A DNA stretch of 64,000 bases, from contig NZ_CP107905.1 in NCBI RefSeq assembly GCF_036014015.1, forward strand, positions 62,001 to 126,000, read 5' to 3'. The notes below the pieces were generated by a model. The model was not told the DNA's origin, did no database searches, and was given only the letters and a program-made list of their open reading frames with translations. Source of the DNA: Streptomyces sp. NBC_00457 (lineage in GTDB: Bacteria; Actinomycetota; Actinomycetes; Streptomycetales; Streptomycetaceae). Position numbers and translations under genes: made by a program. Positions 1 to 64,000 of this stretch are shown here, piece by piece. Position 1 is the stretch's first letter; the number at the start of each line of letters is the position of its first letter.

Positions 1-434
1 TCGCCCACGCGCTGTCCGCCTACCTGGACCTGGTGGCGCTCAAGCGGGCCGCGGACGCGGGCCCAACCGAGGCCCTGGAGAAGGCCGCCGCGGTCGGCCG
101 CGGCTGGCCCTTCCTCTACCTGCAAGCAGCGCTGCGGCGCGCCCGGCTGGAGAAGATCCCGCCGTATCAGGCACTCGAGGACCTGGCGCACGAGTACGAC
201 CTGCCGGTCCTGGAGGACGTCGCCGACATCATGCGCGGCTCGGCCACCGACGGCGCCGCCGTCTACAAAGCCCTGCGGGCACGGACCGCCGCGCTCAACA
301 CCGAACTACTCGCCGCGCAGGCCGCCGAGGCGAACGCCGCCAGCGAAAAGATGACCGCCCCCGGCGCCCTGCTCGCCGTGCTGGTCATGCTCCTGATGGC
401 GTTCCCCGCGGTGATCCGCATGCTCACCGTCTGA
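1..434 (+). CDS. TadC-like type II secretion F-domain protein, C-terminal part (5' end outside window)
   Basis: The reading frame is open from the first bases of the window, so the true start lies upstream. The visible ~143 residues form amphipathic helices ending in a strong membrane segment (LLAVLVMLLMAFPAVIRML), the usual end of T2SSF/TadC inner-membrane platform proteins. In Tad systems TadC works with TadB and the TadA ATPase to assemble Flp-type pili. The assignment rests mainly on this C-terminus and on the four pseudopilin-like genes that follow in the same direction. An internal GTG at 33 is in frame but is not needed as a start. Confidence 0.6.
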   Translation, partial: AHALSAYLDLVALKRAADAGPTEALEKAAAVGRGWPFLYLQAALRRARLEKIPPYQALEDLAHEYDLPVLEDVADIMRGSATDGAAVYKALRARTAALNTELLAAQAAEANAASEKMTAPGALLAVLVMLLMAFPAVIRMLTV

Positions 435-480
435 CCGAACTGATGCAACGCACAGCACGAACTCTGTGGAGGTTCCCCTC

Positions 481-696
481 ATGAAGCACACCGCAGCCCG
501 CAGCTTACGCGCCGTCCGCTGGCTGACGTCCCGCCTGGAAGACGGGCTTGGCGAAGCCGGCCGACGGCCGGACCGGGGCGACATCAGCATCACCACCGTC
601 ATCATCTGGGTCGCCGCGGTCGCCGGCGCTGTGGCGATCGCCGGCACCATCGCCATCGTGATCAACAAGTACAACGTCAGCCTGTCCGGCATCTGA
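481..696 (+). CDS. Small single-pass membrane protein of the Tad locus
   Basis: This is a 71-aa protein. I chose the ATG at 481 because GGAGG lies 8 nt upstream; an in-frame GTG at 466 has no such site. A basic N-terminus is followed by RRPDRGDISI and one hydrophobic helix (about residues 43-65). The RGD-plus-hydrophobic-stretch layout recurs in the next three proteins and recalls the processing and insertion region of TadE or Flp pseudopilins. The stop overlaps the next start, so translation is probably coupled. It could be a Flp-like subunit or an anchor; the function is inferred from context only. Confidence 0.55.
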   Translation: MKHTAARSLRAVRWLTSRLEDGLGEAGRRPDRGDISITTVIIWVAAVAGAVAIAGTIAIVINKYNVSLSGI

Positions 697-1121
697 TGGT
701 CTCCGGCCGGCTTAAGGACTGGTGGCGCGGGCGACGATGGCGCGACGACCGCGGGGACGCATCCATCCAGATGGCGATCGTCTTCCCGTTCGTGCTGCTC
801 GCCACCATGGCGGTCATCCAGGCCTCCATGTGGTACTACGCGCGGCAGATCGCCCTGACGGCCGCCCGCGAAGGTGCCACCGCGGCCCGCTCCTACCAGG
901 CCACCCCGGCCGACGGCGCGGCCCGGGCCCGCGATGTGCTGGGCCGCGTGGCGGGGGACAGCCTGATCAACCCCGGCGTCTCCACGGCCGGCAGCACCGC
1001 CGAGCGGGTGCGGATCCAGGTGACTGGGACGGCCCAGTCGATGATCCCGGGCGTCGACGGCCTGCAGGTCAGCCAGTCGGCCTCCGGCGCCGTGGAGCGC
1101 TGGACGACCCCGGGAGAGTGA
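696..1121 (+). CDS. TadE-like pseudopilin
   Basis: The 141-aa protein has a short charged N-terminus with DDRGDASIQM, then one transmembrane helix (about residues 28-48) followed by YARQIALTAAREGATAARSY. This is the layout of TadE/TadG-like proteins: short cytoplasmic tail, helix, then a helical and beta extracytoplasmic part. TadE proteins are minor pseudopilins needed for Flp pilus assembly. The start overlaps the upstream stop by one base and the stop overlaps the next GTG, so it belongs to a tightly coupled operon. Confidence 0.7.
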   Translation: MVSGRLKDWWRGRRWRDDRGDASIQMAIVFPFVLLATMAVIQASMWYYARQIALTAAREGATAARSYQATPADGAARARDVLGRVAGDSLINPGVSTAGSTAERVRIQVTGTAQSMIPGVDGLQVSQSASGAVERWTTPGE

Positions 1122-1573
1122 ACGTCGTGCCAAGGACCCGGTGGGGGGTGGCCCAAGGGGATGCGGGCAGCGTGGCGATCGAAGCGGCCATCATCTTCCC
1201 TGCGCTGATCATGTTCGTGTGTATGGCGATCGCCGGCGGCCGCCTCATCACCTCCGGCGCGAAGATCAACGCCGCGGCCGAGGACGCCGCACGAGAGGCC
1301 TCCATTCACCGCACCGTGGCCGCCGCCCAGGACGCAGCCCATTCGGCCGCGAACGAGTCACTGACCGACCAGGGCATCAAGTGCGCCTCCAGCAGCATCA
1401 CCGTGAACACGGGCGGGCTCAACGTGCCCGTCGGGCAGGTAGGGACCGTCACCGTGACCGTGAACTGCACGGTCAATCTGTCCGACCTCCTGCTACCCGG
1501 CGTGCCCGGGGCTCGCACCTTGGAGTCCACCGCGACCTCGGTAGTGGACCAGTACCGGCAGCGGGGGAACTGA
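1118..1573 (+). CDS. TadE/TadG-like pseudopilin
   Basis: The GTG at 1118 overlaps the previous stop (GTGA) and gives a 151-aa protein. GSVAIEAAIIFPALIM is a typical TadE hydrophobic segment, with a Glu five residues after a Gly as in type IV-pilin-like signals. The rest is a small extracytoplasmic domain with two cysteines (KCASSS and VNCTVN) that might form a disulfide. Its stop overlaps the next ATG (TGATG). It is probably a minor pilin working with its neighbours. Confidence 0.7.
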   Translation: MNVVPRTRWGVAQGDAGSVAIEAAIIFPALIMFVCMAIAGGRLITSGAKINAAAEDAAREASIHRTVAAAQDAAHSAANESLTDQGIKCASSSITVNTGGLNVPVGQVGTVTVTVNCTVNLSDLLLPGVPGARTLESTATSVVDQYRQRGN

Positions 1574-2019
1574 TGATCTTGCAGCAGGTACGGGGGCGCA
1601 CCCGCATCGGGTTCGACGACCGTGGTGGGGTCACGGTGTTCGTCGCGGTGTGCGTGGTCGCGCTGATCGGCATCGTCGGCGTGGCCGTCGACGGCGGTGG
1701 CAAGATGCGCGCCACCGAACGAGCCGACTTCGTCGCGGGGGAGGCCGCCCGGGCGGGTGGGCAGGCCATCGACCCTGCCCAGGCCATCACCGGCGAGGCG
1801 ATCGTCGTCGATCCGCAGGATGCGCAGGCCGCAGCCCAGGCGTACCTGCGCTCCGTCGACGCTGCGGGCACAGTGGCCGTGTCCGCCGACGGCAAAACGC
1901 TCACCGTGACCGTCAACGGCTCGTACGACACGAAGTTCCTGCCCGTGGTCGGGGTCGGCTCGATGCCGGTGACCGGTCACGCCACGGCCACCCTCCTGCA
2001 CGGCGTCGCCGCTCCCTAA
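1573..2019 (+). CDS. TadG-like membrane-anchored protein
   Basis: The ATG at 1573 overlaps the upstream stop. The 148-aa protein has DDRGGVTVFVAVCVVALIG as its N-terminal membrane segment, like the DRG-type segments of the preceding genes. The following VDGGGKMRATERADFVAGE resembles the start of putative Flp-pilus assembly TadE/G-like domains. The rest is a short extracytoplasmic domain. It is the fourth consecutive pseudopilin-type gene and probably completes the tip or anchor set of the pilus. Confidence 0.65.
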   Translation: MILQQVRGRTRIGFDDRGGVTVFVAVCVVALIGIVGVAVDGGGKMRATERADFVAGEAARAGGQAIDPAQAITGEAIVVDPQDAQAAAQAYLRSVDAAGTVAVSADGKTLTVTVNGSYDTKFLPVVGVGSMPVTGHATATLLHGVAAP

Positions 2020-2024
2020 GGACC

Positions 2025-5000
2025 ATGATGCGCACCAGCCACTCCCCCGCCGCCCGAGGTCGCACCCTGGCCAGGGTGCTCAAGGCCGTGTGCAGCCTGC
2101 TCGTCCTGACCGGCGCGGTCGCCGGGCTGCCGCTCGTGCTGGCCTGGGCCAGTCCGGTGGTCTGGGATGCCGGCCGCGACGACCTGGCCCATCTGCTGGA
2201 CCGGCAGGACACCGGCGCAGCCTTCCTGATGCTGCTCATCGTGGTGGGGTGGATCGGCTGGGGGCAGTTCGCGTTCTGCGCGATCCGGGAGCTGGTCGCG
2301 CAGTTGCGCGGCCGGAGTTGGCACGCACCGCGGGGGCTGGGCTCCTCGCAGCGGGCCGCGGCCGCGCTGATCGGGAGCATCCTGGTCCTCCTGCCGACGA
2401 GTTCGGCCCTTGCGTCCTCCCCCGCCCAGGCCGCACCAGCCGTCAGCGCCACCCACGTCCCCGGGCAAGCCCAAGCACAAGAGACGACCGAGGCAGACAC
2501 CAGCTCCGCATCGACGGCGAGCACGCCAGCCTCCCGCACGACGTACACGGTGCGCGAGACGCGGCCAGCGGAGAGCCTGTGGGGCATCGCCGAGCGGGAG
2601 TTGGGCAACGGCGAGCGGTGGCGGGAGATCGCCGACCTGAACGAGGGCCGCCCCATGGTCGACGGCCAGGTCTTCCACGCCAACGGCTTTCTGCAGCCCG
2701 GCTGGCAGCTTCAGATGCCCTCAACCGCCACAGCCGCGGGAGGAGTTCGTACGCAGCTGGATGACAGCACCCCGGCTGCCGACGCAAGCGGGCACGCCGT
2801 CACGGTCCACTCGGGCGACTACCTGTCGAAGATCGCAGAGGAGGAGCTCGGCGACGGCAGCGAGTGGCCGAAGCTGTTCGAGGCCAGCCGGGGCAAGCCG
2901 CAGCCGCACGGCCTGCCCGCCATCTCCGACCCGGATGTCATCTACGCGGGGCAGCAGGTCATTGTGCCCGGAGCCCAGTCCGACCAGCTGGGCCAGGGCC
3001 GTGACCTGGGTGATGAGCCGGGCAGCCAGGAGACCACTCCCCCGGCCGCCCAGAAGCCCGACGACACACAGCAGCCGGGCGCGGGCACGGATCAGGCACC
3101 CGCGCCGAGCCAGAGCACCGCGCCTGCACCGCAGTCGTCGGCCCCCGACACGCCGGCCAGTCGCCCCGCCCAGCAGCCCGGGCAGGAACAGCTCTCCCCT
3201 TCCGCTCCGGCCGCCGCCGTGACGCCCGACCCCAGTGCCGCATCATCTGCCCCCGCACGGTCGGCGCCAGCTGCACCGTCCGGCACCGTGGCCTCCTCCC
3301 CCGCCACCACGGCGTCCGAGACCCCAGCATCGGCTCCGGCCAACAGCCACCTGAACCTGCGCACCGTGCTCGGCGCCAGCGCACTGCTGGCCGCCGCCGT
3401 CACCGGTGCCCTCGCCCTGCGCCGGACACTGCAGCGCCGCCGCCGCAAGCCCGGCGAGACGATCGCCATCGCCTCGGAAACGTCCACGGCAGAGGCGCAG
3501 TTGGCGGCGGCCGCCGAGCCGGACGGCGCAACCCGCCCGGACGCGGCGCTGCGGACCCTGGCCCACCACGCGGCCCAGCAGGAGAAGGACACCGTGTTCC
3601 TGCCGCCGTTGCGGGCGGCCCGGATCGGCGCCCGCACGGTGGAGGTGCTGCCCGAGGACCTCGCTCACGAGCCGCAGGCGCCCTTCGTCTCCGGGCAGGG
3701 CGGATGGTGGGTCCTGCCCGCCGATGCCGTGCTCCTGGACGAAGAGACCGCCCGCGAGGTGCCCGCGCCGTATCCCGGGCTGGTCACGATCGGCCGCACC
3801 GCGGCGGATGACCTCCTGCTGCTCAACCTCGCGCAACTTCCCGCACTGCTGCTGGACGGCAACCCGCTTCACATCACCGAGGTGTGCACCTCGCTCGCCC
3901 TGGAGCTCGCGATGAGCCCGTGGGCGGGCGACATCGAAGTCGTCACCGTCGGGTTCGGCGAGGACCTGCCGCAGTTGCTGCCCACCGCGCGGATCGCCCA
4001 CATGCGGCAGGCCGCGCACGCGCTGCGCGATCTGAGCGAACGGCTGCTGGAAGCGCACCAGATGCCCGAAACCCAGCATCAGCCGTATCTGCTGCTGTGC
4101 GCGTCCTCTCTGGACACGGACACGGCCTGGCAGTTCGCCGACGTCATCGACAAGGCGGGCACGGTCCCCGTCACGCTGATCGCCCCGGCGAGCACGGCGG
4201 CCGCGCACTTCCCCGAGGCGGAGATCCTCAACGCCTCCCTCAGCGAACCGCAAAGCCTCGACTACGCCGGCACCGACATCACGGTGCAGCGCCTGGAGCA
4301 CGCCGCCTACCTGCAGATCACCACGGCCCTGAGGGTGTCCGGACAGCCGTCCCACCCGGCCGAAGGCCCCTGGCAGGACGTCCCGGACGAGCCCGACAGC
4401 CTGCAGCAGCCCGAGCAGACCGTCCCGGAGGAGTCCACCGCGCCCGCCGCCGCTGCCACCAGTCGCGCGACGGCGTCGGCGGACCCGAGCGGCGAGGTCT
4501 TCCCGGCCTTGCTCGCCGCCACCACCGATCCGTCCGGGCTCCGCCTCCTGTCCTCCGCCGCGTCGTCGACCATGCCTGCCGACGAACCCGACGCAGTCGT
4601 CGAAGCAACAGCGCCTCCGGCCCCCGCACCCCCGGCGGCCGCGGAAGCCGCCGAGGCGGACGACCAGGAGGACTCCGCCGAAGAACCCACGGCGGCGGAG
4701 GCAGAGGAGTGCGAAGCGCACGACCTGCACGCCCCGGAGATCCGCGTGCTGGGCCCCGTCGAGGTGACGGACGTGGACAGCACCGGCCACGGCCCGCGGA
4801 TGGCGCAGCTCGCCGCGTTGCTGTTCTTCCGACCCGGGCGAAGCTCCGACGTACTGTGCGCCGACATGGACCCTCTCAGCCCCTGGACGGCGAGCACCCT
4901 CAACGCCCGGCTGCAGGGCCTGCGTCGCTCCCTGGGCAACGATCCGGCCGGCAGCCCCTACGTACCGCGCCGCAAAACCGGCGAGGACCCCTACCGGCTC

Positions 5001-5477
5001 GCCCCCGGCGTGCACTGCGACTGGATCCGCTTCCTGCAGCTCGTCGAAAGGGCCCTGCCGATGGGTCCGTCAGGCCTCACCGACCTGGAGAGGGCGCTGA
5101 CTCTGGTGCGCGGCAAACCGTTCGGCGGCAAACCCCTGCCCTGGGCCGAGCCCTACCAGCAGGAAATGATCACGCGGATCATCGACGTCGCGCACACCGT
5201 GGCCACCTACCGCACCCCCGCCGGCCCCCACCGTGACCTCAGCGCGGCCCGCCGGGCCGTCGCGACCGGTCTCGACGTCGACGACACGGCGGAACTGCTG
5301 TATCGGGACTGGCTCCGGATCGAGCATGCTGCCGGGAACCGGCAGGGGCTGCACACCGCAATCACCCGCGTCCAACAGGTCAACCGGGCACTGGACTGCT
5401 CACTCGAGACGGAGACCGAGGACCTCATTCGCGCCCTCCTCACCCGGACCTCTCCTGCACGAGCCCAGGGCAGATGA
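2025..5477 (+). CDS. Large membrane protein with two LysM domains and a C-terminal BTAD domain
   Basis: The ATG at 2025, 5 nt after the upstream stop, gives 1150 aa. Three hydrophobic segments occupy roughly residues 17-41, 65-88 and 110-130. Two LysM-type peptidoglycan-binding repeats follow at about 172-230 (ESLWGIAERELGNGERW) and 257-316 (DYLSKIAEEELGDGSEW). A Pro/Ala-rich linker leads to another membrane helix near 445-470 and a long cytoplasmic part. From about residue 905 (IRVLGPVEV) to the end it resembles a bacterial transcriptional activation domain (BTAD) as in AfsR/SARP proteins, here without the usual OmpR-type DNA-binding domain. Such LysM-BTAD proteins accompany actinobacterial Tad loci. 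I infer a wall-anchored scaffold or sensor. Confidence 0.75.
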   Translation: MMRTSHSPAARGRTLARVLKAVCSLLVLTGAVAGLPLVLAWASPVVWDAGRDDLAHLLDRQDTGAAFLMLLIVVGWIGWGQFAFCAIRELVAQLRGRSWHAPRGLGSSQRAAAALIGSILVLLPTSSALASSPAQAAPAVSATHVPGQAQAQETTEADTSSASTASTPASRTTYTVRETRPAESLWGIAERELGNGERWREIADLNEGRPMVDGQVFHANGFLQPGWQLQMPSTATAAGGVRTQLDDSTPAADASGHAVTVHSGDYLSKIAEEELGDGSEWPKLFEASRGKPQPHGLPAISDPDVIYAGQQVIVPGAQSDQLGQGRDLGDEPGSQETTPPAAQKPDDTQQPGAGTDQAPAPSQSTAPAPQSSAPDTPASRPAQQPGQEQLSPSAPAAAVTPDPSAASSAPARSAPAAPSGTVASSPATTASETPASAPANSHLNLRTVLGASALLAAAVTGALALRRTLQRRRRKPGETIAIASETSTAEAQLAAAAEPDGATRPDAALRTLAHHAAQQEKDTVFLPPLRAARIGARTVEVLPEDLAHEPQAPFVSGQGGWWVLPADAVLLDEETAREVPAPYPGLVTIGRTAADDLLLLNLAQLPALLLDGNPLHITEVCTSLALELAMSPWAGDIEVVTVGFGEDLPQLLPTARIAHMRQAAHALRDLSERLLEAHQMPETQHQPYLLLCASSLDTDTAWQFADVIDKAGTVPVTLIAPASTAAAHFPEAEILNASLSEPQSLDYAGTDITVQRLEHAAYLQITTALRVSGQPSHPAEGPWQDVPDEPDSLQQPEQTVPEESTAPAAAATSRATASADPSGEVFPALLAATTDPSGLRLLSSAASSTMPADEPDAVVEATAPPAPAPPAAAEAAEADDQEDSAEEPTAAEAEECEAHDLHAPEIRVLGPVEVTDVDSTGHGPRMAQLAALLFFRPGRSSDVLCADMDPLSPWTASTLNARLQGLRRSLGNDPAGSPYVPRRKTGEDPYRLAPGVHCDWIRFLQLVERALPMGPSGLTDLERALTLVRGKPFGGKPLPWAEPYQQEMITRIIDVAHTVATYRTPAGPHRDLSAARRAVATGLDVDDTAELLYRDWLRIEHAAGNRQGLHTAITRVQQVNRALDCSLETETEDLIRALLTRTSPARAQGR

Positions 5478-7258
5478 ATGACGAACAGGGGACGATCCGC
5501 TGCCCGCACGCAGCCGGAAAGAGACGACCACGACGTACAGCACGTAGTGGGAGAGGGGTACGGGTGGCCGCGCCGGTGCAGCTGACACGGACGCACCGGG
5601 TTCTGATCGGCGTGGTCGTCTTCGGTGCCGTCGTCATCGCCGGCATCGGTTTCGCGGGTTCGTACGCCGCTGTCCGCGAACTGGCCCTCCAGAAGGGCTT
5701 CGGGGACTTCAGTTACGTCTTCCCGATCGGCATCGACGCGGGCATCTGCGTCCTGCTCGCCCTGGATCTGCTCCTCACGTGGATACGCATACCCTTCCCG
5801 CTCCTGCGCCAGACGGCGTGGGTGCTGACGGTGGCGACGATCGCCTTCAACGGCGCGGCGGCCTGGCCGGACCCGCTGGGTGTGGGCATGCACGCGGTGA
5901 TCCCGGTCCTGTTCGTGGTCTCGGTCGAGGCCGCCCGCCACGCGATCGGCCGCATAGCGGACATCACGGCGGACAAGCACATGGAGGGGGTCCGCATGAC
6001 GCGCTGGCTCCTGGCCCCCGTGCCCACGTTCCTCCTCTGGCGCCGTATGAAGCTCTGGGAGCTCCGCTCCTACGACCAGGTCATCAAGCTCGAGCAGGAA
6101 CGTCTCGTCTACCAGGCCCGCCTCCGCTCCCGCTTCGGCCGCGGCTGGCGCCGCAAGGCCCCGGTCGAGTCCCTGATGCCCCTACGCCTCGCCAAGTACG
6201 GCGTCCCCCTGGCAGACACAGCCCCCGCAGGACTGGCTGCAGCAGGCCTCGCACCGACTTTCCGACCCCCTGCCGAGCGCGCCGGCGCCTCCACCCCGCC
6301 AGAACACGCCTCCCTCGAGACACCGGCGGTCCCTGACCAGCAAATGACCAAGCCGGACGGAGCAAGGCCGCGACACGTCCCAGCCTCCGCGCCCAAGCGG
6401 TCACCTGCCCCTCAGGAGTCGACCGAGGACGCCGTCGACCGGTTCGCCGAGTCCTACCAGGCGTACATTGCGCAGTTCCACGTCGAGCCGACCGCCGCGC
6501 AGTGGGCCCTCTGGCTCCGCGACGCGTACGGCATCTCCACCGCAGCCGGTGCCCCGCTCTCCGAGGAACAGACCCAGCCCCTGCTCCGGGTACTCCCACG
6601 GCGCGCTGTTCCTCAGACCGAAGAGATCGCCGTCTCTGAAGAACCACAGGCAGACTTCGTCATGAGCGGCAAGGAGCGCGAGTTCACCGGCATCGGATCA
6701 CCCGCCGATGAGGCTGCCGCCGATCCCGGCGGGCAGGCCGCCGACGAACTCCCGCAGGAGGAGCATCCCGAGGCGGCACCCGCCGGTATGGGCGCGCAAG
6801 CCGCCACGGAGCGGCGCGGCCTGCAGGTGAACACCCCCATCGATGCTCCGCTGCCAGGCCACGACGACGTAGCCACGAAACGAGCGGCCCTCACCACCGT
6901 CGACCGCTACTACCTCGTATGGATGGAGTGCCAGGCCGGGCAGGGCGAGGAGCCCACGGCCGAGCAGCTGTCCGCCGCTCTCGCCGCGAAGGGCATGTAC
7001 GGCCGCGGCCGAAAACCGGTCAGCCCCGCCAACCTGCGCCGCTACCTCCTGCCCTTCCGCCTGTACAACGTCTGGGCCCAGCACCGGGCGCACGGCCCAC
7101 AGCCCTCGCTCAACGCCATCGCCCAGGAATGCGCAGCCCGCGGGATCACCGGTCAGTACAACAAAACCATCACCACCGATCACCTCACCCACGAAGCCGA
7201 CGACTTCGAACGACGCTGGCAAGCTCTCACCCACCACCGCACCAGCACGCAACGGTAG
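5474..7258 (+). CDS. DUF2637 (SpdB-like) membrane protein
   Basis: The ATG overlaps the previous stop (ATGA). The 594-aa protein has four predicted membrane segments within residues 42-160, including FPIGIDAGICVLLALDLLL, the core of the DUF2637 domain found in Streptomyces plasmid spread (Spd) proteins and integrative elements. A long polar Pro/Ala linker follows. The last ~130 residues (from TTVDRYYLVWMECQ) look like a helical, winged-helix-type domain. Its position after the LysM-BTAD gene links the locus to conjugative or cell-envelope functions. The exact role of DUF2637 is not established. Confidence 0.75.
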   Translation: MNDEQGTIRCPHAAGKRRPRRTARSGRGVRVAAPVQLTRTHRVLIGVVVFGAVVIAGIGFAGSYAAVRELALQKGFGDFSYVFPIGIDAGICVLLALDLLLTWIRIPFPLLRQTAWVLTVATIAFNGAAAWPDPLGVGMHAVIPVLFVVSVEAARHAIGRIADITADKHMEGVRMTRWLLAPVPTFLLWRRMKLWELRSYDQVIKLEQERLVYQARLRSRFGRGWRRKAPVESLMPLRLAKYGVPLADTAPAGLAAAGLAPTFRPPAERAGASTPPEHASLETPAVPDQQMTKPDGARPRHVPASAPKRSPAPQESTEDAVDRFAESYQAYIAQFHVEPTAAQWALWLRDAYGISTAAGAPLSEEQTQPLLRVLPRRAVPQTEEIAVSEEPQADFVMSGKEREFTGIGSPADEAAADPGGQAADELPQEEHPEAAPAGMGAQAATERRGLQVNTPIDAPLPGHDDVATKRAALTTVDRYYLVWMECQAGQGEEPTAEQLSAALAAKGMYGRGRKPVSPANLRRYLLPFRLYNVWAQHRAHGPQPSLNAIAQECAARGITGQYNKTITTDHLTHEADDFERRWQALTHHRTSTQR

Positions 7259-7549
7259 GTCCGCGAGCGCACGCCGCCTGCGCATCGGCTGCATCAAGGT
7301 GAAGATCAATGACGGTACGAAGCAGCCACCGCGAGCCACAGCACGAGTCCGGTGGGGCCGGTTGCAGCCGTCCCTCCATAGGCGGGGTCATCTCAAGCCG
7401 TCACGATGGGGCCCTCAACGGCGTCACGACCACGCTGGCGGCTGTTTCTTCCGGGCAACGCTCGGAGTCGTTGCCGCCAGTTCGGCCGCTCAACCGTTTA
7501 ATCTTGCGACGCTCGAACTTTTGATCTAGCGATGCTGGAAGGAAACCGT

Positions 7550-8263
7550 GTGAGCGGGAACTTGGTGCGGGGATTAGCGGTGGCCTCTGCCACTGCGGTC
7601 ACCACTGTCGGCGCCGTTGCGGGAGCTGCCCAGAGCAGCACCGGCCAGTCGGTGAACGACACCGAAACGACAGCGAGCAACTCGACCCTCCTCGCGGACT
7701 TACCCGCGGGGCAGCAAGTTCAGGTGCAGACGGCCGCTCTGGCTCAGCAGGCCGACTCGCAGGCCATCGCCGCGGACAACAGCGCAAGGAAGACCGCGGC
7801 GGAGTCGGCCCGCAAGCAGGCCGCGAAGGCCGCGATCGCCAAGCAGCAGGCAGCCAAGCAGCAGGCCCTCAATGACGCCAAGGAGCGCCAGGAGGCGCGG
7901 CAGAAGGCCAGTCGATCGTCGACGGACTCCTCGGCGACGGACAACTCCAGCCTCGCGACGCAGTCCTCGTACACCACTGCCCAGGTCCGGGCTATCGCGC
8001 AGCAGATGGTGCCCAGCGATCAGTTCCAGTGCTTCAGCAACATCGTGGACCACGAGTCCGGCTGGAATTACAAGGCGGTCAACCCCTCTTCCGGGGCCTA
8101 CGGTCTCGTACAGGCCTATCCCGGCTCCAAGATGTCGTCTGCCGGAGCCGACTGGCAGACCAATCCGGCCACGCAGATCAAGTGGGGCCTGAACTACATG
8201 AACGACCGCTATGGCAGTCCGTGCGATGCCTGGCTGTTCTGGCAGGCCAACGGTTCCTACTGA
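7550..8263 (+). CDS. Secreted lytic transglycosylase-like protein
   Basis: I chose the GTG at 7550 because GGAAGGAA lies about 5 nt upstream and the protein then begins with a clean signal peptide (LVRGLAVASATAVTTVGAVA). The middle is an Ala/Lys/Gln-rich coiled segment (about residues 75-135). The last ~95 residues match the transglycosylase SLT / aggregation-promoting-factor type: FSNIVDHESGWNYKAVNPSS, with Glu of HESGW as the likely catalytic acid, then GAYGLVQA and a WGLNYMNDRYGSP helix. It probably opens peptidoglycan, which suits a neighbouring Tad/Spd envelope locus. A perfect hairpin downstream looks like its terminator. Confidence 0.8.
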   Translation: MSGNLVRGLAVASATAVTTVGAVAGAAQSSTGQSVNDTETTASNSTLLADLPAGQQVQVQTAALAQQADSQAIAADNSARKTAAESARKQAAKAAIAKQQAAKQQALNDAKERQEARQKASRSSTDSSATDNSSLATQSSYTTAQVRAIAQQMVPSDQFQCFSNIVDHESGWNYKAVNPSSGAYGLVQAYPGSKMSSAGADWQTNPATQIKWGLNYMNDRYGSPCDAWLFWQANGSY

Positions 8264-8297
8264 GCCGATGCCGTTGAGGCGGCTCAACCCTGCGCAG

Positions 8298-8322
8298 CTC
8301 CTCACCGTTCTGCGGTGAGGAG
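8298..8322 (+). terminator. Hairpin terminator after the transglycosylase gene
   Basis: CTCCTCACCG and CGGTGAGGAG form a perfect 10-bp stem around a 5-nt loop, 35 nt after the stop codon. There is no long T-run, as is common in Streptomyces. Confidence 0.6.
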
Positions 8323-8427
8323 TTGCCCCATGTGTCGGTCGGGACGGGTCCAGAGGAGCGGTGGGGAGAGACGTGAAGGGGATGAATCGTGTTGCGAGTG
8401 CCTCGGTTGTGAACGGTCACGATATTC

Positions 8428-8460
8428 CCCATGGGACAGTTCATGAACTTCCCCATGGGG
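8428..8460. promoter_or_regulatory. Three CATG-centred palindromes spaced 12 bp apart
   Basis: CCCATGGG, GTTCATGAAC and CCCCATGGGG follow each other with centres at 8431.5, 8443.5 and 8455.5. The regular 12-bp spacing and shared CATG core suggest repeated binding sites for a dimeric regulator, or a structured element. The nearest genes, on either side, both end toward this region, so no regulated gene is obvious. Confidence 0.35.
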
Positions 8461-8554
8461 ATCCCGGAGTCGCTTCCGTGGGCAATGGTCTCGGCAGACG
8501 TAGTGACACACTCTCAGGGCCATCCGATGGCTGGGGGTTGGTGCGCTGGGGTGC

Positions 8555-9256
8555 TCAGTAGCCGACAGTGAAGCGGCGTTGGACGAAGCGAGGTAGTTCC
8601 GCCTCGTCGACGAGGGCGACGGCTGCGTCCTCCGCGGAGATGCGGCTGCGTCCGTCCGCGTCGAGGATCGTCTGGTCACTGCCGACGCGGAACCGGCCCG
8701 TACGTTCCCCGGGTGCGATGTCCTCCGCGGGGCTGAAGTAGGTCCATAGCCGGTTGGAGAGGCGAAGGACGTTCAGGGCGTCCCGGTGGCCGCGTACTGC
8801 GGCGGCGTACTCCCGAGGCAGGCCGATCGCGTCAAGGGCTTCGTTCAGGAGTTCGTCGGAGTCGGCTCGTACGACTCCGGGTTCGATCTCCAGGCTGCCG
8901 GCGCCGCCGATGACGATGAGCCGTGTCCGGGAGTGGGTCTCCAGCGCCTTCAGGAGTGCCTGCGCGGCCGTGGCGTAGACCGTGGGATCGGCGATGGAGC
9001 GGGCCACGGTGTCAGCGATGTCCTGGGCTGCGTTTCCGGGCTGGAATCCGCTGATCAGTACGTCGAGGCCGGGTATGGCAGCGGCGACTGCATCGGCATC
9101 AAGGACGTTGAGGCTCTTCCAGGTGATGTCCTTCCGGTTCTCCTCGATCCGGGTGGCGTCGCGGCTGAAGGCCGTGACCTGGTGGCCCCGGCCGAGGGCT
9201 TCGGTGACGACACGACTGCCGATGGTGCCCGTGGCCCCGATGACTCCTAGGTGCAT
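8555..9256 (-). CDS. NAD(P)-binding NmrA/SDR-like reductase
   Basis: The ATG at 9256 is preceded by GGGGAG at good spacing; starts further upstream lack one. The 233-aa protein begins MHLGVIGATGTIGSRVV, the GxxGxxG dinucleotide-binding motif of atypical SDR / NAD(P)H-binding proteins of the NmrA/YwnB type. It lacks a clear YxxxK catalytic pair, as many members of that group do. It is divergently transcribed from a TetR regulator, which suggests that the regulator controls it, probably as part of a redox or quinone-stress response. The substrate is unknown. Confidence 0.8.
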   Translation of the reverse strand: MHLGVIGATGTIGSRVVTEALGRGHQVTAFSRDATRIEENRKDITWKSLNVLDADAVAAAIPGLDVLISGFQPGNAAQDIADTVARSIADPTVYATAAQALLKALETHSRTRLIVIGGAGSLEIEPGVVRADSDELLNEALDAIGLPREYAAAVRGHRDALNVLRLSNRLWTYFSPAEDIAPGERTGRFRVGSDQTILDADGRSRISAEDAAVALVDEAELPRFVQRRFTVGY

Positions 9257-9367
9257 GAGCTCTCCCCTGGGTAGGTTCCGCTGACCATACTGCACGGCAC
9301 GCGGAAACTATACGCCATGAAGTAAAAATACGGCGCTCAAGTTTGTGACGCTGTAGAGTGAGCGGCC
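9257..9367. promoter_or_regulatory. Divergent promoter region between reductase and TetR gene
   Basis: The 111-bp gap contains an AT-rich core (near 9307-9345) unusual for the window, with short GCC/GGC half-sites flanking an A-run. It is the natural operator for the adjacent TetR protein. No exact operator can be assigned by eye. Confidence 0.4.
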
Positions 9368-10087
9368 ATGGGAAGCGTGGGAAGCATCAAGGGGCGCCGC
9401 GAGCGGCTGCGCGCCGAGACGACCGCCGAGATCAAGAAGGTCGCGCTGGAGCTGATGGCTTCGGGCGGGCCCAACGCGATCACCCTGAGGGCCATCGCGC
9501 GCGAGATGGGCATGACGGCCAACGCCATCTACGGATACTTCGCCACTCGTGACGACCTGGTCACCACGCTGATCAACAACGTCTACACCTCGCTGGCCGA
9601 CACCGTGGACGCGGCTTGGGAGGCCGCCCCCGCGCATGACCCGGCCACCCGGATCCAGGCATGGGCCTGCGCCTTCAGGGACTGGGCGCTGGCCAATCCC
9701 GAGGGCTTCCGCCTCATCTACGGCGATCCCGTCCCCGGCTACCAGCCCCCCGAGGGGGGCGCCGCACCGGACGCCGCCCACCGCGTCTGCACCGGGATCA
9801 CCGCCCTCGCGGCCGCCGCCTGGCCACAGGCCGAACTCCGTTACGCGGACAGCGACTTCGACTGGTCCGACTTCGACCCAGGTCTACTGGACAAAGTCCG
9901 CCCGGCCTTCCCCGAGCTGCCCCCGGCCGCCGTGGCCCTGGCCCTGCGCATCTGGAGCCACCTGCACGGCCTGGTGTCACTGGAGATCTACGGCCACCTA
10001 CAGGCGCAGGCCCTCAGCCCGGAGAAGTTGTTCCGCGAAGAACTGGCCCAACTCATCCGCTCCTTGGGCATCGCCCCGCAGAAGTAG
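9368..10087 (+). CDS. TetR/AcrR family transcriptional regulator
   Basis: This is a 239-aa protein. The N-terminal helix-turn-helix region reads ITLRAIAREMGMTANAIYGY followed by FATRDDLVTTLI, characteristic of TetR DNA-binding domains (about residues 15-62). The C-terminal ligand domain includes WACAFRDWALANPEGFRLIY, typical of the WHG-type TetR C-terminal domains. It probably represses itself and the divergent reductase gene. Only about 150 bp separate it from an ISL3-type transposase remnant; the gene itself looks intact. Confidence 0.85.
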   Translation: MGSVGSIKGRRERLRAETTAEIKKVALELMASGGPNAITLRAIAREMGMTANAIYGYFATRDDLVTTLINNVYTSLADTVDAAWEAAPAHDPATRIQAWACAFRDWALANPEGFRLIYGDPVPGYQPPEGGAAPDAAHRVCTGITALAAAAWPQAELRYADSDFDWSDFDPGLLDKVRPAFPELPPAAVALALRIWSHLHGLVSLEIYGHLQAQALSPEKLFREELAQLIRSLGIAPQK

Positions 10088-10242
10088 GAGCCTTGCATGC
10101 CCAGCCACCCGTAGTGCACCGTCACCGCCCCGCAGGTGGTCAAGCGCCATGAGGACATCGAACCCATCGGCCCACTCACCCGCACCAACGGAAACGTTGC
10201 CCCAGCGGGGAATAACGTGACGCTCAAGCTGCCGATGATGGG

Positions 10243-11731
10243 GAATTCCCGAACTCCACGGGAGGGTGAGGCCGGCGGTGACGGCATCGAGGTCGAGGCA
10301 CAGGCCCTGCGCGAAAGCGAGGACGGGGGCGGGTGCGTCTCGTTCGACCTCGCGAACCCACGCCAACAGCTGATGGCCACGGCGGTGTTGGAGCAGGTCA
10401 TGGAAGGTGCGGGCAAGGTCGCAGGCTCGGGCGATGTCGGGGCAGGCCAGGCGAACCCTCAGGAGTTCGTCTTCCTCGTGGCGCTCCAGGGTGCCGCGGG
10501 GCAGCATGATCCATTTGGTGATCTTGCGTGGGCTTGGGATAGCGCCGCGGGCGGGTTCGACGGTGCCGGTTCGAAGGCCGGCGGCGTAGCGGCGCACGGG
10601 CAAGTCGCTGCCCTGGTAGCCGCGTTCCCGGACCTCGCGGTAGAGGTCGGTCGGGCTGGTCACGCCGCTGGTGAACCGCTCGGTCAGGTACTCGGTGAAG
10701 GGCTCCAGCACGCCCTTGGGACGCCCCATCCGGGCGGAAGCCAGCAGCTCGTCGAGGCCGGTGTCGCGGAAGTGGCGGACGGTCTTGCGGTCCAGGTGCA
10801 GGCGGCGGGAGATCTCGGAGACGGACCATTCTTGCCCGAGCAGACGGTGGATGTCTGAGTAACGGTCGACGGTGCGGACAGCGATCTTCGTGGGTGGCAG
10901 AGTCGGCGGAGGCAGGGGATTGATGATCCGCCGGGGCTCTGCAATGCGGTCGCCTTCGGCCTGTTTGCGCAGGCAGGAGCGGTGCTGGTGGCACGTCTTC
11001 TCGACCGCGGAGGAGAGGTTGTTGAGCAAATGCCCGCGGTCGGCGACCTCTTGGGCGCCTGACGCGGCTTCGCGCACAGCGCTGGAGTAGGCGCTGGCCC
11101 GGTCCCTGCAGATGATCTCCGCGCCGGAGTGTTCGCGCAGCCAGGCGGCGAAGGTCGCCGCGTCCCGGTCGGGCAGGACGTCCACCACCCGGGCCGCCTC
11201 AATGTCGACCAGGACAGTGCCGTAACGCCAGCCCTTCCGGAAGGCGAACTCGTCGACTCCCAGCACCCGAGGCGCCTGTTCGGGCGCCACCGGGGCCGTG
11301 AGTAGCCCCAGCAGGTGGGTACGGCCGGTAGGCAACTGGAGGACCCGGCACAGGCGTTCACCGGGACGGCCGCCCAGGAACGTCGCGATGCTCCGCATCC
11401 ATCGCCGAAGGCCAACGCTGTGGCGACGGTACCGCTCGCTCAGATCCGGGACCTGCTCGACGAATGTCCTCCGACGGCATGAGGCCCGGTCGCAGAAGAA
11501 CCGGCGCACGCTGAGCCAGATCGCCAACGTCCGCCCCATCACAGGGCGTTCAGCTACCCGCCGCACATACCGAGAGTGCACGCGACGTCCGGGCTAGCCG
11601 CAGTCCGGACAGACTGGTGACCGCCCGCACGACGACGCCTCGACAGAGACTCTCTCCGCAGTGACGTGCACCGCGGTGACACGCACATCGATCCCGGGAA
11701 ACAGCACATCCTCGATCGCCACGGCCCCCAT
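10243..11731 (-). pseudogene. ISL3-family transposase, interrupted by an in-frame stop and truncated at its C-terminus
   Basis: From the ATG at 11731 the frame reads AIEDVLFPGIDVRV... VCPDCG, then a TAG codon (11594-11596), then continues in the same frame with RRVHSRYVRRVAERP and a long ISL3 transposase core. The core contains FCDRASCRRRTF zinc-finger residues, VLGVDEFAFRKGWRYGT and EIICRDRASAYS. Family proteins continue after LTLPWSSG with VVEGHVN-type sequence, but here homology stops at about 10243 and unrelated sequence follows. The element therefore lost its C-terminus and acquired a nonsense codon. A GTG at 11581 could restart translation, but the product should be inactive. The left-hand IS end is missing. 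Confidence 0.8.
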
Positions 11732-11789
11732 ACCTGGGCAATCCCCACGAGAAACGTTCCCGCAGTCGCACGACGACCTGGGGATTCAC

Positions 11790-12259
11790 GGAATCGCGGC
11801 CAGAACCAATTACGCGATCGTCCACAGCTGCAACAGCTCTCCGGCGGCCGGCTGGACTTCGCCGCCAACTTCGACATCGTCAACCTCGCCAGCCACGCCC
11901 GCCGCAGCTCGCGCACCCTCTCCGGAGGGGAGACCTTCCAGGCCTCACTCGCCCTCTCCCTCGCTCTGATGGAGATGCACGGCCGCAGCCGCACCCGCCT
12001 GGAGAGCCTCTTCCTCGACGAAGGCTTCGGCACTCTGGACACCGCCTCCCTCGACAGCGCCCTGCAGGTCCTGCGCACCCATGTCGGCAGCGACAAGCTG
12101 CTGGCCGTCATCAGCCATCTGCGCCCGGTCGCCGAGACCGTGCACGACGTGCTGTGGGTCGAAAAGGACCACCACGGCTCCCGGGCCCACTGGCTGAGTG
12201 CGGCGGACCGCGACACCCTCATCCGCGGGGACCTTCACAACCTGACGGACCTGGCATGA
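11790..12259 (+). pseudogene. C-terminal fragment of an SbcC/SMC-like ATPase
   Basis: The frame encodes QLSGGRLDFAANFDIVN, then RTLSGGETFQASLALSLAL (ABC signature, LSGGE) and LESLFLDEGFGTLD (Walker B and D-loop), then VISHLRPVAETVHDVLWVEK (H-loop). This is the last third of an SbcC/Rad50-like exonuclease or defence ATPase. The N-terminal Walker A and coiled coils are absent because the ISL3 element replaces the upstream part. The stop overlaps an ATG (12256) that opens into a short degenerate frame, and CTDAYHVLLHMRAAG in another frame suggests that a second operon gene also decayed. The fragment cannot be functional. Confidence 0.75.
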
Positions 12260-12433
12260 CCACCGTGCGCGCCCGCGGCCGTACCGCGGGGCGCAGTGCA
12301 CCGACGCCTACCACGTCCTGTTGCATATGCGGGCCGCCGGCCAGGCGCATAGGGAAACCCGCCAGCGCACGGCGCCCGGGTGGGCGGTCCTCCGCGGCAT
12401 CAGGCTGATCAGCGTCGTTTCGAGCACGAAGGC

Positions 12434-13000
12434 TCACGCACTCTCGTCGCGTTCAGGCGGCAGCAGGAGGCGGACTTCAGCGCGTCGGGCGGTCGACGCC
12501 CGGCTCTCGCGGCCGCCAGGGGGACGCTCTGTCTCCGGAGCGTCCCTCACACTGTCGAGCGCCTCCTCAAGGCTGTCGCGTATGTGCTCCATCTCTGTCT
12601 CAACAGCGTCCTCGGCTACGACGATCTCCGCACCGATCTTGCGAAAGTCGGCATTCACCAGCTGTGACCCGGTTACTCCATGGCGTCCTGCCTGAGCCAT
12701 GCCAGCGATGCTCAGCAGTGTACGGAGCTTTGGTCTGATTCCCCCTTTTATCATCGTGCGCAGTTTCTCCAGCCGCTCAGCCGCCGTTCCGTCCCAGCTC
12801 TTGGATCTCGACTCCTGTCTCAGCCGCTCCTCCAATTCTTGACGCCACTCGTCGAGCATGTGAGCGGCCGCCTGAACACCATCGAGCAGTACTTGGTAAT
12901 CCCGTGCGCGCATGGCAGATCCGAGGTTGTCGAGTGCCTCCTCCACCTCTCTCAGTTGGCCCTCAAGGAACTGAGACAGCGGGACTTCACCGGTGGCCAT
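12434..13000 (-). CDS. Coiled-coil hypothetical protein, partner of the upstream kinase-like gene
   Basis: From the ATG at 13000 the protein has 188 aa, is highly charged and almost entirely helical, with predicted coiled coils (VEEALDNLGSAMRARDYQ; WRQELEERLRQESRSK; DAVETEMEHIRDSLEEALDS). An alternative GTG at 13045 would overlap the end of the upstream gene. I recognise no enzyme motif. Gene order and near-overlap with the APH/kinase-like gene imply an operon, and the last helices of that upstream protein are of the same general type. A structural or adaptor role in a complex is the most I can infer. Confidence 0.6.
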   Translation of the reverse strand: MATGEVPLSQFLEGQLREVEEALDNLGSAMRARDYQVLLDGVQAAAHMLDEWRQELEERLRQESRSKSWDGTAAERLEKLRTMIKGGIRPKLRTLLSIAGMAQAGRHGVTGSQLVNADFRKIGAEIVVAEDAVETEMEHIRDSLEEALDSVRDAPETERPPGGRESRASTARRAEVRLLLPPERDESA

Positions 13001-13023
13001 GTTGCGCGCCCTGTGGGATGACG

Positions 13024-14676
13024 TCAGCCAACCTCGTCCGGCCACAAACGCTGCCCGTATATGCGCAGTCGTCTTCCGGCCTGCTGCACGCGGCGAAGCG
13101 TTTCGCCGGGCGATGAGGCATCGCCGAACTGGGACAACAGGGCGCCGGCATCTCTCAGTTGGTTGCGCAGCAGTGTGGCGCGTCGATCGGTGAGAGCATC
13201 CGCAAGATCCTCGGCTTGCCGGCGCAGGCTCACTGCCATGAAGCCCAGCCGCGCGGCGGACGCGTCGTGCGGGAGGCGCTCGATTTCACGTACGAGTGCG
13301 GCCAGTTCTGCCGCGGCTTGGTTATCTGGTGGTGGCGGAGTGAGCGGGATGACTTCGGCCAGGCGGTCGGAGACCGCTGTCTTTGGCTCGCCCTTGCCCA
13401 GTGGGGCACGGCCTGTTGCGCAGGCCTCGGTTGGAGATGTGGTCCAGTCTTCTTTCGGCGTGCCCGTGCCGCCTACGAAGGCGCGGGTCGCAAGGGCAGC
13501 CACTTCCAGGAACCACCAGCGGTCATGGTGAGCCATGCCAGGACGGGCGAAGAAACGCAACGCGCATCCGACAAGGACGAGATGGTTCTGTTTCTTCCAC
13601 GCTTCGCGATCACCGTGCTGCGCTGACCCGTCCTCCGCCGCGGTGTGAATGGCCTTTGCGACGGTCCGGTACCCGACCATGGGCGGCGATGCTGCACAAC
13701 GTCCGGGGGCCACCATCAGTTCGGCGAGCCCGCTGCGGATCGCGGAATGCGGCACGAGAGACGGCAACCACTCGGCGGCGATGGACAGCAGGAGCCTCAT
13801 GGGGTCGAGCGAGAGCGGCCCAGTGGTCGAGTACCGGCCCAGATCGATGAGCTGGAATGCGTGCTCCTCAACCTGCCCAGCCTCCGTTCTCGGCAGCAGT
13901 ACGTTGCGCACGTGCAGGTCCCCGTGGCTGCTGCCGAGGAACACGGGGACGGACGCCTGCCAGTCCTGTTTCGCCCCCTTGAGAAGTGCGAACGGATTGG
14001 GAAGCGGAGTCTGCCGCCCGGGAATCCTGATCAGTTCCGCCGGCGCGACGGTGTCGATGCCCTCTTCGGACAAGAACGCGCGGACGGCAGGGTCCTCGAG
14101 TCGTTGGCCGAGGAATCTCTCGAGGAACCTGCTGGGGATTTCGTCCACTGGGTCTGAACCCAAACCCCACTCAGTGATGATCGCTGTCACGAGGGTGGCG
14201 CAGTACCTGTCGAACTCCTCGTCATCGACGAGGTCAACGAGCCTGGGCGCCCTTTCAAGGGTGAGATCGCCCAGCACCACCCGTTGCAGGTGGATCCACC
14301 ACGATCCCTCGCCCGCCAGCCTGCCGGATGGCTCCTCCAGCTCCACGAGATGAGCCGAGCGAAAGGCCTCAGGGCCCGAACCCATGGCGTCCCGAACGTT
14401 GTTGGTCTCCACATGCGCATCATCAGGCGGCACCAGCTTGACGATCAGGCGATCCCATTTTCGCGGCTGCCGGTGCGGTGTGCGGTGCACGACGGCGACG
14501 TAGGCCCCGCTGCCCCCGCCGGAGAGTGAGCGCTGGTAGCGCAGGTTGAAGGTCTGATCATGGAGCCAGGACTCAAGCTGCCGGATGACGTGACGGAACT
14601 CTTCGTCGTCGCCTCCGTGTTCCGAGCGCCAGCGCTCGCCCCCCTGGAGCCTGCCGATTCTGTCGGTCCTGACCAT
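13024..14676 (-). CDS. Large APH/kinase-fold protein (possible TCAD9-type conflict-system component)
   Basis: The ATG at 14676, preceded by a G-rich ribosome-binding stretch, gives 550 aa. The centre carries the aminoglycoside-phosphotransferase/kinase motifs SSHGDLHVRNVLL (catalytic Asp loop) and FQLIDLGRYST (DLG in place of DFG). An N-terminal region includes SLSGGGSGAYVAVV, a possible Gly-rich loop, and RLIVKLVPP with the likely ATP-anchoring Lys. The C-terminal ~120 residues are charged helices. The layout recalls the kinase-like ternary complex associated domain 9 of actinobacterial conflict systems, but that match is from memory. It lies in an operon with a coiled-coil gene and is divergent from a membrane protein gene. 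Confidence 0.6.
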   Translation of the reverse strand: MVRTDRIGRLQGGERWRSEHGGDDEEFRHVIRQLESWLHDQTFNLRYQRSLSGGGSGAYVAVVHRTPHRQPRKWDRLIVKLVPPDDAHVETNNVRDAMGSGPEAFRSAHLVELEEPSGRLAGEGSWWIHLQRVVLGDLTLERAPRLVDLVDDEEFDRYCATLVTAIITEWGLGSDPVDEIPSRFLERFLGQRLEDPAVRAFLSEEGIDTVAPAELIRIPGRQTPLPNPFALLKGAKQDWQASVPVFLGSSHGDLHVRNVLLPRTEAGQVEEHAFQLIDLGRYSTTGPLSLDPMRLLLSIAAEWLPSLVPHSAIRSGLAELMVAPGRCAASPPMVGYRTVAKAIHTAAEDGSAQHGDREAWKKQNHLVLVGCALRFFARPGMAHHDRWWFLEVAALATRAFVGGTGTPKEDWTTSPTEACATGRAPLGKGEPKTAVSDRLAEVIPLTPPPPDNQAAAELAALVREIERLPHDASAARLGFMAVSLRRQAEDLADALTDRRATLLRNQLRDAGALLSQFGDASSPGETLRRVQQAGRRLRIYGQRLWPDEVG

Positions 14677-14804
14677 GGACCGGCCCCCCTCGGTCTGAAG
14701 ATCTCGTCCCAAGGGCTCCGAGTATCGCGACCCCCCTGCCCCCTGACAATCGGCTCGGCGTGATCTACCGTCATCCCTCGGCGGTCTCCCAGCAGGAGGA
14801 ACGC

Positions 14805-15416
14805 ATGACGCGACCGACGCGACGCGGAAATGGTTCAGGGGAGCAAATGCCGCAGCCCAGCGAGAAGTTGGCTCTCTTACGATGGCATCTTGACCGGTAC
14901 GACCGGCTCCGCGCCTCCACAGCATCCCGCGCGTCAGTCGTACTCAGCGCAGGCGCGATCCTGTCGGCAGGAAATGCAGTCGTCCTGGTACGCCTCATCG
15001 ACGGGACAGATCCCCCGCTCGACACTACTGTGGCCCTGCTCTTCGGCGCGGGCCTGCTGACCAGCATCGGACTCGTTGTCCTGTCCCTTATCTTCGCCAC
15101 CGGCGTCCTCGTCACCCCGAAGGCCAGCAGGGAGACCTTCACCGACGGCCACGACCTGCCCCTCGCCCTGACCTTCAACCCGTCAGACACGGTGCGGGAG
15201 TTGAAGACATATGCCGCGTTCAGGACGGCCGTCGCCGACCAGGGCTATGCGGCGATGCTCGAAGCCGCACAGGTCGAACTCTGGATCGGCATCCGCCAGC
15301 ACCGCCTCCGCTACGTCCGACTGCGCTCCGCCGCCCGGGTACTGCGCTGGGCGGCAGTCGCGTTCCTGGTGTCTTTGGCCGGTTTCGTCATCACCGTGCT
15401 GAGCAAGGCGCCCTAG
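14805..15416 (+). CDS. Three-TM membrane protein resembling Pycsar/SLATT-type effectors
   Basis: The ATG at 14805 has GGAGGA at about 5 nt, so the upstream in-frame ATG is rejected. The 203-aa protein has RYDRLRASTASRASVVL leading into TM1, TM2 (LLTSIGLVVLSLIFATGVL), a polar domain of ~75 residues and a final TM (AAVAFLVSLAGFVITVL). Two helices, a soluble part and a last helix match the layout of Pycsar-effector (PycTM) and SLATT-like membrane effectors, which damage the membrane on activation. No nucleotide cyclase gene is adjacent; the divergent neighbour is a kinase-like protein. The effector role is inferred. Confidence 0.55.
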   Translation: MTRPTRRGNGSGEQMPQPSEKLALLRWHLDRYDRLRASTASRASVVLSAGAILSAGNAVVLVRLIDGTDPPLDTTVALLFGAGLLTSIGLVVLSLIFATGVLVTPKASRETFTDGHDLPLALTFNPSDTVRELKTYAAFRTAVADQGYAAMLEAAQVELWIGIRQHRLRYVRLRSAARVLRWAAVAFLVSLAGFVITVLSKAP

Positions 15417-15419
15417 TAC

Positions 15420-15690
15420 CAATGCCGTGACTCTACTGGTGATGTTGTCTGGGTCATGCGACGGCTGCGCACAGCGCGTGGTACGGCGGCGAGTTCTGGG
15501 GTTGCTGGACACCCAGTCGGAGACCCGGGTTGCTTTACGTGGTTGAGGGGTTCGGGTCGTTGGATGCGGACTGCGCGGGTGCCGGTGTGGGTGGGCTGGG
15601 GCCAGGTGTGGTGTTCGGCCCGTTGGGCGTTTACACGCGCCTGCAGTGGCTCGTTTCCCCAAGTCGGCAGGCCACGGAGGGCGTTTAAAC
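15420..15690 (-). mobile_element. 3'-end remnant of an IS4-family element
   Basis: It begins with CAATGCCGTGAC, close to the terminal repeat CAATGCCGTTGC of the IS4 element at 42814-44270. On the minus strand it encodes HTWPQPTHTGTRAVRIQRP, nearly the same as the C-terminus of that transposase. The rest of the element is missing. Confidence 0.65.
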
Positions 15691-15699
15691 GCTTGCGAT

Positions 15700-16424
15700 C
15701 TACGCAGCCGCCTTCTGTCGAGCAAGCTCGCGCGCTCGCTCGTTCAACTCTCGCGCCCTCGGGTTGCCCAGGTAGGGCCGGATGCGTCGGCGCATGATGC
15801 CAAAGTGCTCGTCTGCCCGCGCGGACGACAAGGCCGCGTAGTCGTCGAGGAACAAGCCCCACGTCTCGCATGCCGCTTCGAGGTGCCCGATTTCCAACTG
15901 TCGTTGCGCAAGTAGGCCGTTCGCGTGCGCGCTGCCTTGTTTCTCCATCGGGGGCCGTGCGCGGTTCGATGCCCTCATGGCCTCGATGGAACCCGGCACG
16001 TCGCCGAGGGCGTACAGGACGCTCGATCGGTGGAACTCATACGCTGCCCGGTCGTAACCGCCCACAGCGTCCCGCCTGTTGTCAGCCTTCGCCAGAGCGT
16101 CTTCCGTCTCTCGGAGTCGCGCGAAGGCTAGCCGCCGGTCCCCCACCAGGGCGGCCCCATGCGCCTGTTGCCCGCGCAGGAAGGCTTGCAGTCGGGGTCC
16201 GGCTTGAGGTGCGGCTTCTGCAGCCGAATCGGCAAGTTCGAGGGCCTTGTTCGCGTGCTTCAGGTTGGCGGCCTGAAGGGCCATGCCGCGCAGGGTCCGG
16301 CAGTAGGTGACCTCGTCGCTGCCCGCCCTGGCCAGGCCGAGGGCCTGGCGGTAGTACCGCTGTCCAAGGCCGTGAGCCTTCTCGTACATGGCCATCCAAC
16401 CCGTCAAGTAGACGAGATCGGATG
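15700..16424 (-). pseudogene. C-terminal part of a TPR (XRE-regulator type) protein, split by IS256
   Basis: The frame encodes LVYLTGWMAMYEKAHGLGQR followed by TPR-like helices to the end (ELNERARELARQKAAA). This is the C-terminal sensor domain of Streptomyces XRE-type regulators. Removing the IS256-family copy (16425-17849) and one 8-bp duplication joins the frame exactly to 17858-18125: ...MRAAASD-LVYLTGW. The insertion therefore split one gene. The N-terminal helix-turn-helix is also missing because the IS1380 element truncates the other part. Confidence 0.75.
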
Positions 16425-17849
16425 GGTCATGTCCCGCTGAGTGGTGTAGTCACGGCAGCTGTTTCGATTCCGGTTGCGACGTGATCTGCGGTTCGGGCGG
16501 GGTCGGCGTGGTGAGGAGATCGGCCATGGAGGCTTCGGAGAGGTAGCGGCGGTCGAAGACCTGCCACTCGTCGTGGAGTTCGGCCAGGACCGCAGCGGCG
16601 AGTCGGTCCAGGGCTGCGGGGTTGGGGAAGACCTGGACGACATCGGCCCGTCGTTTGATCTCCCGGTTCAGCCGTTCCAGCGGGTTGGTCGACCAGATCT
16701 TCTTCCAGTGCGCCGGCGGGAAGTCAGCGAACGCCGTGATGTCCGTCGCCGCCTCCAGCAGCATCTTCTTGACCTGCGGGAACTGCCGTCCGAGCATGTC
16801 GGCTACCACGTTGAGCTGGGTGCGGACCTGCTCGCCGGTGGTCTGGGCGAAGACGGTGCGGATGGTGGCGGCGACCATCTCCCCGGAGCCCCTCTCGATC
16901 ACCGAGAACACGTCCCGGACGAAGTGAACCCGGCAGCGTTGCCACGCCGCACCCAGGAAGACGGTGCGGATCGCGGCCACCAGCCCGCTGTGGCTGTCGG
17001 AGATGACCAGCTGGACGTTCTCCAGGCCACGGGCCCGCAGTGAGCGCAGGAACTTGGTCCAGAACGGCTTCGACTCACTGTCGCCGACCATCAGGCCGAG
17101 GATCTCGCGGTGCCCGGTGGCAGAGATCCCGGTGGCGATGACCACGGCCTGCGAGGCGATCCGGTGATTCACCCTCGCCTTGCAGTACGTGGCGTCCAGA
17201 AATACGTAGGGGAAGACGGTGTGATCCAGCGGCCGTTCCTTGAACGCGGTCAGTTCCTCGTCCAGTTCGCCGCAGATGCGGGAGACCTCGGACTTGGAGA
17301 TCCCGGAGTCCGCGCCGAGTGCCTTGACCAGGTCATCGACCGAGCGAGTCGACACTCCGTGCACGTATGCCTCCATCACCACGGCAAACAGCGCCCGGTC
17401 GATCCGGCGCCGGCGTTCCAGCAGGGAGGGGAAGAACGACCCGGTCCGCAGTTTCGGGATCTTCAGGTCCAGGTCGCCGGCCTGCGTGGTCAGCAGACGC
17501 TCACGGTGCCCGTTGCGCCAAGTGGTGCGCGTCGCCGTGTGCTCGCCCGGGGCCGCACCGATTGTCTCGGTGGCCTCGGCCTCGATGAGCTCCTGCAGGA
17601 TGCGCTCGCACGCCACCCTGATTGCTTCAACTCCATCCGCCCGATGTAGTGACTCAAGCAGCCGCATGAGCTCAGACTGGGACAAGGCCATCGCGTGCTC
17701 CTCCGGTTGAACTGCCCGTTCACCAGGGAGACTTGCGCGATGGCCTGCCCTTGTTCAGGGAGCACGCACGGTCAGCGGATGCACGCCCCGGGGCGGACAC
17801 CGCGCGTTCCGGACCACGGCTCGGCTACACCACTTCACGGGACACGATC
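16425..17849 (-). mobile_element. IS256-family insertion sequence, copy 1
   Basis: This is a 1425-bp element with imperfect terminal inverted repeats of about 25 bp (GATCGTGTCCCGTGAAGTGG at the transposase-upstream end against GGTCATGTCCCGCTGAGTGG at the other). It is flanked by a perfect 8-bp target duplication ATCGGATG at 16417-16424 and 17850-17857. Copy 2 at 48867-50291 has the same length and encodes the same protein. It looks complete and recently inserted. Confidence 0.92.
16450..17691 (-). CDS. IS256-family (Mutator-type) transposase
   Basis: The 413-aa protein has the family length. DDE-type acidic residues are visible in VFLDATYCKARVN, LVISDSHSGLVAAI and STNPLERLNREIKRR, in the usual order for IS256/MULE transposases. 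The central KMLLEAATDITAFADFPPAHW region is also typical. The product is identical to that of the second copy (49025-50266), so both are probably active. The gene nearly fills the element. Confidence 0.93.
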   Translation of the reverse strand: MALSQSELMRLLESLHRADGVEAIRVACERILQELIEAEATETIGAAPGEHTATRTTWRNGHRERLLTTQAGDLDLKIPKLRTGSFFPSLLERRRRIDRALFAVVMEAYVHGVSTRSVDDLVKALGADSGISKSEVSRICGELDEELTAFKERPLDHTVFPYVFLDATYCKARVNHRIASQAVVIATGISATGHREILGLMVGDSESKPFWTKFLRSLRARGLENVQLVISDSHSGLVAAIRTVFLGAAWQRCRVHFVRDVFSVIERGSGEMVAATIRTVFAQTTGEQVRTQLNVVADMLGRQFPQVKKMLLEAATDITAFADFPPAHWKKIWSTNPLERLNREIKRRADVVQVFPNPAALDRLAAAVLAELHDEWQVFDRRYLSEASMADLLTTPTPPEPQITSQPESKQLP

Positions 17850-18125
17850 ATCGGATGCTGCGGCGCGCATGTCGTTCTTGACAGCTTCGGTTCCGTCTGC
17901 CCGCAGGTAGGAGGAGACAGAGTTGACGATGAACGCGGCGGCCATCGGGCGCGCGTGAGCGCCCCCGAGTTCGTCGAGGATATCGGCGATCTTGTCCGTC
18001 ATGCTGCGGACAACGGCCACGTCACCGGGGCCAATCCTGACGGTTCGCCCTGCGGCCTGGTGCTCAAGTCGGTCTAGCCTCACGCTTTCACCAAGTGGGG
18101 CGTCCGAGGCTTGATCAAATAAGCG
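17850..18125 (-). pseudogene. Middle part of the TPR/XRE-type regulator split by IS256
   Basis: The frame encodes RIGPGDVAVVRSMTDKIADI, then GGAHARPMAAAFIVNS and TEAVKNDMRAAASD, ending at the IS256 target duplication. This is the region before the TPR repeats in Streptomyces XRE-type regulators. The 5' part, including the helix-turn-helix, stops where the IS1380 element begins near 18125. The gene is thus broken by two different elements. Confidence 0.7.
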
Positions 18126-18199
18126 GAGAGTGCTCCTGACCTGCAACGATGGGACTTGTCTAGGGTCCTGTTGGCTGCACGGAAAGAAGCACTCTCCAG

Positions 18200-19575
18200 G
18201 TGAAGAAGCGTATCGGGTCGTACCCGCACGTCCGCATCGAGGGCGGCGGCCGGGCGGTGGTCTCGCAGGCCGGGGCGTGCTGCTGGTCGAGACCGTCCGC
18301 AAGGCCGGTTTGGACACCGCGATATCAGCGGTGCTGACGCCGTGGCGGAAGGCTCGGGCGGTGCACGACCCGGGCAAGATCCTGCTGGACATGGCCCTGG
18401 CGGTCGCGCTGGGCGGGGACTGCCTCGCGGATGTCGCCATGCTGCGGGCCGAGCCGGCCGTGTTCGGGCCGGTGGCCTCCGACCCGACGGTCTCCCGCCT
18501 CATCGACACCCTCGCAGCCTCCGGAGAGAAAGCCCTGCGGGCCATCCGTGCCGCGCGGGCTGAAGTCCGCCAGCACGTCTGGCGGTTGGCCGACAGGGAA
18601 GCGCCTGATGCGGGCGGGACGGTGACCGTGGACCTCGACGGGGTGCTGGTGATCGCGCACTCGGACAAGGAGGACGCCGCACCCACGTGGAAGCGAACCT
18701 ACGGCCACCACCCGCTGATGGGGTTCGTCGACCACGGAAGCGGCGGCACGGGTGAACCGGTCGCGGCCCTGCTCAGACCGGGCAACGCGGGATCGAACAC
18801 GGCCACCGACCACATCACCGCCGCCCAACTGGCCCTGGCCCAGCTGCCGAAGAAGTACCGGCGCGGACGCCGGACCCTGATCCGCACCGACTCCGCGGGC
18901 GGTACTCACGACTTCGTCGCCTGGCTCGCTCAGCGGGGACGGTGGCTGTCCTACTCGGTCGGCATGGTGATCACCGAGCAGGTCCACCAGCAGGTGCTGA
19001 AGGTTCCGGCATCGGCCTGGACGGCGGCCGTCGAGACGGACGGCGAGATCCGCGACGGCGCCTGGGTCGCTGAACTCACCGGCGACGTTCTGGACGGCTG
19101 GCCCAAGGGCATGCGGCTGATCGTCAGGAAGGAACGACCGCACCCCGGGGCCCAGTTGCGGCTCACGGATGCGGACGGCATGCGGCTGACCTGTTTCGCC
19201 ACCAACACCTCGGGCCGACCGATCGCCGAGCCCGAGCTCCGTCACCGGCTGCGGGCCCGGGCCGAGGACCGCATCCGCGCCGCCCGAACCACCGGCCTGC
19301 GCAACCTGCCCCTGCACCGCACGGCCCAGAACCGGATATGGCTGGAGATCGTGCAGATCGCTCTCGACCTGCTGGCCTGGATGCCGATGCTCGCCCTGAC
19401 CGGCAAAACCAGACTCTGGGAGCCCCGCCGACTACGGCTCCGCCTGTTCACCGCAGCGGGACAGCTCGTGACCACCGGCCGTCGGCGAATCCTCCGCCTG
19501 GCCCGGCACTGGCCCTGGACCGATCACATCACCGCAGCCCTCGATCGGCTCACCCAACTGCCCGACCCTGGCTGA
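18200..19575 (+). pseudogene. IS1380-family transposase with a single-base frameshift near its start
   Basis: Translation from the GTG at 18200 gives KKRIGSYPHVRIEGGGRAVV, the expected N-terminus of Streptomyces IS1380 transposases. The frame is then lost at about 18275-18279 (QAGA followed by a one-base deletion), and VLLVETVRKAGLDTA continues in the next frame to 19575. The long part carries family motifs VTVDLDGVLVIAHSDKED and RTLIRTDSAGGTHDF. A longer frame opening at 18130 joins the main part but begins with an unrelated peptide. The mutation probably inactivates the enzyme unless recoding occurs or it is a sequencing error. Confidence 0.8.
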
Positions 19576-19742
19576 CCAGCAGATTCCCCGTCCCTTCGAC
19601 AGCACCTCAACACCCGGAGCAGTGGAATCCGGCGCCATCCCAAGGCGACACTCGGGTCTTCGGCCTGCACAGCCTCAGCCCACGGCACAAAACGGCCCAC
19701 CGACTCCGTCGGCGGACCGTCACGAAACTTCGAGGCTAGACA

Positions 19743-19797
19743 CCCTCCCCCGCGCGGTTCGCAAATCTCCTGCGTATCCCCGCCGGGCGGGGGAGGG
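19743..19797. terminator. Long-loop inverted repeat before the tRNA-like sequence
   Basis: CCCTCCCCC (19743-19751) and GGGGGAGGG (19789-19797) are perfect 9-bp complements separated by 37 nt. They lie just after the right side of the IS1380 element. This could be a weak terminator or a remnant of an element end. Confidence 0.3.
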
Positions 19798-19802
19798 CCA
19801 AA

Positions 19803-19921
19803 CCCCTTGTAGCTCAGTCAGGAAGAGCAACACCAAGTGTGTGAATCTCAAACCCTTCCTTGGGATTGATCTTTGAACAGATTCATACGCGGGAGACCCC
19901 AGTTCGAGTCCGGGCAAGGGG
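19803..19921 (+). tRNA. tRNA-like sequence with an aberrant, enlarged anticodon region (probable pseudo-tRNA)
   Basis: CCCCTTG and CAAGGGG pair as a perfect 7-bp acceptor stem. TAGCTCAGTCAGGAAGAGCA is a canonical D-arm and AGTTCGAGTCCGGG a near-canonical T-arm with one mismatched stem pair. The middle is about 65 nt instead of ~22 and folds as a long hairpin: GTGTGAATCTCAAA pairs with TTTG, then a 3-nt bulge, then AGATTCATAC. No 7-nt anticodon loop can be drawn and no CCA is encoded. It may be a decayed or rearranged tRNA, or an attachment-site relic. Confidence 0.4.
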
Positions 19922-20072
19922 ACTGCTCGCCCCGGTGGAACACGGTCCAGGACAGCCCGAGCGCCCGCCGGGGCGGGCGCAACGCCCCGTGGGGTGGTCT
20001 GTGCCCACGTGCTGAACTCGTCTCCGCCGTCGCCCGGCCACCGCCGGGGGCCAACTGCCGCCATGCCTGCTC

Positions 20073-20288
20073 TCACGAAAGTTGAATAGGCTCCCACCCG
20101 TAGGGACCCAAGATCCTGTCCACTTCGTGCCGTTCCGCGAAGGGTGACCAACAGCGCGGGCAGGGAAGGCTGTCAGTGCCGCAGCGTACGGTCAGTGAGC
20201 ACACCGTCCATCTGGACGAAACCACGGCTCGGCGACCATCGACTGTCAGTGGGCGCGGGTACAGTGCCCCCGCGCATTTGCGGGGCAA
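20073..20288 (-). CDS. Small Cys-rich hypothetical protein or fragment
   Basis: The frame of up to 71 aa ends in SLPCPRCWSPFAERHEVDRI followed by LGPYGWEPIQLS, which reads like real protein with a CPRC knuckle and a preceding Cys pair (VCSLTVRC). Starts are TTG at 20288 or GTG at 20225; neither has a convincing ribosome-binding site. It may be the end of a truncated gene. I do not recognise the family. Confidence 0.35.
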   Translation of the reverse strand: MPRKCAGALYPRPLTVDGRRAVVSSRWTVCSLTVRCGTDSLPCPRCWSPFAERHEVDRILGPYGWEPIQLS

Positions 20289-20660
20289 CGGATTCCGCCC
20301 ACTTCACTGGGTGAACATCCGGCAAATCAACCCAAAGTTAACCGCTCGGGTGTGCCTTCCCTCACCCTCTAGAGTGTGTGATGTGCGTCACTCAAAGGGT
20401 AAAAAAGGGGTGCCAACCTGGGCTGTTACCGGATAAGCAAGATCAAACTACGCAGATCAACATGTGGCTACACGATGCACAACCACAACAACGCAAGGCA
20501 AGATGGGGGCATCGCCGTACCCGAGTGTGATCGTCGCCACAAAGGCGGCCTCTGGCTTGCGTACGCGGCGGTAACCGCATTCGGAAATACGGAAGGCCCC
20601 ACCCGACGCCGGCCAAGCATCCAAGTGAGGCCCTCCCTCAGCACTCCGTCTGCAGCGCGG

Positions 20661-20680
20661 CCCCGACCATTAGGTCGGGG
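20661..20680 (-). terminator. Terminator hairpin of the 46-aa gene
   Basis: CCCCGACC-ATTA-GGTCGGGG is a perfect 8-bp stem with a 4-nt loop, about 10 nt beyond the stop codon of the small gene at 20690-20830. Confidence 0.6.
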
Positions 20681-20689
20681 CTCTTCGCG

Positions 20690-20830
20690 TTACATCGGCC
20701 CGTAGTCCCGCACGATCTTGTAGACCGTGAAGACGACCGGCCCCAGCCAGCGGACCGCCCGTCGGTGCGGCGGAATCCGCTTGCTGCAGCAGCGGCAGTG
20801 CCCCTCTGGCTTCTCGTTCTTGTCGGCCAT
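20690..20830 (-). CDS. 46-aa protein with a CRCC motif
   Basis: The ATG at 20830 opens a 46-codon frame: MADKNEKPEGHCRCCSKRIP, then PHRRAVRWLGPVVFTVYKIV and RDYGPM. It is basic, with a HCRCC cluster that could bind a metal, and a hydrophobic C-terminal half. A perfect terminator hairpin right after the stop and weak GGGGTG pairing upstream support a real gene. Function unknown. Confidence 0.55.
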   Translation of the reverse strand: MADKNEKPEGHCRCCSKRIPPHRRAVRWLGPVVFTVYKIVRDYGPM

Positions 20831-21290
20831 CGGGATCTATCACCCCATTCCGTGGGACCTACGGATTTCGTAGGTCCGGTGGTTGGGTCCACATCCTTCG
20901 TGGACTCCGCGGGAGGCACGAGTGTTCGCGGACCCCTGGGGTGACTGATTGCAGAGCAGCGTACCCGCACGGTGCGGAATCCGTGGGGCCGTCAACTTCC
21001 CCTCGCCGCAAGGCGAGCGAGGCACCGCGTGCCGCGACGGACGGCTGCACGGGGCACGCATCCTCAACTTCGCGCGATCACGGCACTCTTACCTGCAACG
21101 CCCCCTGGGCGTACGTCCGGAACGGAGTGCCAGTTCCCTTTGAAGGAGTCGCCTATCTCACACAGGAATGCCAGATTCCGAGTGAACCGTCAGGCTCGAA
21201 CGACCGTATTAATATGACTAGTTGGGTCACGCGGTTGCGGAACATGGCACCGATGCGGGTACAGGGCTCCCGCCGAGCCCGGTGCCACAG
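20831..21290. other. Gene-free stretch
   Basis: I see no convincing gene here. There are short GC-rich repeats of the TCCGTGGGACCTACGGATTTCG kind that read as imperfect palindromes around 20850-20875, and open frames lack actinobacterial codon bias or start signals. Confidence 0.4.
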
Positions 21291-21926
21291 CTACAGGTCA
21301 TGCTGGCGGACGGCCGGCCGGGGGAGTTCGGCAAGAACGGCGTTCGCCGCGTCGGTGAAGCGCTGGAGCTGGTCGCCGGACTCGTCCTTCAAGTGGTTCC
21401 AACCCTCCATGTCGAGGGGCTCGTACTGGGGCACGGACTCGGGCACCAGCCTGTGCGTCATGTCGTCGTACATCGCCCGGACGTACGTCTGGACGGTCTT
21501 CTGGAAGTCGGTGGCGGCCGGCACGAGGGCAGGCACCATCAGCCGGATGTGCGCGACCGTGTTGTCCAGGGCGGCCATATCCTCGGTCATCCCGCGGTAC
21601 AGCACATCTCGGGTGCTGTCGTGCAGGTCGTGGCGCACGCGGGTGCTCGCATCCCTGTCCGCCCGGACGGCGTCCACCCTCGTTTCGACCTCGTCGAGCT
21701 TCAGGAGGGTCTTGGTGGCCTGCTGGAGGAAGCGGAGGCAGGCGTCGGCCCGTCTGTCCCGCAGCCAGTGAGCGTGTTCCGCCACCGACTGGTCGAGTGC
21801 CTGCTGCCGCATAGCTTTCGTGTTCATTCGGGACGTCAGCAGCCCGCCCCCGATTGCCGCCAGCGACACCACGCCCGTGACCACCGAGGCCGCGACAGCC
21901 GCCATTCCCGCATCCATGGCCGCCAT
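21291..21926 (-). CDS. Membrane-anchored helical protein of unknown function
   Basis: From the ATG at 21926 (or 21917) the 211-aa protein has one N-terminal membrane helix (VAASVVTGVVSLAAIGGGLL), then SRMNTKAMRQQALDQSVAEH and a long helical domain. The basic residue-rich stretch after the helix with WLRDRRADACLRFLQ recurs in the truncated protein at 57536 (SSRSNRMRWARDQQIAEQQ), so both belong to one Streptomyces family with a short extracytoplasmic tail and a coiled cytoplasmic part. The HEPN-type gene lies immediately upstream in the same direction and its coding end touches the region before this start. A functional link is possible. Confidence 0.6.
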   Translation of the reverse strand: MAAMDAGMAAVAASVVTGVVSLAAIGGGLLTSRMNTKAMRQQALDQSVAEHAHWLRDRRADACLRFLQQATKTLLKLDEVETRVDAVRADRDASTRVRHDLHDSTRDVLYRGMTEDMAALDNTVAHIRLMVPALVPAATDFQKTVQTYVRAMYDDMTHRLVPESVPQYEPLDMEGWNHLKDESGDQLQRFTDAANAVLAELPRPAVRQHDL

Positions 21927-22066
21927 ACTGCCGTGCTGTCGCGCCCTCTGCGGCGTAGGCCGGGCGATCGCCCCAACGCCCGCCGTAGCTTCCGGTTCAT
22001 CCCGGAGCTCGATGTTGTCCCGGAAGCCGTTGGGGACGCGGCCGCGGAAGGTCCGCGGGAGGCGTG

Positions 22067-23440
22067 TCACCGAATGTGGCCACCAGCGCGCAAGACCGCC
22101 TCCAGCGCCGGGTACCGGTAGAAGCTATCTCCCTCCTCGGCCATGGACTGAACCTTAGAGAGGAAGGAGACAAACTCCGCGGGCTGCGCCAAGCCCAGAT
22201 GCGCCGTGTTACGGAAGAGCGCCACGGCAAGGTCGGGCATCTGGGCGGCGGTGCGGCACTCGTGGTTGCCCGCCCACGTCGTCAACGCTGCCCGGAGATC
22301 GTCGATGCCGAGGAAGACGCCGTGCTGGACAAGGAGTTGACCAGCTTGCTCCCCGGTACGCCAGCTTCCGGCTACCTCGATGAACCTCAGCACTGCGGGG
22401 ACGAAGTACGGGTGGGGACGCGTTGCCACCACGTTCATCCGATGCAGCTCGGGAAGGTCAGCAAAGCGTTGTTCGAGCGCGGGAATTCGTTCCCTCGCGT
22501 AGCTGCTGCTGACGACCGCCAGGCTTGCTGCGATGTCGGCGCGAAGAGGTTCCCAGGTGGCAGAAGTAATGCTCCTGGTCAGCAAACCTTGAAGCCGCTC
22601 ACGGAGTGGTTCGTCCACCATTTCCCAGAAAAAATCCTGGTCACAGAGGCGGATGAGTGCGCGAAGCTGTGTCTCGCCGTCGAGTGTCTGGAAGTTTTCA
22701 CGCTGTCCAGCTATGGCGGAACGGACAAGCTCTCTGTCGCGTTGCGCGAACGCGAACAGCACGAGGGCGGACCTGTTGGCGTACTCGATGGCCGCCAAAC
22801 GTCCATTGGGATCGAGTTCGCGTAGGGCGTGCTTCGCGGCGAGCTTGGCGATGTTGCTGCGGGCAGCTTTGCGTACGCGGTCGAAGAAGTTGGTCTGGAT
22901 GTGGGACACCACCGGTACGAACGAGGGGTCGCAGGTGTAGTCGAGAAACGCGTCCAAGATCTTCCCGCCCTGGGTAGCGGGATGGGTCAGCAGCGTTGCC
23001 AGCGCGACCGCGAGGTGTCCGCGGGCGACTTCGGGGCGAGGCTCGTAGACCTCGCTGAAGCTGCGTAGTGACGGGTGTACGCAGAGGTTGCGGTCTTCGC
23101 GGATGCGTTCGAGTTCTCGCTGGCCGATCGAGTCGATCAGCTCGAAGTCAACTGCCTGGGTCAGCAAGCTGGCTTCGATGTTTTGCATCGCGCGCACGCC
23201 GTCGGGCGTGATGCCCTTTTCCCGTGCACTCATAATTTCGGTGCGGAATGCGATTGCCCCGGCATCGCCGTTGTCGGCGAGTTGGATGAGTTTGGTGATG
23301 ATGTCCGCCGTGACCGCCGTCCAGGTTGCGGCGATGCTTGCGCGGATGGCGCCGGAGTTGTAGCAGCGCCATGCTTCCTCTGCGAGCGGCCGCGTGTCCG
23401 GGTTCCGGACTTGCGCTATCAAACTTTCCAGGTCCGCCAC
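22067..23440 (-). CDS. HEPN-domain protein, putative RNase
   Basis: The GTG at 23440 has GAGGAG 6 nt upstream and gives 457 aa; an ATG at 23446 sits directly on that site, and a GTG at 23500 is also in frame. The N-terminal ~150 residues look like a HEPN domain: WRCYNSGAIRASIAATWTAV and ERIREDRNLCVHPSL, whose R-N-L-C-V-H matches the catalytic R-x4-H RNase motif. The rest is a helical repeat-like region (about residues 160-457) with no known motif. HEPN RNases are common abortive-infection toxins. The downstream membrane protein may be a partner. Defence function is inferred. Confidence 0.65.
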   Translation of the reverse strand: MADLESLIAQVRNPDTRPLAEEAWRCYNSGAIRASIAATWTAVTADIITKLIQLADNGDAGAIAFRTEIMSAREKGITPDGVRAMQNIEASLLTQAVDFELIDSIGQRELERIREDRNLCVHPSLRSFSEVYEPRPEVARGHLAVALATLLTHPATQGGKILDAFLDYTCDPSFVPVVSHIQTNFFDRVRKAARSNIAKLAAKHALRELDPNGRLAAIEYANRSALVLFAFAQRDRELVRSAIAGQRENFQTLDGETQLRALIRLCDQDFFWEMVDEPLRERLQGLLTRSITSATWEPLRADIAASLAVVSSSYARERIPALEQRFADLPELHRMNVVATRPHPYFVPAVLRFIEVAGSWRTGEQAGQLLVQHGVFLGIDDLRAALTTWAGNHECRTAAQMPDLAVALFRNTAHLGLAQPAEFVSFLSKVQSMAEEGDSFYRYPALEAVLRAGGHIR

Positions 23441-23899
23441 CGGCATCTCCTCGTAGTCGCACCCGAGTGTCCCAGGAAGTGCCCGGCCGAAGTTCGACAC
23501 CCGACGACCGGTACATCTGATCGATCGGCACCATGATGGAGGGCCTCGTCAACGCGGGCCCTTCATTTCGTGCGTCACATATCGACTCCGTGTCCGCTGA
23601 CTTCGACGGCCGGTGCCTCGTGCCCCGGTTCGGGGCGCTGGACCACGACGGGCTCGTCGCGGCAGGTGCGCTCGGCGCCTCCATCTCGCGAGTGCTGTTA
23701 GTTCTCGTGGGCAGAGCCACATGCCTAACTTGCCTTACGCCTCTCCAAGACGTTGACCTGTAGAGACACTTGACAGCACTAGATAACGACGACCCACGCT
23801 AAAAAGGGCCTGACACGCCCCGATATCGGTCGGCGGTCGCACGGCGCCCGACCAAGGGATGATGCAGGGGTGGGGGCCGCGACCAAAGTTGCAACAACC

Positions 23900-24090
23900 G
23901 CTGGCCAATCCCATGTTTGAGCTACTTGCGGACGCGGGAGACGTCCCCCGATCTGGCCGTAGCTGGTCGACGAGCGGCGTAAACACCCACCCGGTCCCGA
24001 ACGGGCTCCTCCGGCAGCGGCAACAGCAGCGGTCGCTTGGCCTCGAAATACTCGTCGATCGTCCCCGCCTGGGCCCGGTTCCGCACCTAC
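23900..24090 (-). pseudogene. Degenerate IS21 istA fragment
   Basis: The minus strand encodes AQAGTIDEYFEAKRPLLLPL, the characteristic middle of IS21-family IstA transposases. After it VFTPLVD and YGQI appear in shifted frames, so the remnant is short and frameshifted. The rest of 23441-24097 holds no gene that I can support. Confidence 0.6.
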
Positions 24091-24097
24091 GGTTTGG

Positions 24098-25225
24098 TCA
24101 GACCGGCAGGCACCAAGCGGGTCCGTCGGGCTCCCCAAGCCAGACACGTTGCGTGCCGTCGGCCCCCACGGTCATACCGAACTCGGACTGTGGGGGTGCT
24201 CCGGCAGCCTGCCAGATGGTGAGGGCGTCCTCTACGGCGTCCCACAGGTGCAGGGGGCCGTGCTGGTGCACCTGCCACCCGTTTCCGGCGGGTTCGGTCC
24301 ATGCCTGTGAGCCGGTGGCGACGTCTACGAGGATCACGCCGTCGCCGGTGGTCATGAGTTCGGCGGAGGGCGCGGCGAGCTGAGCAAGGAACTGTCCGGT
24401 CCAGTCGTCGAGAAGGCCGGGGTCCAGGCGGGCGGGGCGGGTGTTGCCTGGGTGCTGGTAGTAGGTGGGGCGTGGCGGGCGTTCGTGGGGGCGGGCGAGC
24501 ATGTAGCCGATCTGGTCCCCGGCGAAGTGGCCGGTGGCGGTGCCGTCGTCGTGGACGGTGAGGCGGATGAGGCCGGAGGCGAGCATCCACCCGCTGATGG
24601 TGGTGGTGATGGTTCCGCCGTCGCGTACCTGGTACAGCCAGGCGGGAGGGATGTGCCGGACGGCGCAGGTCGCAACGATTGCGTCGTAGTCAGCGGCGTC
24701 CTGGTGCCCGGCGAGTCCGTCGCCGGTGATGAGCGTCGGGGAGTATCCGGCGGCGTGGATGTGGTCGGCTGCGGCAGCGGCAAGGTGCGGGTCGTATTCG
24801 ATGGAGTACACGTTCTTGTCGCCGACGCGGTGACAGAGGATGGCGGTGGAGTAGCCGGTGCCGGTACCGATCTCCAGCACCTTGTCATCCTCGCGGATGC
24901 GCGCGAGGTCGAGCATGCGCACGATCAGTGAGGGCAGGGTGCTGGACGAGGTGGGGCGGCCGGCCAGCGGTCCGGGGGCGTCCGCGGCGGCGGTGCCGTC
25001 GATCTGGGTGACCCACGTGGTGTCTTGGTAGACGAGGCGAAGCCATTCGTCGTCGCCGGTCGTATGGCGGTGTACGGGCTCCCACTGGGTGCCGGACGGG
25101 CGGAACACCGTGTCGTCGAGGAAGAGTTCGCGTGGGACCGCTTCGAGAGCATCACGCCATGCGGAGTCTTCGACAGGGATGGCTGCGGCGAGGGTGCGGC
25201 GGAGCTGGGCCGGGTCGTCGGTCAT
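24098..25225 (-). CDS. Methyltransferase of an ATP-grasp (graspetide) RiPP system
   Basis: The ATG at 25225 overlaps the stop of the ATP-grasp gene (ATGA) and gives 375 aa. The first ~220 residues are a PCMT-like SAM-dependent fold: RIREDDKVLEIGTGTGYSTA (motif I), VYSIEYDP, LITGDGLAG and YDAIVATCAVRHIP. A C-terminal domain of ~150 residues is typical of the methyltransferases that accompany ATP-grasp peptide maturases. Related enzymes methylate an Asp side chain of the modified peptide to form aspartimide or isoaspartate, and this is the inferred role here. It is the third gene of the precursor-ligase-methyltransferase operon. Confidence 0.88.
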   Translation of the reverse strand: MTDDPAQLRRTLAAAIPVEDSAWRDALEAVPRELFLDDTVFRPSGTQWEPVHRHTTGDDEWLRLVYQDTTWVTQIDGTAAADAPGPLAGRPTSSSTLPSLIVRMLDLARIREDDKVLEIGTGTGYSTAILCHRVGDKNVYSIEYDPHLAAAAADHIHAAGYSPTLITGDGLAGHQDAADYDAIVATCAVRHIPPAWLYQVRDGGTITTTISGWMLASGLIRLTVHDDGTATGHFAGDQIGYMLARPHERPPRPTYYQHPGNTRPARLDPGLLDDWTGQFLAQLAAPSAELMTTGDGVILVDVATGSQAWTEPAGNGWQVHQHGPLHLWDAVEDALTIWQAAGAPPQSEFGMTVGADGTQRVWLGEPDGPAWCLPV

Positions 25226-26187
25226 GTGTGGCCTCCGTGCTGAAGCTGATCGGCGAGGGCGACGGTGATCGGTGCGGTGATGTGGTCGGGGAACCATGCC
25301 CATTGGCCGTTGGGGTTGCACTCGTACCAGTGCCACCGGCCATGGGCGTCGAGGCCGAAGTCGAATGCGCCGAAGACCAGGCCGAAGGCGTCGAGGTAAG
25401 CGCGTACCCCTTTGGCGACCTCGGGCGGGACGGTGATGGGGGTGTAGGTGAGCTGGTCGTAGTGGCGTCGCCAGTCGACACCGGGCGAGCCGTCGATCCG
25501 GACGGCGAACAGGTGCTCGCCGACGGCGGTGAGGCGGATGTCGGCGGTCTTGGCCACACGTTGCTGGAAGAGGTGCGCGGTGTGCCGTATCCGGTCGTCG
25601 ATCTGGGCGGGGGTGACGTCGTCGATCCACACCGTCAGCGCCCGGCCGTCACCGTCGTCGTAGTCGGTTTCCCGCAGCGGCTTGTACAGGACCGGCCCGT
25701 GCTCGGCCGCGAACGCGCGGGCCTGGTCGGGGTCGTTGGTGATCAGGGTGGGAGGCACGGTCAGCCCGCAGCGGGCAGCCGTCGCCAACTGCGCCGGCTT
25801 GTACTCCGCGTCCCGGTTGCGCCAGGGGTGATTCAGGTAGTGGGCGCCGGGGAGGGCGGCGAGGATGCCGCCGAGCCCATAGCGGGCCTCCTGCACGGCC
25901 CAGCGGGCGGTCTGCTCACTCATGGCGAGGTCGGCGGTGTAGGGGGTGGGCCGCCGCCAGTACACCGAGCGCACGCTGTCCAGGTCGAGACTGCGCGTCT
26001 CAGTGGTCAGGGTGCCGCCGGGCCCGTTGCTGTCGAACACTGCTGCCGCGGTGACCGTCGTGGGGAAGTCTCCGGGGTCCAGGCGTACCACGGGCACGCT
26101 GCGCCGGTTGAGTTCGGTGATCACCTCGTCGGCTGTTGCGTCGTCCAGGCGGGTGACGACGAGGACGGGCGGCCCACCCGTGGCCAT
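25222..26187 (-). CDS. ATP-grasp ribosomal peptide maturase (graspetide ligase)
   Basis: The ATG at 26187 overlaps the precursor stop. The 321-aa protein has the length of the SAV_5884-type ATP-grasp maturases. Visible ATP-grasp features are SVYWRRPTPY (N-terminal domain), GPVLYKPLRETDYDD (ATP-binding Lys), QQRVAKTADIRLTAVG and GAFDFGLDAHGRWHWYECNP with the metal-binding Glu/Asn pair. Such enzymes use ATP to link acidic side chains to Thr/Ser hydroxyls or Lys amines in the core peptide, giving ester or amide rings. It acts in the cytoplasm on the 87-aa peptide encoded directly upstream. Confidence 0.9.
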   Translation of the reverse strand: MATGGPPVLVVTRLDDATADEVITELNRRSVPVVRLDPGDFPTTVTAAAVFDSNGPGGTLTTETRSLDLDSVRSVYWRRPTPYTADLAMSEQTARWAVQEARYGLGGILAALPGAHYLNHPWRNRDAEYKPAQLATAARCGLTVPPTLITNDPDQARAFAAEHGPVLYKPLRETDYDDGDGRALTVWIDDVTPAQIDDRIRHTAHLFQQRVAKTADIRLTAVGEHLFAVRIDGSPGVDWRRHYDQLTYTPITVPPEVAKGVRAYLDAFGLVFGAFDFGLDAHGRWHWYECNPNGQWAWFPDHITAPITVALADQLQHGGHT

Positions 26188-26450
26188 CAGTCGGAGTCTC
26201 CCTGCTGGTCGCTGCCCTGGTCCGAGTTGCCGTCCATGCTGGTCTTCGTCGTTGTCTCCTTCGACGTCTCCGACCGCTTGTGCTTGTCCAGCGTCGGCAC
26301 CAGAGTGCCGTCGGGGTCCACCCACGCGGCGGTCTGCGTCTCGGGGTCGATGACCGCGCGGGCCGCGGGCAGGACTTCAGCGGGAGGGAACGGCTTCATA
26401 CGGCTGACGCCCCAGGGGGTGACCTGATCGTCCGACGCTATGGCCTGCAT
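26187..26450 (-). CDS. ATP-grasp-modified RiPP precursor peptide
   Basis: The 87-aa peptide starts at 26450 with GAGGAG upstream. The leader contains TPWGVSRMKPFPPAE, the PWG...RMKPFP hallmark of this precursor family, and TAAWVDPDGTLVPTLDKH. The C-terminal ~30 residues are rich in Thr, Ser, Lys, Asp and Glu (SETSKETTTKTSMDGNSDQG), providing donors and acceptors for ring formation. The stop overlaps the ligase start, which couples synthesis of substrate and enzyme. The mature product is unknown. Confidence 0.9.
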   Translation of the reverse strand: MQAIASDDQVTPWGVSRMKPFPPAEVLPAARAVIDPETQTAAWVDPDGTLVPTLDKHKRSETSKETTTKTSMDGNSDQGSDQQGDSD

Positions 26451-26626
26451 GGGTCTCCTCGTCTCGGTCGCTCCTACGGTGGCACTCGCCGCCTGGTGCT
26501 GTCAGGACGGCAAAAGGGCCCGCCCCCGGCCGCGCGGCCGTCTTGCCGGGAAGTCCGCGCCTCTGGACGCCAGGGGCGGGGGCTCGGGGGTGCTCAGTGG
26601 CTGGCCGCGTCGATGAACCACGGCGG

Positions 26627-27430
26627 TCAGGGCTTGGCGGTCCGGTGCTCGGCCCAGGCCTGTGCCGCGTGCTGCATCGGCTTGGCCCAGTTGTCTGTGC
26701 TCTCGCCGGCGATCGAGTCCCACAGTCGGCGCTGGACGCGAGCGAGCGCGTCAAGGCCGGCAGGCGGGGCGTCCTGCCATGCTGAGTGCGCGGCGGCCTC
26801 ACTCTCGGCCTGGCCGGGGGTGTGGCCATGGGCGATGAGCCACAGCAGCCACAAGGCGGGGTCGATCCATGCCGCGCCGGTCGACGCCCACCCCCAGTCG
26901 ACGAACAGGGCTCCGCGGTCCGTCATGAGGACGTTGTGCGGGTTCCACTCGCTGTGGAGCAGGCGGTTTCCGGTGAACCAGGACAGATCTGCGGGGTCGT
27001 CGACGTAGGTCCTGAGCCGGTGCGGCATGGTCTTCAGGTCGACGTCCGGGGCGGGTACGTCGGCCAGCCTCGCCATGGTGGCCATGACCGCCGGCAGGTC
27101 GGGGGAGCCGGGCGTGAAGTCGGCGTGTCCGCCCTCGATGTGTTCGAAGCCGAGGACACTCCACCCGTCCTCTTCCACATGCCAGTGGAGCTCAGGCGCG
27201 ATGTCCCTCACGTACGGGCCGACGTCCGCTTCCCGCTTCTGCGTCCAGACCCACGGGTGATCGAGCGGGAGACCTTTGACGAACAGCGTGCGATCCGCCG
27301 TGCGCACGCGAGCGGCGATGGCGCTGTTGCGACCCGTGCTCACGGTCTCGACGCCGGCAATGGGACCGCTGGCCTTTTCGATCAGCCGCAGCACGGCGTC
27401 CGGTAGCTCGGTCAGACGCGGGGTGGGCAT
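26627..27430 (-). CDS. Phosphotransferase-family (APH-like) protein with an atypical catalytic loop
   Basis: The ATG at 27430 has GGAGG at 5 nt. The 267-aa protein has an N-lobe with STGRNSAIAARV and TLFVKGLPLD (ATP-anchoring Lys) and the C-lobe loop LLHSEWNPHNVLM, then ALFVDWGWAS. Canonical APH enzymes have HxDxxxxN; here the catalytic Asp is Glu (HSEWNPHN), while the metal-binding Asp is kept. It lies between the radical-SAM precursor gene and the graspetide operon, all on the same strand. It could phosphorylate a peptide, serve as an atypical kinase, or confer self-resistance. A G/C-rich hairpin region follows before the graspetide promoter. Confidence 0.75.
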   Translation of the reverse strand: MPTPRLTELPDAVLRLIEKASGPIAGVETVSTGRNSAIAARVRTADRTLFVKGLPLDHPWVWTQKREADVGPYVRDIAPELHWHVEEDGWSVLGFEHIEGGHADFTPGSPDLPAVMATMARLADVPAPDVDLKTMPHRLRTYVDDPADLSWFTGNRLLHSEWNPHNVLMTDRGALFVDWGWASTGAAWIDPALWLLWLIAHGHTPGQAESEAAAHSAWQDAPPAGLDALARVQRRLWDSIAGESTDNWAKPMQHAAQAWAEHRTAKP

Positions 27431-27487
27431 CAATCCTCCAAGAGGTCTGGTCGGGGCCGTGCGTGAGCACGGCCCCGACACAGTGGG

Positions 27488-27628
27488 TCAGTTGTACGGG
27501 TTGTCTTCGCCGCAGCCCGGGACGGTGCCTACGGTCAGCGCTTCAACGTCCTCGACGAGAACGATCGCGTCGGGGTCCTCGACGACGGGCTCCGGCCTGC
27601 GTATCAGTTCGATCATGACGGCGGTCAT
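27488..27628 (-). CDS. Candidate radical-SAM RiPP precursor peptide (46 aa)
   Basis: The ATG at 27628 is 2 nt after the radical SAM gene and has GAGG upstream. The peptide begins MTAVMIELIRRPEPVVEDPD, continues with an acidic helix-type leader, and ends GTVPGCGEDNPYN. A short acidic leader, a Gly/Cys/Asn/Tyr-rich C-terminus and direct coupling to a SPASM-type maturase are the usual signs of a RiPP precursor. The likely core is the last 10-13 residues with a single Cys and Tyr. I do not recognise the family. Confidence 0.7.
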   Translation of the reverse strand: MTAVMIELIRRPEPVVEDPDAIVLVEDVEALTVGTVPGCGEDNPYN

Positions 27629-27630
27629 CT

Positions 27631-28740
27631 CTACCTCGTTCCGTGTTGGCAGTAGTGCTTCAGTGGTGCCTTCGCCTCCTGGAAGACCTTCGCCATCGGC
27701 CTGCACACCCGGCACGTGCCGGACAGCGTGCAGCCGCTGCATCCTCCGGTGCGAAGCATCAGGGACTCGGCTATCTCGCCGAGCCGGGTCAGACCCTCCA
27801 CGCCTTCGGCGATCAGGTCGATGTTCGGTTCGCGGCCGACCTTGCAGATCGAGGCCCGCCCGAACGGGTCGGCATGGAAGAACGTCACGCCTGCCGGGCA
27901 TCCGGTGAACGGGGCCCGGTTGGTGAGGTACTGGGGTGACTGCGACGGCAGCGGCTCCGCGGTTCCGTGGATCGTCGGCGAGATGTTCGCGTACTCGCGA
28001 TACGGCACGCCGAGCTGCTTCGCCCAGGCCCTCATCGTGTCGAGCTCGTGCACGTTGCCCTGCACGATGATCAGGCTCAGGTCGATGTTCAGACCAGCGT
28101 CGACGGCCTTGTGCAAGCCGGCCCGGAAGCGGCCGAATGCGCCGCGCCTGCGTGTCACCGCGTCATAGGTCGTGGCCGTCGCGCCGTACACGCTCAGCGT
28201 CAGCTTGGCCGGCGGATACGTGCACAACAGGTTCAGGACGTGGTCCTTGTGCAGCCGGGAACCGTTCGACAGGACCTCCAGCTGCATACCCAGCTCGTAC
28301 GCGAGTCGATACGACTCGGGGAAGTCCGGGTCGATGAGCGGTTCCCCGCCGGTGATCTGGAGCCAGATCACGCCCGCGTCCCGCATGACGGCCAGCAGCT
28401 TCCGCTTGCCCTCCATGTCCAGGCCCTCGAAACGCTTCCTGCCGAGGTAGCACATCACGCAGTCGAGGTCACAGCCCAGGTTGATCTCCCACGTCGCCCG
28501 GCTGAACTCGAACAGGCACGCCTCCCGCATCAGGACGACCTCGCCGAGCCTTCGGCCCGCCAAGTCCATCTGCCACTGCGCGCGTACGGCGTCAACAAGC
28601 CACCGGGGCACGGTACTGGGCACCGACGCCAGGGCGAGCAGCTCATCGAACTTGGCATACGGGAGCTGCACGGCTTTGGTACTACCCGGTCGCAGGATGA
28701 GGCGCCGCTCTCCGAACGGTGTCGCAACGAGCTCGTGCAT
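27631..28740 (-). CDS. Radical SAM/SPASM peptide-modifying enzyme
   Basis: The ATG at 28740 has GAAGGGAAG upstream and gives 369 aa. The radical SAM cluster motif is LGCDLDCVMCYLG (CxxxCxxC, near residue 94), followed by LQITGGEPLIDPDF (GGE motif). The C-terminal part carries a SPASM-type Cys set: TGCPAGVTFF, ASICKVGRE, GGCSGCTLSGTCRVC, enough for auxiliary iron-sulfur clusters. Such enzymes install thioether, carbon-carbon or related links in ribosomal peptides. The 46-aa peptide encoded 2 nt downstream is the obvious substrate, and the HExxH protein upstream a possible protease. Confidence 0.88.
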   Translation of the reverse strand: MHELVATPFGERRLILRPGSTKAVQLPYAKFDELLALASVPSTVPRWLVDAVRAQWQMDLAGRRLGEVVLMREACLFEFSRATWEINLGCDLDCVMCYLGRKRFEGLDMEGKRKLLAVMRDAGVIWLQITGGEPLIDPDFPESYRLAYELGMQLEVLSNGSRLHKDHVLNLLCTYPPAKLTLSVYGATATTYDAVTRRRGAFGRFRAGLHKAVDAGLNIDLSLIIVQGNVHELDTMRAWAKQLGVPYREYANISPTIHGTAEPLPSQSPQYLTNRAPFTGCPAGVTFFHADPFGRASICKVGREPNIDLIAEGVEGLTRLGEIAESLMLRTGGCSGCTLSGTCRVCRPMAKVFQEAKAPLKHYCQHGTR

Positions 28741-28755
28741 GTCGTCTTCCCTTCG

Positions 28756-29591
28756 TCACGGCTGGGGATGGATGCGGAGGGTCCATGCCTCGGGGTCGGC
28801 GATCTCGTCTGCTGTGGGCAGGAGCGACAGGTCCTTCCAGATCCGGTTGACGAAGCCGACGCCGTGCGCCGCCATGGCGTGGCCGATGAGCTGGGCCCCC
28901 TGCTCGTAGCCTTCACGGCTGGGGCCGAGGCGGCCGATGCCGGGGAACGAGCTGTGCAGGCGGTAGCGCCAGGACTTCCGTGCTTGCCGGTGATCGGCCG
29001 GCGTGCCGAAAAGCCGCGTGGTGACTTGCCGGTCGACCCAAGTGGCGTGCCCCTCCAGGACAGTTGAGACACTGCGCGGCGGTGCAAGGATCTCCCGCTG
29101 CTGCGGGAAGAAGCTCTTCCAGACCGTGCCGCTGCGGGCTTCGTCCTGGAGGTGGTGGACCAGTTCATGCGCGACGACCTGAAGGAGCACGCGCTCGTCG
29201 GCCAGTGCGCCGCCGTGATGCAGGGCCCTCGGGGCGATGACCGTCCGCACTGGCCGTCGGCGGCCTTCTGGGTACTGGCGAGCACCATGGGCCAGACCAG
29301 AGCCGGGACGAAACCCGTGATCTTGAGCCCGGTGCGGGCGGCATCGATCTGTTTCGGCGACAGGTCCAGGTCGGCGATGTCGCGGGCGAGGACGCGGTGC
29401 AGGTTCTGCCGGTACTCCTCCCGCCACGCCTTCGGCGTCAGCAGACGGAAACGGACCCCCTCCGAGGGGAGAGGGAGGTCGGTTATCTCCTTCACCGTTG
29501 GCGCCACCCGGTGAAGAATCGCGGAGATCTGATCGGCCAGGTCAGGGTGGCCGCGGGTGTCGTCAAGAACGGTGAAGCGGGTCGGGGTCAC
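28756..29591 (-). pseudogene. HExxH metallopeptidase-like gene with a frameshift
   Basis: From a GTG at 29591 (AGGA upstream) the frame encodes RFTVLDDTRGHPDLADQ to WPMVLASTQKAADGQ. Near 29245-29255 the coding sense moves to another frame, which continues VRTVIAPRALHHGG, VVAHELVHHLQDEA (HExxH zinc-binding motif) and EGHATWVDRQV (a plausible third zinc ligand) to the stop at 28756. One missing base explains this. The predicted product would be ~278 aa. If the shift is real the peptidase is lost; if it is a sequencing error, the enzyme could cleave the leader of the adjacent radical-SAM peptide. Confidence 0.65.
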
Positions 29592-29830
29592 TGAAGTCCT
29601 GTCCAGAGAGGTAGTTGGGGTAGTGGGTCGAGTGCACAGGGCCCGGTGCGAGGTGAGTGACCTGCCGTGGGGAAGCAGTCGGAACCGCTCTCCCCGCGCC
29701 GGGTGTCTGTTCTGCCCAAGGCGAGCGCTTGGGCCTTGGGCGGCGAGGCACAGGCTGTCGGGGGTGTTGGTGCGGGGAGCACCCCGCCGCGGCGAACGCG
29801 GCAGGGGTCATCAGCACCGGCAAGCCAGCG

Positions 29831-30331
29831 CTACACGGGATGCCCGGTGAGCACTTCTACGTCGCCGCCGGCCAGCGCCCGCAGCGCCGCGTGCGTACGC
29901 GCCGCCGTGAACGGTGTCAGGTGCTCCTCCAGCTCATCCGGGAGCATCCACCGCACGCCCTTGATGCTGCCGCCGCCGAACATGAACGGCGCGTCTACGT
30001 CGAGGACCCCGCAGTCGAAGAGGAAGTTCACCCCCTCCTTCGACAGATGCGTCTCGTGCTGCTCGTCGGGCATGTGGTGCACGCCCAGCAGGCGGCCGGG
30101 CTGGAGGTTGATGCCCAGCTTGGTGCGGACGTTGCGAACGAGGCCGTCGCGGATGGCCTCGTTCTCCTCCACACAGCCGCCCGGGTGGAACCAGGGCGTG
30201 CGCTCCTCGCCCCTGAGGTCGGCTTTCGCCTTCTCGGTCATAAGTACCGCACCGGCGGGATTACGGATGATGCCCAGCGCCCCCAGGCGGCGCGGGGGTG
30301 GGTCGGTGAAGTGGTCTCGCTCGGTCTGCAT
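29831..30331 (-). CDS. Nudix-fold protein with a degenerate Nudix box
   Basis: The 166-aa protein starts at 30331 after GAGGAGGAG. LGALGIIRNPAGAVLMTEKA and WFHPGGCVEENEAIRDGLV fit the Nudix fold. However the box, normally GGxxExGE...REUxEExG, reads RNVRTKLGI in its second half, so the metal-binding Glu residues are gone. Hydrolase activity is therefore doubtful; non-catalytic Nudix proteins act as ligand sensors or scaffolds. It is the first gene upstream of the radical-SAM locus on the same strand, with about 240 nt between them, so association is possible but not coupled. Confidence 0.7.
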   Translation of the reverse strand: MQTERDHFTDPPPRRLGALGIIRNPAGAVLMTEKAKADLRGEERTPWFHPGGCVEENEAIRDGLVRNVRTKLGINLQPGRLLGVHHMPDEQHETHLSKEGVNFLFDCGVLDVDAPFMFGGGSIKGVRWMLPDELEEHLTPFTAARTHAALRALAGGDVEVLTGHPV

Positions 30332-30364
30332 GGGTCTCCTCCTCGGTCACAGTGGATCTTCAAA

Positions 30365-30405
30365 CCCGGCCGGGGCGGGCGGAGCTACGAGGCGCCCCGG
30401 CCGGG
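30365..30405 (-). terminator. Strong 13-bp hairpin in the 30332-30670 gap
   Basis: CCCGGCCGGGGCG and CGCCCCGGCCGGG pair perfectly around a 15-nt loop. It lies between the small-gene operon ending at 30671 and the Nudix gene and probably terminates the former. A second, weaker hairpin (CCCCCGGAGGC / GCCTCCAGGGGG) lies near 30600-30640. No gene is seen in this gap. Confidence 0.6.
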
Positions 30406-30670
30406 GGCTTGTGGGGCCTCGCGCGGGTCTCCCGCCCCTCGGGGCGAAGGGACGGGAGAGGGCCGCTTAGTTCGAGGGCGAGCGCTTGGGCCTTGGGGAC
30501 GCGGCGCGGCGCGCACCCGTAGAACCGCGCGTGCCCGCCATCCCCCGTGGTGGCCCCGGCTCATCCGCCACGGGGGCGACGCGGACGAGCCGAGGCCACA
30601 CCCCCGGAGGCACGATGCGGGTGGAGCCTCCAGGGGGCTCACAACCGGCAGGGGAGGCCGGCCGCGAGTC

Positions 30671-30874
30671 CTATCCCGCCAACGACGCGGCGTCGGCAGG
30701 GCGGTGATCGAGGAAGTAGGCGAGCGCTTGCCGCATCAGCCGGTCCAGGCAGTCGCGGCACGCGTTGAACGGTGCGTGTTGCCCGTCCCAGGTGACCGGC
30801 CCGAGCCAGATCACCGGCAGGTCCGTGCACTCGCAGCCGAGCCAGCAGTCACCGATGACCCATTGCTGCGTCAT
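30671..30874 (-). CDS. 67-aa Cys-containing hypothetical protein
   Basis: The ATG at 30874 overlaps the stop of the upstream gene (ATGA). The peptide reads MTQQWVIGDCWLGCECTDLP, then HAPFNACRDCLDRLM, with five cysteines in two clusters (CWLGCEC and CRDC) that could coordinate zinc. This is a common type of small Streptomyces accessory protein without known function. It is the last gene of a three-gene overlapping operon. Confidence 0.65.
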   Translation of the reverse strand: MTQQWVIGDCWLGCECTDLPVIWLGPVTWDGQHAPFNACRDCLDRLMRQALAYFLDHRPADAASLAG

Positions 30875-31458
30875 GGGGACGCACCTCCCGCCGGGTGTTC
30901 GGCGGGCGCCTTGACGATGGCGAGCAGTCCGCGCCGTTCGGTGGCAACGGCGGGGCAACTGTCGGTGTGCCGGTAGCCGCGGGTACCTCCGCTCGCCTCC
31001 GACGCGAACACCGCCTCTTCGAAGCCCTCGCCGTCCTCTATCGACCCGGAGCAGCCGCCGCAGATCTTCCGGCGGACAACCTGCTCGATCTCGTCGGCGC
31101 CGGTCGGTTCGCCGAGCGGGCCCGGATGCTCGAGGAGCGTCAGCAGCGCGCGAGCACACGTGGCGACCTCGTACACGTAGCGCTCGCGTTTCCCGGCGCC
31201 CGGATCCATCGCGAGCGCCTGGTGGGCGCGGACCAGGCAGTGAACCGCCACCACCCGCATGCTCGAACGCATCCGCGCCGTGATCGCCGTGACCTTGGGG
31301 ACCAGCAGTCCGACGTGCCCGGTGATCTGCTCGCACGTCTCGTCGAGCTGCTGCCCGGTCGGGAGGTCTGGCGTCCCCAGAACGCCGGTGTACGCCGCGC
31401 GGATCGTCTGCGCGTCGAGCTGCGGGGAATGTGAGGGCGCTAAGGCCTCAACAGTCAC
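30871..31458 (-). CDS. DUF6415-like hypothetical protein
   Basis: The 195-aa protein begins MTVEALAPSHSPQLDAQTIR and has PTGQQLDETCEQITGHVGLL, the layout of Streptomyces DUF6415 'natural product biosynthesis' proteins, as far as I recall. The C-terminal part carries KICGGCSGSIEDGEGF and a further Cys, which may form a zinc site. Both ends overlap neighbouring genes by 4 nt (ATGA), so it is the middle gene of a tight operon. The molecular role of this family is not known. Confidence 0.55.
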   Translation of the reverse strand: MTVEALAPSHSPQLDAQTIRAAYTGVLGTPDLPTGQQLDETCEQITGHVGLLVPKVTAITARMRSSMRVVAVHCLVRAHQALAMDPGAGKRERYVYEVATCARALLTLLEHPGPLGEPTGADEIEQVVRRKICGGCSGSIEDGEGFEEAVFASEASGGTRGYRHTDSCPAVATERRGLLAIVKAPAEHPAGGASP

Positions 31459-32060
31459 CGACCGACTCCCTCACCGCGAGCCGCCAGGCCGGTGATGACC
31501 AGGCTCTCCACCTCGTCCAGGTAACAGAGGTCCCCGGCGGTGTCCATCGGAAGGGACCAGTAAGAGCGCCCCTTCGGCTCCGTGAGGGCGATGTGCGGGA
31601 CGCCGAGGTAGTAGGTCCGGCCTCTGAGGCGTTCCACCCCGGGGGCCTTCCGGTTGGTCCAACGCCATTCGGAGGTCACGGGCACCAGTGCGTAGTAGTG
31701 GTGGGCATGGATGTCCATGAACATCGCTCCGCCGTCGAAGAACCGGCGGAGGAAGGCGTCCACCTTCTCCAGTTCCTCCGTCCGCGCGGCGCCCCACACG
31801 AGGTGGGCTGGGATGCGTACGGCGGAGAGGGTGGCGCCGCAGGTGAGGAGCGCGATCCCCTGCTCCTTCCACTCCGCACGTGCGCGGGCGCGGTCTTCCG
31901 CGGCCGTGAGGAGCCAGTGCGTGACGCCGAGTTGCCGCTCCCCCAGGGTCGTCAGCCCTCTTGCCTCGAGCGCGCCGCCGTCCTCGTGCGGCCCGGCGTC
32001 AGTGGGACCTGAGTTGGCTTGAGCGGCGATGTTCTCCCGCGAGGTTCCTACTTGGGTCAT
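31455..32060 (-). CDS. Conserved Streptomyces hypothetical protein
   Basis: The 201-aa protein contains LLTCGATLSAVRIPAHLV, HAHHYYALVPVTSEWRW and RTYYLGVPHIALTEPKGRSY, then YWSLPMDTAGDLCYL. This is a pattern seen in a family of actinobacterial proteins of unknown function that often sit beside XRE-type regulators. Here it is divergent from such a regulator at 32258. It heads the three-gene leftward operon. The 197-bp gap to the regulator probably holds both promoters. Confidence 0.6.
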   Translation of the reverse strand: MTQVGTSRENIAAQANSGPTDAGPHEDGGALEARGLTTLGERQLGVTHWLLTAAEDRARARAEWKEQGIALLTCGATLSAVRIPAHLVWGAARTEELEKVDAFLRRFFDGGAMFMDIHAHHYYALVPVTSEWRWTNRKAPGVERLRGRTYYLGVPHIALTEPKGRSYWSLPMDTAGDLCYLDEVESLVITGLAARGEGVGR

Positions 32061-32257
32061 GGTGGGGCCTCTTCGTCGTCTCGGTGCCCGCTAGATCGCA
32101 CGTGAGGTTGGGAAGTTCTGCGGGGCCGTGCACAACAGCTAACCCACCGTCACCAGGGGTCGTATATGACGAAGTTGGTCGGGCTGCCTGCGCCGAGACT
32201 GACGAATTGACTTGCCCTTTACCCTCCGACGCAGTCGGCACCTTCTACCGTGAATCC

Positions 32258-33556
32258 ATGGGGGAGACCCGAAACGAAGCCTTAGCCGCCTGGCTCAAGG
32301 CTCACGGAATGTCGGTCGCGGAGCTGACCGACGCCGTCAATGTCGCCGTTCAAAACCTCACCGGCAAGCCCGGCGCCACGTCGGAGCGGACTGTGTTCCG
32401 GTGGCTATCCGGCGAGAACAAATGGCCGCAGGAGCGCCAGCGCATCGCGTTGGAGATGATCACCGGCCTCACCATCACGGCCCTAGGGTTCGTGCCTCGG
32501 GGGAAAGCCAAGACCGTCTCAACGCCCCCACCCGCACCACCGGAGGACCCTTCAGTGCACCGCCGCCGTTTCGTCGGGGCGGCCACCGGCACCGCCGCCG
32601 CCGTCGCCGTACCCCTCGCCAGTGCAGCCTCCCGCCCGTCCCGCGTCGGCACCTCTGACGTGATCCGGCTCCGCGACGCCGTCGAGAACCTCGTCGAGCT
32701 GGACGCGGAACGCGGCGGACACACCGCACTCGAACGGGCCGCCCTCGCGGGGGCTGACGAAGCCATCGACCTACAGAAGCGGTCCACCACACAGCGCGTG
32801 CGGCAACGTCTTTTCGCGCTCGCCTCGGACTTCACCGCAACTGCCGCCTGGTCCATGATCGACGCCGGGCAGCCGGACGACGCTGGCCGACACCTCGACC
32901 GTGCGCTCACCCTCGCAGGCATGGCCCAGGACTCCGATATGACCATGCAGGTGTGGAATCTGAGGGCCATGCTCGCCCGGCAGCGCGGCTACTACGCCGA
33001 AGCGGTCGCCGCCGCCCAGGCAGCCCGGGCGACGTCCATCGTCCGCCGCAGCCCGATGCATGCCTCCCTCGCCCACGCCCGGACTGCTATCGGTCTCGCT
33101 CACTCCGGGGAACACCGCGCAGCTCTGCGCTCCCTTGGCCACGCCGAGGACGCAATAGCCAAGGCGGACTTGTCGATCCCGCTGCCTATCTGGATGGCCT
33201 TCTACGGGCCCGCGGAGCTGTACTCCATCACCGCGATCGTGCAGGACGTCGTCGGGCACGCGGCGGAAGCCGAGGCCGCTTCCTACAGGGCGCTCGCTGC
33301 CTTGCCCGAGGGGTACCGCCGCAATCGCGCGAACACCACCGTGCGCCTCGCCCTCGCCCAACTCCATCAAGGGGATGTGGAGCAAGCAGTCACCACCAGT
33401 GGTGAGGTGTTCGAGATCATGGCCGGTGACCCGATCCCCGGCCGCATGCGTCAAACCCTCGGCGACTTCCAGCGCGACCTCATCACCCTGGCTCCCTCCG
33501 AGCACATCGCGCACGAATGGATCGACCGCTACCGGACTGAATGGAGCACCCCTTGA
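32258..33556 (+). CDS. XRE-like regulator with Tat-type segment and TPR domain
   Basis: The ATG at 32258 gives 432 aa; longer in-frame extensions lack a start signal. The N-terminal ~75 residues resemble a helix-turn-helix domain (AWLKAHGMSVAELTDAVN; TSERTVFRWLSGENKWPQE). Next comes VHRRRFVGAATGTAAAVAVP, a twin-Arg-like hydrophobic stretch frequent in this Streptomyces family and probably not an export signal. TPR-like helices fill the rest (AGRHLDRALTLAGMAQDSD; AVAAAQAARATSIVRRSP). It likely senses a small molecule or peptide and controls the divergent operon. Confidence 0.7.
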   Translation: MGETRNEALAAWLKAHGMSVAELTDAVNVAVQNLTGKPGATSERTVFRWLSGENKWPQERQRIALEMITGLTITALGFVPRGKAKTVSTPPPAPPEDPSVHRRRFVGAATGTAAAVAVPLASAASRPSRVGTSDVIRLRDAVENLVELDAERGGHTALERAALAGADEAIDLQKRSTTQRVRQRLFALASDFTATAAWSMIDAGQPDDAGRHLDRALTLAGMAQDSDMTMQVWNLRAMLARQRGYYAEAVAAAQAARATSIVRRSPMHASLAHARTAIGLAHSGEHRAALRSLGHAEDAIAKADLSIPLPIWMAFYGPAELYSITAIVQDVVGHAAEAEAASYRALAALPEGYRRNRANTTVRLALAQLHQGDVEQAVTTSGEVFEIMAGDPIPGRMRQTLGDFQRDLITLAPSEHIAHEWIDRYRTEWSTP

Positions 33557-34080
33557 CCACGGCAACCGTCGAACTCCGCCACTACGGGCACGACGATCTA
33601 CCGCAGATCCGGCAGACTCTGCTTGATGTGCACGCGGACGCGTACGCGGATGAGATGGAAGACGAGTTCAACCAGCGGTTCCCCTGGTTCGTCGACCATT
33701 GGGGCGGAAACCCCGGGTTCTCCTGCGTCATCGGCTACGACGACGGCGAACCGGTCGGCTTCGCCTACGGCGCCCCGGCCACCCCTGGCCGGGAGTGGTG
33801 GCGCGAGCACGTGGCCCCGGCGCCGGCGGATGACTCGACGTTCTCCGTGTCTGAGCTCATGGTGCGCCCGAAGTGGCGAAAGACCGGCACGGCCGAGCGG
33901 CTGCACATGGCCCTGCTGGAAAACCGGCCGGAGGCCCTCGCCGTCCTCCTGGTCGACCCCGACCACCCCAAGGTGCAGACCCTCTACGAGTCGTGGAACT
34001 ACCGGAAGGTCGGCAACCGCCAGCCCTTCCCGGACTCTCCGAACTTCGCCGTCATGCTCCGAGAGCTCCGCCCTGCCTGA
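33541..34080 (+). CDS. GNAT-family acetyltransferase
   Basis: The ATG at 33541 overlaps the end of the regulator gene by 16 nt; a TTG at 33553 is another option. The 179-aa protein shows GNAT features: FSVSELMVRPKWRKTGTAER is the motif A region with the acetyl-CoA binding turn (here R-K-T-G-T-A rather than R-G-x-G-x-G/A), followed by a C-terminal PDHPKVQTLYESWNYRKVG motif B. The substrate is unknown. It is probably cotranscribed with the regulator. Confidence 0.78.
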   Translation: MEHPLTTATVELRHYGHDDLPQIRQTLLDVHADAYADEMEDEFNQRFPWFVDHWGGNPGFSCVIGYDDGEPVGFAYGAPATPGREWWREHVAPAPADDSTFSVSELMVRPKWRKTGTAERLHMALLENRPEALAVLLVDPDHPKVQTLYESWNYRKVGNRQPFPDSPNFAVMLRELRPA

Positions 34081-34135
34081 CCACCCGCGGCCACCACAGC
34101 GAACCCGCTCCCACTGGGGCTGGCCGTCCAGACTG

Positions 34136-34333
34136 TCAGGCGTTGTACCCCTGCTGCCGCACGCCCGGTGCCCACTTCGCCGCGGCCTCCACGAAGCATG
34201 AGCGACAGAGCGGATTGGCGCCGCTGCCGTAGCGCTTGCACTTCGCGTAGCACTTGCAGCACAACCCCTCCTCGGAGGAGTCCCACACTGCCGACGGGTA
34301 GCGCTGCTCCGGGGTTTCTACGGCTGTGGCCAT
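34136..34333 (-). CDS. Small zinc-ribbon protein (65 aa)
   Basis: From the ATG at 34333 the protein contains GLCCKCYAKCKRYGSGANPL followed by CRSCFVEAAAKWAPG, a CxxC...CxxC zinc-ribbon pattern. Small proteins of this type are widespread in Streptomyces and may bind nucleic acid or protein partners. It converges with the acetyltransferase gene; 55 bp lie between them. Confidence 0.6.
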   Translation of the reverse strand: MATAVETPEQRYPSAVWDSSEEGLCCKCYAKCKRYGSGANPLCRSCFVEAAAKWAPGVRQQGYNA

Positions 34334-34387
34334 GGGTGCGTCAGTTCTGCTCAGGCGAGGGCATCGCCTCGAACAGAATAGAACAGC

Positions 34388-34606
34388 GTGGCTTCGGCCC
34401 TGTGTCAGTGCCGCGCCGTACCGTGGACGCCATGCCCCACCCTCCCCGGCCTCACGGCCAGGACGCCTGCCCTCGATGAGCTCAACGACCGCATACGCCG
34501 TCTCCTGGACCAGCCGCCCTCCGCCGAACGCACCGCGGCCTATGAACGGCTCCTCCGGCAGTGGGCGGACGCCCGCCAGCCGGCATCCTTCGTTACCGCC
34601 GCCTGA
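34388..34606 (+). CDS. Small helical hypothetical protein
   Basis: The C-terminal 45 residues (TPALDELNDRIRRLLDQPPS, then AERTAAYERLLRQWADARQP) resemble a common small Streptomyces protein made of two helices. The start is uncertain: the GTG at 34388 gives 72 aa but the first 25 residues have unnatural Cys/Pro content. Function unknown. Confidence 0.45.
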   Translation: MASALCQCRAVPWTPCPTLPGLTARTPALDELNDRIRRLLDQPPSAERTAAYERLLRQWADARQPASFVTAA

Positions 34607-34838
34607 CGCACGAGCGCCCCGCCGGTGGGTTGGCGAATTCCAGGGGTCGTTGCAACATAAGCGATCAACTGGCCGTGGCCAGGAGCTTAGGGAGACGCTC
34701 GGCTGGGGTTTCCCAGCCGAGCGTTGTGCGTGCACCCATGGACGGAGATGCCTTCCGCCTGATGTCCCACGGTTACAACGGCGGACACCAAGCGGCGAGT
34801 GACCACCCGTCAGCAGGTGGGGCGCCGGGAGTGCAGGA

Positions 34839-35306
34839 TCACCGCGGCGCCACCGCGCTCGGTCGCGGGTCGATGTCCACCGGCTCGAGGGACGAGCCCC
34901 AGGTGTAGGTGCCGGAAAACGGCAGGCGCCATTCGAAGCCGTATGTGTGGCCCGAATCCGAGGAGTCCTCGGGCGCCAGCGACGTCTTGTGGGAGTAGTA
35001 CTTGTGTTTCGGGTCCAGGCAGTCCCGCCAGGTGTACCACCCCGCATCGACGAAGAGGCCCCTGGCTGCGGCGCCGGAGGCCACGGGCTTCATCTCCCCG
35101 CCCCACCTGTACTCGCCGTCTGCCAAATAGATCCGGCGTTGGGTGCAGCTTTCAGGCATGCCGTTGCGTGGCTCGTGCGTCAGAAACTGGGTGTAGGTGT
35201 TGTAGGCCGTCGGTGCCGGGACCGCCACGGCGTTGCCCGGCGTGCTGAGGACGGTCACGCCGAGCAAGGCCATGACGAATAACGCAATTCGCGAAGTTCG
35301 CGCCAC
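34839..35306 (-). CDS. Secreted hypothetical protein
   Basis: The GTG at 35306, preceded by GGAAAGGAAACG, begins with a clear signal peptide (ARTSRIALFVMALLGVTVLS ending near NAVAVPA). The 155-aa precursor gives a mature protein of ~125 aa with two cysteines (ESCTQRRIYLADGEYRW and YTWRDCLDPKHKYYS) that may form a disulfide, and many aromatic residues. I do not recognise the family. It resembles in style the small secreted proteins near 42.5 kb and 55-56 kb. Confidence 0.65.
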   Translation of the reverse strand: MARTSRIALFVMALLGVTVLSTPGNAVAVPAPTAYNTYTQFLTHEPRNGMPESCTQRRIYLADGEYRWGGEMKPVASGAAARGLFVDAGWYTWRDCLDPKHKYYSHKTSLAPEDSSDSGHTYGFEWRLPFSGTYTWGSSLEPVDIDPRPSAVAPR

Positions 35307-35683
35307 GATCGTTTCCTTTCCGAGAGGACGGACCGGTGCGCCGGGGAATTGAGCCACGGGAGATTCCCCGGCACCCACGCCGCCGGTAGCTGCGGATGTT
35401 TCCCGCCTCAGGCGACATCCCTAGGTGTAGCGCAAGCCTGCCGGGACGGGTCCCGACCCGGGATTGGTGCTGCGCGCCGGCATCGAGGCCTGGGTCAGCT
35501 TGCAGCCCCCGACTTCCTGTCCTCGCGGATCTCGAAGTCCATCGCACCCCTTGAACTGGGGTGTTGCGACGACCACTAGCACTCAGGTTGAGGACACGGG
35601 CCGTTCGCATGTCCCGCTTAAGGGTTGATCCTCCCGCGACGCTCAGCCGAACGTCACGCCAACCGTCACGCTTCTTCAACCCG
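35307..35683. other. Gene-free stretch
   Basis: It contains the promoter side of the secreted-protein gene and otherwise low-quality open frames. No gene or clear repeat is seen. Confidence 0.4.
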
Positions 35684-35938
35684 ATGACCAGCAGCGAGAG
35701 TTGTGACACAGCTTCTCAACCTCAACACACTGACTTGACAGGGAACGAGGAATACGGCCCGGCCGTCGAGGGCGAGTGGGCCGTCCCGGGCACCGCCCAG
35801 GACCGGTACACGGAGTGGGTCGGGCTCTACGGCACCGACCCGGGCGTGGTGATCCGGCTCATCGAAGAGACCGACGGCCCCCAGCGCGTGCGCAAGACCT
35901 GGACAGTCCAGGGCAAGGTCGAGGGGCAGGCCGTATGA
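35684..35938 (+). CDS. Hypothetical protein, possibly a 5'-truncated gene
   Basis: The last ~55 residues (DRYTEWVGLYGTDPGVVIRL, then IEETDGPQRVRKTWTVQGKV) read as a real Streptomyces protein end. The first 25 residues from the ATG at 35684 do not, and no ribosome-binding site is evident. It may be the tail of a gene whose front was lost. Function unknown. Confidence 0.4.
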   Translation: MTSSESCDTASQPQHTDLTGNEEYGPAVEGEWAVPGTAQDRYTEWVGLYGTDPGVVIRLIEETDGPQRVRKTWTVQGKVEGQAV

Positions 35939-36008
35939 CCTGCCAGGGCAGGCTTAGACTCGAACGAGGTGAGGCCCTGGGCCACCGAGCGCTCAGCGAG
36001 CGGCGGTG

Positions 36009-36581
36009 TCACCTGAGTTCGACGGAGTACGAGCCTCCGGGGAACTCCCATCCGTCGGTGCCTTCGCCGATGTCCGCCACAATGACGTCGTCGACGAAGT
36101 GGTCCTCGAACTCGTCGTCGGTGAGCTCGCCAGCAGCCCAGAGTTCCTCGATCCCGCCCCAGTCGCCCCTGCTCGCGTCGATACGCAGGGGTGCGGCCCG
36201 CCGTGTGCCGCGCTCGCGTTCGTCGTCGCCCGTCTTGACGACGCCGCTGATCTCGAACTGACCGTCCTTGACGTGGTCCGGAATCGGGTCAGCGGGGACG
36301 ATGGCGACGTTCTCGTACGCAGTGTGGATAAGGTCGCGGTAGCTGCGGCGGATGTTGTACTCGGGATCGGACAGCCAGTTGAGCAGGGTCTTGGGCGTCA
36401 CGTCGAGGCTGGCCTCTTCCAGGGCCTGGTATCCGCGGTGGGTTCCGGTGAGCTGGCTGAGCTGGGCGTGCCAGTGCTTGGCGGTGTACGACGACAGCCG
36501 GTGCCGGGGCGTGACTTGGGAGCGCAGGAGGTCGTTGAGGGCGGCGCCCAGGGAGCCTCCGCGGCCGGTGGGTCCGGCCAT
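36009..36581 (-). CDS. Tpg-like terminal-protein candidate
   Basis: The 190-aa protein starts where the upstream Tap-like gene stops. Its centre, ASLDVTPKTLLNWLSDPEYN followed by RRSYRDLIHTAYENV, has the helix-turn-helix plus xxLIxxAY arrangement of Streptomyces telomere terminal proteins (Tpg), which are about 185 aa and are covalently linked to chromosome ends by a Thr or Ser. Size, position downstream of a Tap-like gene and the HTH layout fit. Overall sequence is divergent, so it may be a distinct Tpg class. The attachment residue cannot be identified. Confidence 0.55.
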   Translation of the reverse strand: MAGPTGRGGSLGAALNDLLRSQVTPRHRLSSYTAKHWHAQLSQLTGTHRGYQALEEASLDVTPKTLLNWLSDPEYNIRRSYRDLIHTAYENVAIVPADPIPDHVKDGQFEISGVVKTGDDERERGTRRAAPLRIDASRGDWGGIEELWAAGELTDDEFEDHFVDDVIVADIGEGTDGWEFPGGSYSVELR

Positions 36582-39106
36582 CAGTCGTCACCTTCGGGGA
36601 TGATCTCGCCGGGCTGGATGTACTTGGCCTTCACTTCGCCGAAGCCGGTCCCGATCGTGTACGTGGCGGGCGGCGTGCCGTCAGGCGTCCAGAAGACGGC
36701 CGCGTCGACGTTGCGCAGGGCGATGAGCGTGTGCCCGTCCTGGACGGCCCGGAAGGCTACCGCCCAGTGACGCACGGACGCCTCGGCGACCATGCTCATG
36801 CGCCAGTCGGGCCGCCAGAACGGGGAGCGTTGTTCCTCCCGCTTGGGCCACAGCAGCCGCAGGGCGATGGACAGCCGGGTCTTGTACGCCTTGTAGGGGT
36901 CACCGCCGACCTGGACGAGCTCGGTCCGTGCCTTGCGGGTGGCCTCGTAGAAGGGCTTGAAGAGGGACTCGTTGGCCTTCCCGGTCCATGAGTCGTGGAT
37001 GGTCGGCGCGGCGCCGAGGTGGCCGTCGCGGACGAGTTTCTCGAGCTGCTTGATGTGGGGGGTGGTGACCCACACGCGGCCCTGATCGTCAGGCCGCTCG
37101 ATGATCCGGCCCAGGGGGTGCGGCATGTCGGTGCGGGTCCACTGCGGGATGTCGATGAGGTAGATGCCGGCGTGGGTCTTGTCGAACGCCTCGAGGGCGC
37201 CGGTGTGCAGGAGCTTGTTCGGGGCGAGAGGGACGGCCGAACAGGCCGACGGGTAGCTGCCGTTGCGGTCGATCAGGCACATCACGCCGCCGCCGAAGGA
37301 GTCGGGCACGTCGAGCCTGTCGCGCCGGACGCGCTTTCCGTTTTCCCTGGTGTGGGCGACGCGCGTGCTGGTGACGTCGGGGTGGACCCAGCGGGGCTCG
37401 CCGTCCATGTCCTCGCTGATCAGCGGCCACGGACCGTTGTCCCGCTCCTCAAGGCGGATGACTTTGATCGGGTGCATCTTCGAGCGGTCCACCGCGTCCT
37501 TGAGGATCCTGAGGGCGGGGAAGACCGCGTCCTCGGGCTCGTCTTCCTCGTCCCCCGGTGCCAGGCCGTCCTCGTCGTCTTCCTCGGTGTCTTCTACGTT
37601 GGCGTCGTCCGGGACGTGCCCGGTGCTCGCGCCGGACTGGGGAGCGGCAGCGGCGGGCTTCCCGGCGGTGGCGTAGGCGCGCAGCGCGGCAGCGAGGCGG
37701 CGTCCCTCGGCGGTGTCCGGTAGTTGCAGCGGCGGCGCAGCCACTTGGGCCAGGGACGGCCCGAGTTCCGTAAGGGCTTCCTGGTCGCCATCGGTCAGTG
37801 CGGTGCGCAGCGCGGCCAGTACATGGGTGACGGAGGCTGGCAGCCCCTGCTGGGCACCGGACGTGTAGGGAAGCGCCGCCTCGGCCAGCTCCTGCTCCAC
37901 CGCACTGGCCAGGCTCCGCGCAGGGCCTTCGCCGCCCGTACCGCTGGCGGGGGCGATGCCGGCGTCGAGGAAGCGGGCGTGCAGCAGGTCGGGGCGCAGG
38001 TACGCCGAGCCGATCGCCCCGAAGTCGCGTTCCGCGACCGTCACCTGGACCGTGGAGGGGTCCTCGGCCGGCGCGAGCGTTACCAGGATGTCGGCGTCCA
38101 ACAGGCTCAGGAGCGTGGGATCGTCGCTGTCCACAATGGCGAGTACGGGGACGTGCAGGGAGCGCGCGAGACCGGCCAGGACCTGGGAGGCGTCAGGAAG
38201 GCGGTTCCCGGACAGCGGCAGGCGGGCGTTGTGGGCGGCCTGGAACCGGTCCACGACCACGAGCGCCAGATCCTCGACGTGTGGGGCGGTCTCCGCGATG
38301 GCCTCAGCGGTCAGGTCGCTGCCGTCGTCGATCAGCAGCACAGAGGCCTTCTGGCGCAGCTGCTGGGCAACCTGCTGCTCGTGCTCGGTGAGGTGACCCT
38401 GCTTCAGGCGCGGGTAGTCGCCGCCGGTCTCCGCGGCGAGGACCCGGCGGAAGATGTCGGCCCGGTTCGGACCCGACGCCGCGTACAGGACCTTGCGGTG
38501 GTCGACCAGCGCGGTCTGGCGTGCGGCAGCCAGCCCCAGCAGGCTTCCGCCCACGTTCGGGGCGGCCGCGACGAGCATCAGCCGGCCCGGCTGCAGACCG
38601 CCCGTCGCGGCGTCCAGCCCGGGCAGCCCGAACGTGGGGCCGCTCGGGCTGGAGGTGAGTACGGAGCCGATGGCGTCGCCGAGCGTGGCGAGCCTGCGGG
38701 GCGTCCTGTCGCGGTCCGGGTTGCCTTGGCTGTTCACCGCACCTCCTGCGGGCGCCGCGCCGGTGTGCGCGGCCGTGTCGGACGAGAGGGCACCTGAGGC
38801 GGTGTCGACGGGGAGCAGTATCGCGACCGGCGTGGTGTTCCGCCGGAGCACCTGCGGCTGCCCCTGAGCCGCCCGCGTGATGAGGTCCCCGAAGTCCTTC
38901 TGCGCCGCGCTCAACACGTGGGACGGGAACGCCTCGGCCTGCCGGGCTGCCGGAAGCCGGTCCAACGGCGCGAGCAGAGCGCGGTCCTGCCGCTTATGGA
39001 TCAGCGTCGTGACCCCGTGTTCCTCGGCACGCTTGACCAGGGCGTAGAGATCCTTACGGGCCTCGGTCGCGTTCACCGCGTTCTCGGCCTGCGGCGCCTG
39101 ACTCAC
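36581..39106 (-). CDS. Tap-like telomere-associated protein fused to Phd-like and RecA/DnaB-like domains
   Basis: The GTG at 39106 follows GGGAGGG; a TTG at 39118 is an alternative. The ~841-aa product starts with a Phd/YefM antitoxin-like segment (NATEARKDLYALVKRAEEHG ... ALLAPLDRL) and a second, weaker copy (SAAQKDFGDLITRAAQGQPQ). A DnaB/RecA-like domain follows (FGLPGLDAATGGLQPGRLML) whose Walker A is AAPNVGGSLLG without the Lys; Walker B-like VLLIDDGSDL remains. After an acidic linker, residues ~540-841 match the Tap C-terminus: CLIDRNGSYPSACSAV, MPHPLGRI, YKAYKTRLSIAL, WRPDWRMSMVAEASVRHWA and IALRNVDAAVF. Tap recruits terminal protein to telomeric single strands. The domain fusion is unusual. 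Confidence 0.6.
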   Translation of the reverse strand: MSQAPQAENAVNATEARKDLYALVKRAEEHGVTTLIHKRQDRALLAPLDRLPAARQAEAFPSHVLSAAQKDFGDLITRAAQGQPQVLRRNTTPVAILLPVDTASGALSSDTAAHTGAAPAGGAVNSQGNPDRDRTPRRLATLGDAIGSVLTSSPSGPTFGLPGLDAATGGLQPGRLMLVAAAPNVGGSLLGLAAARQTALVDHRKVLYAASGPNRADIFRRVLAAETGGDYPRLKQGHLTEHEQQVAQQLRQKASVLLIDDGSDLTAEAIAETAPHVEDLALVVVDRFQAAHNARLPLSGNRLPDASQVLAGLARSLHVPVLAIVDSDDPTLLSLLDADILVTLAPAEDPSTVQVTVAERDFGAIGSAYLRPDLLHARFLDAGIAPASGTGGEGPARSLASAVEQELAEAALPYTSGAQQGLPASVTHVLAALRTALTDGDQEALTELGPSLAQVAAPPLQLPDTAEGRRLAAALRAYATAGKPAAAAPQSGASTGHVPDDANVEDTEEDDEDGLAPGDEEDEPEDAVFPALRILKDAVDRSKMHPIKVIRLEERDNGPWPLISEDMDGEPRWVHPDVTSTRVAHTRENGKRVRRDRLDVPDSFGGGVMCLIDRNGSYPSACSAVPLAPNKLLHTGALEAFDKTHAGIYLIDIPQWTRTDMPHPLGRIIERPDDQGRVWVTTPHIKQLEKLVRDGHLGAAPTIHDSWTGKANESLFKPFYEATRKARTELVQVGGDPYKAYKTRLSIALRLLWPKREEQRSPFWRPDWRMSMVAEASVRHWAVAFRAVQDGHTLIALRNVDAAVFWTPDGTPPATYTIGTGFGEVKAKYIQPGEIIPEGDD

Positions 39107-39294
39107 GCACCCTCCCAAATACTCAACTCCCCACCATGATACCAGAATCCACTCATTTTGATCAGCTAAGTCATAACGTTCTCGGGGTAACTAACTCATT
39201 TATGAGGCTCTTTGATGTGAGTTGACGTCGGCCTTGGCAATGCTGATCGACAACCTGACGTGGCCCGGCAGGCAGTGACCTGACGCCGGAGCCG

Positions 39295-39430
39295 ATGAGG
39301 AAGGGGACTGCCTGCCATGCCCGGGCGGCCCTCCTCGGAGACGTCCTCAGGGGACGCGGCGAGATTGCCGAAGCCTGGCTCCGCCGAGCGGCAGAGAGCG
39401 GCGACCTCGACGCAGCCACCAGCTACGGCG
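39295..39430 (+). pseudogene. Short TPR/Sel1-like fragment
   Basis: The frame encodes ALLGDVLRGRGEIAEAWLRR then AAESGDLDAATSYGV, one or two repeats of the kind found in actinobacterial NTPase-TPR regulators. Flanking sequence does not continue it. The remaining sequence between 39107 and 39448 is low in GC near 39130-39200 and probably holds the promoter of the Tap-like gene. Confidence 0.5.
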
Positions 39431-39448
39431 TGGCCTCAAGATTGAGAA

Positions 39449-40000
39449 GTGGCCCCATGCGGGGAGAGCCGGAATGACCTTGCTGTGGTGCTGTGGAGGC
39501 GCCTGACGGATGCGAGTCCCGAGCCCAGGCTGATCTTGCTGTGCGGGCTTCCTGGCTCCGGGAAGACAACGCTGGCCAAACGCCTGGCGAGAGAGATTCC
39601 AGCGGTGCGCCTGTGTCCGGACGAATGGCTGGCGGATCTCGGTGTCGATCTGTTCGATGAACGAACGCGCGACCGGCTTGAGGGGCGGTTTTGGGAGCAT
39701 GCCCAGGACCTGCTGAGGCTCGGACAGACGGTGATTTTGGAGTTCGGTTTCTGGGGGCGTTCTGAGCGGGATGACAAGCGTTTGGCGGCGCGCGCACTCG
39801 GGGTTCCCGTTGAACTCCACTACCTTGCCGTGTCGATCGATGAGCTGTGCCGCTGCCTCGAAGTCCGCAGCCGGGAGGGTGAGCCAGGGACCGTCCCGGT
39901 CAGCCGCGAGCTGCTCGAGGAGTATGTGAAGCTCTTTCAGGCGCCCGACGATGACGAGTTGGGTCTTTTCGACGACCTGCCTCCGAGACGACGTGGATGA
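39449..40000 (+). CDS. P-loop kinase-like ATPase (COG0645 type)
   Basis: The 183-aa frame has a Walker A motif LILLCGLPGSGKTTLAKRLA, then VRLCPDEWLADLGVDLFDE and TVILEFGFWGRSERDDKRLA, the layout of small predicted kinases of the zeta-toxin/chloramphenicol-phosphotransferase group. The start may be the GTG at 39449 or a GTG near 39485. A terminal QAPDDDELGLFD is typical of the family. Substrate unknown; possibly resistance or nucleotide/sugar phosphorylation. Confidence 0.75.
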   Translation: MAPCGESRNDLAVVLWRRLTDASPEPRLILLCGLPGSGKTTLAKRLAREIPAVRLCPDEWLADLGVDLFDERTRDRLEGRFWEHAQDLLRLGQTVILEFGFWGRSERDDKRLAARALGVPVELHYLAVSIDELCRCLEVRSREGEPGTVPVSRELLEEYVKLFQAPDDDELGLFDDLPPRRRG

Positions 40001-40151
40001 CCGGACCCTTGTGATGCAGTCCGACCCTCCGGGGGCAGACCCAAGGTCGGCCTGCCGCGGCGTGCCCGGCGTCGTTTCGCTCTTCCGGGCCCGCGCCCCG
40101 GTCAGTCTGGTAAGGCGCCAGGTCGGCCCACGAGGGGTTGTCGTTCTCAGG

Positions 40152-41159
40152 TCAGCGTTCGATGAGAATGTTCGTGGCCACCGCGTCGTGCGTGACCCCC
40201 GACGGCTGATCCGGGTCGGAGGGCCACCAAGGAGCCGTGACCGCCGCCCGCAGTACGGCGCCGACGTCGTCGGACCTGCTTGGCTTGGCGTCGGCCGGCA
40301 GAGCGAGGCGGATCCGCACGGTCCGCGATTGACCGGGCTCGAGCTCGAACTCGTCCGTCTCCACGTGTGTTTGGCCTGTCAGGTCGGCCCAACGGCCCTC
40401 GCGGTTGATCGACCAGTGCACTTGTCGCATGGATTGGCTGATCTCTCCGGGGGCGAGGGAGATCGCGATGCGGAGGTGGGAGCGAGTGAGCTTGCCCGCG
40501 GCGTTGCGCACCCGCACGTACCACTCCACCGGCGTCCCGCCCTCGGTCGCCCGGAGTATCTGCGGGACCTTGACGGTGAGATGCGTGGGGTCGACGGAAA
40601 AACGCAGGCGCGTCGCGGATGCTGCCGGGTGGATATCCGCATAACCGGCATCCTTGGCCATCTCCGCGGCCACCGTGGTGGTCACGGCAGGAACCTTTCC
40701 ATCCACGTCGTCGATGCGCTGGTCAGCGGTGAACAGCCGGAAGTCGAGCTCCGTCCGTGCCTTGCCGCGATACGACAGCGGCACGATGGCGGCGAACTCT
40801 CCGTTGTCGTCCTGCTCGTTGGTCCACTGCAACGGCACATCATGCCAGGAACCGTTCTCGCGGATCTGGAGTTCGTCAGGGACGGTCCCGATGTAGAGCG
40901 CCACATGGCGTCGCTCGGCCTGCCCAGCGGTGAGACCCGCGACGGAGAGGTGGAGGGGCAGAGGCGGGCCCCCGGGGACCAGGGTGTTGCCGTCCGCACT
41001 GAGATGAATGACCGGGTGAGGTGCGGGTGTGGGCCCGCTCGCCGACGGACTCTTTACCGCCGACGCGGACTTCTGCTCCCCGCACCCGGCGAGCGCCGTC
41101 ATCGCGACAGCCGAGGCAGCCAACATGAGCGCTACAGCCGGTCTGGGTATTCGCGTCAC
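40152..41159 (-). CDS. Lipoprotein of unknown function
   Basis: The GTG at 41159 has CGGAGG 7 nt upstream. The signal sequence ends with a lipobox (MTALAGCGEQKSAS), so the 335-aa precursor should be anchored outside the membrane. The mature part reads as beta-sandwich domains (LYIGTVPDELQIRENGSWHD; FSVDPTHLTVKVPQI; RVRNAAGKLTRSHLRIAISL), including a region like signal-peptide-associated carbohydrate- or protein-binding folds. No catalytic motif is seen. Confidence 0.75.
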   Translation of the reverse strand: MTRIPRPAVALMLAASAVAMTALAGCGEQKSASAVKSPSASGPTPAPHPVIHLSADGNTLVPGGPPLPLHLSVAGLTAGQAERRHVALYIGTVPDELQIRENGSWHDVPLQWTNEQDDNGEFAAIVPLSYRGKARTELDFRLFTADQRIDDVDGKVPAVTTTVAAEMAKDAGYADIHPAASATRLRFSVDPTHLTVKVPQILRATEGGTPVEWYVRVRNAAGKLTRSHLRIAISLAPGEISQSMRQVHWSINREGRWADLTGQTHVETDEFELEPGQSRTVRIRLALPADAKPSRSDDVGAVLRAAVTAPWWPSDPDQPSGVTHDAVATNILIER

Positions 41160-41349
41160 GGTCAGTCCTCCGTGGCGGACTCTATCGGCGGCAGCGACCG
41201 GTAGGCAGGCCATCAGAGAATACGGGCGGACGCGGGGACCGTGGCACCGCGGACCAGGTGCCATACCGTCAGACGGTCAGACCGACAGCGAGACCTCACC
41301 GGGCACCACGAACGGCGCCGCCAGCTCCCGCAGCCCACCCACCCCGGTC

Positions 41350-41921
41350 CCCGTTAACGGGCACATGCGCACCACGATGAGCGCCGGCTACGCAGCTCGC
41401 GGCCGCGGTGGCATCCACGAGCTCCTCGTCATCGAGACCGCCCGGGCCACCGCCGACACGCTCACCACCCTCCACGACGATCTCGCCACCGGAGCGGGCG
41501 TCTCGGGGACGGCCGCCCGGCGGCGATCCACGCCGCCGCCCAGGCCTCGACGTTCGCCGGGTCCATCCGCACGCACCGCCAATCCCGGGACATCCTCAAC
41601 AACCCTGCCCTGACCGTCTACGACAACCCGCACGCGTTCCTGATGTGCGTCTACAACCGTGATCGTGCCCTGTGCCACCGCTTGGACATCGCTGACACCC
41701 CGAGCCTGAACCGGTGCCGACCGTCCTGCGCGAACATCGCGCGCAGTGGCCGGCACGCCGACGAACTCCTGCGGCACGCCCGGGCCTTGGAGAAACAGGC
41801 CGCCCCAGAGACGGTGCCGGGTCCGCTCGCCGACCGGCTCACCCAACGCGCCGGGCGCCTACGGAAACTTGCCGACCGCCACGATCAGGACCGCATCCAC
41901 TTCCAGGAGCCGACATCATGA
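41350..41921 (+). pseudogene. C-terminal fragment of a Tn554-like tyrosine integrase (TnpB type), frameshifted
   Basis: The coding sense starts near GHMRTTMSAGYAARGRGGIH and ELLVIETARATADTLTTLHD. It shifts frame at about 41520 and continues AIHAAAQASTFAGSIRTHRQ, TVYDNPHAFLMCVYNRDRAL and DRCRPSCANI-like sequence to the stop at 41921. This is the end of an integrase type common in Streptomyces mobile elements and usually followed by a TnpC-like gene, as here. The catalytic part is missing and one base is lost, so it is not functional. Confidence 0.7.
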
Positions 41922-41960
41922 GCCCCGCCCCCAGACGAACGCGACCGCATCCGTGCCGCG

Positions 41961-42377
41961 ATGGAACGCATCCTGGGCGATACCCCCGAGCACTCCAACG
42001 GCGCCCTGACGATCGTCGCGCTCGCGGTCGAAGCCGGTGTCCCGCGCAACGCACTCACACAACGGCACACCGACCTGAAGAACGAGTTCTACGACAAGGT
42101 CCGCGCCCGAGGCGGCACCCCGGACAGCGAACAGCGCCTTCGCAAGCAGGTCCGCCGGCTCAAGGAACTACGCGCTGCTGACGTGGAGGAGATCGCCCAG
42201 CTCAAAGCCGACGTCGAAGCCCTTGTCGGTGCCCTGCACCAAGCGGCAGCCGAGAACCAACTCCTGCGCCTACAGCTGACAGACCGTACGGCCGTGCTCC
42301 GTCCGCTGCCCTCTCAGCGTGAACCGGCGGCCGCCCGCTCGGAGAGCAGGCAACCCGAGACCCCATTCGAGCAGTGA
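41961..42377 (+). CDS. TnpC-like coiled-coil accessory protein of an integrase element
   Basis: From the ATG at 41961 the 138-aa protein includes EHSNGALTIVALAVEAGVPR, NALTQRHTDLKNEFYDKVRA and a coiled coil (RLKELRAADVEEIAQLKADV). It matches the TnpC-like helper encoded after Tn554-type integrases. The usual start further upstream (near 41919, with PPDERDRIRAAMERI) is out of frame by one base, so the gene is slightly damaged at its 5' end. It is probably an orphan. Confidence 0.65.
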   Translation: MERILGDTPEHSNGALTIVALAVEAGVPRNALTQRHTDLKNEFYDKVRARGGTPDSEQRLRKQVRRLKELRAADVEEIAQLKADVEALVGALHQAAAENQLLRLQLTDRTAVLRPLPSQREPAAARSESRQPETPFEQ

Positions 42378-42474
42378 GGCGCAGGCGGTGCCTGTGAACT
42401 CCAACTACTGCGGCCCCACCGGGACGCCCGGCGGGGCCGATGATCGTACCTGTCAGGACGACGCGGCCTCAGGC

Positions 42475-42813
42475 TCAGAAGGCTGCCTTGGCGTTGGTCG
42501 ACGAGAGGTCGCTCAGGTACCGGAAACGGAACAGGGTGCCGTCGTTGACGTCACTGGCGACCACCGTCCAATTGTCCCACGGGACCTGCGTGTAGTTGGA
42601 CTGGCAGTAGTTGAGTGTGTAATCGCTCTTGTAGAAGCAGACCTTGACGGACTTGCCGGTGTTGAGCCGGAGGTTGATGTCGGCGCAACGACTCGTCGTC
42701 TTGTAGACGGTGGGGGAACTCGGCTGGTAGTACTCGCCGTCCGGCTTCGTGAAGGTGACGGCTCCGCCGAGGCAAGTCGTCGCTGCTCCAGCACTGGTGG
42801 CCGCGACTAGGCC
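42475..42813 (-). pseudogene. Small secreted protein cut at its signal peptide by the IS4 element
   Basis: The frame encodes GLVAATSAGAATTCLGGAVT, the end of a signal peptide, then KTTSRCADINLRLNTGKSVK, VCFYKSDYTLNYCQSNYTQV and a C-terminal TLFRFRYLSDL. Four cysteines suggest a small disulfide-bonded exoprotein of about 85 aa. The IS4 element with its CGACTAGGCC duplication interrupts the signal peptide, and no signal-peptide start is seen on the far side. Confidence 0.65.
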
Positions 42814-44270
42814 CAATGCCGTTGCTTTAGCCTGCGGGCGTACGCTGCTGCGTAGTGCTTCCCGGGGGTGGTGCGGGTGTCTGCGGATGTCGGCGAGTTA
42901 TCGGGGCTGGGGCTGCTGACCTGGGTGTATCGGCCTGGGTTGGTGGATCGTGTGGTGGCCGCTTGCGGTCGTGGCGAGCAGCGCAGACGCCTGCTGCCAG
43001 CTCGATTGGTGGTGTATTTCGTGCTCGCCCTTGCCCTGTTCTCGCCGGCCCCGTATCTGGAGGTGATGCGGCATCTGGTCGAGGGCCTGCGGAGCCAGGG
43101 CCTGCTGGGCGAGTGGCGCATCCCTGCGAAGTCGTCGCTGTTTCGGGCTCGCCAGCGGCTGGGATCGGAGCCACTGCGGGTGCTGTTTGCCACGACCGCG
43201 AAGCCGATGGGCACCGAGACCACGCCGGGTTGCTTCTGGCGAGGGCTGCGGCTGCTGGCAGTGGACGGCACCTGCTGGGACGTGGCCGACAGTCCGGCCA
43301 ATGAGGCCGCTTTCGGCCGTCCCGGAAACAGCCGCGGCCACGACAAATCCTCCTTTCCTCAGGTGCGGATGGCCTGTCTGATCGAGGTGGGCACCCACCT
43401 CGTCCTGGACGCGGAACTGGCCGGCTGCCGCACCGGTGAAGTCACCCTGGTGGGCCGCCTTCCACGCTCCTGCCAGCCCGGCGAACTGGTCCTGGCAGAC
43501 CGGGAGTTCCTCGGCGTGCCGCTTTGGCGGGCCTTCACCGACAGCGGTGCCGATCTGTTGTGGCGGGTGCCCGCCAACCGCATCCTGCCCGTCGAGCGGC
43601 AGTTACGGGACGGATCCTGGATCTCCCGCATCCACGCCCACACCGACCCCGCGCACCGTGATCCGGTCACAGTGCGGGTGGTGGCCTATCAGCTGCACGG
43701 CACCAGCCGCGAAGGCGAGAACTACCGGCTGGTGACCACACTGCTCGATGCCCGTCGCTACCCCGCCCGCCAGCTGGCTGCGCTCTATCAGGAACGCTGG
43801 GAAGCGGAGGCTGTCTTCGCAGAGCTCAAGACTCATCAACGCGGCGCCCACGTCGTGCTCACCAGCAAGACACCCGACGGAATCCTGCAGCAGATCTGGG
43901 CCCACCTGCTCGTCCACCACGCGCTGCGTGAGCTGATGGTGAGAACCGCGGCCACCCGGGGCCTGGATGCCGACCGGATCTCGTTCACCGAAACCCTGCG
44001 CTCCGCCCGGCGCAGTGTGACCGTCACGCCGGGCAGTTTTTCCCCCTGAACTGCTGGTCAGAGCCCTTGTCTTGCTCCAGCACGACCTACTCGAACGACT
44101 CCTGCCGACCAGACGCCTGCGCAGTCAGCCCCGCGTCGTCAAACGCAAGATGTCCAACTACCGGCTCAAACGGGCCGGACACCGCACCTGGCCCCAACCC
44201 ACCCAGGCCGGTACCCGAGCAGTCCGCATTCAAAGACCCCAACCCGCAAACCCGTAACGCAACGGCATTG
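42814..44270 (+). mobile_element. IS4-family insertion sequence
   Basis: The 1457-bp element has terminal inverted repeats CAATGCCGTTGC(T/G)TTA and is flanked by a perfect 10-bp duplication CGACTAGGCC (42804-42813 and 44271-44280). Its transposase gene is frameshifted near the end. A relative is the remnant at 15420-15690. Confidence 0.9.
42868..44257 (+). pseudogene. IS4-family transposase with a +1 shift at a T5C5 run
   Basis: The GTG at 42868 opens 393 aa with LLAVDGTCWDVADSPANEAA (first Asp), ELVLADREFLGVPLW (second Asp) and LYQERWEAEAVFAELKT (the Y-(2)-R-(3)-E-(6)-K signature with the catalytic Glu). At about 44035-44045 the run TTTTTCCCCC is followed by TGA in frame. The other frame carries on PELLVRALVLLQHDLLERLL to HRTWPQPTQAGTRAV, the normal C-terminus. 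The catalytic part is intact and only the last ~70 residues are detached, so partial activity or recoding at the homopolymer run is possible. Confidence 0.8.
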
Positions 44271-44318
44271 CGACTAGGCCGTGTTTGAGATGTTGATCAA
44301 GGTCGTGAAGCGATCATG

Positions 44319-44380
44319 GAATGCCTCGGGGTGATCTGACGGGCGGCCAAGGGCAGTGGCTGGAGCCGCTGTTGCCGTCA
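44319..44380 (+). pseudogene. N-terminal scrap of an IS5-like transposase
   Basis: The frame MPRGDLTGGQGQWLEPLLPS resembles the MPRGDLTDxQWxxLEPLLP start of IS5-type transposases and then stops. It abuts the IS4 target duplication. Confidence 0.45.
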
Positions 44381-44401
44381 AGGGCGCCTTCCTTGCGCCT
44401 C

Positions 44402-44716
44402 TCAGGTCGAGGGGAGCACTGACGCGCCCGCCTTGGCGACGATCTCCTGCAGAGCCGCGACGTGCTGGTCGAAGGCCGCCCGGCCGACGCTGGTGAGCCT
44501 CGCCGACGTGCGCGGCCGCTTTCCGACGAAACCCTTACGGATCTCGATGTAGCCGGCGCCCTCAAGCGTCGTGAGCTGTTTCGACAGGGCGGAGTCCGAC
44601 AGGCCGGCGCTGTCGCGCAGGAACTGGAAGTCCGCCCACTCGGTGGCCGCGAGCAGGGAGACGAGCGAGAGCCGGGTGGGTGCGTGGATCAGCTCGTCGA
44701 ACTTGGGCGTGATCAC
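44402..44716 (-). CDS. Winged-helix (MarR/ArsR-like) transcriptional regulator
   Basis: The GTG at 44716 overlaps the stop of the upstream membrane-protein gene. The 104-aa protein is a compact winged helix: IHAPTRLSLVSLLAATEWAD, then LRDSAGLSDSALSKQLTTLE (recognition helix) and YIEIRKGFVGKRPRTSARLT (wing). It belongs to the single-domain 'transcriptional regulator' group next to small membrane proteins in Streptomyces. The inverted TACTTTCC repeats upstream of the operon are its likely operator, giving autoregulation. Confidence 0.8.
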   Translation of the reverse strand: MITPKFDELIHAPTRLSLVSLLAATEWADFQFLRDSAGLSDSALSKQLTTLEGAGYIEIRKGFVGKRPRTSARLTSVGRAAFDQHVAALQEIVAKAGASVLPST

Positions 44717-45198
44717 CGTCGGCTCCCGGACCGGTTCGCGAGCATGAGGCCCTGACGGTACCGCGTGTACGTCGGTCCACCGACGACAAGGATCACGGCG
44801 GTGATCGAGGCACCAATGGTCGCGGCGTACGAAACCCCGGACGCCTTCAGGATGAGCGTTGCCGCCAGCGATACGCCGACGATGACCGCCGCGAAGGCTA
44901 GGTCCGCGGCCATGATACGGGGGCCGAACAGGCTGTTGTGGGGCTGGGCGCTACGGACCGAGCGCAACGCCACCAACCCAACTGTGGTGAGCACACCGGC
45001 CACGAACAAGGCGGTGGCCATCCCCTGGACGAGACCACCTTGGGTGGTGTCGACGACCGCTGCGAACGCGACCATCAGGAAGGCGATGGCCCCCCAGAAC
45101 CAGCGGGGAAGGCTGGCCATCCGGATGATCTGCTCCTGCCGCTGGTCGATCTCGGTGAGCGCGCGCGCGGCCTCTTCCGGCCGTACCTGGTCAGTCAT
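44713..45198 (-). CDS. Four-TM membrane protein cotranscribed with a wHTH regulator
   Basis: The ATG at 45198 has GGAGGG upstream. The 161-aa protein has an N-terminal helix (EEAARALTEIDQRQEQIIRM) and four membrane segments: WFWGAIAFLMVAFAAVV, VQGMATALFVAGVLTTVGLV, IMAADLAFAAVIVGVSLAAT and AATIGASITAVILVVGG. It resembles permease-type proteins found beside MarR/PadR-like regulators, which often handle toxic compounds, but has no transporter signature. Overlap with the regulator gene shows a two-gene operon. Confidence 0.75.
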   Translation of the reverse strand: MTDQVRPEEAARALTEIDQRQEQIIRMASLPRWFWGAIAFLMVAFAAVVDTTQGGLVQGMATALFVAGVLTTVGLVALRSVRSAQPHNSLFGPRIMAADLAFAAVIVGVSLAATLILKASGVSYAATIGASITAVILVVGGPTYTRYRQGLMLANRSGSRR

Positions 45199-45213
45199 TT
45201 GCCCTCCTCGCAG

Positions 45214-45266
45214 TACTTTCCTGCAAGGAAAGTAGCGTGGAGTTTCCCAACCGGCAAGTACTTTCC
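45214..45266. promoter_or_regulatory. TACTTTCC operator repeats
   Basis: TACTTTCC-TGCAA-GGAAAGTA is a perfect 8-bp inverted repeat (45214-45234), and a third TACTTTCC half-site lies at 45259-45266. They sit 16 bp upstream of the membrane-protein/regulator operon, where a repressor would block transcription. TACTTT-type palindromes are common operators of such small wHTH repressors. Confidence 0.65.
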
Positions 45267-45351
45267 CAGCAGGCATCGCTGCCGTTACTGAGCTCTTCGG
45301 ATTGTTGTCGGGGGCAGTGACGTGTGGTGATCCCTGCGGTAGGCCCGTGGT

Positions 45352-45834
45352 ATGCGGTACGCACAGGGTGGTGGGCTGACCGCGGAGCGGCGGCGGTTTC
45401 GCGAGCGGATCCGGTTCGAGGCTGGTGAGCAGTTCGCTCGTGGTGAGAGAACCGCGGTGATCGCGAAGGACCTGCGGGTAAGTGAGCGGTCGGTGGAACG
45501 CTGGCGTCGCGCCTGGCGGCAGGGCGGGATGGCCGCGCTCGCCTCCGCTGGACCGCCGAAACTGCCCCGGCTGACCGATGAGCAGTTCGCCGAGTTGGAG
45601 AAAGAGCTGGCGCGGGGGCCGGCCGTGCACGGCTGGGAAGACCGGCGCTGGACCCTGGCCAGGATCAGAGTGCTGATCGCCCGGAAGTTCAGGCTGGACT
45701 GCTCGTCGGCGGCGGTGTGGCGGCTGCTGCACCGGCACGGCTGGTCCTGGCAATCTCCCGCCCGCAGAGCCCTCGAGCGTGACGAGCAGGCTGTGGGCCT
45801 GTGGAAGAAGGATGTGTGGCCGCACGCGGAATGA
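45352..45834 (+). pseudogene. N-terminal half of an IS630-family transposase
   Basis: The frame encodes FEAGEQFARGERTAVIAKDL, RVSERSVERWRRAWRQGGMA and LIARKFRLDCSSAAVWRLLH, the two helix-turn-helix domains of Streptomyces IS630 transposases. It ends at ALERDEQAVGLWKKDVWPHA, just before the DDE catalytic domain would start. An IS5 fragment follows immediately. The remnant lacks catalytic residues. Confidence 0.8.
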
Positions 45835-45857
45835 CTGCGGCGGCGCTGGGCGCGCGG

Positions 45858-46301
45858 TCGACCGGGCTGGGGCCGCTTTTGGGCCCCTGCGTGCGGCCCG
45901 GACGTGGGAGGAGTCGATCACCGCCCGCGACCAGTCCAGCTGGTTCTTCGAGCGCAGCTTGTTCAGCAGTAGCTGGTGCAGTTGGTCCCAGACGCCGGCC
46001 TCGTTCCAGGCCGCCAGGCGGCGCCAGCACGTCATGCCCGAGCCGAAGCCCAGTTCCTGCGGGAGGTACTCCCACTGGATGCCGGTGTGCAGGACGAACA
46101 AGATCCCGCACAGGGCTTGACGATCGGGCACTCGAGGTCTGCCCTCGACCTGCTTCGGGGGCGGCTCGGGCAGCAACGGCTTGATGAGCGACCACAGTTC
46201 ATCCGACACGATCCAGGGTCGTGACTGACGCTTCCCCATGCCCACATCAACGAACGATCAAGCGGACAGTCACATGAACAACCCGCTTTTGTTAGAGCCA
46301 G
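45858..46301 (-). mobile_element. IS5-family fragment (left end and N-terminal transposase part)
   Basis: On the minus strand it starts with the element end CTGGCTCTAACAAAAGCGGG (46301 downward) and encodes MGMGKRQSRPWIVSDELWSL to RGPKAAPARST. It differs from the copy at 50336 by AGVWDQLHQ against AGVWGQLHQ. It stops where it joins the IS630 remnant. The 23 bp outside its end are the same as those outside the second copy. Confidence 0.8.
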
Positions 46302-46692
46302 TAAGCGCGTCTGGAGGCGCGGGCGCTCTCGTGATCTCGTTGGGCACTGAGGACGGCGCGCTGATCGGTGCATCGTCAGGACACCGCCCACGCGCACGGA
46401 CCGGCAGCCCGGCTCCGCGGCGGAGGGGGCAGGCCGAGCGGTGGTGTGCCCGCTCCCTGGCCACCGGCACGTCCGTGGCTTTGCACGCTCACCCGCCGCC
46501 TGCACGAGGGGAGTCCCGGCAGGCGCGGTAACCAATTCGGCTCCACACTGAAGGCTGTGACCGTCCCTCACGAAACGCCCCGGGACCGAAGCCGCCGGGA
46601 AGGGGGAACGTTCACTCCGACTACGCGTCTTTCCCGCAGCCTCCAGCGAGATCCGGTCCGAGAACGCGACATCCAGTCACCTGGGAGGCGCT
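46302..46692. other. Gene-free stretch between IS5 fragment and small membrane-protein gene
   Basis: The first 23 bp (46302-46324) repeat, inverted, the sequence at 50313-50335. Beyond that I see no gene with actinobacterial coding character. Confidence 0.4.
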
Positions 46693-46842
46693 GTGCCCCT
46701 CATAGCTCTGTGCCTGCCCGCGCTGATGATGGCTTTGATGCTTGCGATGGGGATGCTCGAGGACGTCGTGCTCCGCGGCCCACCGTCTCCTCCGGAAGAG
46801 ACGGAGCGTCCTGAGGCCACTGCACACGAGCCCGGGCCTTGA
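46693..46842 (+). CDS. 49-aa small membrane protein
   Basis: The GTG at 46693 has GGGAGG 4 nt upstream. It encodes MPLIALCLPALMMALMLAMG, a single hydrophobic helix, then a short Glu/Pro-rich cytoplasmic tail. Small one-helix proteins of this shape are frequent in Streptomyces. Function unknown. Start signal and codon bias support a real gene. Confidence 0.6.
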   Translation: MPLIALCLPALMMALMLAMGMLEDVVLRGPPSPPEETERPEATAHEPGP

Positions 46843-46884
46843 GTCGTAGGACTCGCTGGACCCTGACAACTCCACAGACTCCGT

Positions 46885-47559
46885 TCACTGGACTGACCGG
46901 GAATGCTCACCGGATGCCTGGCCGGAATCTGGTGCTGGTGCAGCAAGTCCGAGGGCGTCCCTGCGTGTGGCGACGTCATCGAACTGTTGGATGAGTTCCC
47001 TGACACGGTGTTGCGTGGTGGCTTGCGTGCCGATCTGGCTCTGCGCGCGGAGGAGTTCACCGTAGATGGCTCCGTACCTTCCGCAGAGCATGATGGATTC
47101 CTCGGCGCGGTCGTGCAGGCCAGTTGCGTAGGGCGCGGCGATGGTCACCGCGGCGAGGCAGGCCAGTGCGGAAATCACTACCTGTGCTCTGAAGCGGGAA
47201 CCGTCGGCGATGACCGGCCAGGCGGCGAGCCCTGTGATGATGCTGAGTGTGGCCCCAGCGATGTGGTACACGCGCGCCCTGTGCAGCAGACGAACCGATT
47301 CTCTCGGCGTTCGTTTCACCCAGTAACGAGCACGTACGGCGCTGCTGTCGAGCTGGCGCAGGATCGTGCCGTCGACATGCTGTACAGCGGCACGACTCTT
47401 CTGTTGTCTGACAAACGTCAACAGCACATTAATCACTCCCGTACTCGTCCGGTAGTGATTCCACAGTGCCGTCAGTTGATCGCGCTTTTCCAATGCAACG
47501 CGCCGGTTCCCGGGTAATGGACGCTCCCAGCCGCCGATCAGCTGTATGCCCGCGTGCAT
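46885..47559 (-). CDS. SLATT-like two-TM membrane protein
   Basis: The 224-aa protein has RRVALEKRDQLTALWNHYRT, a polar N-terminal region, then VYHIAGATLSIITGLAAWPV (TM1) and VVISALACLAAVTIAAPYAT (TM2), followed by a long helix (AEESIMLCGRYGAIYGELLR). Two adjacent helices flanked by coiled segments is the SLATT arrangement of predicted pore-forming effectors in nucleotide-signalling conflict systems. No cyclase or SLOG gene is adjacent, so it may be an orphan or a membrane protein of other function. Confidence 0.5.
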   Translation of the reverse strand: MHAGIQLIGGWERPLPGNRRVALEKRDQLTALWNHYRTSTGVINVLLTFVRQQKSRAAVQHVDGTILRQLDSSAVRARYWVKRTPRESVRLLHRARVYHIAGATLSIITGLAAWPVIADGSRFRAQVVISALACLAAVTIAAPYATGLHDRAEESIMLCGRYGAIYGELLRAQSQIGTQATTQHRVRELIQQFDDVATRRDALGLAAPAPDSGQASGEHSRSVQ

Positions 47560-47637
47560 TTGCGGTCACTGCGGGGTGGGCGCATAGTGTGAAACGAGCC
47601 AGCTGGGTGTTTTCAGCTGAAGGAAGTACTGTGCGCC

Positions 47638-47672
47638 GGAGCCCCGGCCCGATTACGGCGGGCCGGGGCTCC
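47638..47672 (-). terminator. Strong terminator with a 14-bp stem
   Basis: GGAGCCCCGGCCCG and CGGGCCGGGGCTCC pair perfectly around a 7-nt loop, about 70 nt past the stop of the secreted-protein gene (47741-48190). Confidence 0.75.
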
Positions 47673-47740
47673 TGGTGACGCATCGGTGGGACGGTCACAT
47701 CCCGCGGCGCCTACTTCGGGGTCGGTCGCTGCGCGGTCCC

Positions 47741-48190
47741 TTAGTTGTCGATCACGCGGAAGCTGCCATCGCCAGTTCCGTCACCAACTCCGAAGCTGGA
47801 GTCACCAGGCAGGACCACGGCGACGGGGTTGCCATTGTTGCAGTTGGTCCCGTCGAAGAACTCAACGACCCTGTCGGTGTCGTTGGCGATGTTGAAGGTG
47901 CCGGTGGCGAGGGTGTTCAGGTTGGTCACGCTGACGCAGGCTCCCGGGTCGTCCGAGTACGTCCGCTCGTTGATCTGGATCTTGCCGTCGTCCTTCTTGT
48001 GCCCGTCGTGGTCCTTCTTGTAGCCGTCGTCCTTCCAGTCGTGGTCGCCGCCGCCACCGAGGGGGGCCGAGGCAGGACGGGCGGACGAGGCGGACTGGGG
48101 GGAGTCCGCGGAGGCGTAGGTAACGCCGGTGACAGTCACGGCCACGGCAGCCGCAGAGGCTGCGATCAGGGCGACGGTACGCGTCTGCAT
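47741..48190 (-). CDS. Secreted hypothetical protein with charged linker
   Basis: The ATG at 48190 has AGGAG upstream. A signal peptide (TRTVALIAASAAAVAVTVTG ending near YASA) is followed by a Gly/Asp/Lys/His-rich stretch (GGGGDHDWKDDGYKKDHDGH, a possible metal-binding linker). A C-terminal domain of ~75 aa (ACVSVTNLNTLATGTFNIAN; VEFFDGTNCNNGNPVAVV) ends in DGSFRVIDN and carries two cysteines. The C-terminal domain resembles small beta-rich exoproteins of Streptomyces. Function unknown; the following terminator indicates a single-gene unit. Confidence 0.75.
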   Translation of the reverse strand: MQTRTVALIAASAAAVAVTVTGVTYASADSPQSASSARPASAPLGGGGDHDWKDDGYKKDHDGHKKDDGKIQINERTYSDDPGACVSVTNLNTLATGTFNIANDTDRVVEFFDGTNCNNGNPVAVVLPGDSSFGVGDGTGDGSFRVIDN

Positions 48191-48866
48191 ATCAGTTTTC
48201 TCCTTCTTGCAGGGAAATCGGCTGATCTGCCGATCTGGAAATGAACCTACGGACGTCAATTTCCGACGGCATCTCGAAGATCACTAACGTGTGACGCGCA
48301 GCCGCCAACCGGACGCACGCGAAAGCACCTGACGAGCAGTCCGAACTTCCCTGATACCTCGTCAAATAGCTGCAATTGCAGGAAGTTTGGCGAGGAGATT
48401 AAGCCAAGCCGGTGAAAGAACCGGCGGCCCTTCACCCTGTCGGAACATCGGAAGCATGTCGGACGTTGACACCACCTCAGAATCATCACCTGACTGCTTG
48501 TCAAGGACGGCAGGCTGCCTCGCGAGTCTCACCGAGGCTGAGGACTGGCAGGAGGGCCCCGATCAGCTCTGATGCGATGCACTGACAGGCGGGGGGTGCC
48601 GGTCCGGACTGCGAGGGGAAACTGCACTCCCGCCACCCGTCGCGCCGCCAGGCCATGGGCACACTGGCCGCTGGCGTCGCGGGTCCTGGAGCGGGAGGGA
48701 GGCCGTTGCGGCGCCGCGGCGGACCGCTCGCGCCGGCCAGGGACGAGCATGCACGCCGACCGCGCCGATCACCGGGGACAGGCTCGGCTCAGCGTCCGTC
48801 GCACGCTCCCCGTTCCGGGACAGCAGCAGCGCAAACGGCCATACGGCCGTCAGTACCGAGCTGCCA
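48191..48866. other. Stretch without clear genes, left of IS256 copy 2
   Basis: It contains the promoter side of the secreted-protein gene and only short frames. One of 38 codons (48456-48572, MSDVDTTSESSPDCLSRTAG) has a weak upstream GGA and is unsupported. The last 8 bp are the IS256 target duplication. Confidence 0.4.
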
Positions 48867-50291
48867 GATCGTGTCCCGTGAAGTGGTGTAGCCGAGCCGT
48901 GGTCCGGAACGCGCGGTGTCCGCCCCGGGGCGTGCATCCGCTGACCGTGCGTGCTCCCTGAACAAGGGCAGGCCATCGCGCAAGTCTCCCTGGTGAACGG
49001 GCAGTTCAACCGGAGGAGCACGCGATGGCCTTGTCCCAGTCTGAGCTCATGCGGCTGCTTGAGTCACTACATCGGGCGGATGGAGTTGAAGCAATCAGGG
49101 TGGCGTGCGAGCGCATCCTGCAGGAGCTCATCGAGGCCGAGGCCACCGAGACAATCGGTGCGGCCCCGGGCGAGCACACGGCGACGCGCACCACTTGGCG
49201 CAACGGGCACCGTGAGCGTCTGCTGACCACGCAGGCCGGCGACCTGGACCTGAAGATCCCGAAACTGCGGACCGGGTCGTTCTTCCCCTCCCTGCTGGAA
49301 CGCCGGCGCCGGATCGACCGGGCGCTGTTTGCCGTGGTGATGGAGGCATACGTGCACGGAGTGTCGACTCGCTCGGTCGATGACCTGGTCAAGGCACTCG
49401 GCGCGGACTCCGGGATCTCCAAGTCCGAGGTCTCCCGCATCTGCGGCGAACTGGACGAGGAACTGACCGCGTTCAAGGAACGGCCGCTGGATCACACCGT
49501 CTTCCCCTACGTATTTCTGGACGCCACGTACTGCAAGGCGAGGGTGAATCACCGGATCGCCTCGCAGGCCGTGGTCATCGCCACCGGGATCTCTGCCACC
49601 GGGCACCGCGAGATCCTCGGCCTGATGGTCGGCGACAGTGAGTCGAAGCCGTTCTGGACCAAGTTCCTGCGCTCACTGCGGGCCCGTGGCCTGGAGAACG
49701 TCCAGCTGGTCATCTCCGACAGCCACAGCGGGCTGGTGGCCGCGATCCGCACCGTCTTCCTGGGTGCGGCGTGGCAACGCTGCCGGGTTCACTTCGTCCG
49801 GGACGTGTTCTCGGTGATCGAGAGGGGCTCCGGGGAGATGGTCGCCGCCACCATCCGCACCGTCTTCGCCCAGACCACCGGCGAGCAGGTCCGCACCCAG
49901 CTCAACGTGGTAGCCGACATGCTCGGACGGCAGTTCCCGCAGGTCAAGAAGATGCTGCTGGAGGCGGCGACGGACATCACGGCGTTCGCTGACTTCCCGC
50001 CGGCGCACTGGAAGAAGATCTGGTCGACCAACCCGCTGGAACGGCTGAACCGGGAGATCAAACGACGGGCCGATGTCGTCCAGGTCTTCCCCAACCCCGC
50101 AGCCCTGGACCGACTCGCCGCTGCGGTCCTGGCCGAACTCCACGACGAGTGGCAGGTCTTCGACCGCCGCTACCTCTCCGAAGCCTCCATGGCCGATCTC
50201 CTCACCACGCCGACCCCGCCCGAACCGCAGATCACGTCGCAACCGGAATCGAAACAGCTGCCGTGACTACACCACTCAGCGGGACATGACC
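48867..50291 (+). mobile_element. IS256-family insertion sequence, copy 2
   Basis: The 1425-bp element has the same ends as copy 1 (GATCGTGTCCCGTGAAGTGG and the complementary right end) and a perfect 8-bp target duplication AGCTGCCA at 48859-48866 and 50292-50299. It is in the opposite orientation to copy 1, about 31 kb away, so recombination between them would invert the intervening DNA. Confidence 0.93.
49025..50266 (+). CDS. IS256-family (Mutator-type) transposase
   Basis: The 413-aa product is identical to that of copy 1. The catalytic acidic residues lie in VFLDATYCKARVN, LVISDSHSGLVAAI and STNPLERLNREIKRR. It is intact and preceded by GGAGGAGC close to the ATG. The C-terminal tail (EPQITSQPESKQLP) runs to within 25 bp of the right IS end. 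Confidence 0.93.
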   Translation: MALSQSELMRLLESLHRADGVEAIRVACERILQELIEAEATETIGAAPGEHTATRTTWRNGHRERLLTTQAGDLDLKIPKLRTGSFFPSLLERRRRIDRALFAVVMEAYVHGVSTRSVDDLVKALGADSGISKSEVSRICGELDEELTAFKERPLDHTVFPYVFLDATYCKARVNHRIASQAVVIATGISATGHREILGLMVGDSESKPFWTKFLRSLRARGLENVQLVISDSHSGLVAAIRTVFLGAAWQRCRVHFVRDVFSVIERGSGEMVAATIRTVFAQTTGEQVRTQLNVVADMLGRQFPQVKKMLLEAATDITAFADFPPAHWKKIWSTNPLERLNREIKRRADVVQVFPNPAALDRLAAAVLAELHDEWQVFDRRYLSEASMADLLTTPTPPEPQITSQPESKQLP

Positions 50292-50391
50292 AGCTGCCAG
50301 GCGCAAGATGCCGCCCGCGCCTCCAGACGCGCTTACTGGCTCTAACAAAAGCGGGTTGTTCATGTGACTGTCCGCTTGATCGTTCGTTGAT

Positions 50392-51091
50392 GTGGGCATG
50401 GGGAAGCGTCAGTCACGACCCTGGATCGTGTCGGATGAACTGTGGTCGCTCATCAAGCCGTTGCTGCCCGAGCCGCCCCCGAAGCAGGTCGAGGGCAGAC
50501 CTCGAGTGCCCGATCGTCAAGCCCTGTGCGGGATCTTGTTCGTCCTGCACACCGGCATCCAGTGGGAGTACCTCCCGCAGGAACTGGGCTTCGGCTCGGG
50601 CATGACGTGCTGGCGCCGCCTGGCGGCCTGGAACGAGGCCGGCGTGTGGGGCCAACTGCACCAGCTACTGCTGAACAAGCTGCGCTCGAAGAACCAGCTG
50701 GACTGGTCGCGGGCGGTGATCGACTCTTCCCACGTCCGGGCCGCACGCAGGGGCCCAAAAGCGGCCCCAGCCCGGTCGACCGCGCACGCCCGGGCAGCAA
50801 ACACCACATCATCACCGACGGCCAAGGGATCCCGCTCGCGGTGTCTCTGACCGGCGGAAACCGCAACGATGTCACACAACTACTGCCCCTGTTGGACAAG
50901 ATCCCGGCAGTGGCCGGAGTCGTCGGTCGGCCGCGCAGACGGCCGGACATGCTCTTCGCCGACCGCGGCTACGACCACGACAAGTACCGACGGCTCTTGC
51001 GGCAGCGCGGCATCACGCCCGCGATCGCCGAGCGTGGCCAGCCGCACGGGACGGGACTGGGCACCTTCCGCTGGGTCGTTGAGCGGACGAT
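50392..51091 (+). pseudogene. IS5-family transposase (OrfA/OrfB with frameshift site), split by the intron
   Basis: The first frame encodes MGMGKRQSRPWIVSDELWSL to DSSHVRAARRGPK. At C-CCA-AAA (50754-50760), a canonical -1 slippery heptamer, the sense passes to the -1 frame: SGPSPVDRARPGSKHHIITD, ADRGYDHDKYRRLLRQRGI and FRWVVERT, which holds the DDE residues. The C-terminal WLHGFRRLRIRWERRDD resumes at 51797, after the intron. An OrfAB fusion by -1 frameshifting is normal for this IS group. Activity here depends on correct splicing; if the intron is inactive the gene is dead. Confidence 0.75.
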
Positions 51092-51787
51092 GTGCGCCAC
51101 GAGGCGCTCTGTTGTATTCCCGGCTCAGCCGGGAGGAACTCGGAAGGAGGTTCCTGGGCCCGATGACTTACCTGGATCCGAAAGGTGAAGGGGACAACAG
51201 CATGTCAGCAAACCAGCAACTGGGCTCAGTTGTCAGAGACGGTGTGCTGGGGAGGCCCGCGCGATATGGCGAAGACTGGATTGTTTGAAGCCCAATCTCC
51301 AGCAGATGCAAGTTCTCATCCGCCGGAAGGACAGCTGAAACCGGTGCCGCACTCTGCACGGGGTTCGATCGTGCCCTCGTGCACCTCCGGCGTGCGGAGC
51401 GATGCCCAGCGAGGACATTCAAGGAGATGAGTGGGACGCCTACGTCGCGCTAGAACGTACAGACAGAGACGAACGTGGGATCGCCTACGGGACGCGAGTC
51501 CTATGGCGACGGAGGCCCCGTAGTAGTCGCCGGAGTAACGACCGGCCGGGGAGGACGGGAAAGCCGTCCACAGGGCGAAGGGGGCCAGGTGACTCGGACA
51601 CTCAGACCCGGGAGGTATGCGAAATGCAGATCGCCGCAACGGCGTTGTGTGTCCTGCGCGAGCAGCCTGAATCGCTCACGCTGTCGTCACTGGAGAGCCG
51701 GATGATCGGGAAACCATCACGTCCGGTTCGGCGGGAGGCCGCGCGGAAAAGGACCTGCCACGGCAGACACCTCGCCGCGCGGCCGAC
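51092..51787 (+). mobile_element. Group II intron, apparently lacking a reverse transcriptase ORF
   Basis: The insert starts with GTGCGCC, the GUGYG 5' consensus. It contains GGGAAAGCCGTCCACAGGGC followed by GAAGGGGG, sequence typical of the region just before or around the intron ORF. It carries a textbook domain V (51695-51729) and a domain VI-like stem GGCCGCGCGG/CCGCGCGGCC (51737-51784), and ends near GAC at 51787. No frame resembles a reverse transcriptase. The 3' boundary is uncertain by a few bases: ending at 51787 joins the exons out of frame, ending at 51792 restores WxxxxxERT-x-SWLHGF but lacks the AY end. Confidence 0.75.
51695..51729 (+). ncRNA. Group II intron domain V
   Basis: GAGCCGGA pairs with TCCGGTTC (one G-T pair), TGAT with ATCA above a two-base CG bulge on the 3' side, and the tip is GG-GAAA-CC. 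The AGC catalytic triad, the 2-nt bulge and the GAAA tetraloop are all in the expected places. Confidence 0.85.
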
Positions 51788-52232
51788 CCGTCCTCCTGGC
51801 TGCACGGTTTCCGCCGCTTACGGATCCGCTGGGAACGACGCGACGACATCCACGAGGCCTTTCTCGGACTTGCCGTCTGCCTGATCACCCACCGGCACGT
51901 CCAGAGGCTTTGTTAGGGCCAGTAAGGCCTGGCATCACAACCGGGAGACCGACGATGCGTTCTGGCAAGTGCCCCAGCCCCGTGTACGAACCGGCCCTGC
52001 GGTAGGGCCAGGCAGGTACCAGACCCGCTGCTTTGAGGCTGGCCCCGGGCAGAGGGCATCACGCGAGAGGAACAACCGGCTCCGCCTGTCCGTACTATCT
52101 CAACACCAGGCACCTTGCGGCAGCAACGGCGCCCCTGCAGCGCCGCCAGCACAAACCAAGAGGATGCGGCACGGCATGAAGCCGTCCCGCAGAGCCTGTA
52201 CCACGGCCGCAAGCCGAGAAAGGGTCAACACC

Positions 52233-52883
52233 ATGTCCGAGAGCACGACCACCACCACTGAACTGACATCGCACTACATCGCCCAGGTGACCGGCGACCT
52301 TGAGCGCAACCTCAAGGAGCAGGAACGCATCGGTGCGGAAATCACCGCCCTGCAGCAGCAACTGTCCGCCCTGCAGCAGGACCACACCGTGCTGGTGAAC
52401 ATGCAACAGGCACTCGGCATCCCGGAAGCACCGGCTGAGCCCGCGGCCGCGCCCGAGAGCGCCGCAGTGCCCTCTCCCCGGAAGAAGACCGACGCCGGGC
52501 AGATTGGCAAGCCGAAAGCCAGGAGGACCACGGCCGCGCAGGGAAGCCCGACGGCCAGGAAGTCCGCCGCCAAGAAGCCCCCGGTCAAGGCTGCGGCCGC
52601 CGCGAAGACAACACAGCCCACCCTGGTGGAACTCATCCGACGCCACCTCACCGAGCAGGGCGAACCGCGCTCCGCGGTGGAAATTTCCACCGCGCTCAGC
52701 CAGGCCCATCCCGAGCGCGGAATCAAGCCCAAGGTCGTGCGCGTCACCCTCGAAGGGCTCGTGGCCAAGAGCCTGGCTCAGCGCACTAAGCAGGGCCGCT
52801 CGGTCTTCTACACCTCCCCCGAGGCACCGGAGCCGACAGCTGCGCTTCCGGCCGAGGAGCAGCCCGAAGGCGCCGACCGCTGA
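52233..52883 (+). CDS. Coiled-coil and winged-helix DNA-binding-type protein
   Basis: From the ATG at 52233 the 216-aa protein has an N-terminal coiled coil (LERNLKEQERIGAEITALQQ; QLSALQQDHTVLVNMQQALG), a basic Ala/Lys/Pro-rich linker (KPKARRTTAAQGSPTARKSA, histone-H1/AT-hook-like), and a C-terminal winged helix (LVELIRRHLTEQGEPRSAVE; KPKVVRVTLEGLVAKSLAQR). This is a common Streptomyces regulator type of unknown target. It stands alone after the IS5/intron region; the 310 bp before it hold no other gene. Confidence 0.7.
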   Translation: MSESTTTTTELTSHYIAQVTGDLERNLKEQERIGAEITALQQQLSALQQDHTVLVNMQQALGIPEAPAEPAAAPESAAVPSPRKKTDAGQIGKPKARRTTAAQGSPTARKSAAKKPPVKAAAAAKTTQPTLVELIRRHLTEQGEPRSAVEISTALSQAHPERGIKPKVVRVTLEGLVAKSLAQRTKQGRSVFYTSPEAPEPTAALPAEEQPEGADR

Positions 52884-52889
52884 AGCCAC

Positions 52890-53108
52890 TCAGCAGCCGC
52901 ACCCCATCCGGCTGCTGGGCCCGCAGGACGCGGTGCCCGGCTGCGACGCAGCACCCTTGAGCGCAGGCCGAATCGTCTCGATCACAACTGGTCTCCCGTT
53001 TCCTGTTTCGGTGCGAAAGCGCGGCGTAGGCAGGCGGGTCACGTCACGGGCCAGCAGCTCCCAGCTGATCGGACGGTTCAGAACCTCGATGATCTCGTTC
53101 AGCTGCAT
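52890..53108 (-). CDS. Short protein resembling the start of a PPOX-type protein
   Basis: The ATG at 53108 has GAAGGAGGAACC upstream and follows the VOC gene by 17 nt, so it is cotranscribed. The 72 residues begin MQLNEIIEVLNRPISWELLA and RDVTRLPTPRF, like the N-terminus of pyridoxamine-5'-phosphate-oxidase-family proteins, then lose similarity. A usual PPOX protein has ~140 aa, so the gene is probably truncated or has drifted. Confidence 0.45.
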   Translation of the reverse strand: MQLNEIIEVLNRPISWELLARDVTRLPTPRFRTETGNGRPVVIETIRPALKGAASQPGTASCGPSSRMGCGC

Positions 53109-53125
53109 GGCTCGGTTCCTCCTTC

Positions 53126-53566
53126 TCAGCGCAGTTGCTCGGCCAGTCCGACGATGATGCCCTCCGGGCCGCGGACGTAGCAGAGCAGATAGCTGTCCTC
53201 GAACCGGGCGATCTCGCCGACGAGTTCGGCGCCGTGCGGGCGCAGGCGGGCAACGGTGTCCTTGAGGTCGTCGACGGCGAACATGACACGGTGCGTGCCC
53301 GCAATGTTGTGCGGCCGGTTGCGCGGCCCGGCGCTGATCACCGCGGGGCTGCGGTACTTCGCCAGCTCGAGTCGGCTGTGACCGTCCGGGGTCCGGACCA
53401 TCGCAATGTCACAGCGGACGCCGTCGAGTCCGGTGCACTGGTCGGCGACTGGGCCCTCGACCTCCGCCCTGCCCTCCAGCTCCATACCGAGTTCCACGAA
53501 GAACGCGATGGCGGCATCCATGTCCTCGACGACGATGCCGACGTTGTCCATCCGCTGAATCGCCAT
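53126..53566 (-). CDS. VOC/glyoxalase-family protein
   Basis: The ATG at 53566 follows AAGGAGGAACC, a nearly perfect ribosome-binding site. The 146-aa protein has two beta-alpha-beta modules: RMDNVGIVVEDMDAAIAFFV with ELGMELEGR, and THRVMFAVDDLKDTVARLRP with GEIARFEDSYLLCYVRGPEG. Metal ligands typical of the fold could be His/Glu at MRMD-type and YVRGPEGI positions, but the first ligand His is replaced by Asp/Asn (DNVGI). Members act as lyases, dioxygenases or resistance proteins; the substrate is unknown. Confidence 0.8.
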   Translation of the reverse strand: MAIQRMDNVGIVVEDMDAAIAFFVELGMELEGRAEVEGPVADQCTGLDGVRCDIAMVRTPDGHSRLELAKYRSPAVISAGPRNRPHNIAGTHRVMFAVDDLKDTVARLRPHGAELVGEIARFEDSYLLCYVRGPEGIIVGLAEQLR

Positions 53567-54177
53567 GCCGGTTCCTCCTTCTTCCTCGTGCGGCCGATGG
53601 TGGCCGCTGATGTCCCTGGGACGGAGCCGGTGGCACGTTCTCGACATCCGCAGACCGCCGATGCGCTGCTTCCTAGACCTGCGTCAGGAACTCGACTCCG
53701 GACACCAGACGGAGGGCGACCTTGACCCGGTGACCGGCTGACCAGCCGTGGACGCCGCTAGAGACGGAATGGTCGGAGGTTCCCCTCTCGCCCGACACGG
53801 CCCGACCAAGACCGGTCCGGTCATCGGTCACCCGGGCGGCCGATGGGCAAGGTGGAAGGCATAGTGCGTGACGTGAACACTGCCAGAGCTGATGCTGACC
53901 ACCTCCCGGTTGAACAGCAGCACGTGGCTGCCAGCAGGAGAGGCGGCAATGCCCTTGCGGAGGGAGCCCCCGTACTGCCGGTTGAGGAGTCCGCGCGAGG
54001 TGAAGTCGCCGTGAGAGCAGGACCACCGCGATGCCTGATTCGTCGACTGTTCGCCTCCGCCGCTGGGCCATCCCGCCGGCACAACGCTAGACGCGGGCAC
54101 TGACAACAGGGCGGTGCCGGCCCGGCCAGTGCCGCCTTCAGGGTGCCCTGTCCCGAAGCACCGGAGTGTGCGGCGGG
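53567..54177. other. Stretch without a supported gene
   Basis: Minus-strand frames near 53840-54080 (GDFTSRGLLNRQYGGSLRKG) read partly like protein but have no start signal, so a decayed fragment is possible. Otherwise nothing is recognised. Confidence 0.35.
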
Positions 54178-55122
54178 TCAGTGGCCAGGGTGCTGGGAGT
54201 ACGTACGGGCGGCGTACCGGGCGGCGGTGATGGTGGGCGCGTTACGGCGGGCGGCGAGCCAGGCCAACGACGAGGCGGACGGGGACAGTCCGGCGACGTC
54301 CACGTACCGGACGCCGGGGCGGGGGAAGAAGTCACGGGCGGCGGCGGGGAGGAAGCACATGGCCTCGCCGGCGGCCACGGTGTGGAGCAGCGCTTCCATG
54401 TCGGGGACGACCGGCCCGTACTTCACGGGGCTGCCGTCGGGGCGTGGGTCCACCGCCCAGAAGTCCCGCCACACCCGAGGTAATCGCGGTGGCATGCGGA
54501 CCACGGGACGGTCGGCGAGCTGCTCCAGCGCGACCCGCGGCAGGGCGGCCAGGGGGTCGTCGGCGGGCAGGCAGGCCACCCGTGGTTCGGAGGCCAGGTG
54601 ATGGGTCTCGATACCGTCCGGAACGGGCGGGCGCAGGAAGACCACATCGACTTCCTGACGGAAGAGTGCATCGATGTGGTCGACGAAGTTCGGAGTGACC
54701 ACCTGGATCTCCATCCCGGGTTGCCGTTCCTTCAGAATCCGCAGGACGGCCCGCGTGTGCGGCATGGCGGCCTCGGCCCCGATGGTTCCCACGGTGAGCC
54801 TGGCGGAGAGCTGACGGGACTGCGCACCGGCGACACGGCGGAGCCGGTCGATGCCCGCGACGGCCTTCCGGGCTTCGGGAATCAGCGCCTCTCCGGCCGT
54901 GGTGAGTTCGACCGTGCGACTGGTACGGCGGAAGAGTTGCACCTCCAGCCGCTTCTCCAGGTCGCGGATCTGCTGGCTGAGAGCGGACTGGGAGATGAAC
55001 ACGCGCGCCGCGGCGCGGCCGAAGTGCAGCTCCTCGCCCAGCGTCAGAAACAGCCGTAACTGGTGAACGCTGGGTTCCGCGGCGCCCACGAGCCTCGCTC
55101 TGGCCCCCCTGCCTGGCGCCAT
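54178..55122 (-). CDS. LysR-family transcriptional regulator
   Basis: The ATG at 55122 has AAGGAGG 5 nt upstream. The 314-aa protein has the LysR helix-turn-helix (FLTLGEELHFGRAAARVFIS; QSALSQQIRDLEKRLEVQLF; RRTSRTVELTTAGEALIPEA) and the linker helix, then the periplasmic-binding-like effector domain (RLTVGTIGAEAAMPHTRAVL; DVVFLRPPVPDGIETHHLAS). LysR proteins usually control a divergent gene; the divergent gene here encodes a secreted DUF6355-like protein about 290 bp away, but a target link is not shown. Confidence 0.88.
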   Translation of the reverse strand: MAPGRGARARLVGAAEPSVHQLRLFLTLGEELHFGRAAARVFISQSALSQQIRDLEKRLEVQLFRRTSRTVELTTAGEALIPEARKAVAGIDRLRRVAGAQSRQLSARLTVGTIGAEAAMPHTRAVLRILKERQPGMEIQVVTPNFVDHIDALFRQEVDVVFLRPPVPDGIETHHLASEPRVACLPADDPLAALPRVALEQLADRPVVRMPPRLPRVWRDFWAVDPRPDGSPVKYGPVVPDMEALLHTVAAGEAMCFLPAAARDFFPRPGVRYVDVAGLSPSASSLAWLAARRNAPTITAARYAARTYSQHPGH

Positions 55123-55412
55123 AACGTCCTCCTTATCGTGTGGCGAGGAATCTCCATGATCGAACCCGCTGACAACCATGGCCCCCTCCTGCATCCTTCT
55201 GATGTCGCCCGAAACGCCGGAGGAACCGGCGGACACGGGCGATGTCCTTGCAATGTCCGCACGACGGCAACAGGCACTGTCTGCCGGGCATCTCGCATGT
55301 CGCACGTGTTCCTCCGGCACCCCGTGCCCCGGCCTCGACACCGGTGCTCGCCACAGGAGAAGAGCATCACCAGCTGGACATCGTTCCGTTGGACCAGTCG
55401 TCAAGGAGTTTC

Positions 55413-55718
55413 ATGGGTAAGAAAGTCAGCAGTCCGCTGCGCATCGCCGCGGCCGTCGTCAGCGCCGTTGCCCTCGCCGGCACGGCGCTCACCTCAACCG
55501 CCCAGGCCGCGCCCGCGGGAGACGTCTCCGCCATGGCATGCGGCTACTACGAGGCGGGGGGCACCGCCTACTACGGCCACTGCGGCACCAATCGCATCAT
55601 CATCGAGATCGATCTGGACTGGACCACGACCGAACGCTACCAATGCGTCGGACCGGGTGAGACCAACCTCGGCAGTACCGACGACATCGACTTCGCCCAC
55701 TACGTCGGGGACTGCTGA
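55413..55718 (+). CDS. Secreted DUF6355-like protein
   Basis: The ATG at 55413 has AAGGAG 6 nt upstream. A signal peptide (LRIAAAVVSAVALAGTALTS ending STAQA) precedes a ~70-aa mature protein: MACGYYEAGGTAYYGHCGTN, IIEIDLDWTTTERYQCVGPG and DIDFAHYVGDC. The four-Cys pattern and CGFYE...AYYxHC...CVGPG layout match the DUF6355 family of small actinobacterial exoproteins. Role unknown; probably disulfide-stabilised. A second small secreted protein follows in the same direction. Confidence 0.75.
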   Translation: MGKKVSSPLRIAAAVVSAVALAGTALTSTAQAAPAGDVSAMACGYYEAGGTAYYGHCGTNRIIIEIDLDWTTTERYQCVGPGETNLGSTDDIDFAHYVGDC

Positions 55719-55906
55719 CACACAACGGCAGTCCGCCAAGGCGGTCGACACCGCCATATGACACAGCGGAAACACCGCGGTGCCATATGCATCACCGCAC
55801 GTGCGGACCGGGGAGGCGGGCAGGCCGACGCAGGCCGCCCGCCTCCCCCACCCGGCCGCACAGCACGACCACCACCGACCACGGCAACAGGTTTCGAGGA
55901 CCAGTC

Positions 55907-56281
55907 ATGCGCGTTCGTACTGTGAGCATCGCCGCCGTCTCCGCCGCCGTCGCGGCGGTCTTCGCTTCCGCGCCCAGCGCCTCGGCCGAACCGGACCCGC
56001 CGGGCTGCCCCCGGGGCTATTTCTGTGCCTGGCAGGGTCCGGACCGCACAGGCCCCATGGTGGTGCGGACCGCGGGGAACTGGAGCGGGTGGGCGTACTA
56101 CCAGTCGTTCTTCAACAACGGCTACCCGTCCCCCGGTTACGACCACGTCGACATCCACTACGACTGGCAGGGGCTGCAGGACAAGTTCTGCGTCCACTAC
56201 AACCCCGGCCCCGGCACGTACAGCGGCAATGTCTCCCCAGGCGTCGTGATCACGGGAGTCACGTGGCGCGGGGAGTGCTGA
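55907..56281 (+). CDS. Secreted peptidase inhibitor I36-like protein
   Basis: From the ATG at 55907 (GAGGA upstream) a signal peptide (MRVRTVSIAAVSAAVAAVFA; cleavage near SASAEP) is followed by GCPRGYFCAWQGPDRTGPMV and FNNGYPSPGYDHVDIHYDWQ, ending in TWRGEC. The C-P-x-G-x-x-C-A-W/F opening is the hallmark of SMI-like metalloprotease inhibitors of family I36 and relatives with beta-gamma-crystallin-like folds. The mature part is ~97 aa with four cysteines. Confidence 0.75.
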   Translation: MRVRTVSIAAVSAAVAAVFASAPSASAEPDPPGCPRGYFCAWQGPDRTGPMVVRTAGNWSGWAYYQSFFNNGYPSPGYDHVDIHYDWQGLQDKFCVHYNPGPGTYSGNVSPGVVITGVTWRGEC

Positions 56282-56410
56282 CGCGCGGCCTGACTGACGT
56301 CGCGAGGCCTCTGGTGGCGCCGTGCCGGGCAATCAGCGCGAGCGACGCCGCCACTCTCCCCCGGCCCACTGAGCCGCGGTGGCCTGAGGCGATCACCACC
56401 CGGATCGGGA

Positions 56411-56782
56411 TCAAGGTTTCCAGGTGCGCAGGAAGGAGGTGATCCGGCCTGCGGTGCAGCGCGGGTTGTTCAGCTCGTGGGCGAGCGCAGTGAGTTGTTC
56501 GCGGGTGGGGTTGACGGGGATGTTGCTGGCCTCGAGGTACATGACGGCGACGGCGCAGGCGACGGTGAGGTTGGAGCGCTCCAGCCAGCGGCAGCGGCCC
56601 AGGGTGTGCACCAGCGCGGCGGCGCGGGCGTAGGCGCCGTCGTAGACAGGGGTGTCGAGGAGTTCGCCGCGGTGGCGGGCGACGGCAGCGATGGGGACGC
56701 CGTAGTCGTCGACGCTGGGGTCGTGGTGGCCGGCCCGTTCCGCTACTTCGAGGATCCAGGATTCGTCGACGTGCAGGATCAC
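56411..56782 (-). CDS. Doc-like toxin homologue lacking the Fic motif
   Basis: The GTG at 56782 overlaps the antitoxin stop. The 123-aa protein is like Doc/Fic-type toxin components of Streptomyces: HVDESWILEVAERAG at the start, DYGVPIAAVARHRGELLDTP, VYDGAYARAAALVHTLGRCR and MYLEASNIPVNPTREQLTAL. The catalytic loop normally reads HxFxDGNKRT, but here it is CRWLERSNLTVA, without the His or the NKR. The fold may be kept while phosphorylation or AMPylation activity is lost. It is paired with a ribbon/helix-type antitoxin directly upstream. Confidence 0.65.
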   Translation of the reverse strand: MILHVDESWILEVAERAGHHDPSVDDYGVPIAAVARHRGELLDTPVYDGAYARAAALVHTLGRCRWLERSNLTVACAVAVMYLEASNIPVNPTREQLTALAHELNNPRCTAGRITSFLRTWKP

Positions 56783-57036
56783 GCGGCGGCGCCCGACTGC
56801 GGGTCGGCGTACGGCGCGTCGAGCTGCCGCTCCAGATCGTCGAGGAATGTGCCGTGCTCGTCGATGAGGCGCTGGGCGGCCGCCATGCCGGCGGCGCGGG
56901 CGCCCGTGGTGTCCTCGATGATGAGGCGCTCCACGTACTTGTTGAAGTCGAGCCGACGGGCGTGCGCGGCGGCCTTGCCAGCCGCGAGGACGTCCTCGTC
57001 CAGCCGGACCTGTGTCTGCTTCTTCGTGGAAGTCAC
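56779..57036 (-). CDS. Antitoxin of the Doc-like pair
   Basis: The GTG at 57036 gives 85 aa. The N-terminus KKQTQVRLDEDVLAAGKAAA has the beta-strand-helix look of ribbon-helix-helix antitoxins, with DFNKYVERLIIEDT as the second helix, and a C-terminal tail (DEHGTFLDDLERQLDAPYAD) that would wrap the toxin. The stop overlaps the toxin start (GTGA). Tandem TGGTAGCAG repeats sit 8 bp upstream as likely operator. Confidence 0.7.
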   Translation of the reverse strand: MTSTKKQTQVRLDEDVLAAGKAAAHARRLDFNKYVERLIIEDTTGARAAGMAAAQRLIDEHGTFLDDLERQLDAPYADPQSGAAA

Positions 57037-57043
57037 ACCAGCA

Positions 57044-57063
57044 TGGTAGCAGGGTGGTAGCAG
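57044..57063. promoter_or_regulatory. Tandem TGGTAGCAG repeats upstream of the antitoxin gene
   Basis: Two copies, 57044-57052 and 57055-57063, are 11 bp apart, one helical turn. They probably bind the antitoxin, giving autoregulation of the toxin-antitoxin operon. Confidence 0.55.
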
Positions 57064-57535
57064 TCCAGGGCGCACCGCCGGGCCGTGGAGGCAGCGATGT
57101 CCCGTACGTCTCGTCGAAGCAGTCGTAATGCTCCTGGAACCACCACTGCCCCAGCTGCAGCAGCCCGAGGGACGCGACCATGGGGGCGTGGCCGAGCGCG
57201 TTGTCCGGCGGGCCGCTCGGAGTGGGCGGCAGCGGCACCTCGGCCACGAGTGGGCACGCTGGCCGCCTCGGAGCGCCATAAACCCCGCATGCGACCGCAC
57301 CCAGGAGCCGCTGGTCAGCCTGCGCGCGGCCGTGATCCTCCTACTGGCCGTCCATGTTGCCGTCTCCGCGGCAGTGCTCACCCTTCTCTCCGGCAGCCCG
57401 TGGCCCGCCGCCGTGTTATCGGCTGACCTCCACCGTGGGGTGGCCGAAAGGCCGCCGTTGCGCAGACTCCTCCGTATACCCCCACAAGCGCGGAGGGCAG
57501 AGTCGTCCAGTACGACAGCCACGAGGGGGAGTTGG

Positions 57536-57740
57536 ATGTCACTGGACTGGAGGATCACCGTCACCACTGTGGGCGGGGTGGCCGCCACGCTGATCGGCGT
57601 GGTGACCGGCACAGTGCTCAGCAGCCGCAGCAACCGCATGCGCTGGGCACGCGACCAGCAGATCGCCGAGCAGCAACCGGTCCAGATAGCCGCTGCTCTC
57701 GGTCAACTCACCGCCGGAAAGCGCGCTGACGGTGGCATCG
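57536..57740 (+). pseudogene. N-terminal fragment of a membrane-anchored helical protein
   Basis: The ATG at 57536 (GAGGGGGAG upstream) starts MSLDWRITVTTVGGVAATLI, a membrane helix followed by SSRSNRMRWARDQQIAEQQ, like the protein at 21291-21926. After ~65 codons similarity ends at a junction. The upstream 57064-57535 interval shows no gene except a minus-strand frame (GLLQLGQWWFQEHYDCFDET) that could be another fragment. Confidence 0.5.
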
Positions 57741-57864
57741 AGCTGTGCAGACATACGAGCAGGGTGCCGTCGTTGGGCGCGCTCCAGGCTGTCTTCTTGG
57801 CCTCCTTAGCAAGGCTGTCCGTCCACTTATCCAGCTCGCGTTTATTGATCCCGCTGCGGGCCAC
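57703..57864 (-). pseudogene. N-terminal fragment of a small Streptomyces protein
   Basis: The GTG at 57864 has AGGAGG upstream and encodes MARSGINKRELDKWTDSLAK then EAKKTAWSAP. This start is typical of a family of actinobacterial mobile-element proteins. It loses sense where it meets the convergent fragment at about 57740, which marks a rearrangement joint. Confidence 0.5.
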
Positions 57865-58218
57865 ATTGCCCTCCTGTCGCACGTGCTTGGGCGACAGGGT
57901 ACGGGTGGGCACCGACAGCCCGGCCGTCAGTGAGATTGCGGCGACGGCACGGGCATGGCCGGTGAGCCGTCAAGATGGCCAAGAGCCTCGAAGGGCTGGT
58001 CCACGGGTCACGGTGCGGGCCATCCCTGTCGAGTCAGTTCCTGCGGGCGGGACAGGCGGCGAGGGCCGTCCACAATCCGTTTGCAGCTCGTCGACACCCC
58101 GGGGCGGGCTCCGTGTCTCCGCTCCGGCGAGACGCATGCGCACCATAGGCGGCCTTACACGCCTGCGCCGGGACCGCGAGTTCCGCGGTCCCGGCGCTTG
58201 TGGAGGGCAGTTGATCCG
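57865..58218. other. Gene-free stretch
   Basis: No gene with acceptable start and codon usage is seen. An inverted CGCGGTCCCGGCGC-type stretch near 58160-58200 may belong to the terminator of the PASTA-protein gene. Confidence 0.35.
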
Positions 58219-58911
58219 TCACGGGCACACTTTGGGTGGCGTGGGCGTCGTGCCGATCGTGATCGACACCGAGGACCCCCGTACCAGAGGGGTACCCGCG
58301 GTGGGGTTCTGACTGCTCACCCTTTGTACGTTGTTGCAGTCGACGGCACTGCCCACGCCGCCGAGCATGTATCCCGCGTTCGACAGCGCCTGCCTGGCCT
58401 GAGCCCGGGTGTCGCCGGTCAGGTCCGGGACGAAGGTGACGCCGGTGACCGAGGCCGTGAGGGATGCCAGGTGCCTGGAAAAACCAGTGTCCGACGACAG
58501 GTCGAGCACGGTCACGTCCCAGGTGGCGGTGCCGGTGAAGCCGATGGGCACCGACCGCGAACCGCCGGCGACCGGGAAGATCTCCGTCGACGGGTTGAAG
58601 CCCGGTCCGCTGATCTGCAACGCGTTCTCGGAGGAGCAGTTCACGCCGGTGGCGCTCCACTGCACTTGGGCGTTCTGCCCGAACACCACTGGTGATGGCG
58701 CGACCGTGATCGAGGCGGTCGCAGTGAGCGCGCAGTTCAGCCCCGGGTCGTCCGCGTGCGCGGGTGTCACGGCGAAGGCGGTCGCCAGCAGCGCCACCAC
58801 AACCAGCACCCCGGCCTTGGGCGACCGCGCCCACCGGCCTGCCCGCCTCCGCAGCCAGGTGGCCATCCTCCCGGGCATCTGGTGGTGTGCCACATTCGAT
58901 GGTTGTTCCAT
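58219..58911 (-). CDS. Secreted PASTA-domain protein
   Basis: The ATG at 58911 follows AAGAAGGGGGAATC. An N-terminal basic region leads into a signal or membrane segment (GVLVVVALLATAFAVTPAHA). The mature ~180 aa contain an Ig-like beta domain (SPVVFGQNAQVQWSATGVNC; GGSRSVPIGFTGTATWDVTV) and one C-terminal PASTA domain (VPDLTGDTRAQARQALSNAG ... SQNPTAGTPLVRGSSVSITI). PASTA domains bind peptidoglycan stem peptides or beta-lactams and usually sit on Ser/Thr kinases or PBPs, but here there is no kinase. Function unknown. Confidence 0.8.
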   Translation of the reverse strand: MEQPSNVAHHQMPGRMATWLRRRAGRWARSPKAGVLVVVALLATAFAVTPAHADDPGLNCALTATASITVAPSPVVFGQNAQVQWSATGVNCSSENALQISGPGFNPSTEIFPVAGGSRSVPIGFTGTATWDVTVLDLSSDTGFSRHLASLTASVTGVTFVPDLTGDTRAQARQALSNAGYMLGGVGSAVDCNNVQRVSSQNPTAGTPLVRGSSVSITIGTTPTPPKVCP

Positions 58912-58944
58912 GATTCCCCCTTCTTGACGTGCGCGGCGCTCCGG

Positions 58945-59048
58945 CTGCGGTGGATACTCCCGACCGGCCGGAGATGCACGTGGTCCACGAGTCCGTCTAC
59001 CAGGCCCTCTACGTCCAAAGCCGCGGCGAACTACGCCGTGAGCCTGGC
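58945..59048 (+). pseudogene. IS30-family transposase fragment
   Basis: The frame encodes DTPDRPEMHVVHESVYQALY and VQSRGELRRE, the conserved middle of actinobacterial IS30 transposases. Nothing else of the element remains here. Confidence 0.65.
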
Positions 59049-59059
59049 CCGCGCCCATT

Positions 59060-59783
59060 GAACGAATGTTCAAGGCGCCGGCCGATGCGGCCATCACCAG
59101 CGTCCCGAAGATCTTGCTGCGTGCCTTCACGATGTCCTTCTCTCTATTGGTCTGGACCGAACGGGCCGGTGGGTCTGGCCTGGGTCCATGCGCGCCGCAG
59201 GTGCGCTACGTCCGGTGGCGGCAGCCGTGGCTACGGTCGGTCTGCTGATGAGCGTTGCGCGGCGGCGGAATGGGTAGGGAATCCCGGACGATCCCGGCGG
59301 TGTGGGCATCAACGTGCCCGCCGTTCGCTGCTGGGAGCCCGATTGTGGACAGAGCCCCTGACGTCAGCCGTGGTCATGGCTGCCGGCGGCTCGGGTGGTG
59401 TGGACAGCAGTCCTTGGAACTGGCGCAGCGGCGACCGTCGGGTAGCCGAAGCGCGGGTCCGTTGCCGATGGCGAAGAGCGTGCTCAGCCAGCCATGAGGC
59501 TCGCGCCTGGCGCCGGCATGCTGGTGCGCTGAGCGGCTGCCAGGGCGGCAACGGCGTGGTGTGGGATCAGCTTCAATGCTCCTTCGAGGGTGCTCAACCA
59601 GCGACCGTTTGTGGCTGGTGCCAACCCTGAGCCAGAGCGGGCTATCAGACATCCGTGCCCGCCACGGACCCGAGGATTGCGTGGTGGCATCCGTGCTCGG
59701 CACCGATGCGCTGCACCCAGGCATGCGAGCACGCTCCTTCACGCAGATCCATCGGGGACCTGCACCCAAGAGCGTGGACACCA
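59060..59783. other. Stretch with only gene scraps
   Basis: A minus-strand GTG near 59130 (GAAGGA upstream) opens KARSKIFGTLVMAASAGALN, perhaps the start of a truncated membrane or secreted protein. Nothing else between here and the methyltransferase start is recognisable. Confidence 0.35.
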
Positions 59784-60480
59784 ATGACCACAGCAACCGC
59801 CGCCGCGACGATCGACGAGGCGAAACTCGAGGCGTTCGTCGGACAGGCGGTGCTTGACATGAGGGCAGCCATCTCCCGGCTGCTGCTGCACATCGGCGAC
59901 CGGCTGGGCCTTTACAAGGCGATGGCCGGCGCCGGGCCGATCACCTCGTCCGTGCTGGCGCAATGCGTCGATACCACTGAGCGCCATGTCCGTGCGTGGC
60001 TCGGCAACCAGGCAGCCAGCGGCTATGTCGTCTACAACCTGGCTGGCGGCGGCACCTATGAACCGGCGGAACAGGCCATGGTCGTCGCGAACGAAGACAG
60101 CCCGATCGTCCTCGGCAGCACCTTCGAGACCATCACGTCGTGCTACGCCGACCACGAGGTATTCGTCGACGCATTCCGCACCGGCGCGGGCGTCGGCTGG
60201 GCAGAGCATGACCGCTCCATCACCGGACGGCACGCTGTTGCTGGTCCAGCCGAACGCCGGCGACGTACTGGAGCAGAACCTGAACCCGGTCGGACGAACC
60301 TATGACGGCCCGTCCACGGTGATCTGCACGCCAGGCTCGCCGGCCCAGGAAGTCGGACTGGGACTGGGTGCGCAGGCCGGTGAACGCCGACTGGCCGCCG
60401 TGCTGCGCGAGGTCGGGTTCAGCCACGTGCGGCGGGCGACCAAGACCCCGTTCAACATCATTGTGGAGGCCAGGCCATAG
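59784..60480 (+). pseudogene. Class I O-methyltransferase with an internal deletion
   Basis: The ATG at 59784 begins TTATAAATIDEAKLEAFVGQ and continues through LLLHIGDRLGLYKAMAGAGP to RTGAGVGWAEHD. At about 60210 the frame changes and sense resumes as DGTLLLVQPNAGDVLEQNLN to ATKTPFNIIVEARP, the family C-terminus. Homologues have ~350 aa with the SAM-binding VxDxGCGxG motif in between; that ~110-residue segment is missing. The gene lacks its cofactor site and is out of frame. Confidence 0.75.
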
Positions 60481-63340
60481 CCGTCGCACCCATCCTCGCC
60501 AGCTCGGACTCGCCACGTGCTCGTTGCTCCCCGCCGAGGAAGACGAGCGCCCGGGCCCATTGGTAGCGGCAGCCGGCACCCTCCAGGGCAGCGGCCGCGG
60601 CGGTCAAACCGTCGCGGCCGACGTCTCCTGAGGCCAAGACCGCCGCTCGGTCGACGATGGCGGTGGCGATCGGGTTTCCCACCGTCACCAGGCGCGCGCG
60701 CTGTATGCGAGCGGCGGCGTCCTGGTGCCCGCTGAGGGCTGCTGCCTCGGCCCACACGGCGGCGTACCAGGTACGCCACACGCTGTCGTACCAGTCCGTC
60801 AACTGCCCCGGAGGCGTGTGCAACACCTGCACCGCCTGCTGGGGCAGACCGCGGTGCAGCAGGAGCAAGGCGTCGAAAAATTCGCCGTACCGAAGCGGTG
60901 ACGGCGAGCGGCCCGGCGTCCCGAGGGCATCGATGATGTCCAGCCACACAGCACGGGCGTCGTCGTCCCCGCGCAGTCCGTGGACCGTCGCGGCCGCATA
61001 CGCGGCGCTCCTGAGATTGCCCGCACGCGGCCGGCCGGCCCGGCCCCACCCCTCGCGGAAACGCTCCGCCAGCGTGATCGTCTCGTCCCAGTCGCCCGCG
61101 AGCGCCGTGACGACGAGCATCCGCCTGGTCGCCAAGTGGCCCTCCTCACGGTAGAACGGCAGGTCCCGCAGGCGCTCGGCATGTCTCCTCGCGGCTCGTA
61201 GGTCACCGGCGGCGACGGCGCAATGGTCGGCCATGCCGAACCCGTCGAAGAACTCCAACCCGGTCGTGGCCGTCACCTGCAGCGGGGCCAGCAGCTCGGT
61301 GCGCCGCATCGCGCTGGCCGCCGCGGCTCGGACCTCGCCGCGGCCCAGCTGCACCGCGGTGAGCTGGTCGAGCGCGGCGCTCTCGATCAGTGGGTCGTCG
61401 ATGCGGCGGGCCAGCGTGAGCGCGCGCTCGATGAGCTCGAGGGTGGCCGGATCGGCGATCGCGCCGTTGCACGCCTCGGCGGTGAGCAGGCGCGCCTGCG
61501 CAGCCAGGTCGCTGTCGGCCAGCGTCCACGCCTCGGCGATCAGCGCCTCCACCTCTCCGGCCGCGGGCTTGGTCTCGATCAGCCCCGGGGCGCGGTTGAT
61601 GAACTCGGCATTCCGGGCGAGGTCACCAGCCGCGCCAACCCGATCACCCGCTCGTATCGCTGCGTCGGCCGCAGCCCTGCGCAGCCGCAGCGCGTCGTTG
61701 CCGAAATGCCGAGACTCGGCGGCACCTGCCGCACAGCGCAAGGCGCCGGCGGCCAGCAAGTCGTCCGCGGCGAGCTCGGCCGCCTGCTCGTAGCACCGCT
61801 GCGACTCCCCGGGCATGCCCCGGGTGAAGGCCAGCTCGGCCAACCCGATCGCCAACCGGTACCCCTCGGGACGGTATTCAGTGTTGCCGGCCGCCCAGGC
61901 CAGGGCACCCCGCAACTCGTCGGCAACCCGATCGAACGCCCCTCTCCAGGAACCGGCGAGTTCGCGGGAGGTGACCTGGAGATCTGCGCTTTCATCCAGA
62001 CACCAATTGAGGTGGCGCGAGAGTGCCTGGTCCGACTCGCCGGCGTCTTCGAGCCGATCTGCGCCGTACTCACAGATCGTTTCCAAGGCGCGGTAGCGAG
62101 TTCCACTCGGCTCCGCGATCGCGATCAGCAAGCTCTGGTCGGCGAGCCCGGCCAGGATGGTCGCCATGGAGCCGGCCGGCTCCGGCGGCCAACCGGCCAG
62201 AACCGTCGCCGCAGCGCCGGCGGTGAACGGGCCGGCGAAAACCGAGATCCGGCGCAGCACCGCCTGATCGGGTTGGGCCAGCAGCGCGTAACTCCAGTCG
62301 AGCGTCGCGCGCAACGAACGGTGCCGGTCATCGATCCGTGGTCCGCCGGTCAGCAGCCGCAGCCGGTTGGCCAACCCGGCTTCGAGCCCATCAAGTCCGA
62401 GCGACGCGTACCGGGCAGCGGCCAGTTCTATCGCCAGCGCCATGCCGTCCAGGCACCGGCAGACGGCGGCGATGCGCTTGTTGTCGTCGGACGTCAGCAG
62501 GCTCCCGCCGGCCGAGGCCCGCCCAACAAACAGCTCGACCGCGTCACCGGGGCCGCTGTCGTCGGCTTCGACGGACATCCCGGGCACCGCAAACACCCAT
62601 TCGAAGGGCACCAGCAACCTGGCCCGGCTGGTGGCGAGCACCGCCAGCCGGGGGCTGCCGGCCAGTAGCCGTTCCAGCAGGACCACCACGCCGTCCAGCA
62701 GGTGCTCGCAGTTGTCCAGCACGAGCAGCGTTTCCCGGCCGGCCGTCCAGCCCAGGACGTTGTCCGTCGCTGAGCGGCCCGCACTCTCCCCGAGGCCCAG
62801 CGCGTCCGCAATCGCCGCCGCGATCACCAATGGGTCGACTACGGGTACCAGGTTGACGTACCAAACGCCGTCGGCGAACCGATCGTTCGCCTCAGCAGCG
62901 ACGCTCAGGGCCAGGCGGGTCTTGCCGACCCCGCCCGGTCCCACAACCGTGACCAGCCGATGCTCGCGCAGCGCTTTGCTCAGCGCCGCCCGCTCGGCCA
63001 CCCGCCCGACAAACGGCGTCAACGGCGAGGGCAGCGCCGCGACTGCGGCCGGCGCGCCCTCCGGATCAGAGAGCAGGTTCGCCGATACAGCAGCCAGGGC
63101 ACGGCGATCGTCCACCTGTAGCTTGCGCAGCAACGAGGAGACATGACTTTCAACGGTGCGGATAGAGATGAACAACCGAGCGCCGATCTCGGCGTTGGTC
63201 AAATGTTCACCGAGTGCGGCAAGGACCTCGGCCTCACGGACCGAGATGCCTACCTCGGGAGGTGTCCTCTGATTGGCCACGTTCAGATTGTGCACGGTGG
63301 TCGGCCGGACGTGCCCCGCCAGCCGAACGAAAACCACCAT
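60458..63340 (-). CDS. Large LuxR/AAA regulator with the DNA-binding domain at the N-terminus
   Basis: The 960-aa protein (start at 63340 or a GTG 50-70 nt further in) has a LuxR helix-turn-helix near residues 30-85 (ISVREAEVLAALGEHLTNAE; ARLFISIRTVESHVSSLLRK), then an NB-ARC/STAND NTPase: VTVVGPGGVGKTRLALSVAA (Walker A), TLLVLDNCEHLL (Walker B) and AVLATSRARLLVPFEWVFAV (sensor R). The second half is TPR-like helical repeats. The order HTH-NTPase-repeats is the reverse of LAL regulators, where the HTH is last. It ends 23 nt inside the convergent methyltransferase remnant. Confidence 0.85.
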   Translation of the reverse strand: MVVFVRLAGHVRPTTVHNLNVANQRTPPEVGISVREAEVLAALGEHLTNAEIGARLFISIRTVESHVSSLLRKLQVDDRRALAAVSANLLSDPEGAPAAVAALPSPLTPFVGRVAERAALSKALREHRLVTVVGPGGVGKTRLALSVAAEANDRFADGVWYVNLVPVVDPLVIAAAIADALGLGESAGRSATDNVLGWTAGRETLLVLDNCEHLLDGVVVLLERLLAGSPRLAVLATSRARLLVPFEWVFAVPGMSVEADDSGPGDAVELFVGRASAGGSLLTSDDNKRIAAVCRCLDGMALAIELAAARYASLGLDGLEAGLANRLRLLTGGPRIDDRHRSLRATLDWSYALLAQPDQAVLRRISVFAGPFTAGAAATVLAGWPPEPAGSMATILAGLADQSLLIAIAEPSGTRYRALETICEYGADRLEDAGESDQALSRHLNWCLDESADLQVTSRELAGSWRGAFDRVADELRGALAWAAGNTEYRPEGYRLAIGLAELAFTRGMPGESQRCYEQAAELAADDLLAAGALRCAAGAAESRHFGNDALRLRRAAADAAIRAGDRVGAAGDLARNAEFINRAPGLIETKPAAGEVEALIAEAWTLADSDLAAQARLLTAEACNGAIADPATLELIERALTLARRIDDPLIESAALDQLTAVQLGRGEVRAAAASAMRRTELLAPLQVTATTGLEFFDGFGMADHCAVAAGDLRAARRHAERLRDLPFYREEGHLATRRMLVVTALAGDWDETITLAERFREGWGRAGRPRAGNLRSAAYAAATVHGLRGDDDARAVWLDIIDALGTPGRSPSPLRYGEFFDALLLLHRGLPQQAVQVLHTPPGQLTDWYDSVWRTWYAAVWAEAAALSGHQDAAARIQRARLVTVGNPIATAIVDRAAVLASGDVGRDGLTAAAAALEGAGCRYQWARALVFLGGEQRARGESELARMGATAMAWPPQ

Positions 63341-63428
63341 CGCGAAGCCCTGAAAGCTACCGGCCGCGAGGATGACCGCAGGGGCGGCCTGACCTGGCTG
63401 CCCGGCTTTAAGTCAAGGGGGATAACTC

Positions 63429-63632
63429 ATGCGCACTGTTGCTCGTCTGTCCGCCGGCCTGCTGGCCGCCGTGGCACTCACCATGGGCTTCGTATCCGGC
63501 GCCTCCGCAGCCGAGCCCGGCCGCACCGCACCCACCAAGCCGCTGCCCTGGGAGGCCTCCCATCTCCCCGCCAAAGCCGGAGAGTTCACCACCCTCTGCG
63601 GGGGCCTCTGCCCCGACAGGCCGTTGCCCTAA
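63429..63632 (+). CDS. Small secreted peptide (67 aa)
   Basis: The ATG at 63429 follows AAGGGGGAT. It encodes a signal peptide (MRTVARLSAGLLAAVALTMG ending GASAAEP) and a ~38-residue mature peptide with CGGLCPDRPLP at the end. Two cysteines close together could form a small loop. It is divergent from the LuxR/AAA regulator, about 90 bp away, which may control it. Function unknown. Confidence 0.6.
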   Translation: MRTVARLSAGLLAAVALTMGFVSGASAAEPGRTAPTKPLPWEASHLPAKAGEFTTLCGGLCPDRPLP

Positions 63633-63683
63633 GTAGCGCCGATGCTGGCTGCAGTTGCGGCCAAGTCGACGGCGGCGTTCCTT

Positions 63684-63812
63684 CTATGGCGCCGCGTACG
63701 CGAGCACAGCGGCCAGGACGCCCACGGTGAGCTGCAGAGCGATCCGGAGCGGTGCGGGTGCACGGCGCCGCCACGCCCCGTTGGGCAGCGGTGTGTTGGT
63801 GGATCGGGTCAT
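63684..63812 (-). CDS. 42-aa small membrane protein
   Basis: The ATG at 63812 lies 4 nt after the upstream stop. It encodes MTRSTNTPLPNGAWRRRAPA then PLRIALQLTVGVLAAVLAYA, a basic N-terminus and one C-terminal hydrophobic helix. It is probably cotranscribed with the gene that runs off the window end. Function unknown. Confidence 0.55.
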   Translation of the reverse strand: MTRSTNTPLPNGAWRRRAPAPLRIALQLTVGVLAAVLAYAAP

Positions 63813-63816
63813 CGTG

Positions 63817-64000
63817 TCAGCGTCCCGTGGGTGTCGGGTGCGCGGTGGCCGGGAGCAGGGCGGTGGCGGCGCGCACGGTGGCGGGCAGGCAGTCGTGGAC
63901 CTCAAGTTCGGGGCGGGCGTGGCGGAGCTGTTCGACCACGTCCAGGCGCCGCTCGTAGGCGGGGTCGGTGCCGACCGCGATCGCCGCGCCCTGGGCGGTG
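63817..64000 (-). CDS. C-terminal part of a hypothetical protein (5' end outside window)
   Basis: The frame is open to the window edge and ends DPAYERRLDVVEQLRHARPE then VHDCLPATVRAATALLPATA and a TGA at 63817. About 60 residues are visible, with good actinobacterial codon usage. No domain can be named from this part. Confidence 0.5.
   Translation of the reverse strand, partial: TAQGAAIAVGTDPAYERRLDVVEQLRHARPELEVHDCLPATVRAATALLPATAHPTPTGR

Follow-up and report, generated by a model that had tools for sequence, protein, structure and literature searches.

A group II intron lacking its reverse transcriptase gene in a Streptomyces IS5-family transposase gene and the dispersal of its deleted form among transposase genes

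In the window analyzed here, a 64,000-nt stretch of Streptomyces sp. NBC_00457 (C1:62001-126000), an IS5-family transposase gene is split by an insert that resembles a group II intron and carries no reverse transcriptase (RT) gene. The locus raises the question of how an intron without its own protein came to lie in a transposase gene, and whether it can still leave the transcript. The original prediction, made from the sequence alone, left two choices: a maturase supplied in trans or a dead element.

Boundaries and fold of the intron

Judged from its sequence, the insert (window bases 51092 to 51792; 701 nt) is a group II intron without an RT gene, as originally proposed: it has an Rfam match, well-formed domains V and VI, and intronless counterparts of its host (Table 1). 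The covariance-model search suggested for it succeeded for RF00029 (Intron_gpII), which matches 51693 to 51793 on the forward strand with 49.1 bits (gathering threshold, 40; E = 1.3e-6) and identifies domain V, but not for the group-II-D1D4 models, which were absent among the matches listed in a permissive Rfam scan of 50300 to 52300 (three, all to domain V or V-VI families). The structural details described earlier are all present. The 5' end at 51092 reads GTGCG, agrees with GUGYG, and is invariant across 19 aligned sequences; a GAAA loop and a bulge of 2 nt are found in domain V; and the 10-bp stem of domain VI (GGCCGCGCGG/CCGCGCGGCC) is free of mismatches. The candidate branch-site adenosine, A51786, lies unpaired at position -7 in domain VI and is invariant in 13 sequences. 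The window intron contains no RT frame, only a 20-codon remnant at 51624 to 51683.

The boundaries were fixed by empty sites. A query with the 5' portion of the host insertion sequence (IS) found matches in 195 of the 392 genomes searched in the genus, and the best 30 places of these were fetched. Among the 31 fetched IS relatives (the best places of a longer list), 28 are intronless; in 27 of them the exons meet as GAT|CTCC without a gap, and the sole deviating row, L069, is missing four bases at the joint. The idea that the 700 nt are normal IS sequence is rejected by these empty sites. Because 27 of the 28 intronless relatives among the best places fetched join at these ends, the intron is exactly 51092 to 51792. 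No shifted placement of the ends fits the same joint, as neither T51091 and C51792 nor G51092 and C51793 are the same base. The joint at 51792|51793 is in frame (ATC-TCC), which corrects the earlier view, based on a consensus AY end, that the exons join out of frame by one position. A spliced product would read ...WVVERT-I-SWLHGFRRL..., so the split noted between WVVERT and WLHGFRRL holds, with I and S in between. The intron ends in UC (CCCGUC) rather than AY; the ends of 12 aligned relatives are AC in 9 and UC in 3. AY is a consensus and nonessential; the end of the window intron is fixed by the empty sites. A second, identical copy of the intron occurs in mirror position on the 10.8-Mb contig of the window genome, which we read as the terminal inverted repeat of the contig.

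Table 1. Features of the intron and its host element in the window
Feature	Position	Strand	Basis
ORF-less group II intron, 701 nt	51092..51792	+	RF00029; empty sites in 27/28 intronless relatives (best places fetched)
Domain I	51097..51478	+	Consensus fold
EBS1 ATCGTG, in hypervariable hairpin loop	51368..51373	+	Column pairing across 27 sequences
Domain II	51481..51509	+	Consensus fold
Domain III	51514..51586	+	Consensus fold
Domain IV (approximate ends), holds RT-gene remnant; GGGAGGTATGCGAAATGCAG kept	51589..51692	+	Consensus fold; comparison of copies
Remnant of deleted RT gene MQIAATALCVLREQPESLTL, then TCG (TAG in closest copies)	51624..51686	+	Comparison with longer relatives
Domain V	51695..51729	+	RF00029; consensus fold
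Domain VI, with A51786 as unpaired branch site at -7	51733..51789	+	Alignment; consensus fold
5' exon: IS5-family transposase, two offset frames, ends WVVERT-AT	50392..51091	+	PF01609 8.2e-17; NF033580
IBS1 GACGAT, final six bases of 5' exon	51086..51091	+	5/6 pairs with EBS1
3' exon (I)SWLHGFRRLRIRWERRDDIHEAFLGLAVCLITHRHVQRLC*	51793..51916	+	NF033580 1.6e-6; empty sites
IS left inverted repeat CTTACTGGCTCTAACAAAAGC, approximate IS end	50332..50352	+	Sequence comparison
IS right inverted repeat GGCTTTGTTAGGGCCAGTAAG, approximate IS end	51906..51926	+	Sequence comparison

A total of 33 five-prime arms were collected, of which 23 entered the first intron tree, 22 the second, 27 the scan for EBS1, and 19 the fold; L106 was left out as misanchored. 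The 19 arms used for the fold have 155 predicted pairs, with compensatory double changes in 57, and 13 aligned domain V-VI sequences have 34 predicted pairs, with such changes in 10. A chance match to a group II intron is rejected by this covariation in the 5' arm and in domains V and VI. The window copy keeps 152 of the 155 and 32 of the 34 pairs (184 of 189 in total), and the other copies keep 148 to 154 and 32 to 34, respectively. Only five bases in the two alignments (19 and 13 sequences) are unique to the window copy, one of which breaks a pair. The modeled RNA fold is therefore preserved in the window copy.

The fold has six domains and an EBS1-IBS1 pairing, in which EBS1 was located by comparing alignment columns for their pairing with the final five bases of the exon. 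Column 51368 pairs best across 27 sequences (0.84 versus 0.63 for the next best), falls outside the best four when the scan is limited to the 14 closest sequences, and belongs to a loop that varies with the target across the 27. In the ten sequences for which this loop position was read, EBS1 and IBS1 pair at 6 of 6 positions in L010 and L085, at 5 of 6 in the window copy, L015, and L086, and at 4 of 6 in L009, L008, L105, L104, and L088. The base preceding EBS1 (G51367) can pair with C51793, the first base of the 3' exon, in the window copy, and the corresponding bases fit in 7 of 8 copies read (G-C, or C-G in L008 and L105), with L086 (T, C) as the exception. This delta-delta' layout is typical of IIA introns.

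The 5' exon fragment of the host gene scores 90.4 bits with the IS5 model NF033580, below the cut-off of 110, and its two transposase frames are offset by one base. The split lies at 50745 to 50765, near GGGGCCCAAAAG, and could represent a programmed frameshift; ten relatives aligned with the window copy have no gap in this region. Directly upstream of the element is a 413-amino-acid open reading frame (ORF; 49025 to 50266) that looks by eye like a transposase. The branch leading to the window IS carries 16 synonymous and 4 nonsynonymous changes, compared with 13 and 10 for the IS of L015, 8 and 2 for the intronless L055, and 7 and 3 for the intronless L056. A second copy of the IS, truncated before the intron site (45852 to 46325 on the reverse strand; 474 nt, 99.4% identical, three mismatches), already has 10 of the 13 testable changes of the window branch. 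Because changes common to the truncated sibling may predate insertion, the dN/dS of the window branch says little about life with the intron, and low dN/dS as support for splicing was rejected for this reason. On the IS tree (32 rows, the window and 31 others; L085 was dropped, having no 5' exon match), four rows bear an intron: the window and L015 (ORF-less), L088 (longer), and L070. Intron presence requires four changes on this tree, three of them forced by well-supported branches, and losses are possible.

One deletion and five host genes

The window intron corresponds to a longer element minus approximately 1.72 kb of RT gene, with the first ~13 and last ~7 RT codons left behind. The deletion junction and a base change after the start codon (ATGCAGATC) are common to at least 10 Streptomyces loci in 9 genomes: the window, L015, L011, L012, L013, L014, L009, L048, L046 (in which the junction has an extra base), and L047. 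Two of these, L011 and L015, belong to S. canus V4I20, and L009 is on an S. chartreusis plasmid. Neither the junction nor the base change occurs in 14 relatives of RT-bearing length, and separate RT loss at each site is rejected by the same junction and shared base change at all 10 loci. In a 22-row tree built without the deletion region, seven ORF-less copies form one clade (support, 98/95), with L011, L014, and L048 represented by partial sequences that fill 27 to 44% of columns.

Most copies are damaged. Complete and uninterrupted full-length introns occur at 2 of the 10 loci, the window and L015. Other introns split L009 within domain V (after base 636) and L013 after base 18; L046 lacks everything before intron base 379 and has breaks near 489 and at 636; L011, L014, and L048 are 5' truncated; L012 runs off its contig; and L047 is a fragment. 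The ORF-less pattern had no exact match in viral contigs.

A readable 3' exon is present at 8 of the 10 loci (not at L046 and L047), and these exons belong to five host genes: the window IS (window, L015, and L012), L013, L009, L014, and L011 together with L048. Between the five hosts, at most 20 of 38 3' exon residues agree, versus 36 between L011 and L048. NCBIfam named three of the six 3' exons tried as IS5 (window, L013, and L009), and Pfam gave no match for six 3' exons of 40 to 55 residues. The 3' exons of L011, L014, and L048 were typed by likeness to that of L087 (21/36, 31/36, and 23/36 residues, respectively), which is an IS5 host because its 5' exon is typed as IS5. Over the 344 nt that they share, the two S. 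canus copies do not differ at all, yet they lie in different transposases. As the same deletion is found in five IS5-type transposases and in this identical pair, the deleted form moved to new sites after RT loss; on this sequence evidence, the shortened form was probably moved by something else.

The RT-bearing family and the supply of RT

Matches to the intron were found in 60 plasmid records and in 97 of 392 genomes of the genus, with two candidates scored per genome, part of the matches listed, and a pattern scan that needed exact matches; because of these limits of the genus scan, fetching, and exact matching, copy counts are lower bounds. The relative in Streptomyces sp. NBC_01243 (L008) is 2,424 nt long, is 91.8% identical to the window intron over the first 570 nt, and encodes a 593-amino-acid RT with RVT_1, Intron_maturas2, and AI2M-like HNH domains. 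This RT has LtrA as its best solved-structure match (PDB 5g2x, 1.6e-117), which it resembles over residues 23 to 582 of 593, and scores 261 bits with TIGR04416, below the cut-off of 300. It is thus an LtrA-like RT/maturase of the kind found in group IIA introns of the LtrA-type (ML) lineage, and the parent family as a whole is probably of class IIA with an LtrA-like RT.

Longer relatives, of about 2.42 kb, occupy the same codon position in IS5, IS481, IS701, and ISL3 transposases. At 12 of the 16 family loci read, the upstream frame ends with a V-E-R-like motif (VERT, VERS, VERF, VERC, VERL, IERT, IEEC, VADRW, or VGDRW), and at these 12 loci the intron interrupts the third codon downstream of the E (or D), between its second and third bases; L093, L094, L100, and L102 have no such motif upstream. 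We take the E of the motif to be the catalytic glutamate of the transposase. All ten upstream exons searched with Pfam gave transposase matches. NCBIfam typed seven upstream exons as IS5 (window, L013, L087, and L098, only L087 above the cut-off), IS481 (L092), IS701 (L101), and ISL3 (L097), the last three all above their cut-offs. L092 and L101 are of RT-bearing length, and RT presence there was judged by that length; for ISL3, two plasmid records have an annotated ISL3 transposase and an RT under the match. A longer intron, L088 (gap, 2419), is also present in the IS subfamily of the window.

The search of the window genome for a related RT, which the original prediction had called for, recovered relics but no intact cognate RT on its one contig. 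Pseudogene fragments from the C terminus of the family's RT lie at C1:533677-534002, and the one RVT_1 match is partial and of another class (C1:10206024-10206665; a 341-amino-acid frame with a YCDD motif and a GIIM domain). Among the eight other records (one plasmid only), full-length RT frames with 64 to 69% identity are present in G393, G394, and the S. chartreusis (W01) plasmid; G237 has an RT split over two frames (61% and 40%); and G040, G326, G392, and G395 have no cognate RT, only other RTs at 32 to 41% over at most ~220 residues or short pieces. Overall, 5 of the 9 records searched, including the window genome, are without a close RT.

Competing readings and known systems

The account that we favor, at a probability of roughly three in four, is a nonautonomous group II intron that lost its RT in one deletion and then spread into IS5-type transposase genes by means of a relative's RT acting in trans. 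The progenitor would be a longer RT-bearing Streptomyces intron whose insertion point in transposase genes lies directly behind the V-E-R codons. A single deletion would have removed most of its RT gene and left a 0.7-kb ribozyme with its domains, EBS1 loop, and initial part of domain IV. A coresident relative would then, most likely, have supplied the RT/maturase that carried this ribozyme into additional IS5-type transposase genes, with retrohoming in trans as the putative route, and the window copy is placed such that splicing, if it still occurs, would restore the transposase frame. Counting against mobilization in trans are the five genomes in which no intact cognate RT was found (the window genome, G040, G326, G392, and G395), the two complete loci out of ten, the 5 of 6 EBS1-IBS1 pairs in the window copy and 4 of 6 in five loci, an EBS1 column that is not the best in the 14 closest sequences, and the L084-like 3' arm of L012, which points to possible recombination between introns.

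A bolder extension, which we hold tentatively and at a little under even odds, is that this is a cross-species, SINE-like intron: an RT-less ribozyme lineage spread across Streptomyces transposase genes that would use RTs met in passing and persist, possibly by self-splicing, where no cognate RT is at hand. If so, the parental family, by targeting V-E-R-like codons in IS5, IS481, IS701, and ISL3 elements, has a vast pool of mobile hosts open to it.

Arrival in trans is also compatible with a window copy that now neither splices nor moves, so that the transposase is simply disrupted. We regard such a dead relic as possible but doubtful. The truncation or interruption of 8 of the 10 loci, the mutated stop codon of the remnant, the lack of an RT found in the window genome, and the one EBS1 mismatch are all in keeping with it, but the window copy has no visible decay by the counts of unique bases and kept pairs given above; a recent arrival would look alike. 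The choice originally offered between a maturase in trans and death was partly sound: no intact cognate RT was found in the genome, but the fold is preserved and the RT-deleted form, present in five IS5-type hosts, was mobile after RT loss.

Unlikely, in our judgment, is an intron stranded but self-sufficient, splicing without any intron-encoded protein or with a host factor. LtrA-type introns normally require their own maturase in vivo, and a plasmid missing from the assembly could carry an RT. What speaks for it is an intact fold in a one-contig genome with no intact cognate RT found, together with the precedent of C.te.I1 of Clostridium tetani, likewise ORF-less and with no related protein gene in its genome (PMC3919590; PMC4424553). 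C.te.I1 lies in a surface-layer gene and splices in tests (PMC3919590); the window intron, a candidate for splicing, has close RT-bearing relatives in other species.

Conversion of longer introns already in place by the deleted form, through homologous recombination and with no retrohoming, appears improbable as a general explanation. Several types of 3' arm occur among the ORF-less copies, as this reading would predict: that of L013 equals the longer L087 (100/100 bases), and that of L012 resembles L084 (98.1% over 103 bases). Against it stand the single clade recovered over the joined arms and the identity of the S. canus copies in different hosts. Recombination between introns may nonetheless have moved some copies, because L012 (66 + 103 bases) is unplaced within the ORF-less clade (AU p, 0.18) and has the L084-like 3' arm. 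Loss of the RT within the window's own IS, with an immobile intron afterward, would suit the longer L088 in the same IS subfamily but is almost certainly wrong, being contradicted by the shared junction and base change in five host genes.

Ll.LtrB has the same EBS1-IBS1 and delta-delta' layout as the window intron. RmInt1 and others are likewise group II introns nested in ISs, and RmInt1 carries its RT. The family described here differs from Ll.LtrB in its targets, and the window copy lacks an RT. A closer parallel is TeI3 of Thermosynechococcus elongatus, for which PMC2882425 describes one deletion that removed the ORF from domain IV except for its ends, proliferation of the deleted form, and twintrons. 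Unlike TeI3, whose copies and driver proteins share one genome, the Streptomyces form is spread thinly over species and is mostly damaged, has no close RT in 5 of the 9 records searched (no intact driver RT was found in the window genome), and has an LtrA-like parent and transposase-gene targets. The ORF-less lineage is thus of the T. elongatus kind by its history, in another intron class, and is spread across species. A 2015 review describes bacterial ORF-less group II introns as rare and introns without their protein as having lost mobility, and names C.te.I1 as the only case whose genome holds no related protein gene (PMC4424553). A genome survey that counted ORF-less introns used a pipeline that misses the outer introns of twintrons (PMC8919778), and among the open-license papers listed for such introns in Streptomyces, Rhodococcus, actinobacteria, or ISs, no title or abstract opening describes this family. 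The lineage documents dispersal across species and host genes after RT loss, and copies where no cognate RT was found, and so offers a natural test of an intron ribozyme apart from its protein, a step proposed toward spliceosomal introns; in its parental family, an intron tracks a conserved protein motif across IS families that are unrelated to one another.

Introns nested in introns recur in this material. On the S. chartreusis plasmid, an RT-bearing intron (L009, 4636 to 7056) lies within domain V of the ORF-less intron, forming a twintron, and in Streptomyces sp. F001 a different RT-bearing intron (L013, about 946 to 3087) follows base 18. An intron-like insert is found at about base 489 in both L046 (ORF-less) and L053 (longer). 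A further candidate on pROB01 of Rhodococcus opacus B4 (L010, 3001 to 4434) was rejected as an eleventh copy, since its RT deletion is independent and has different ends; domain VI of this intron was later split by other DNA.
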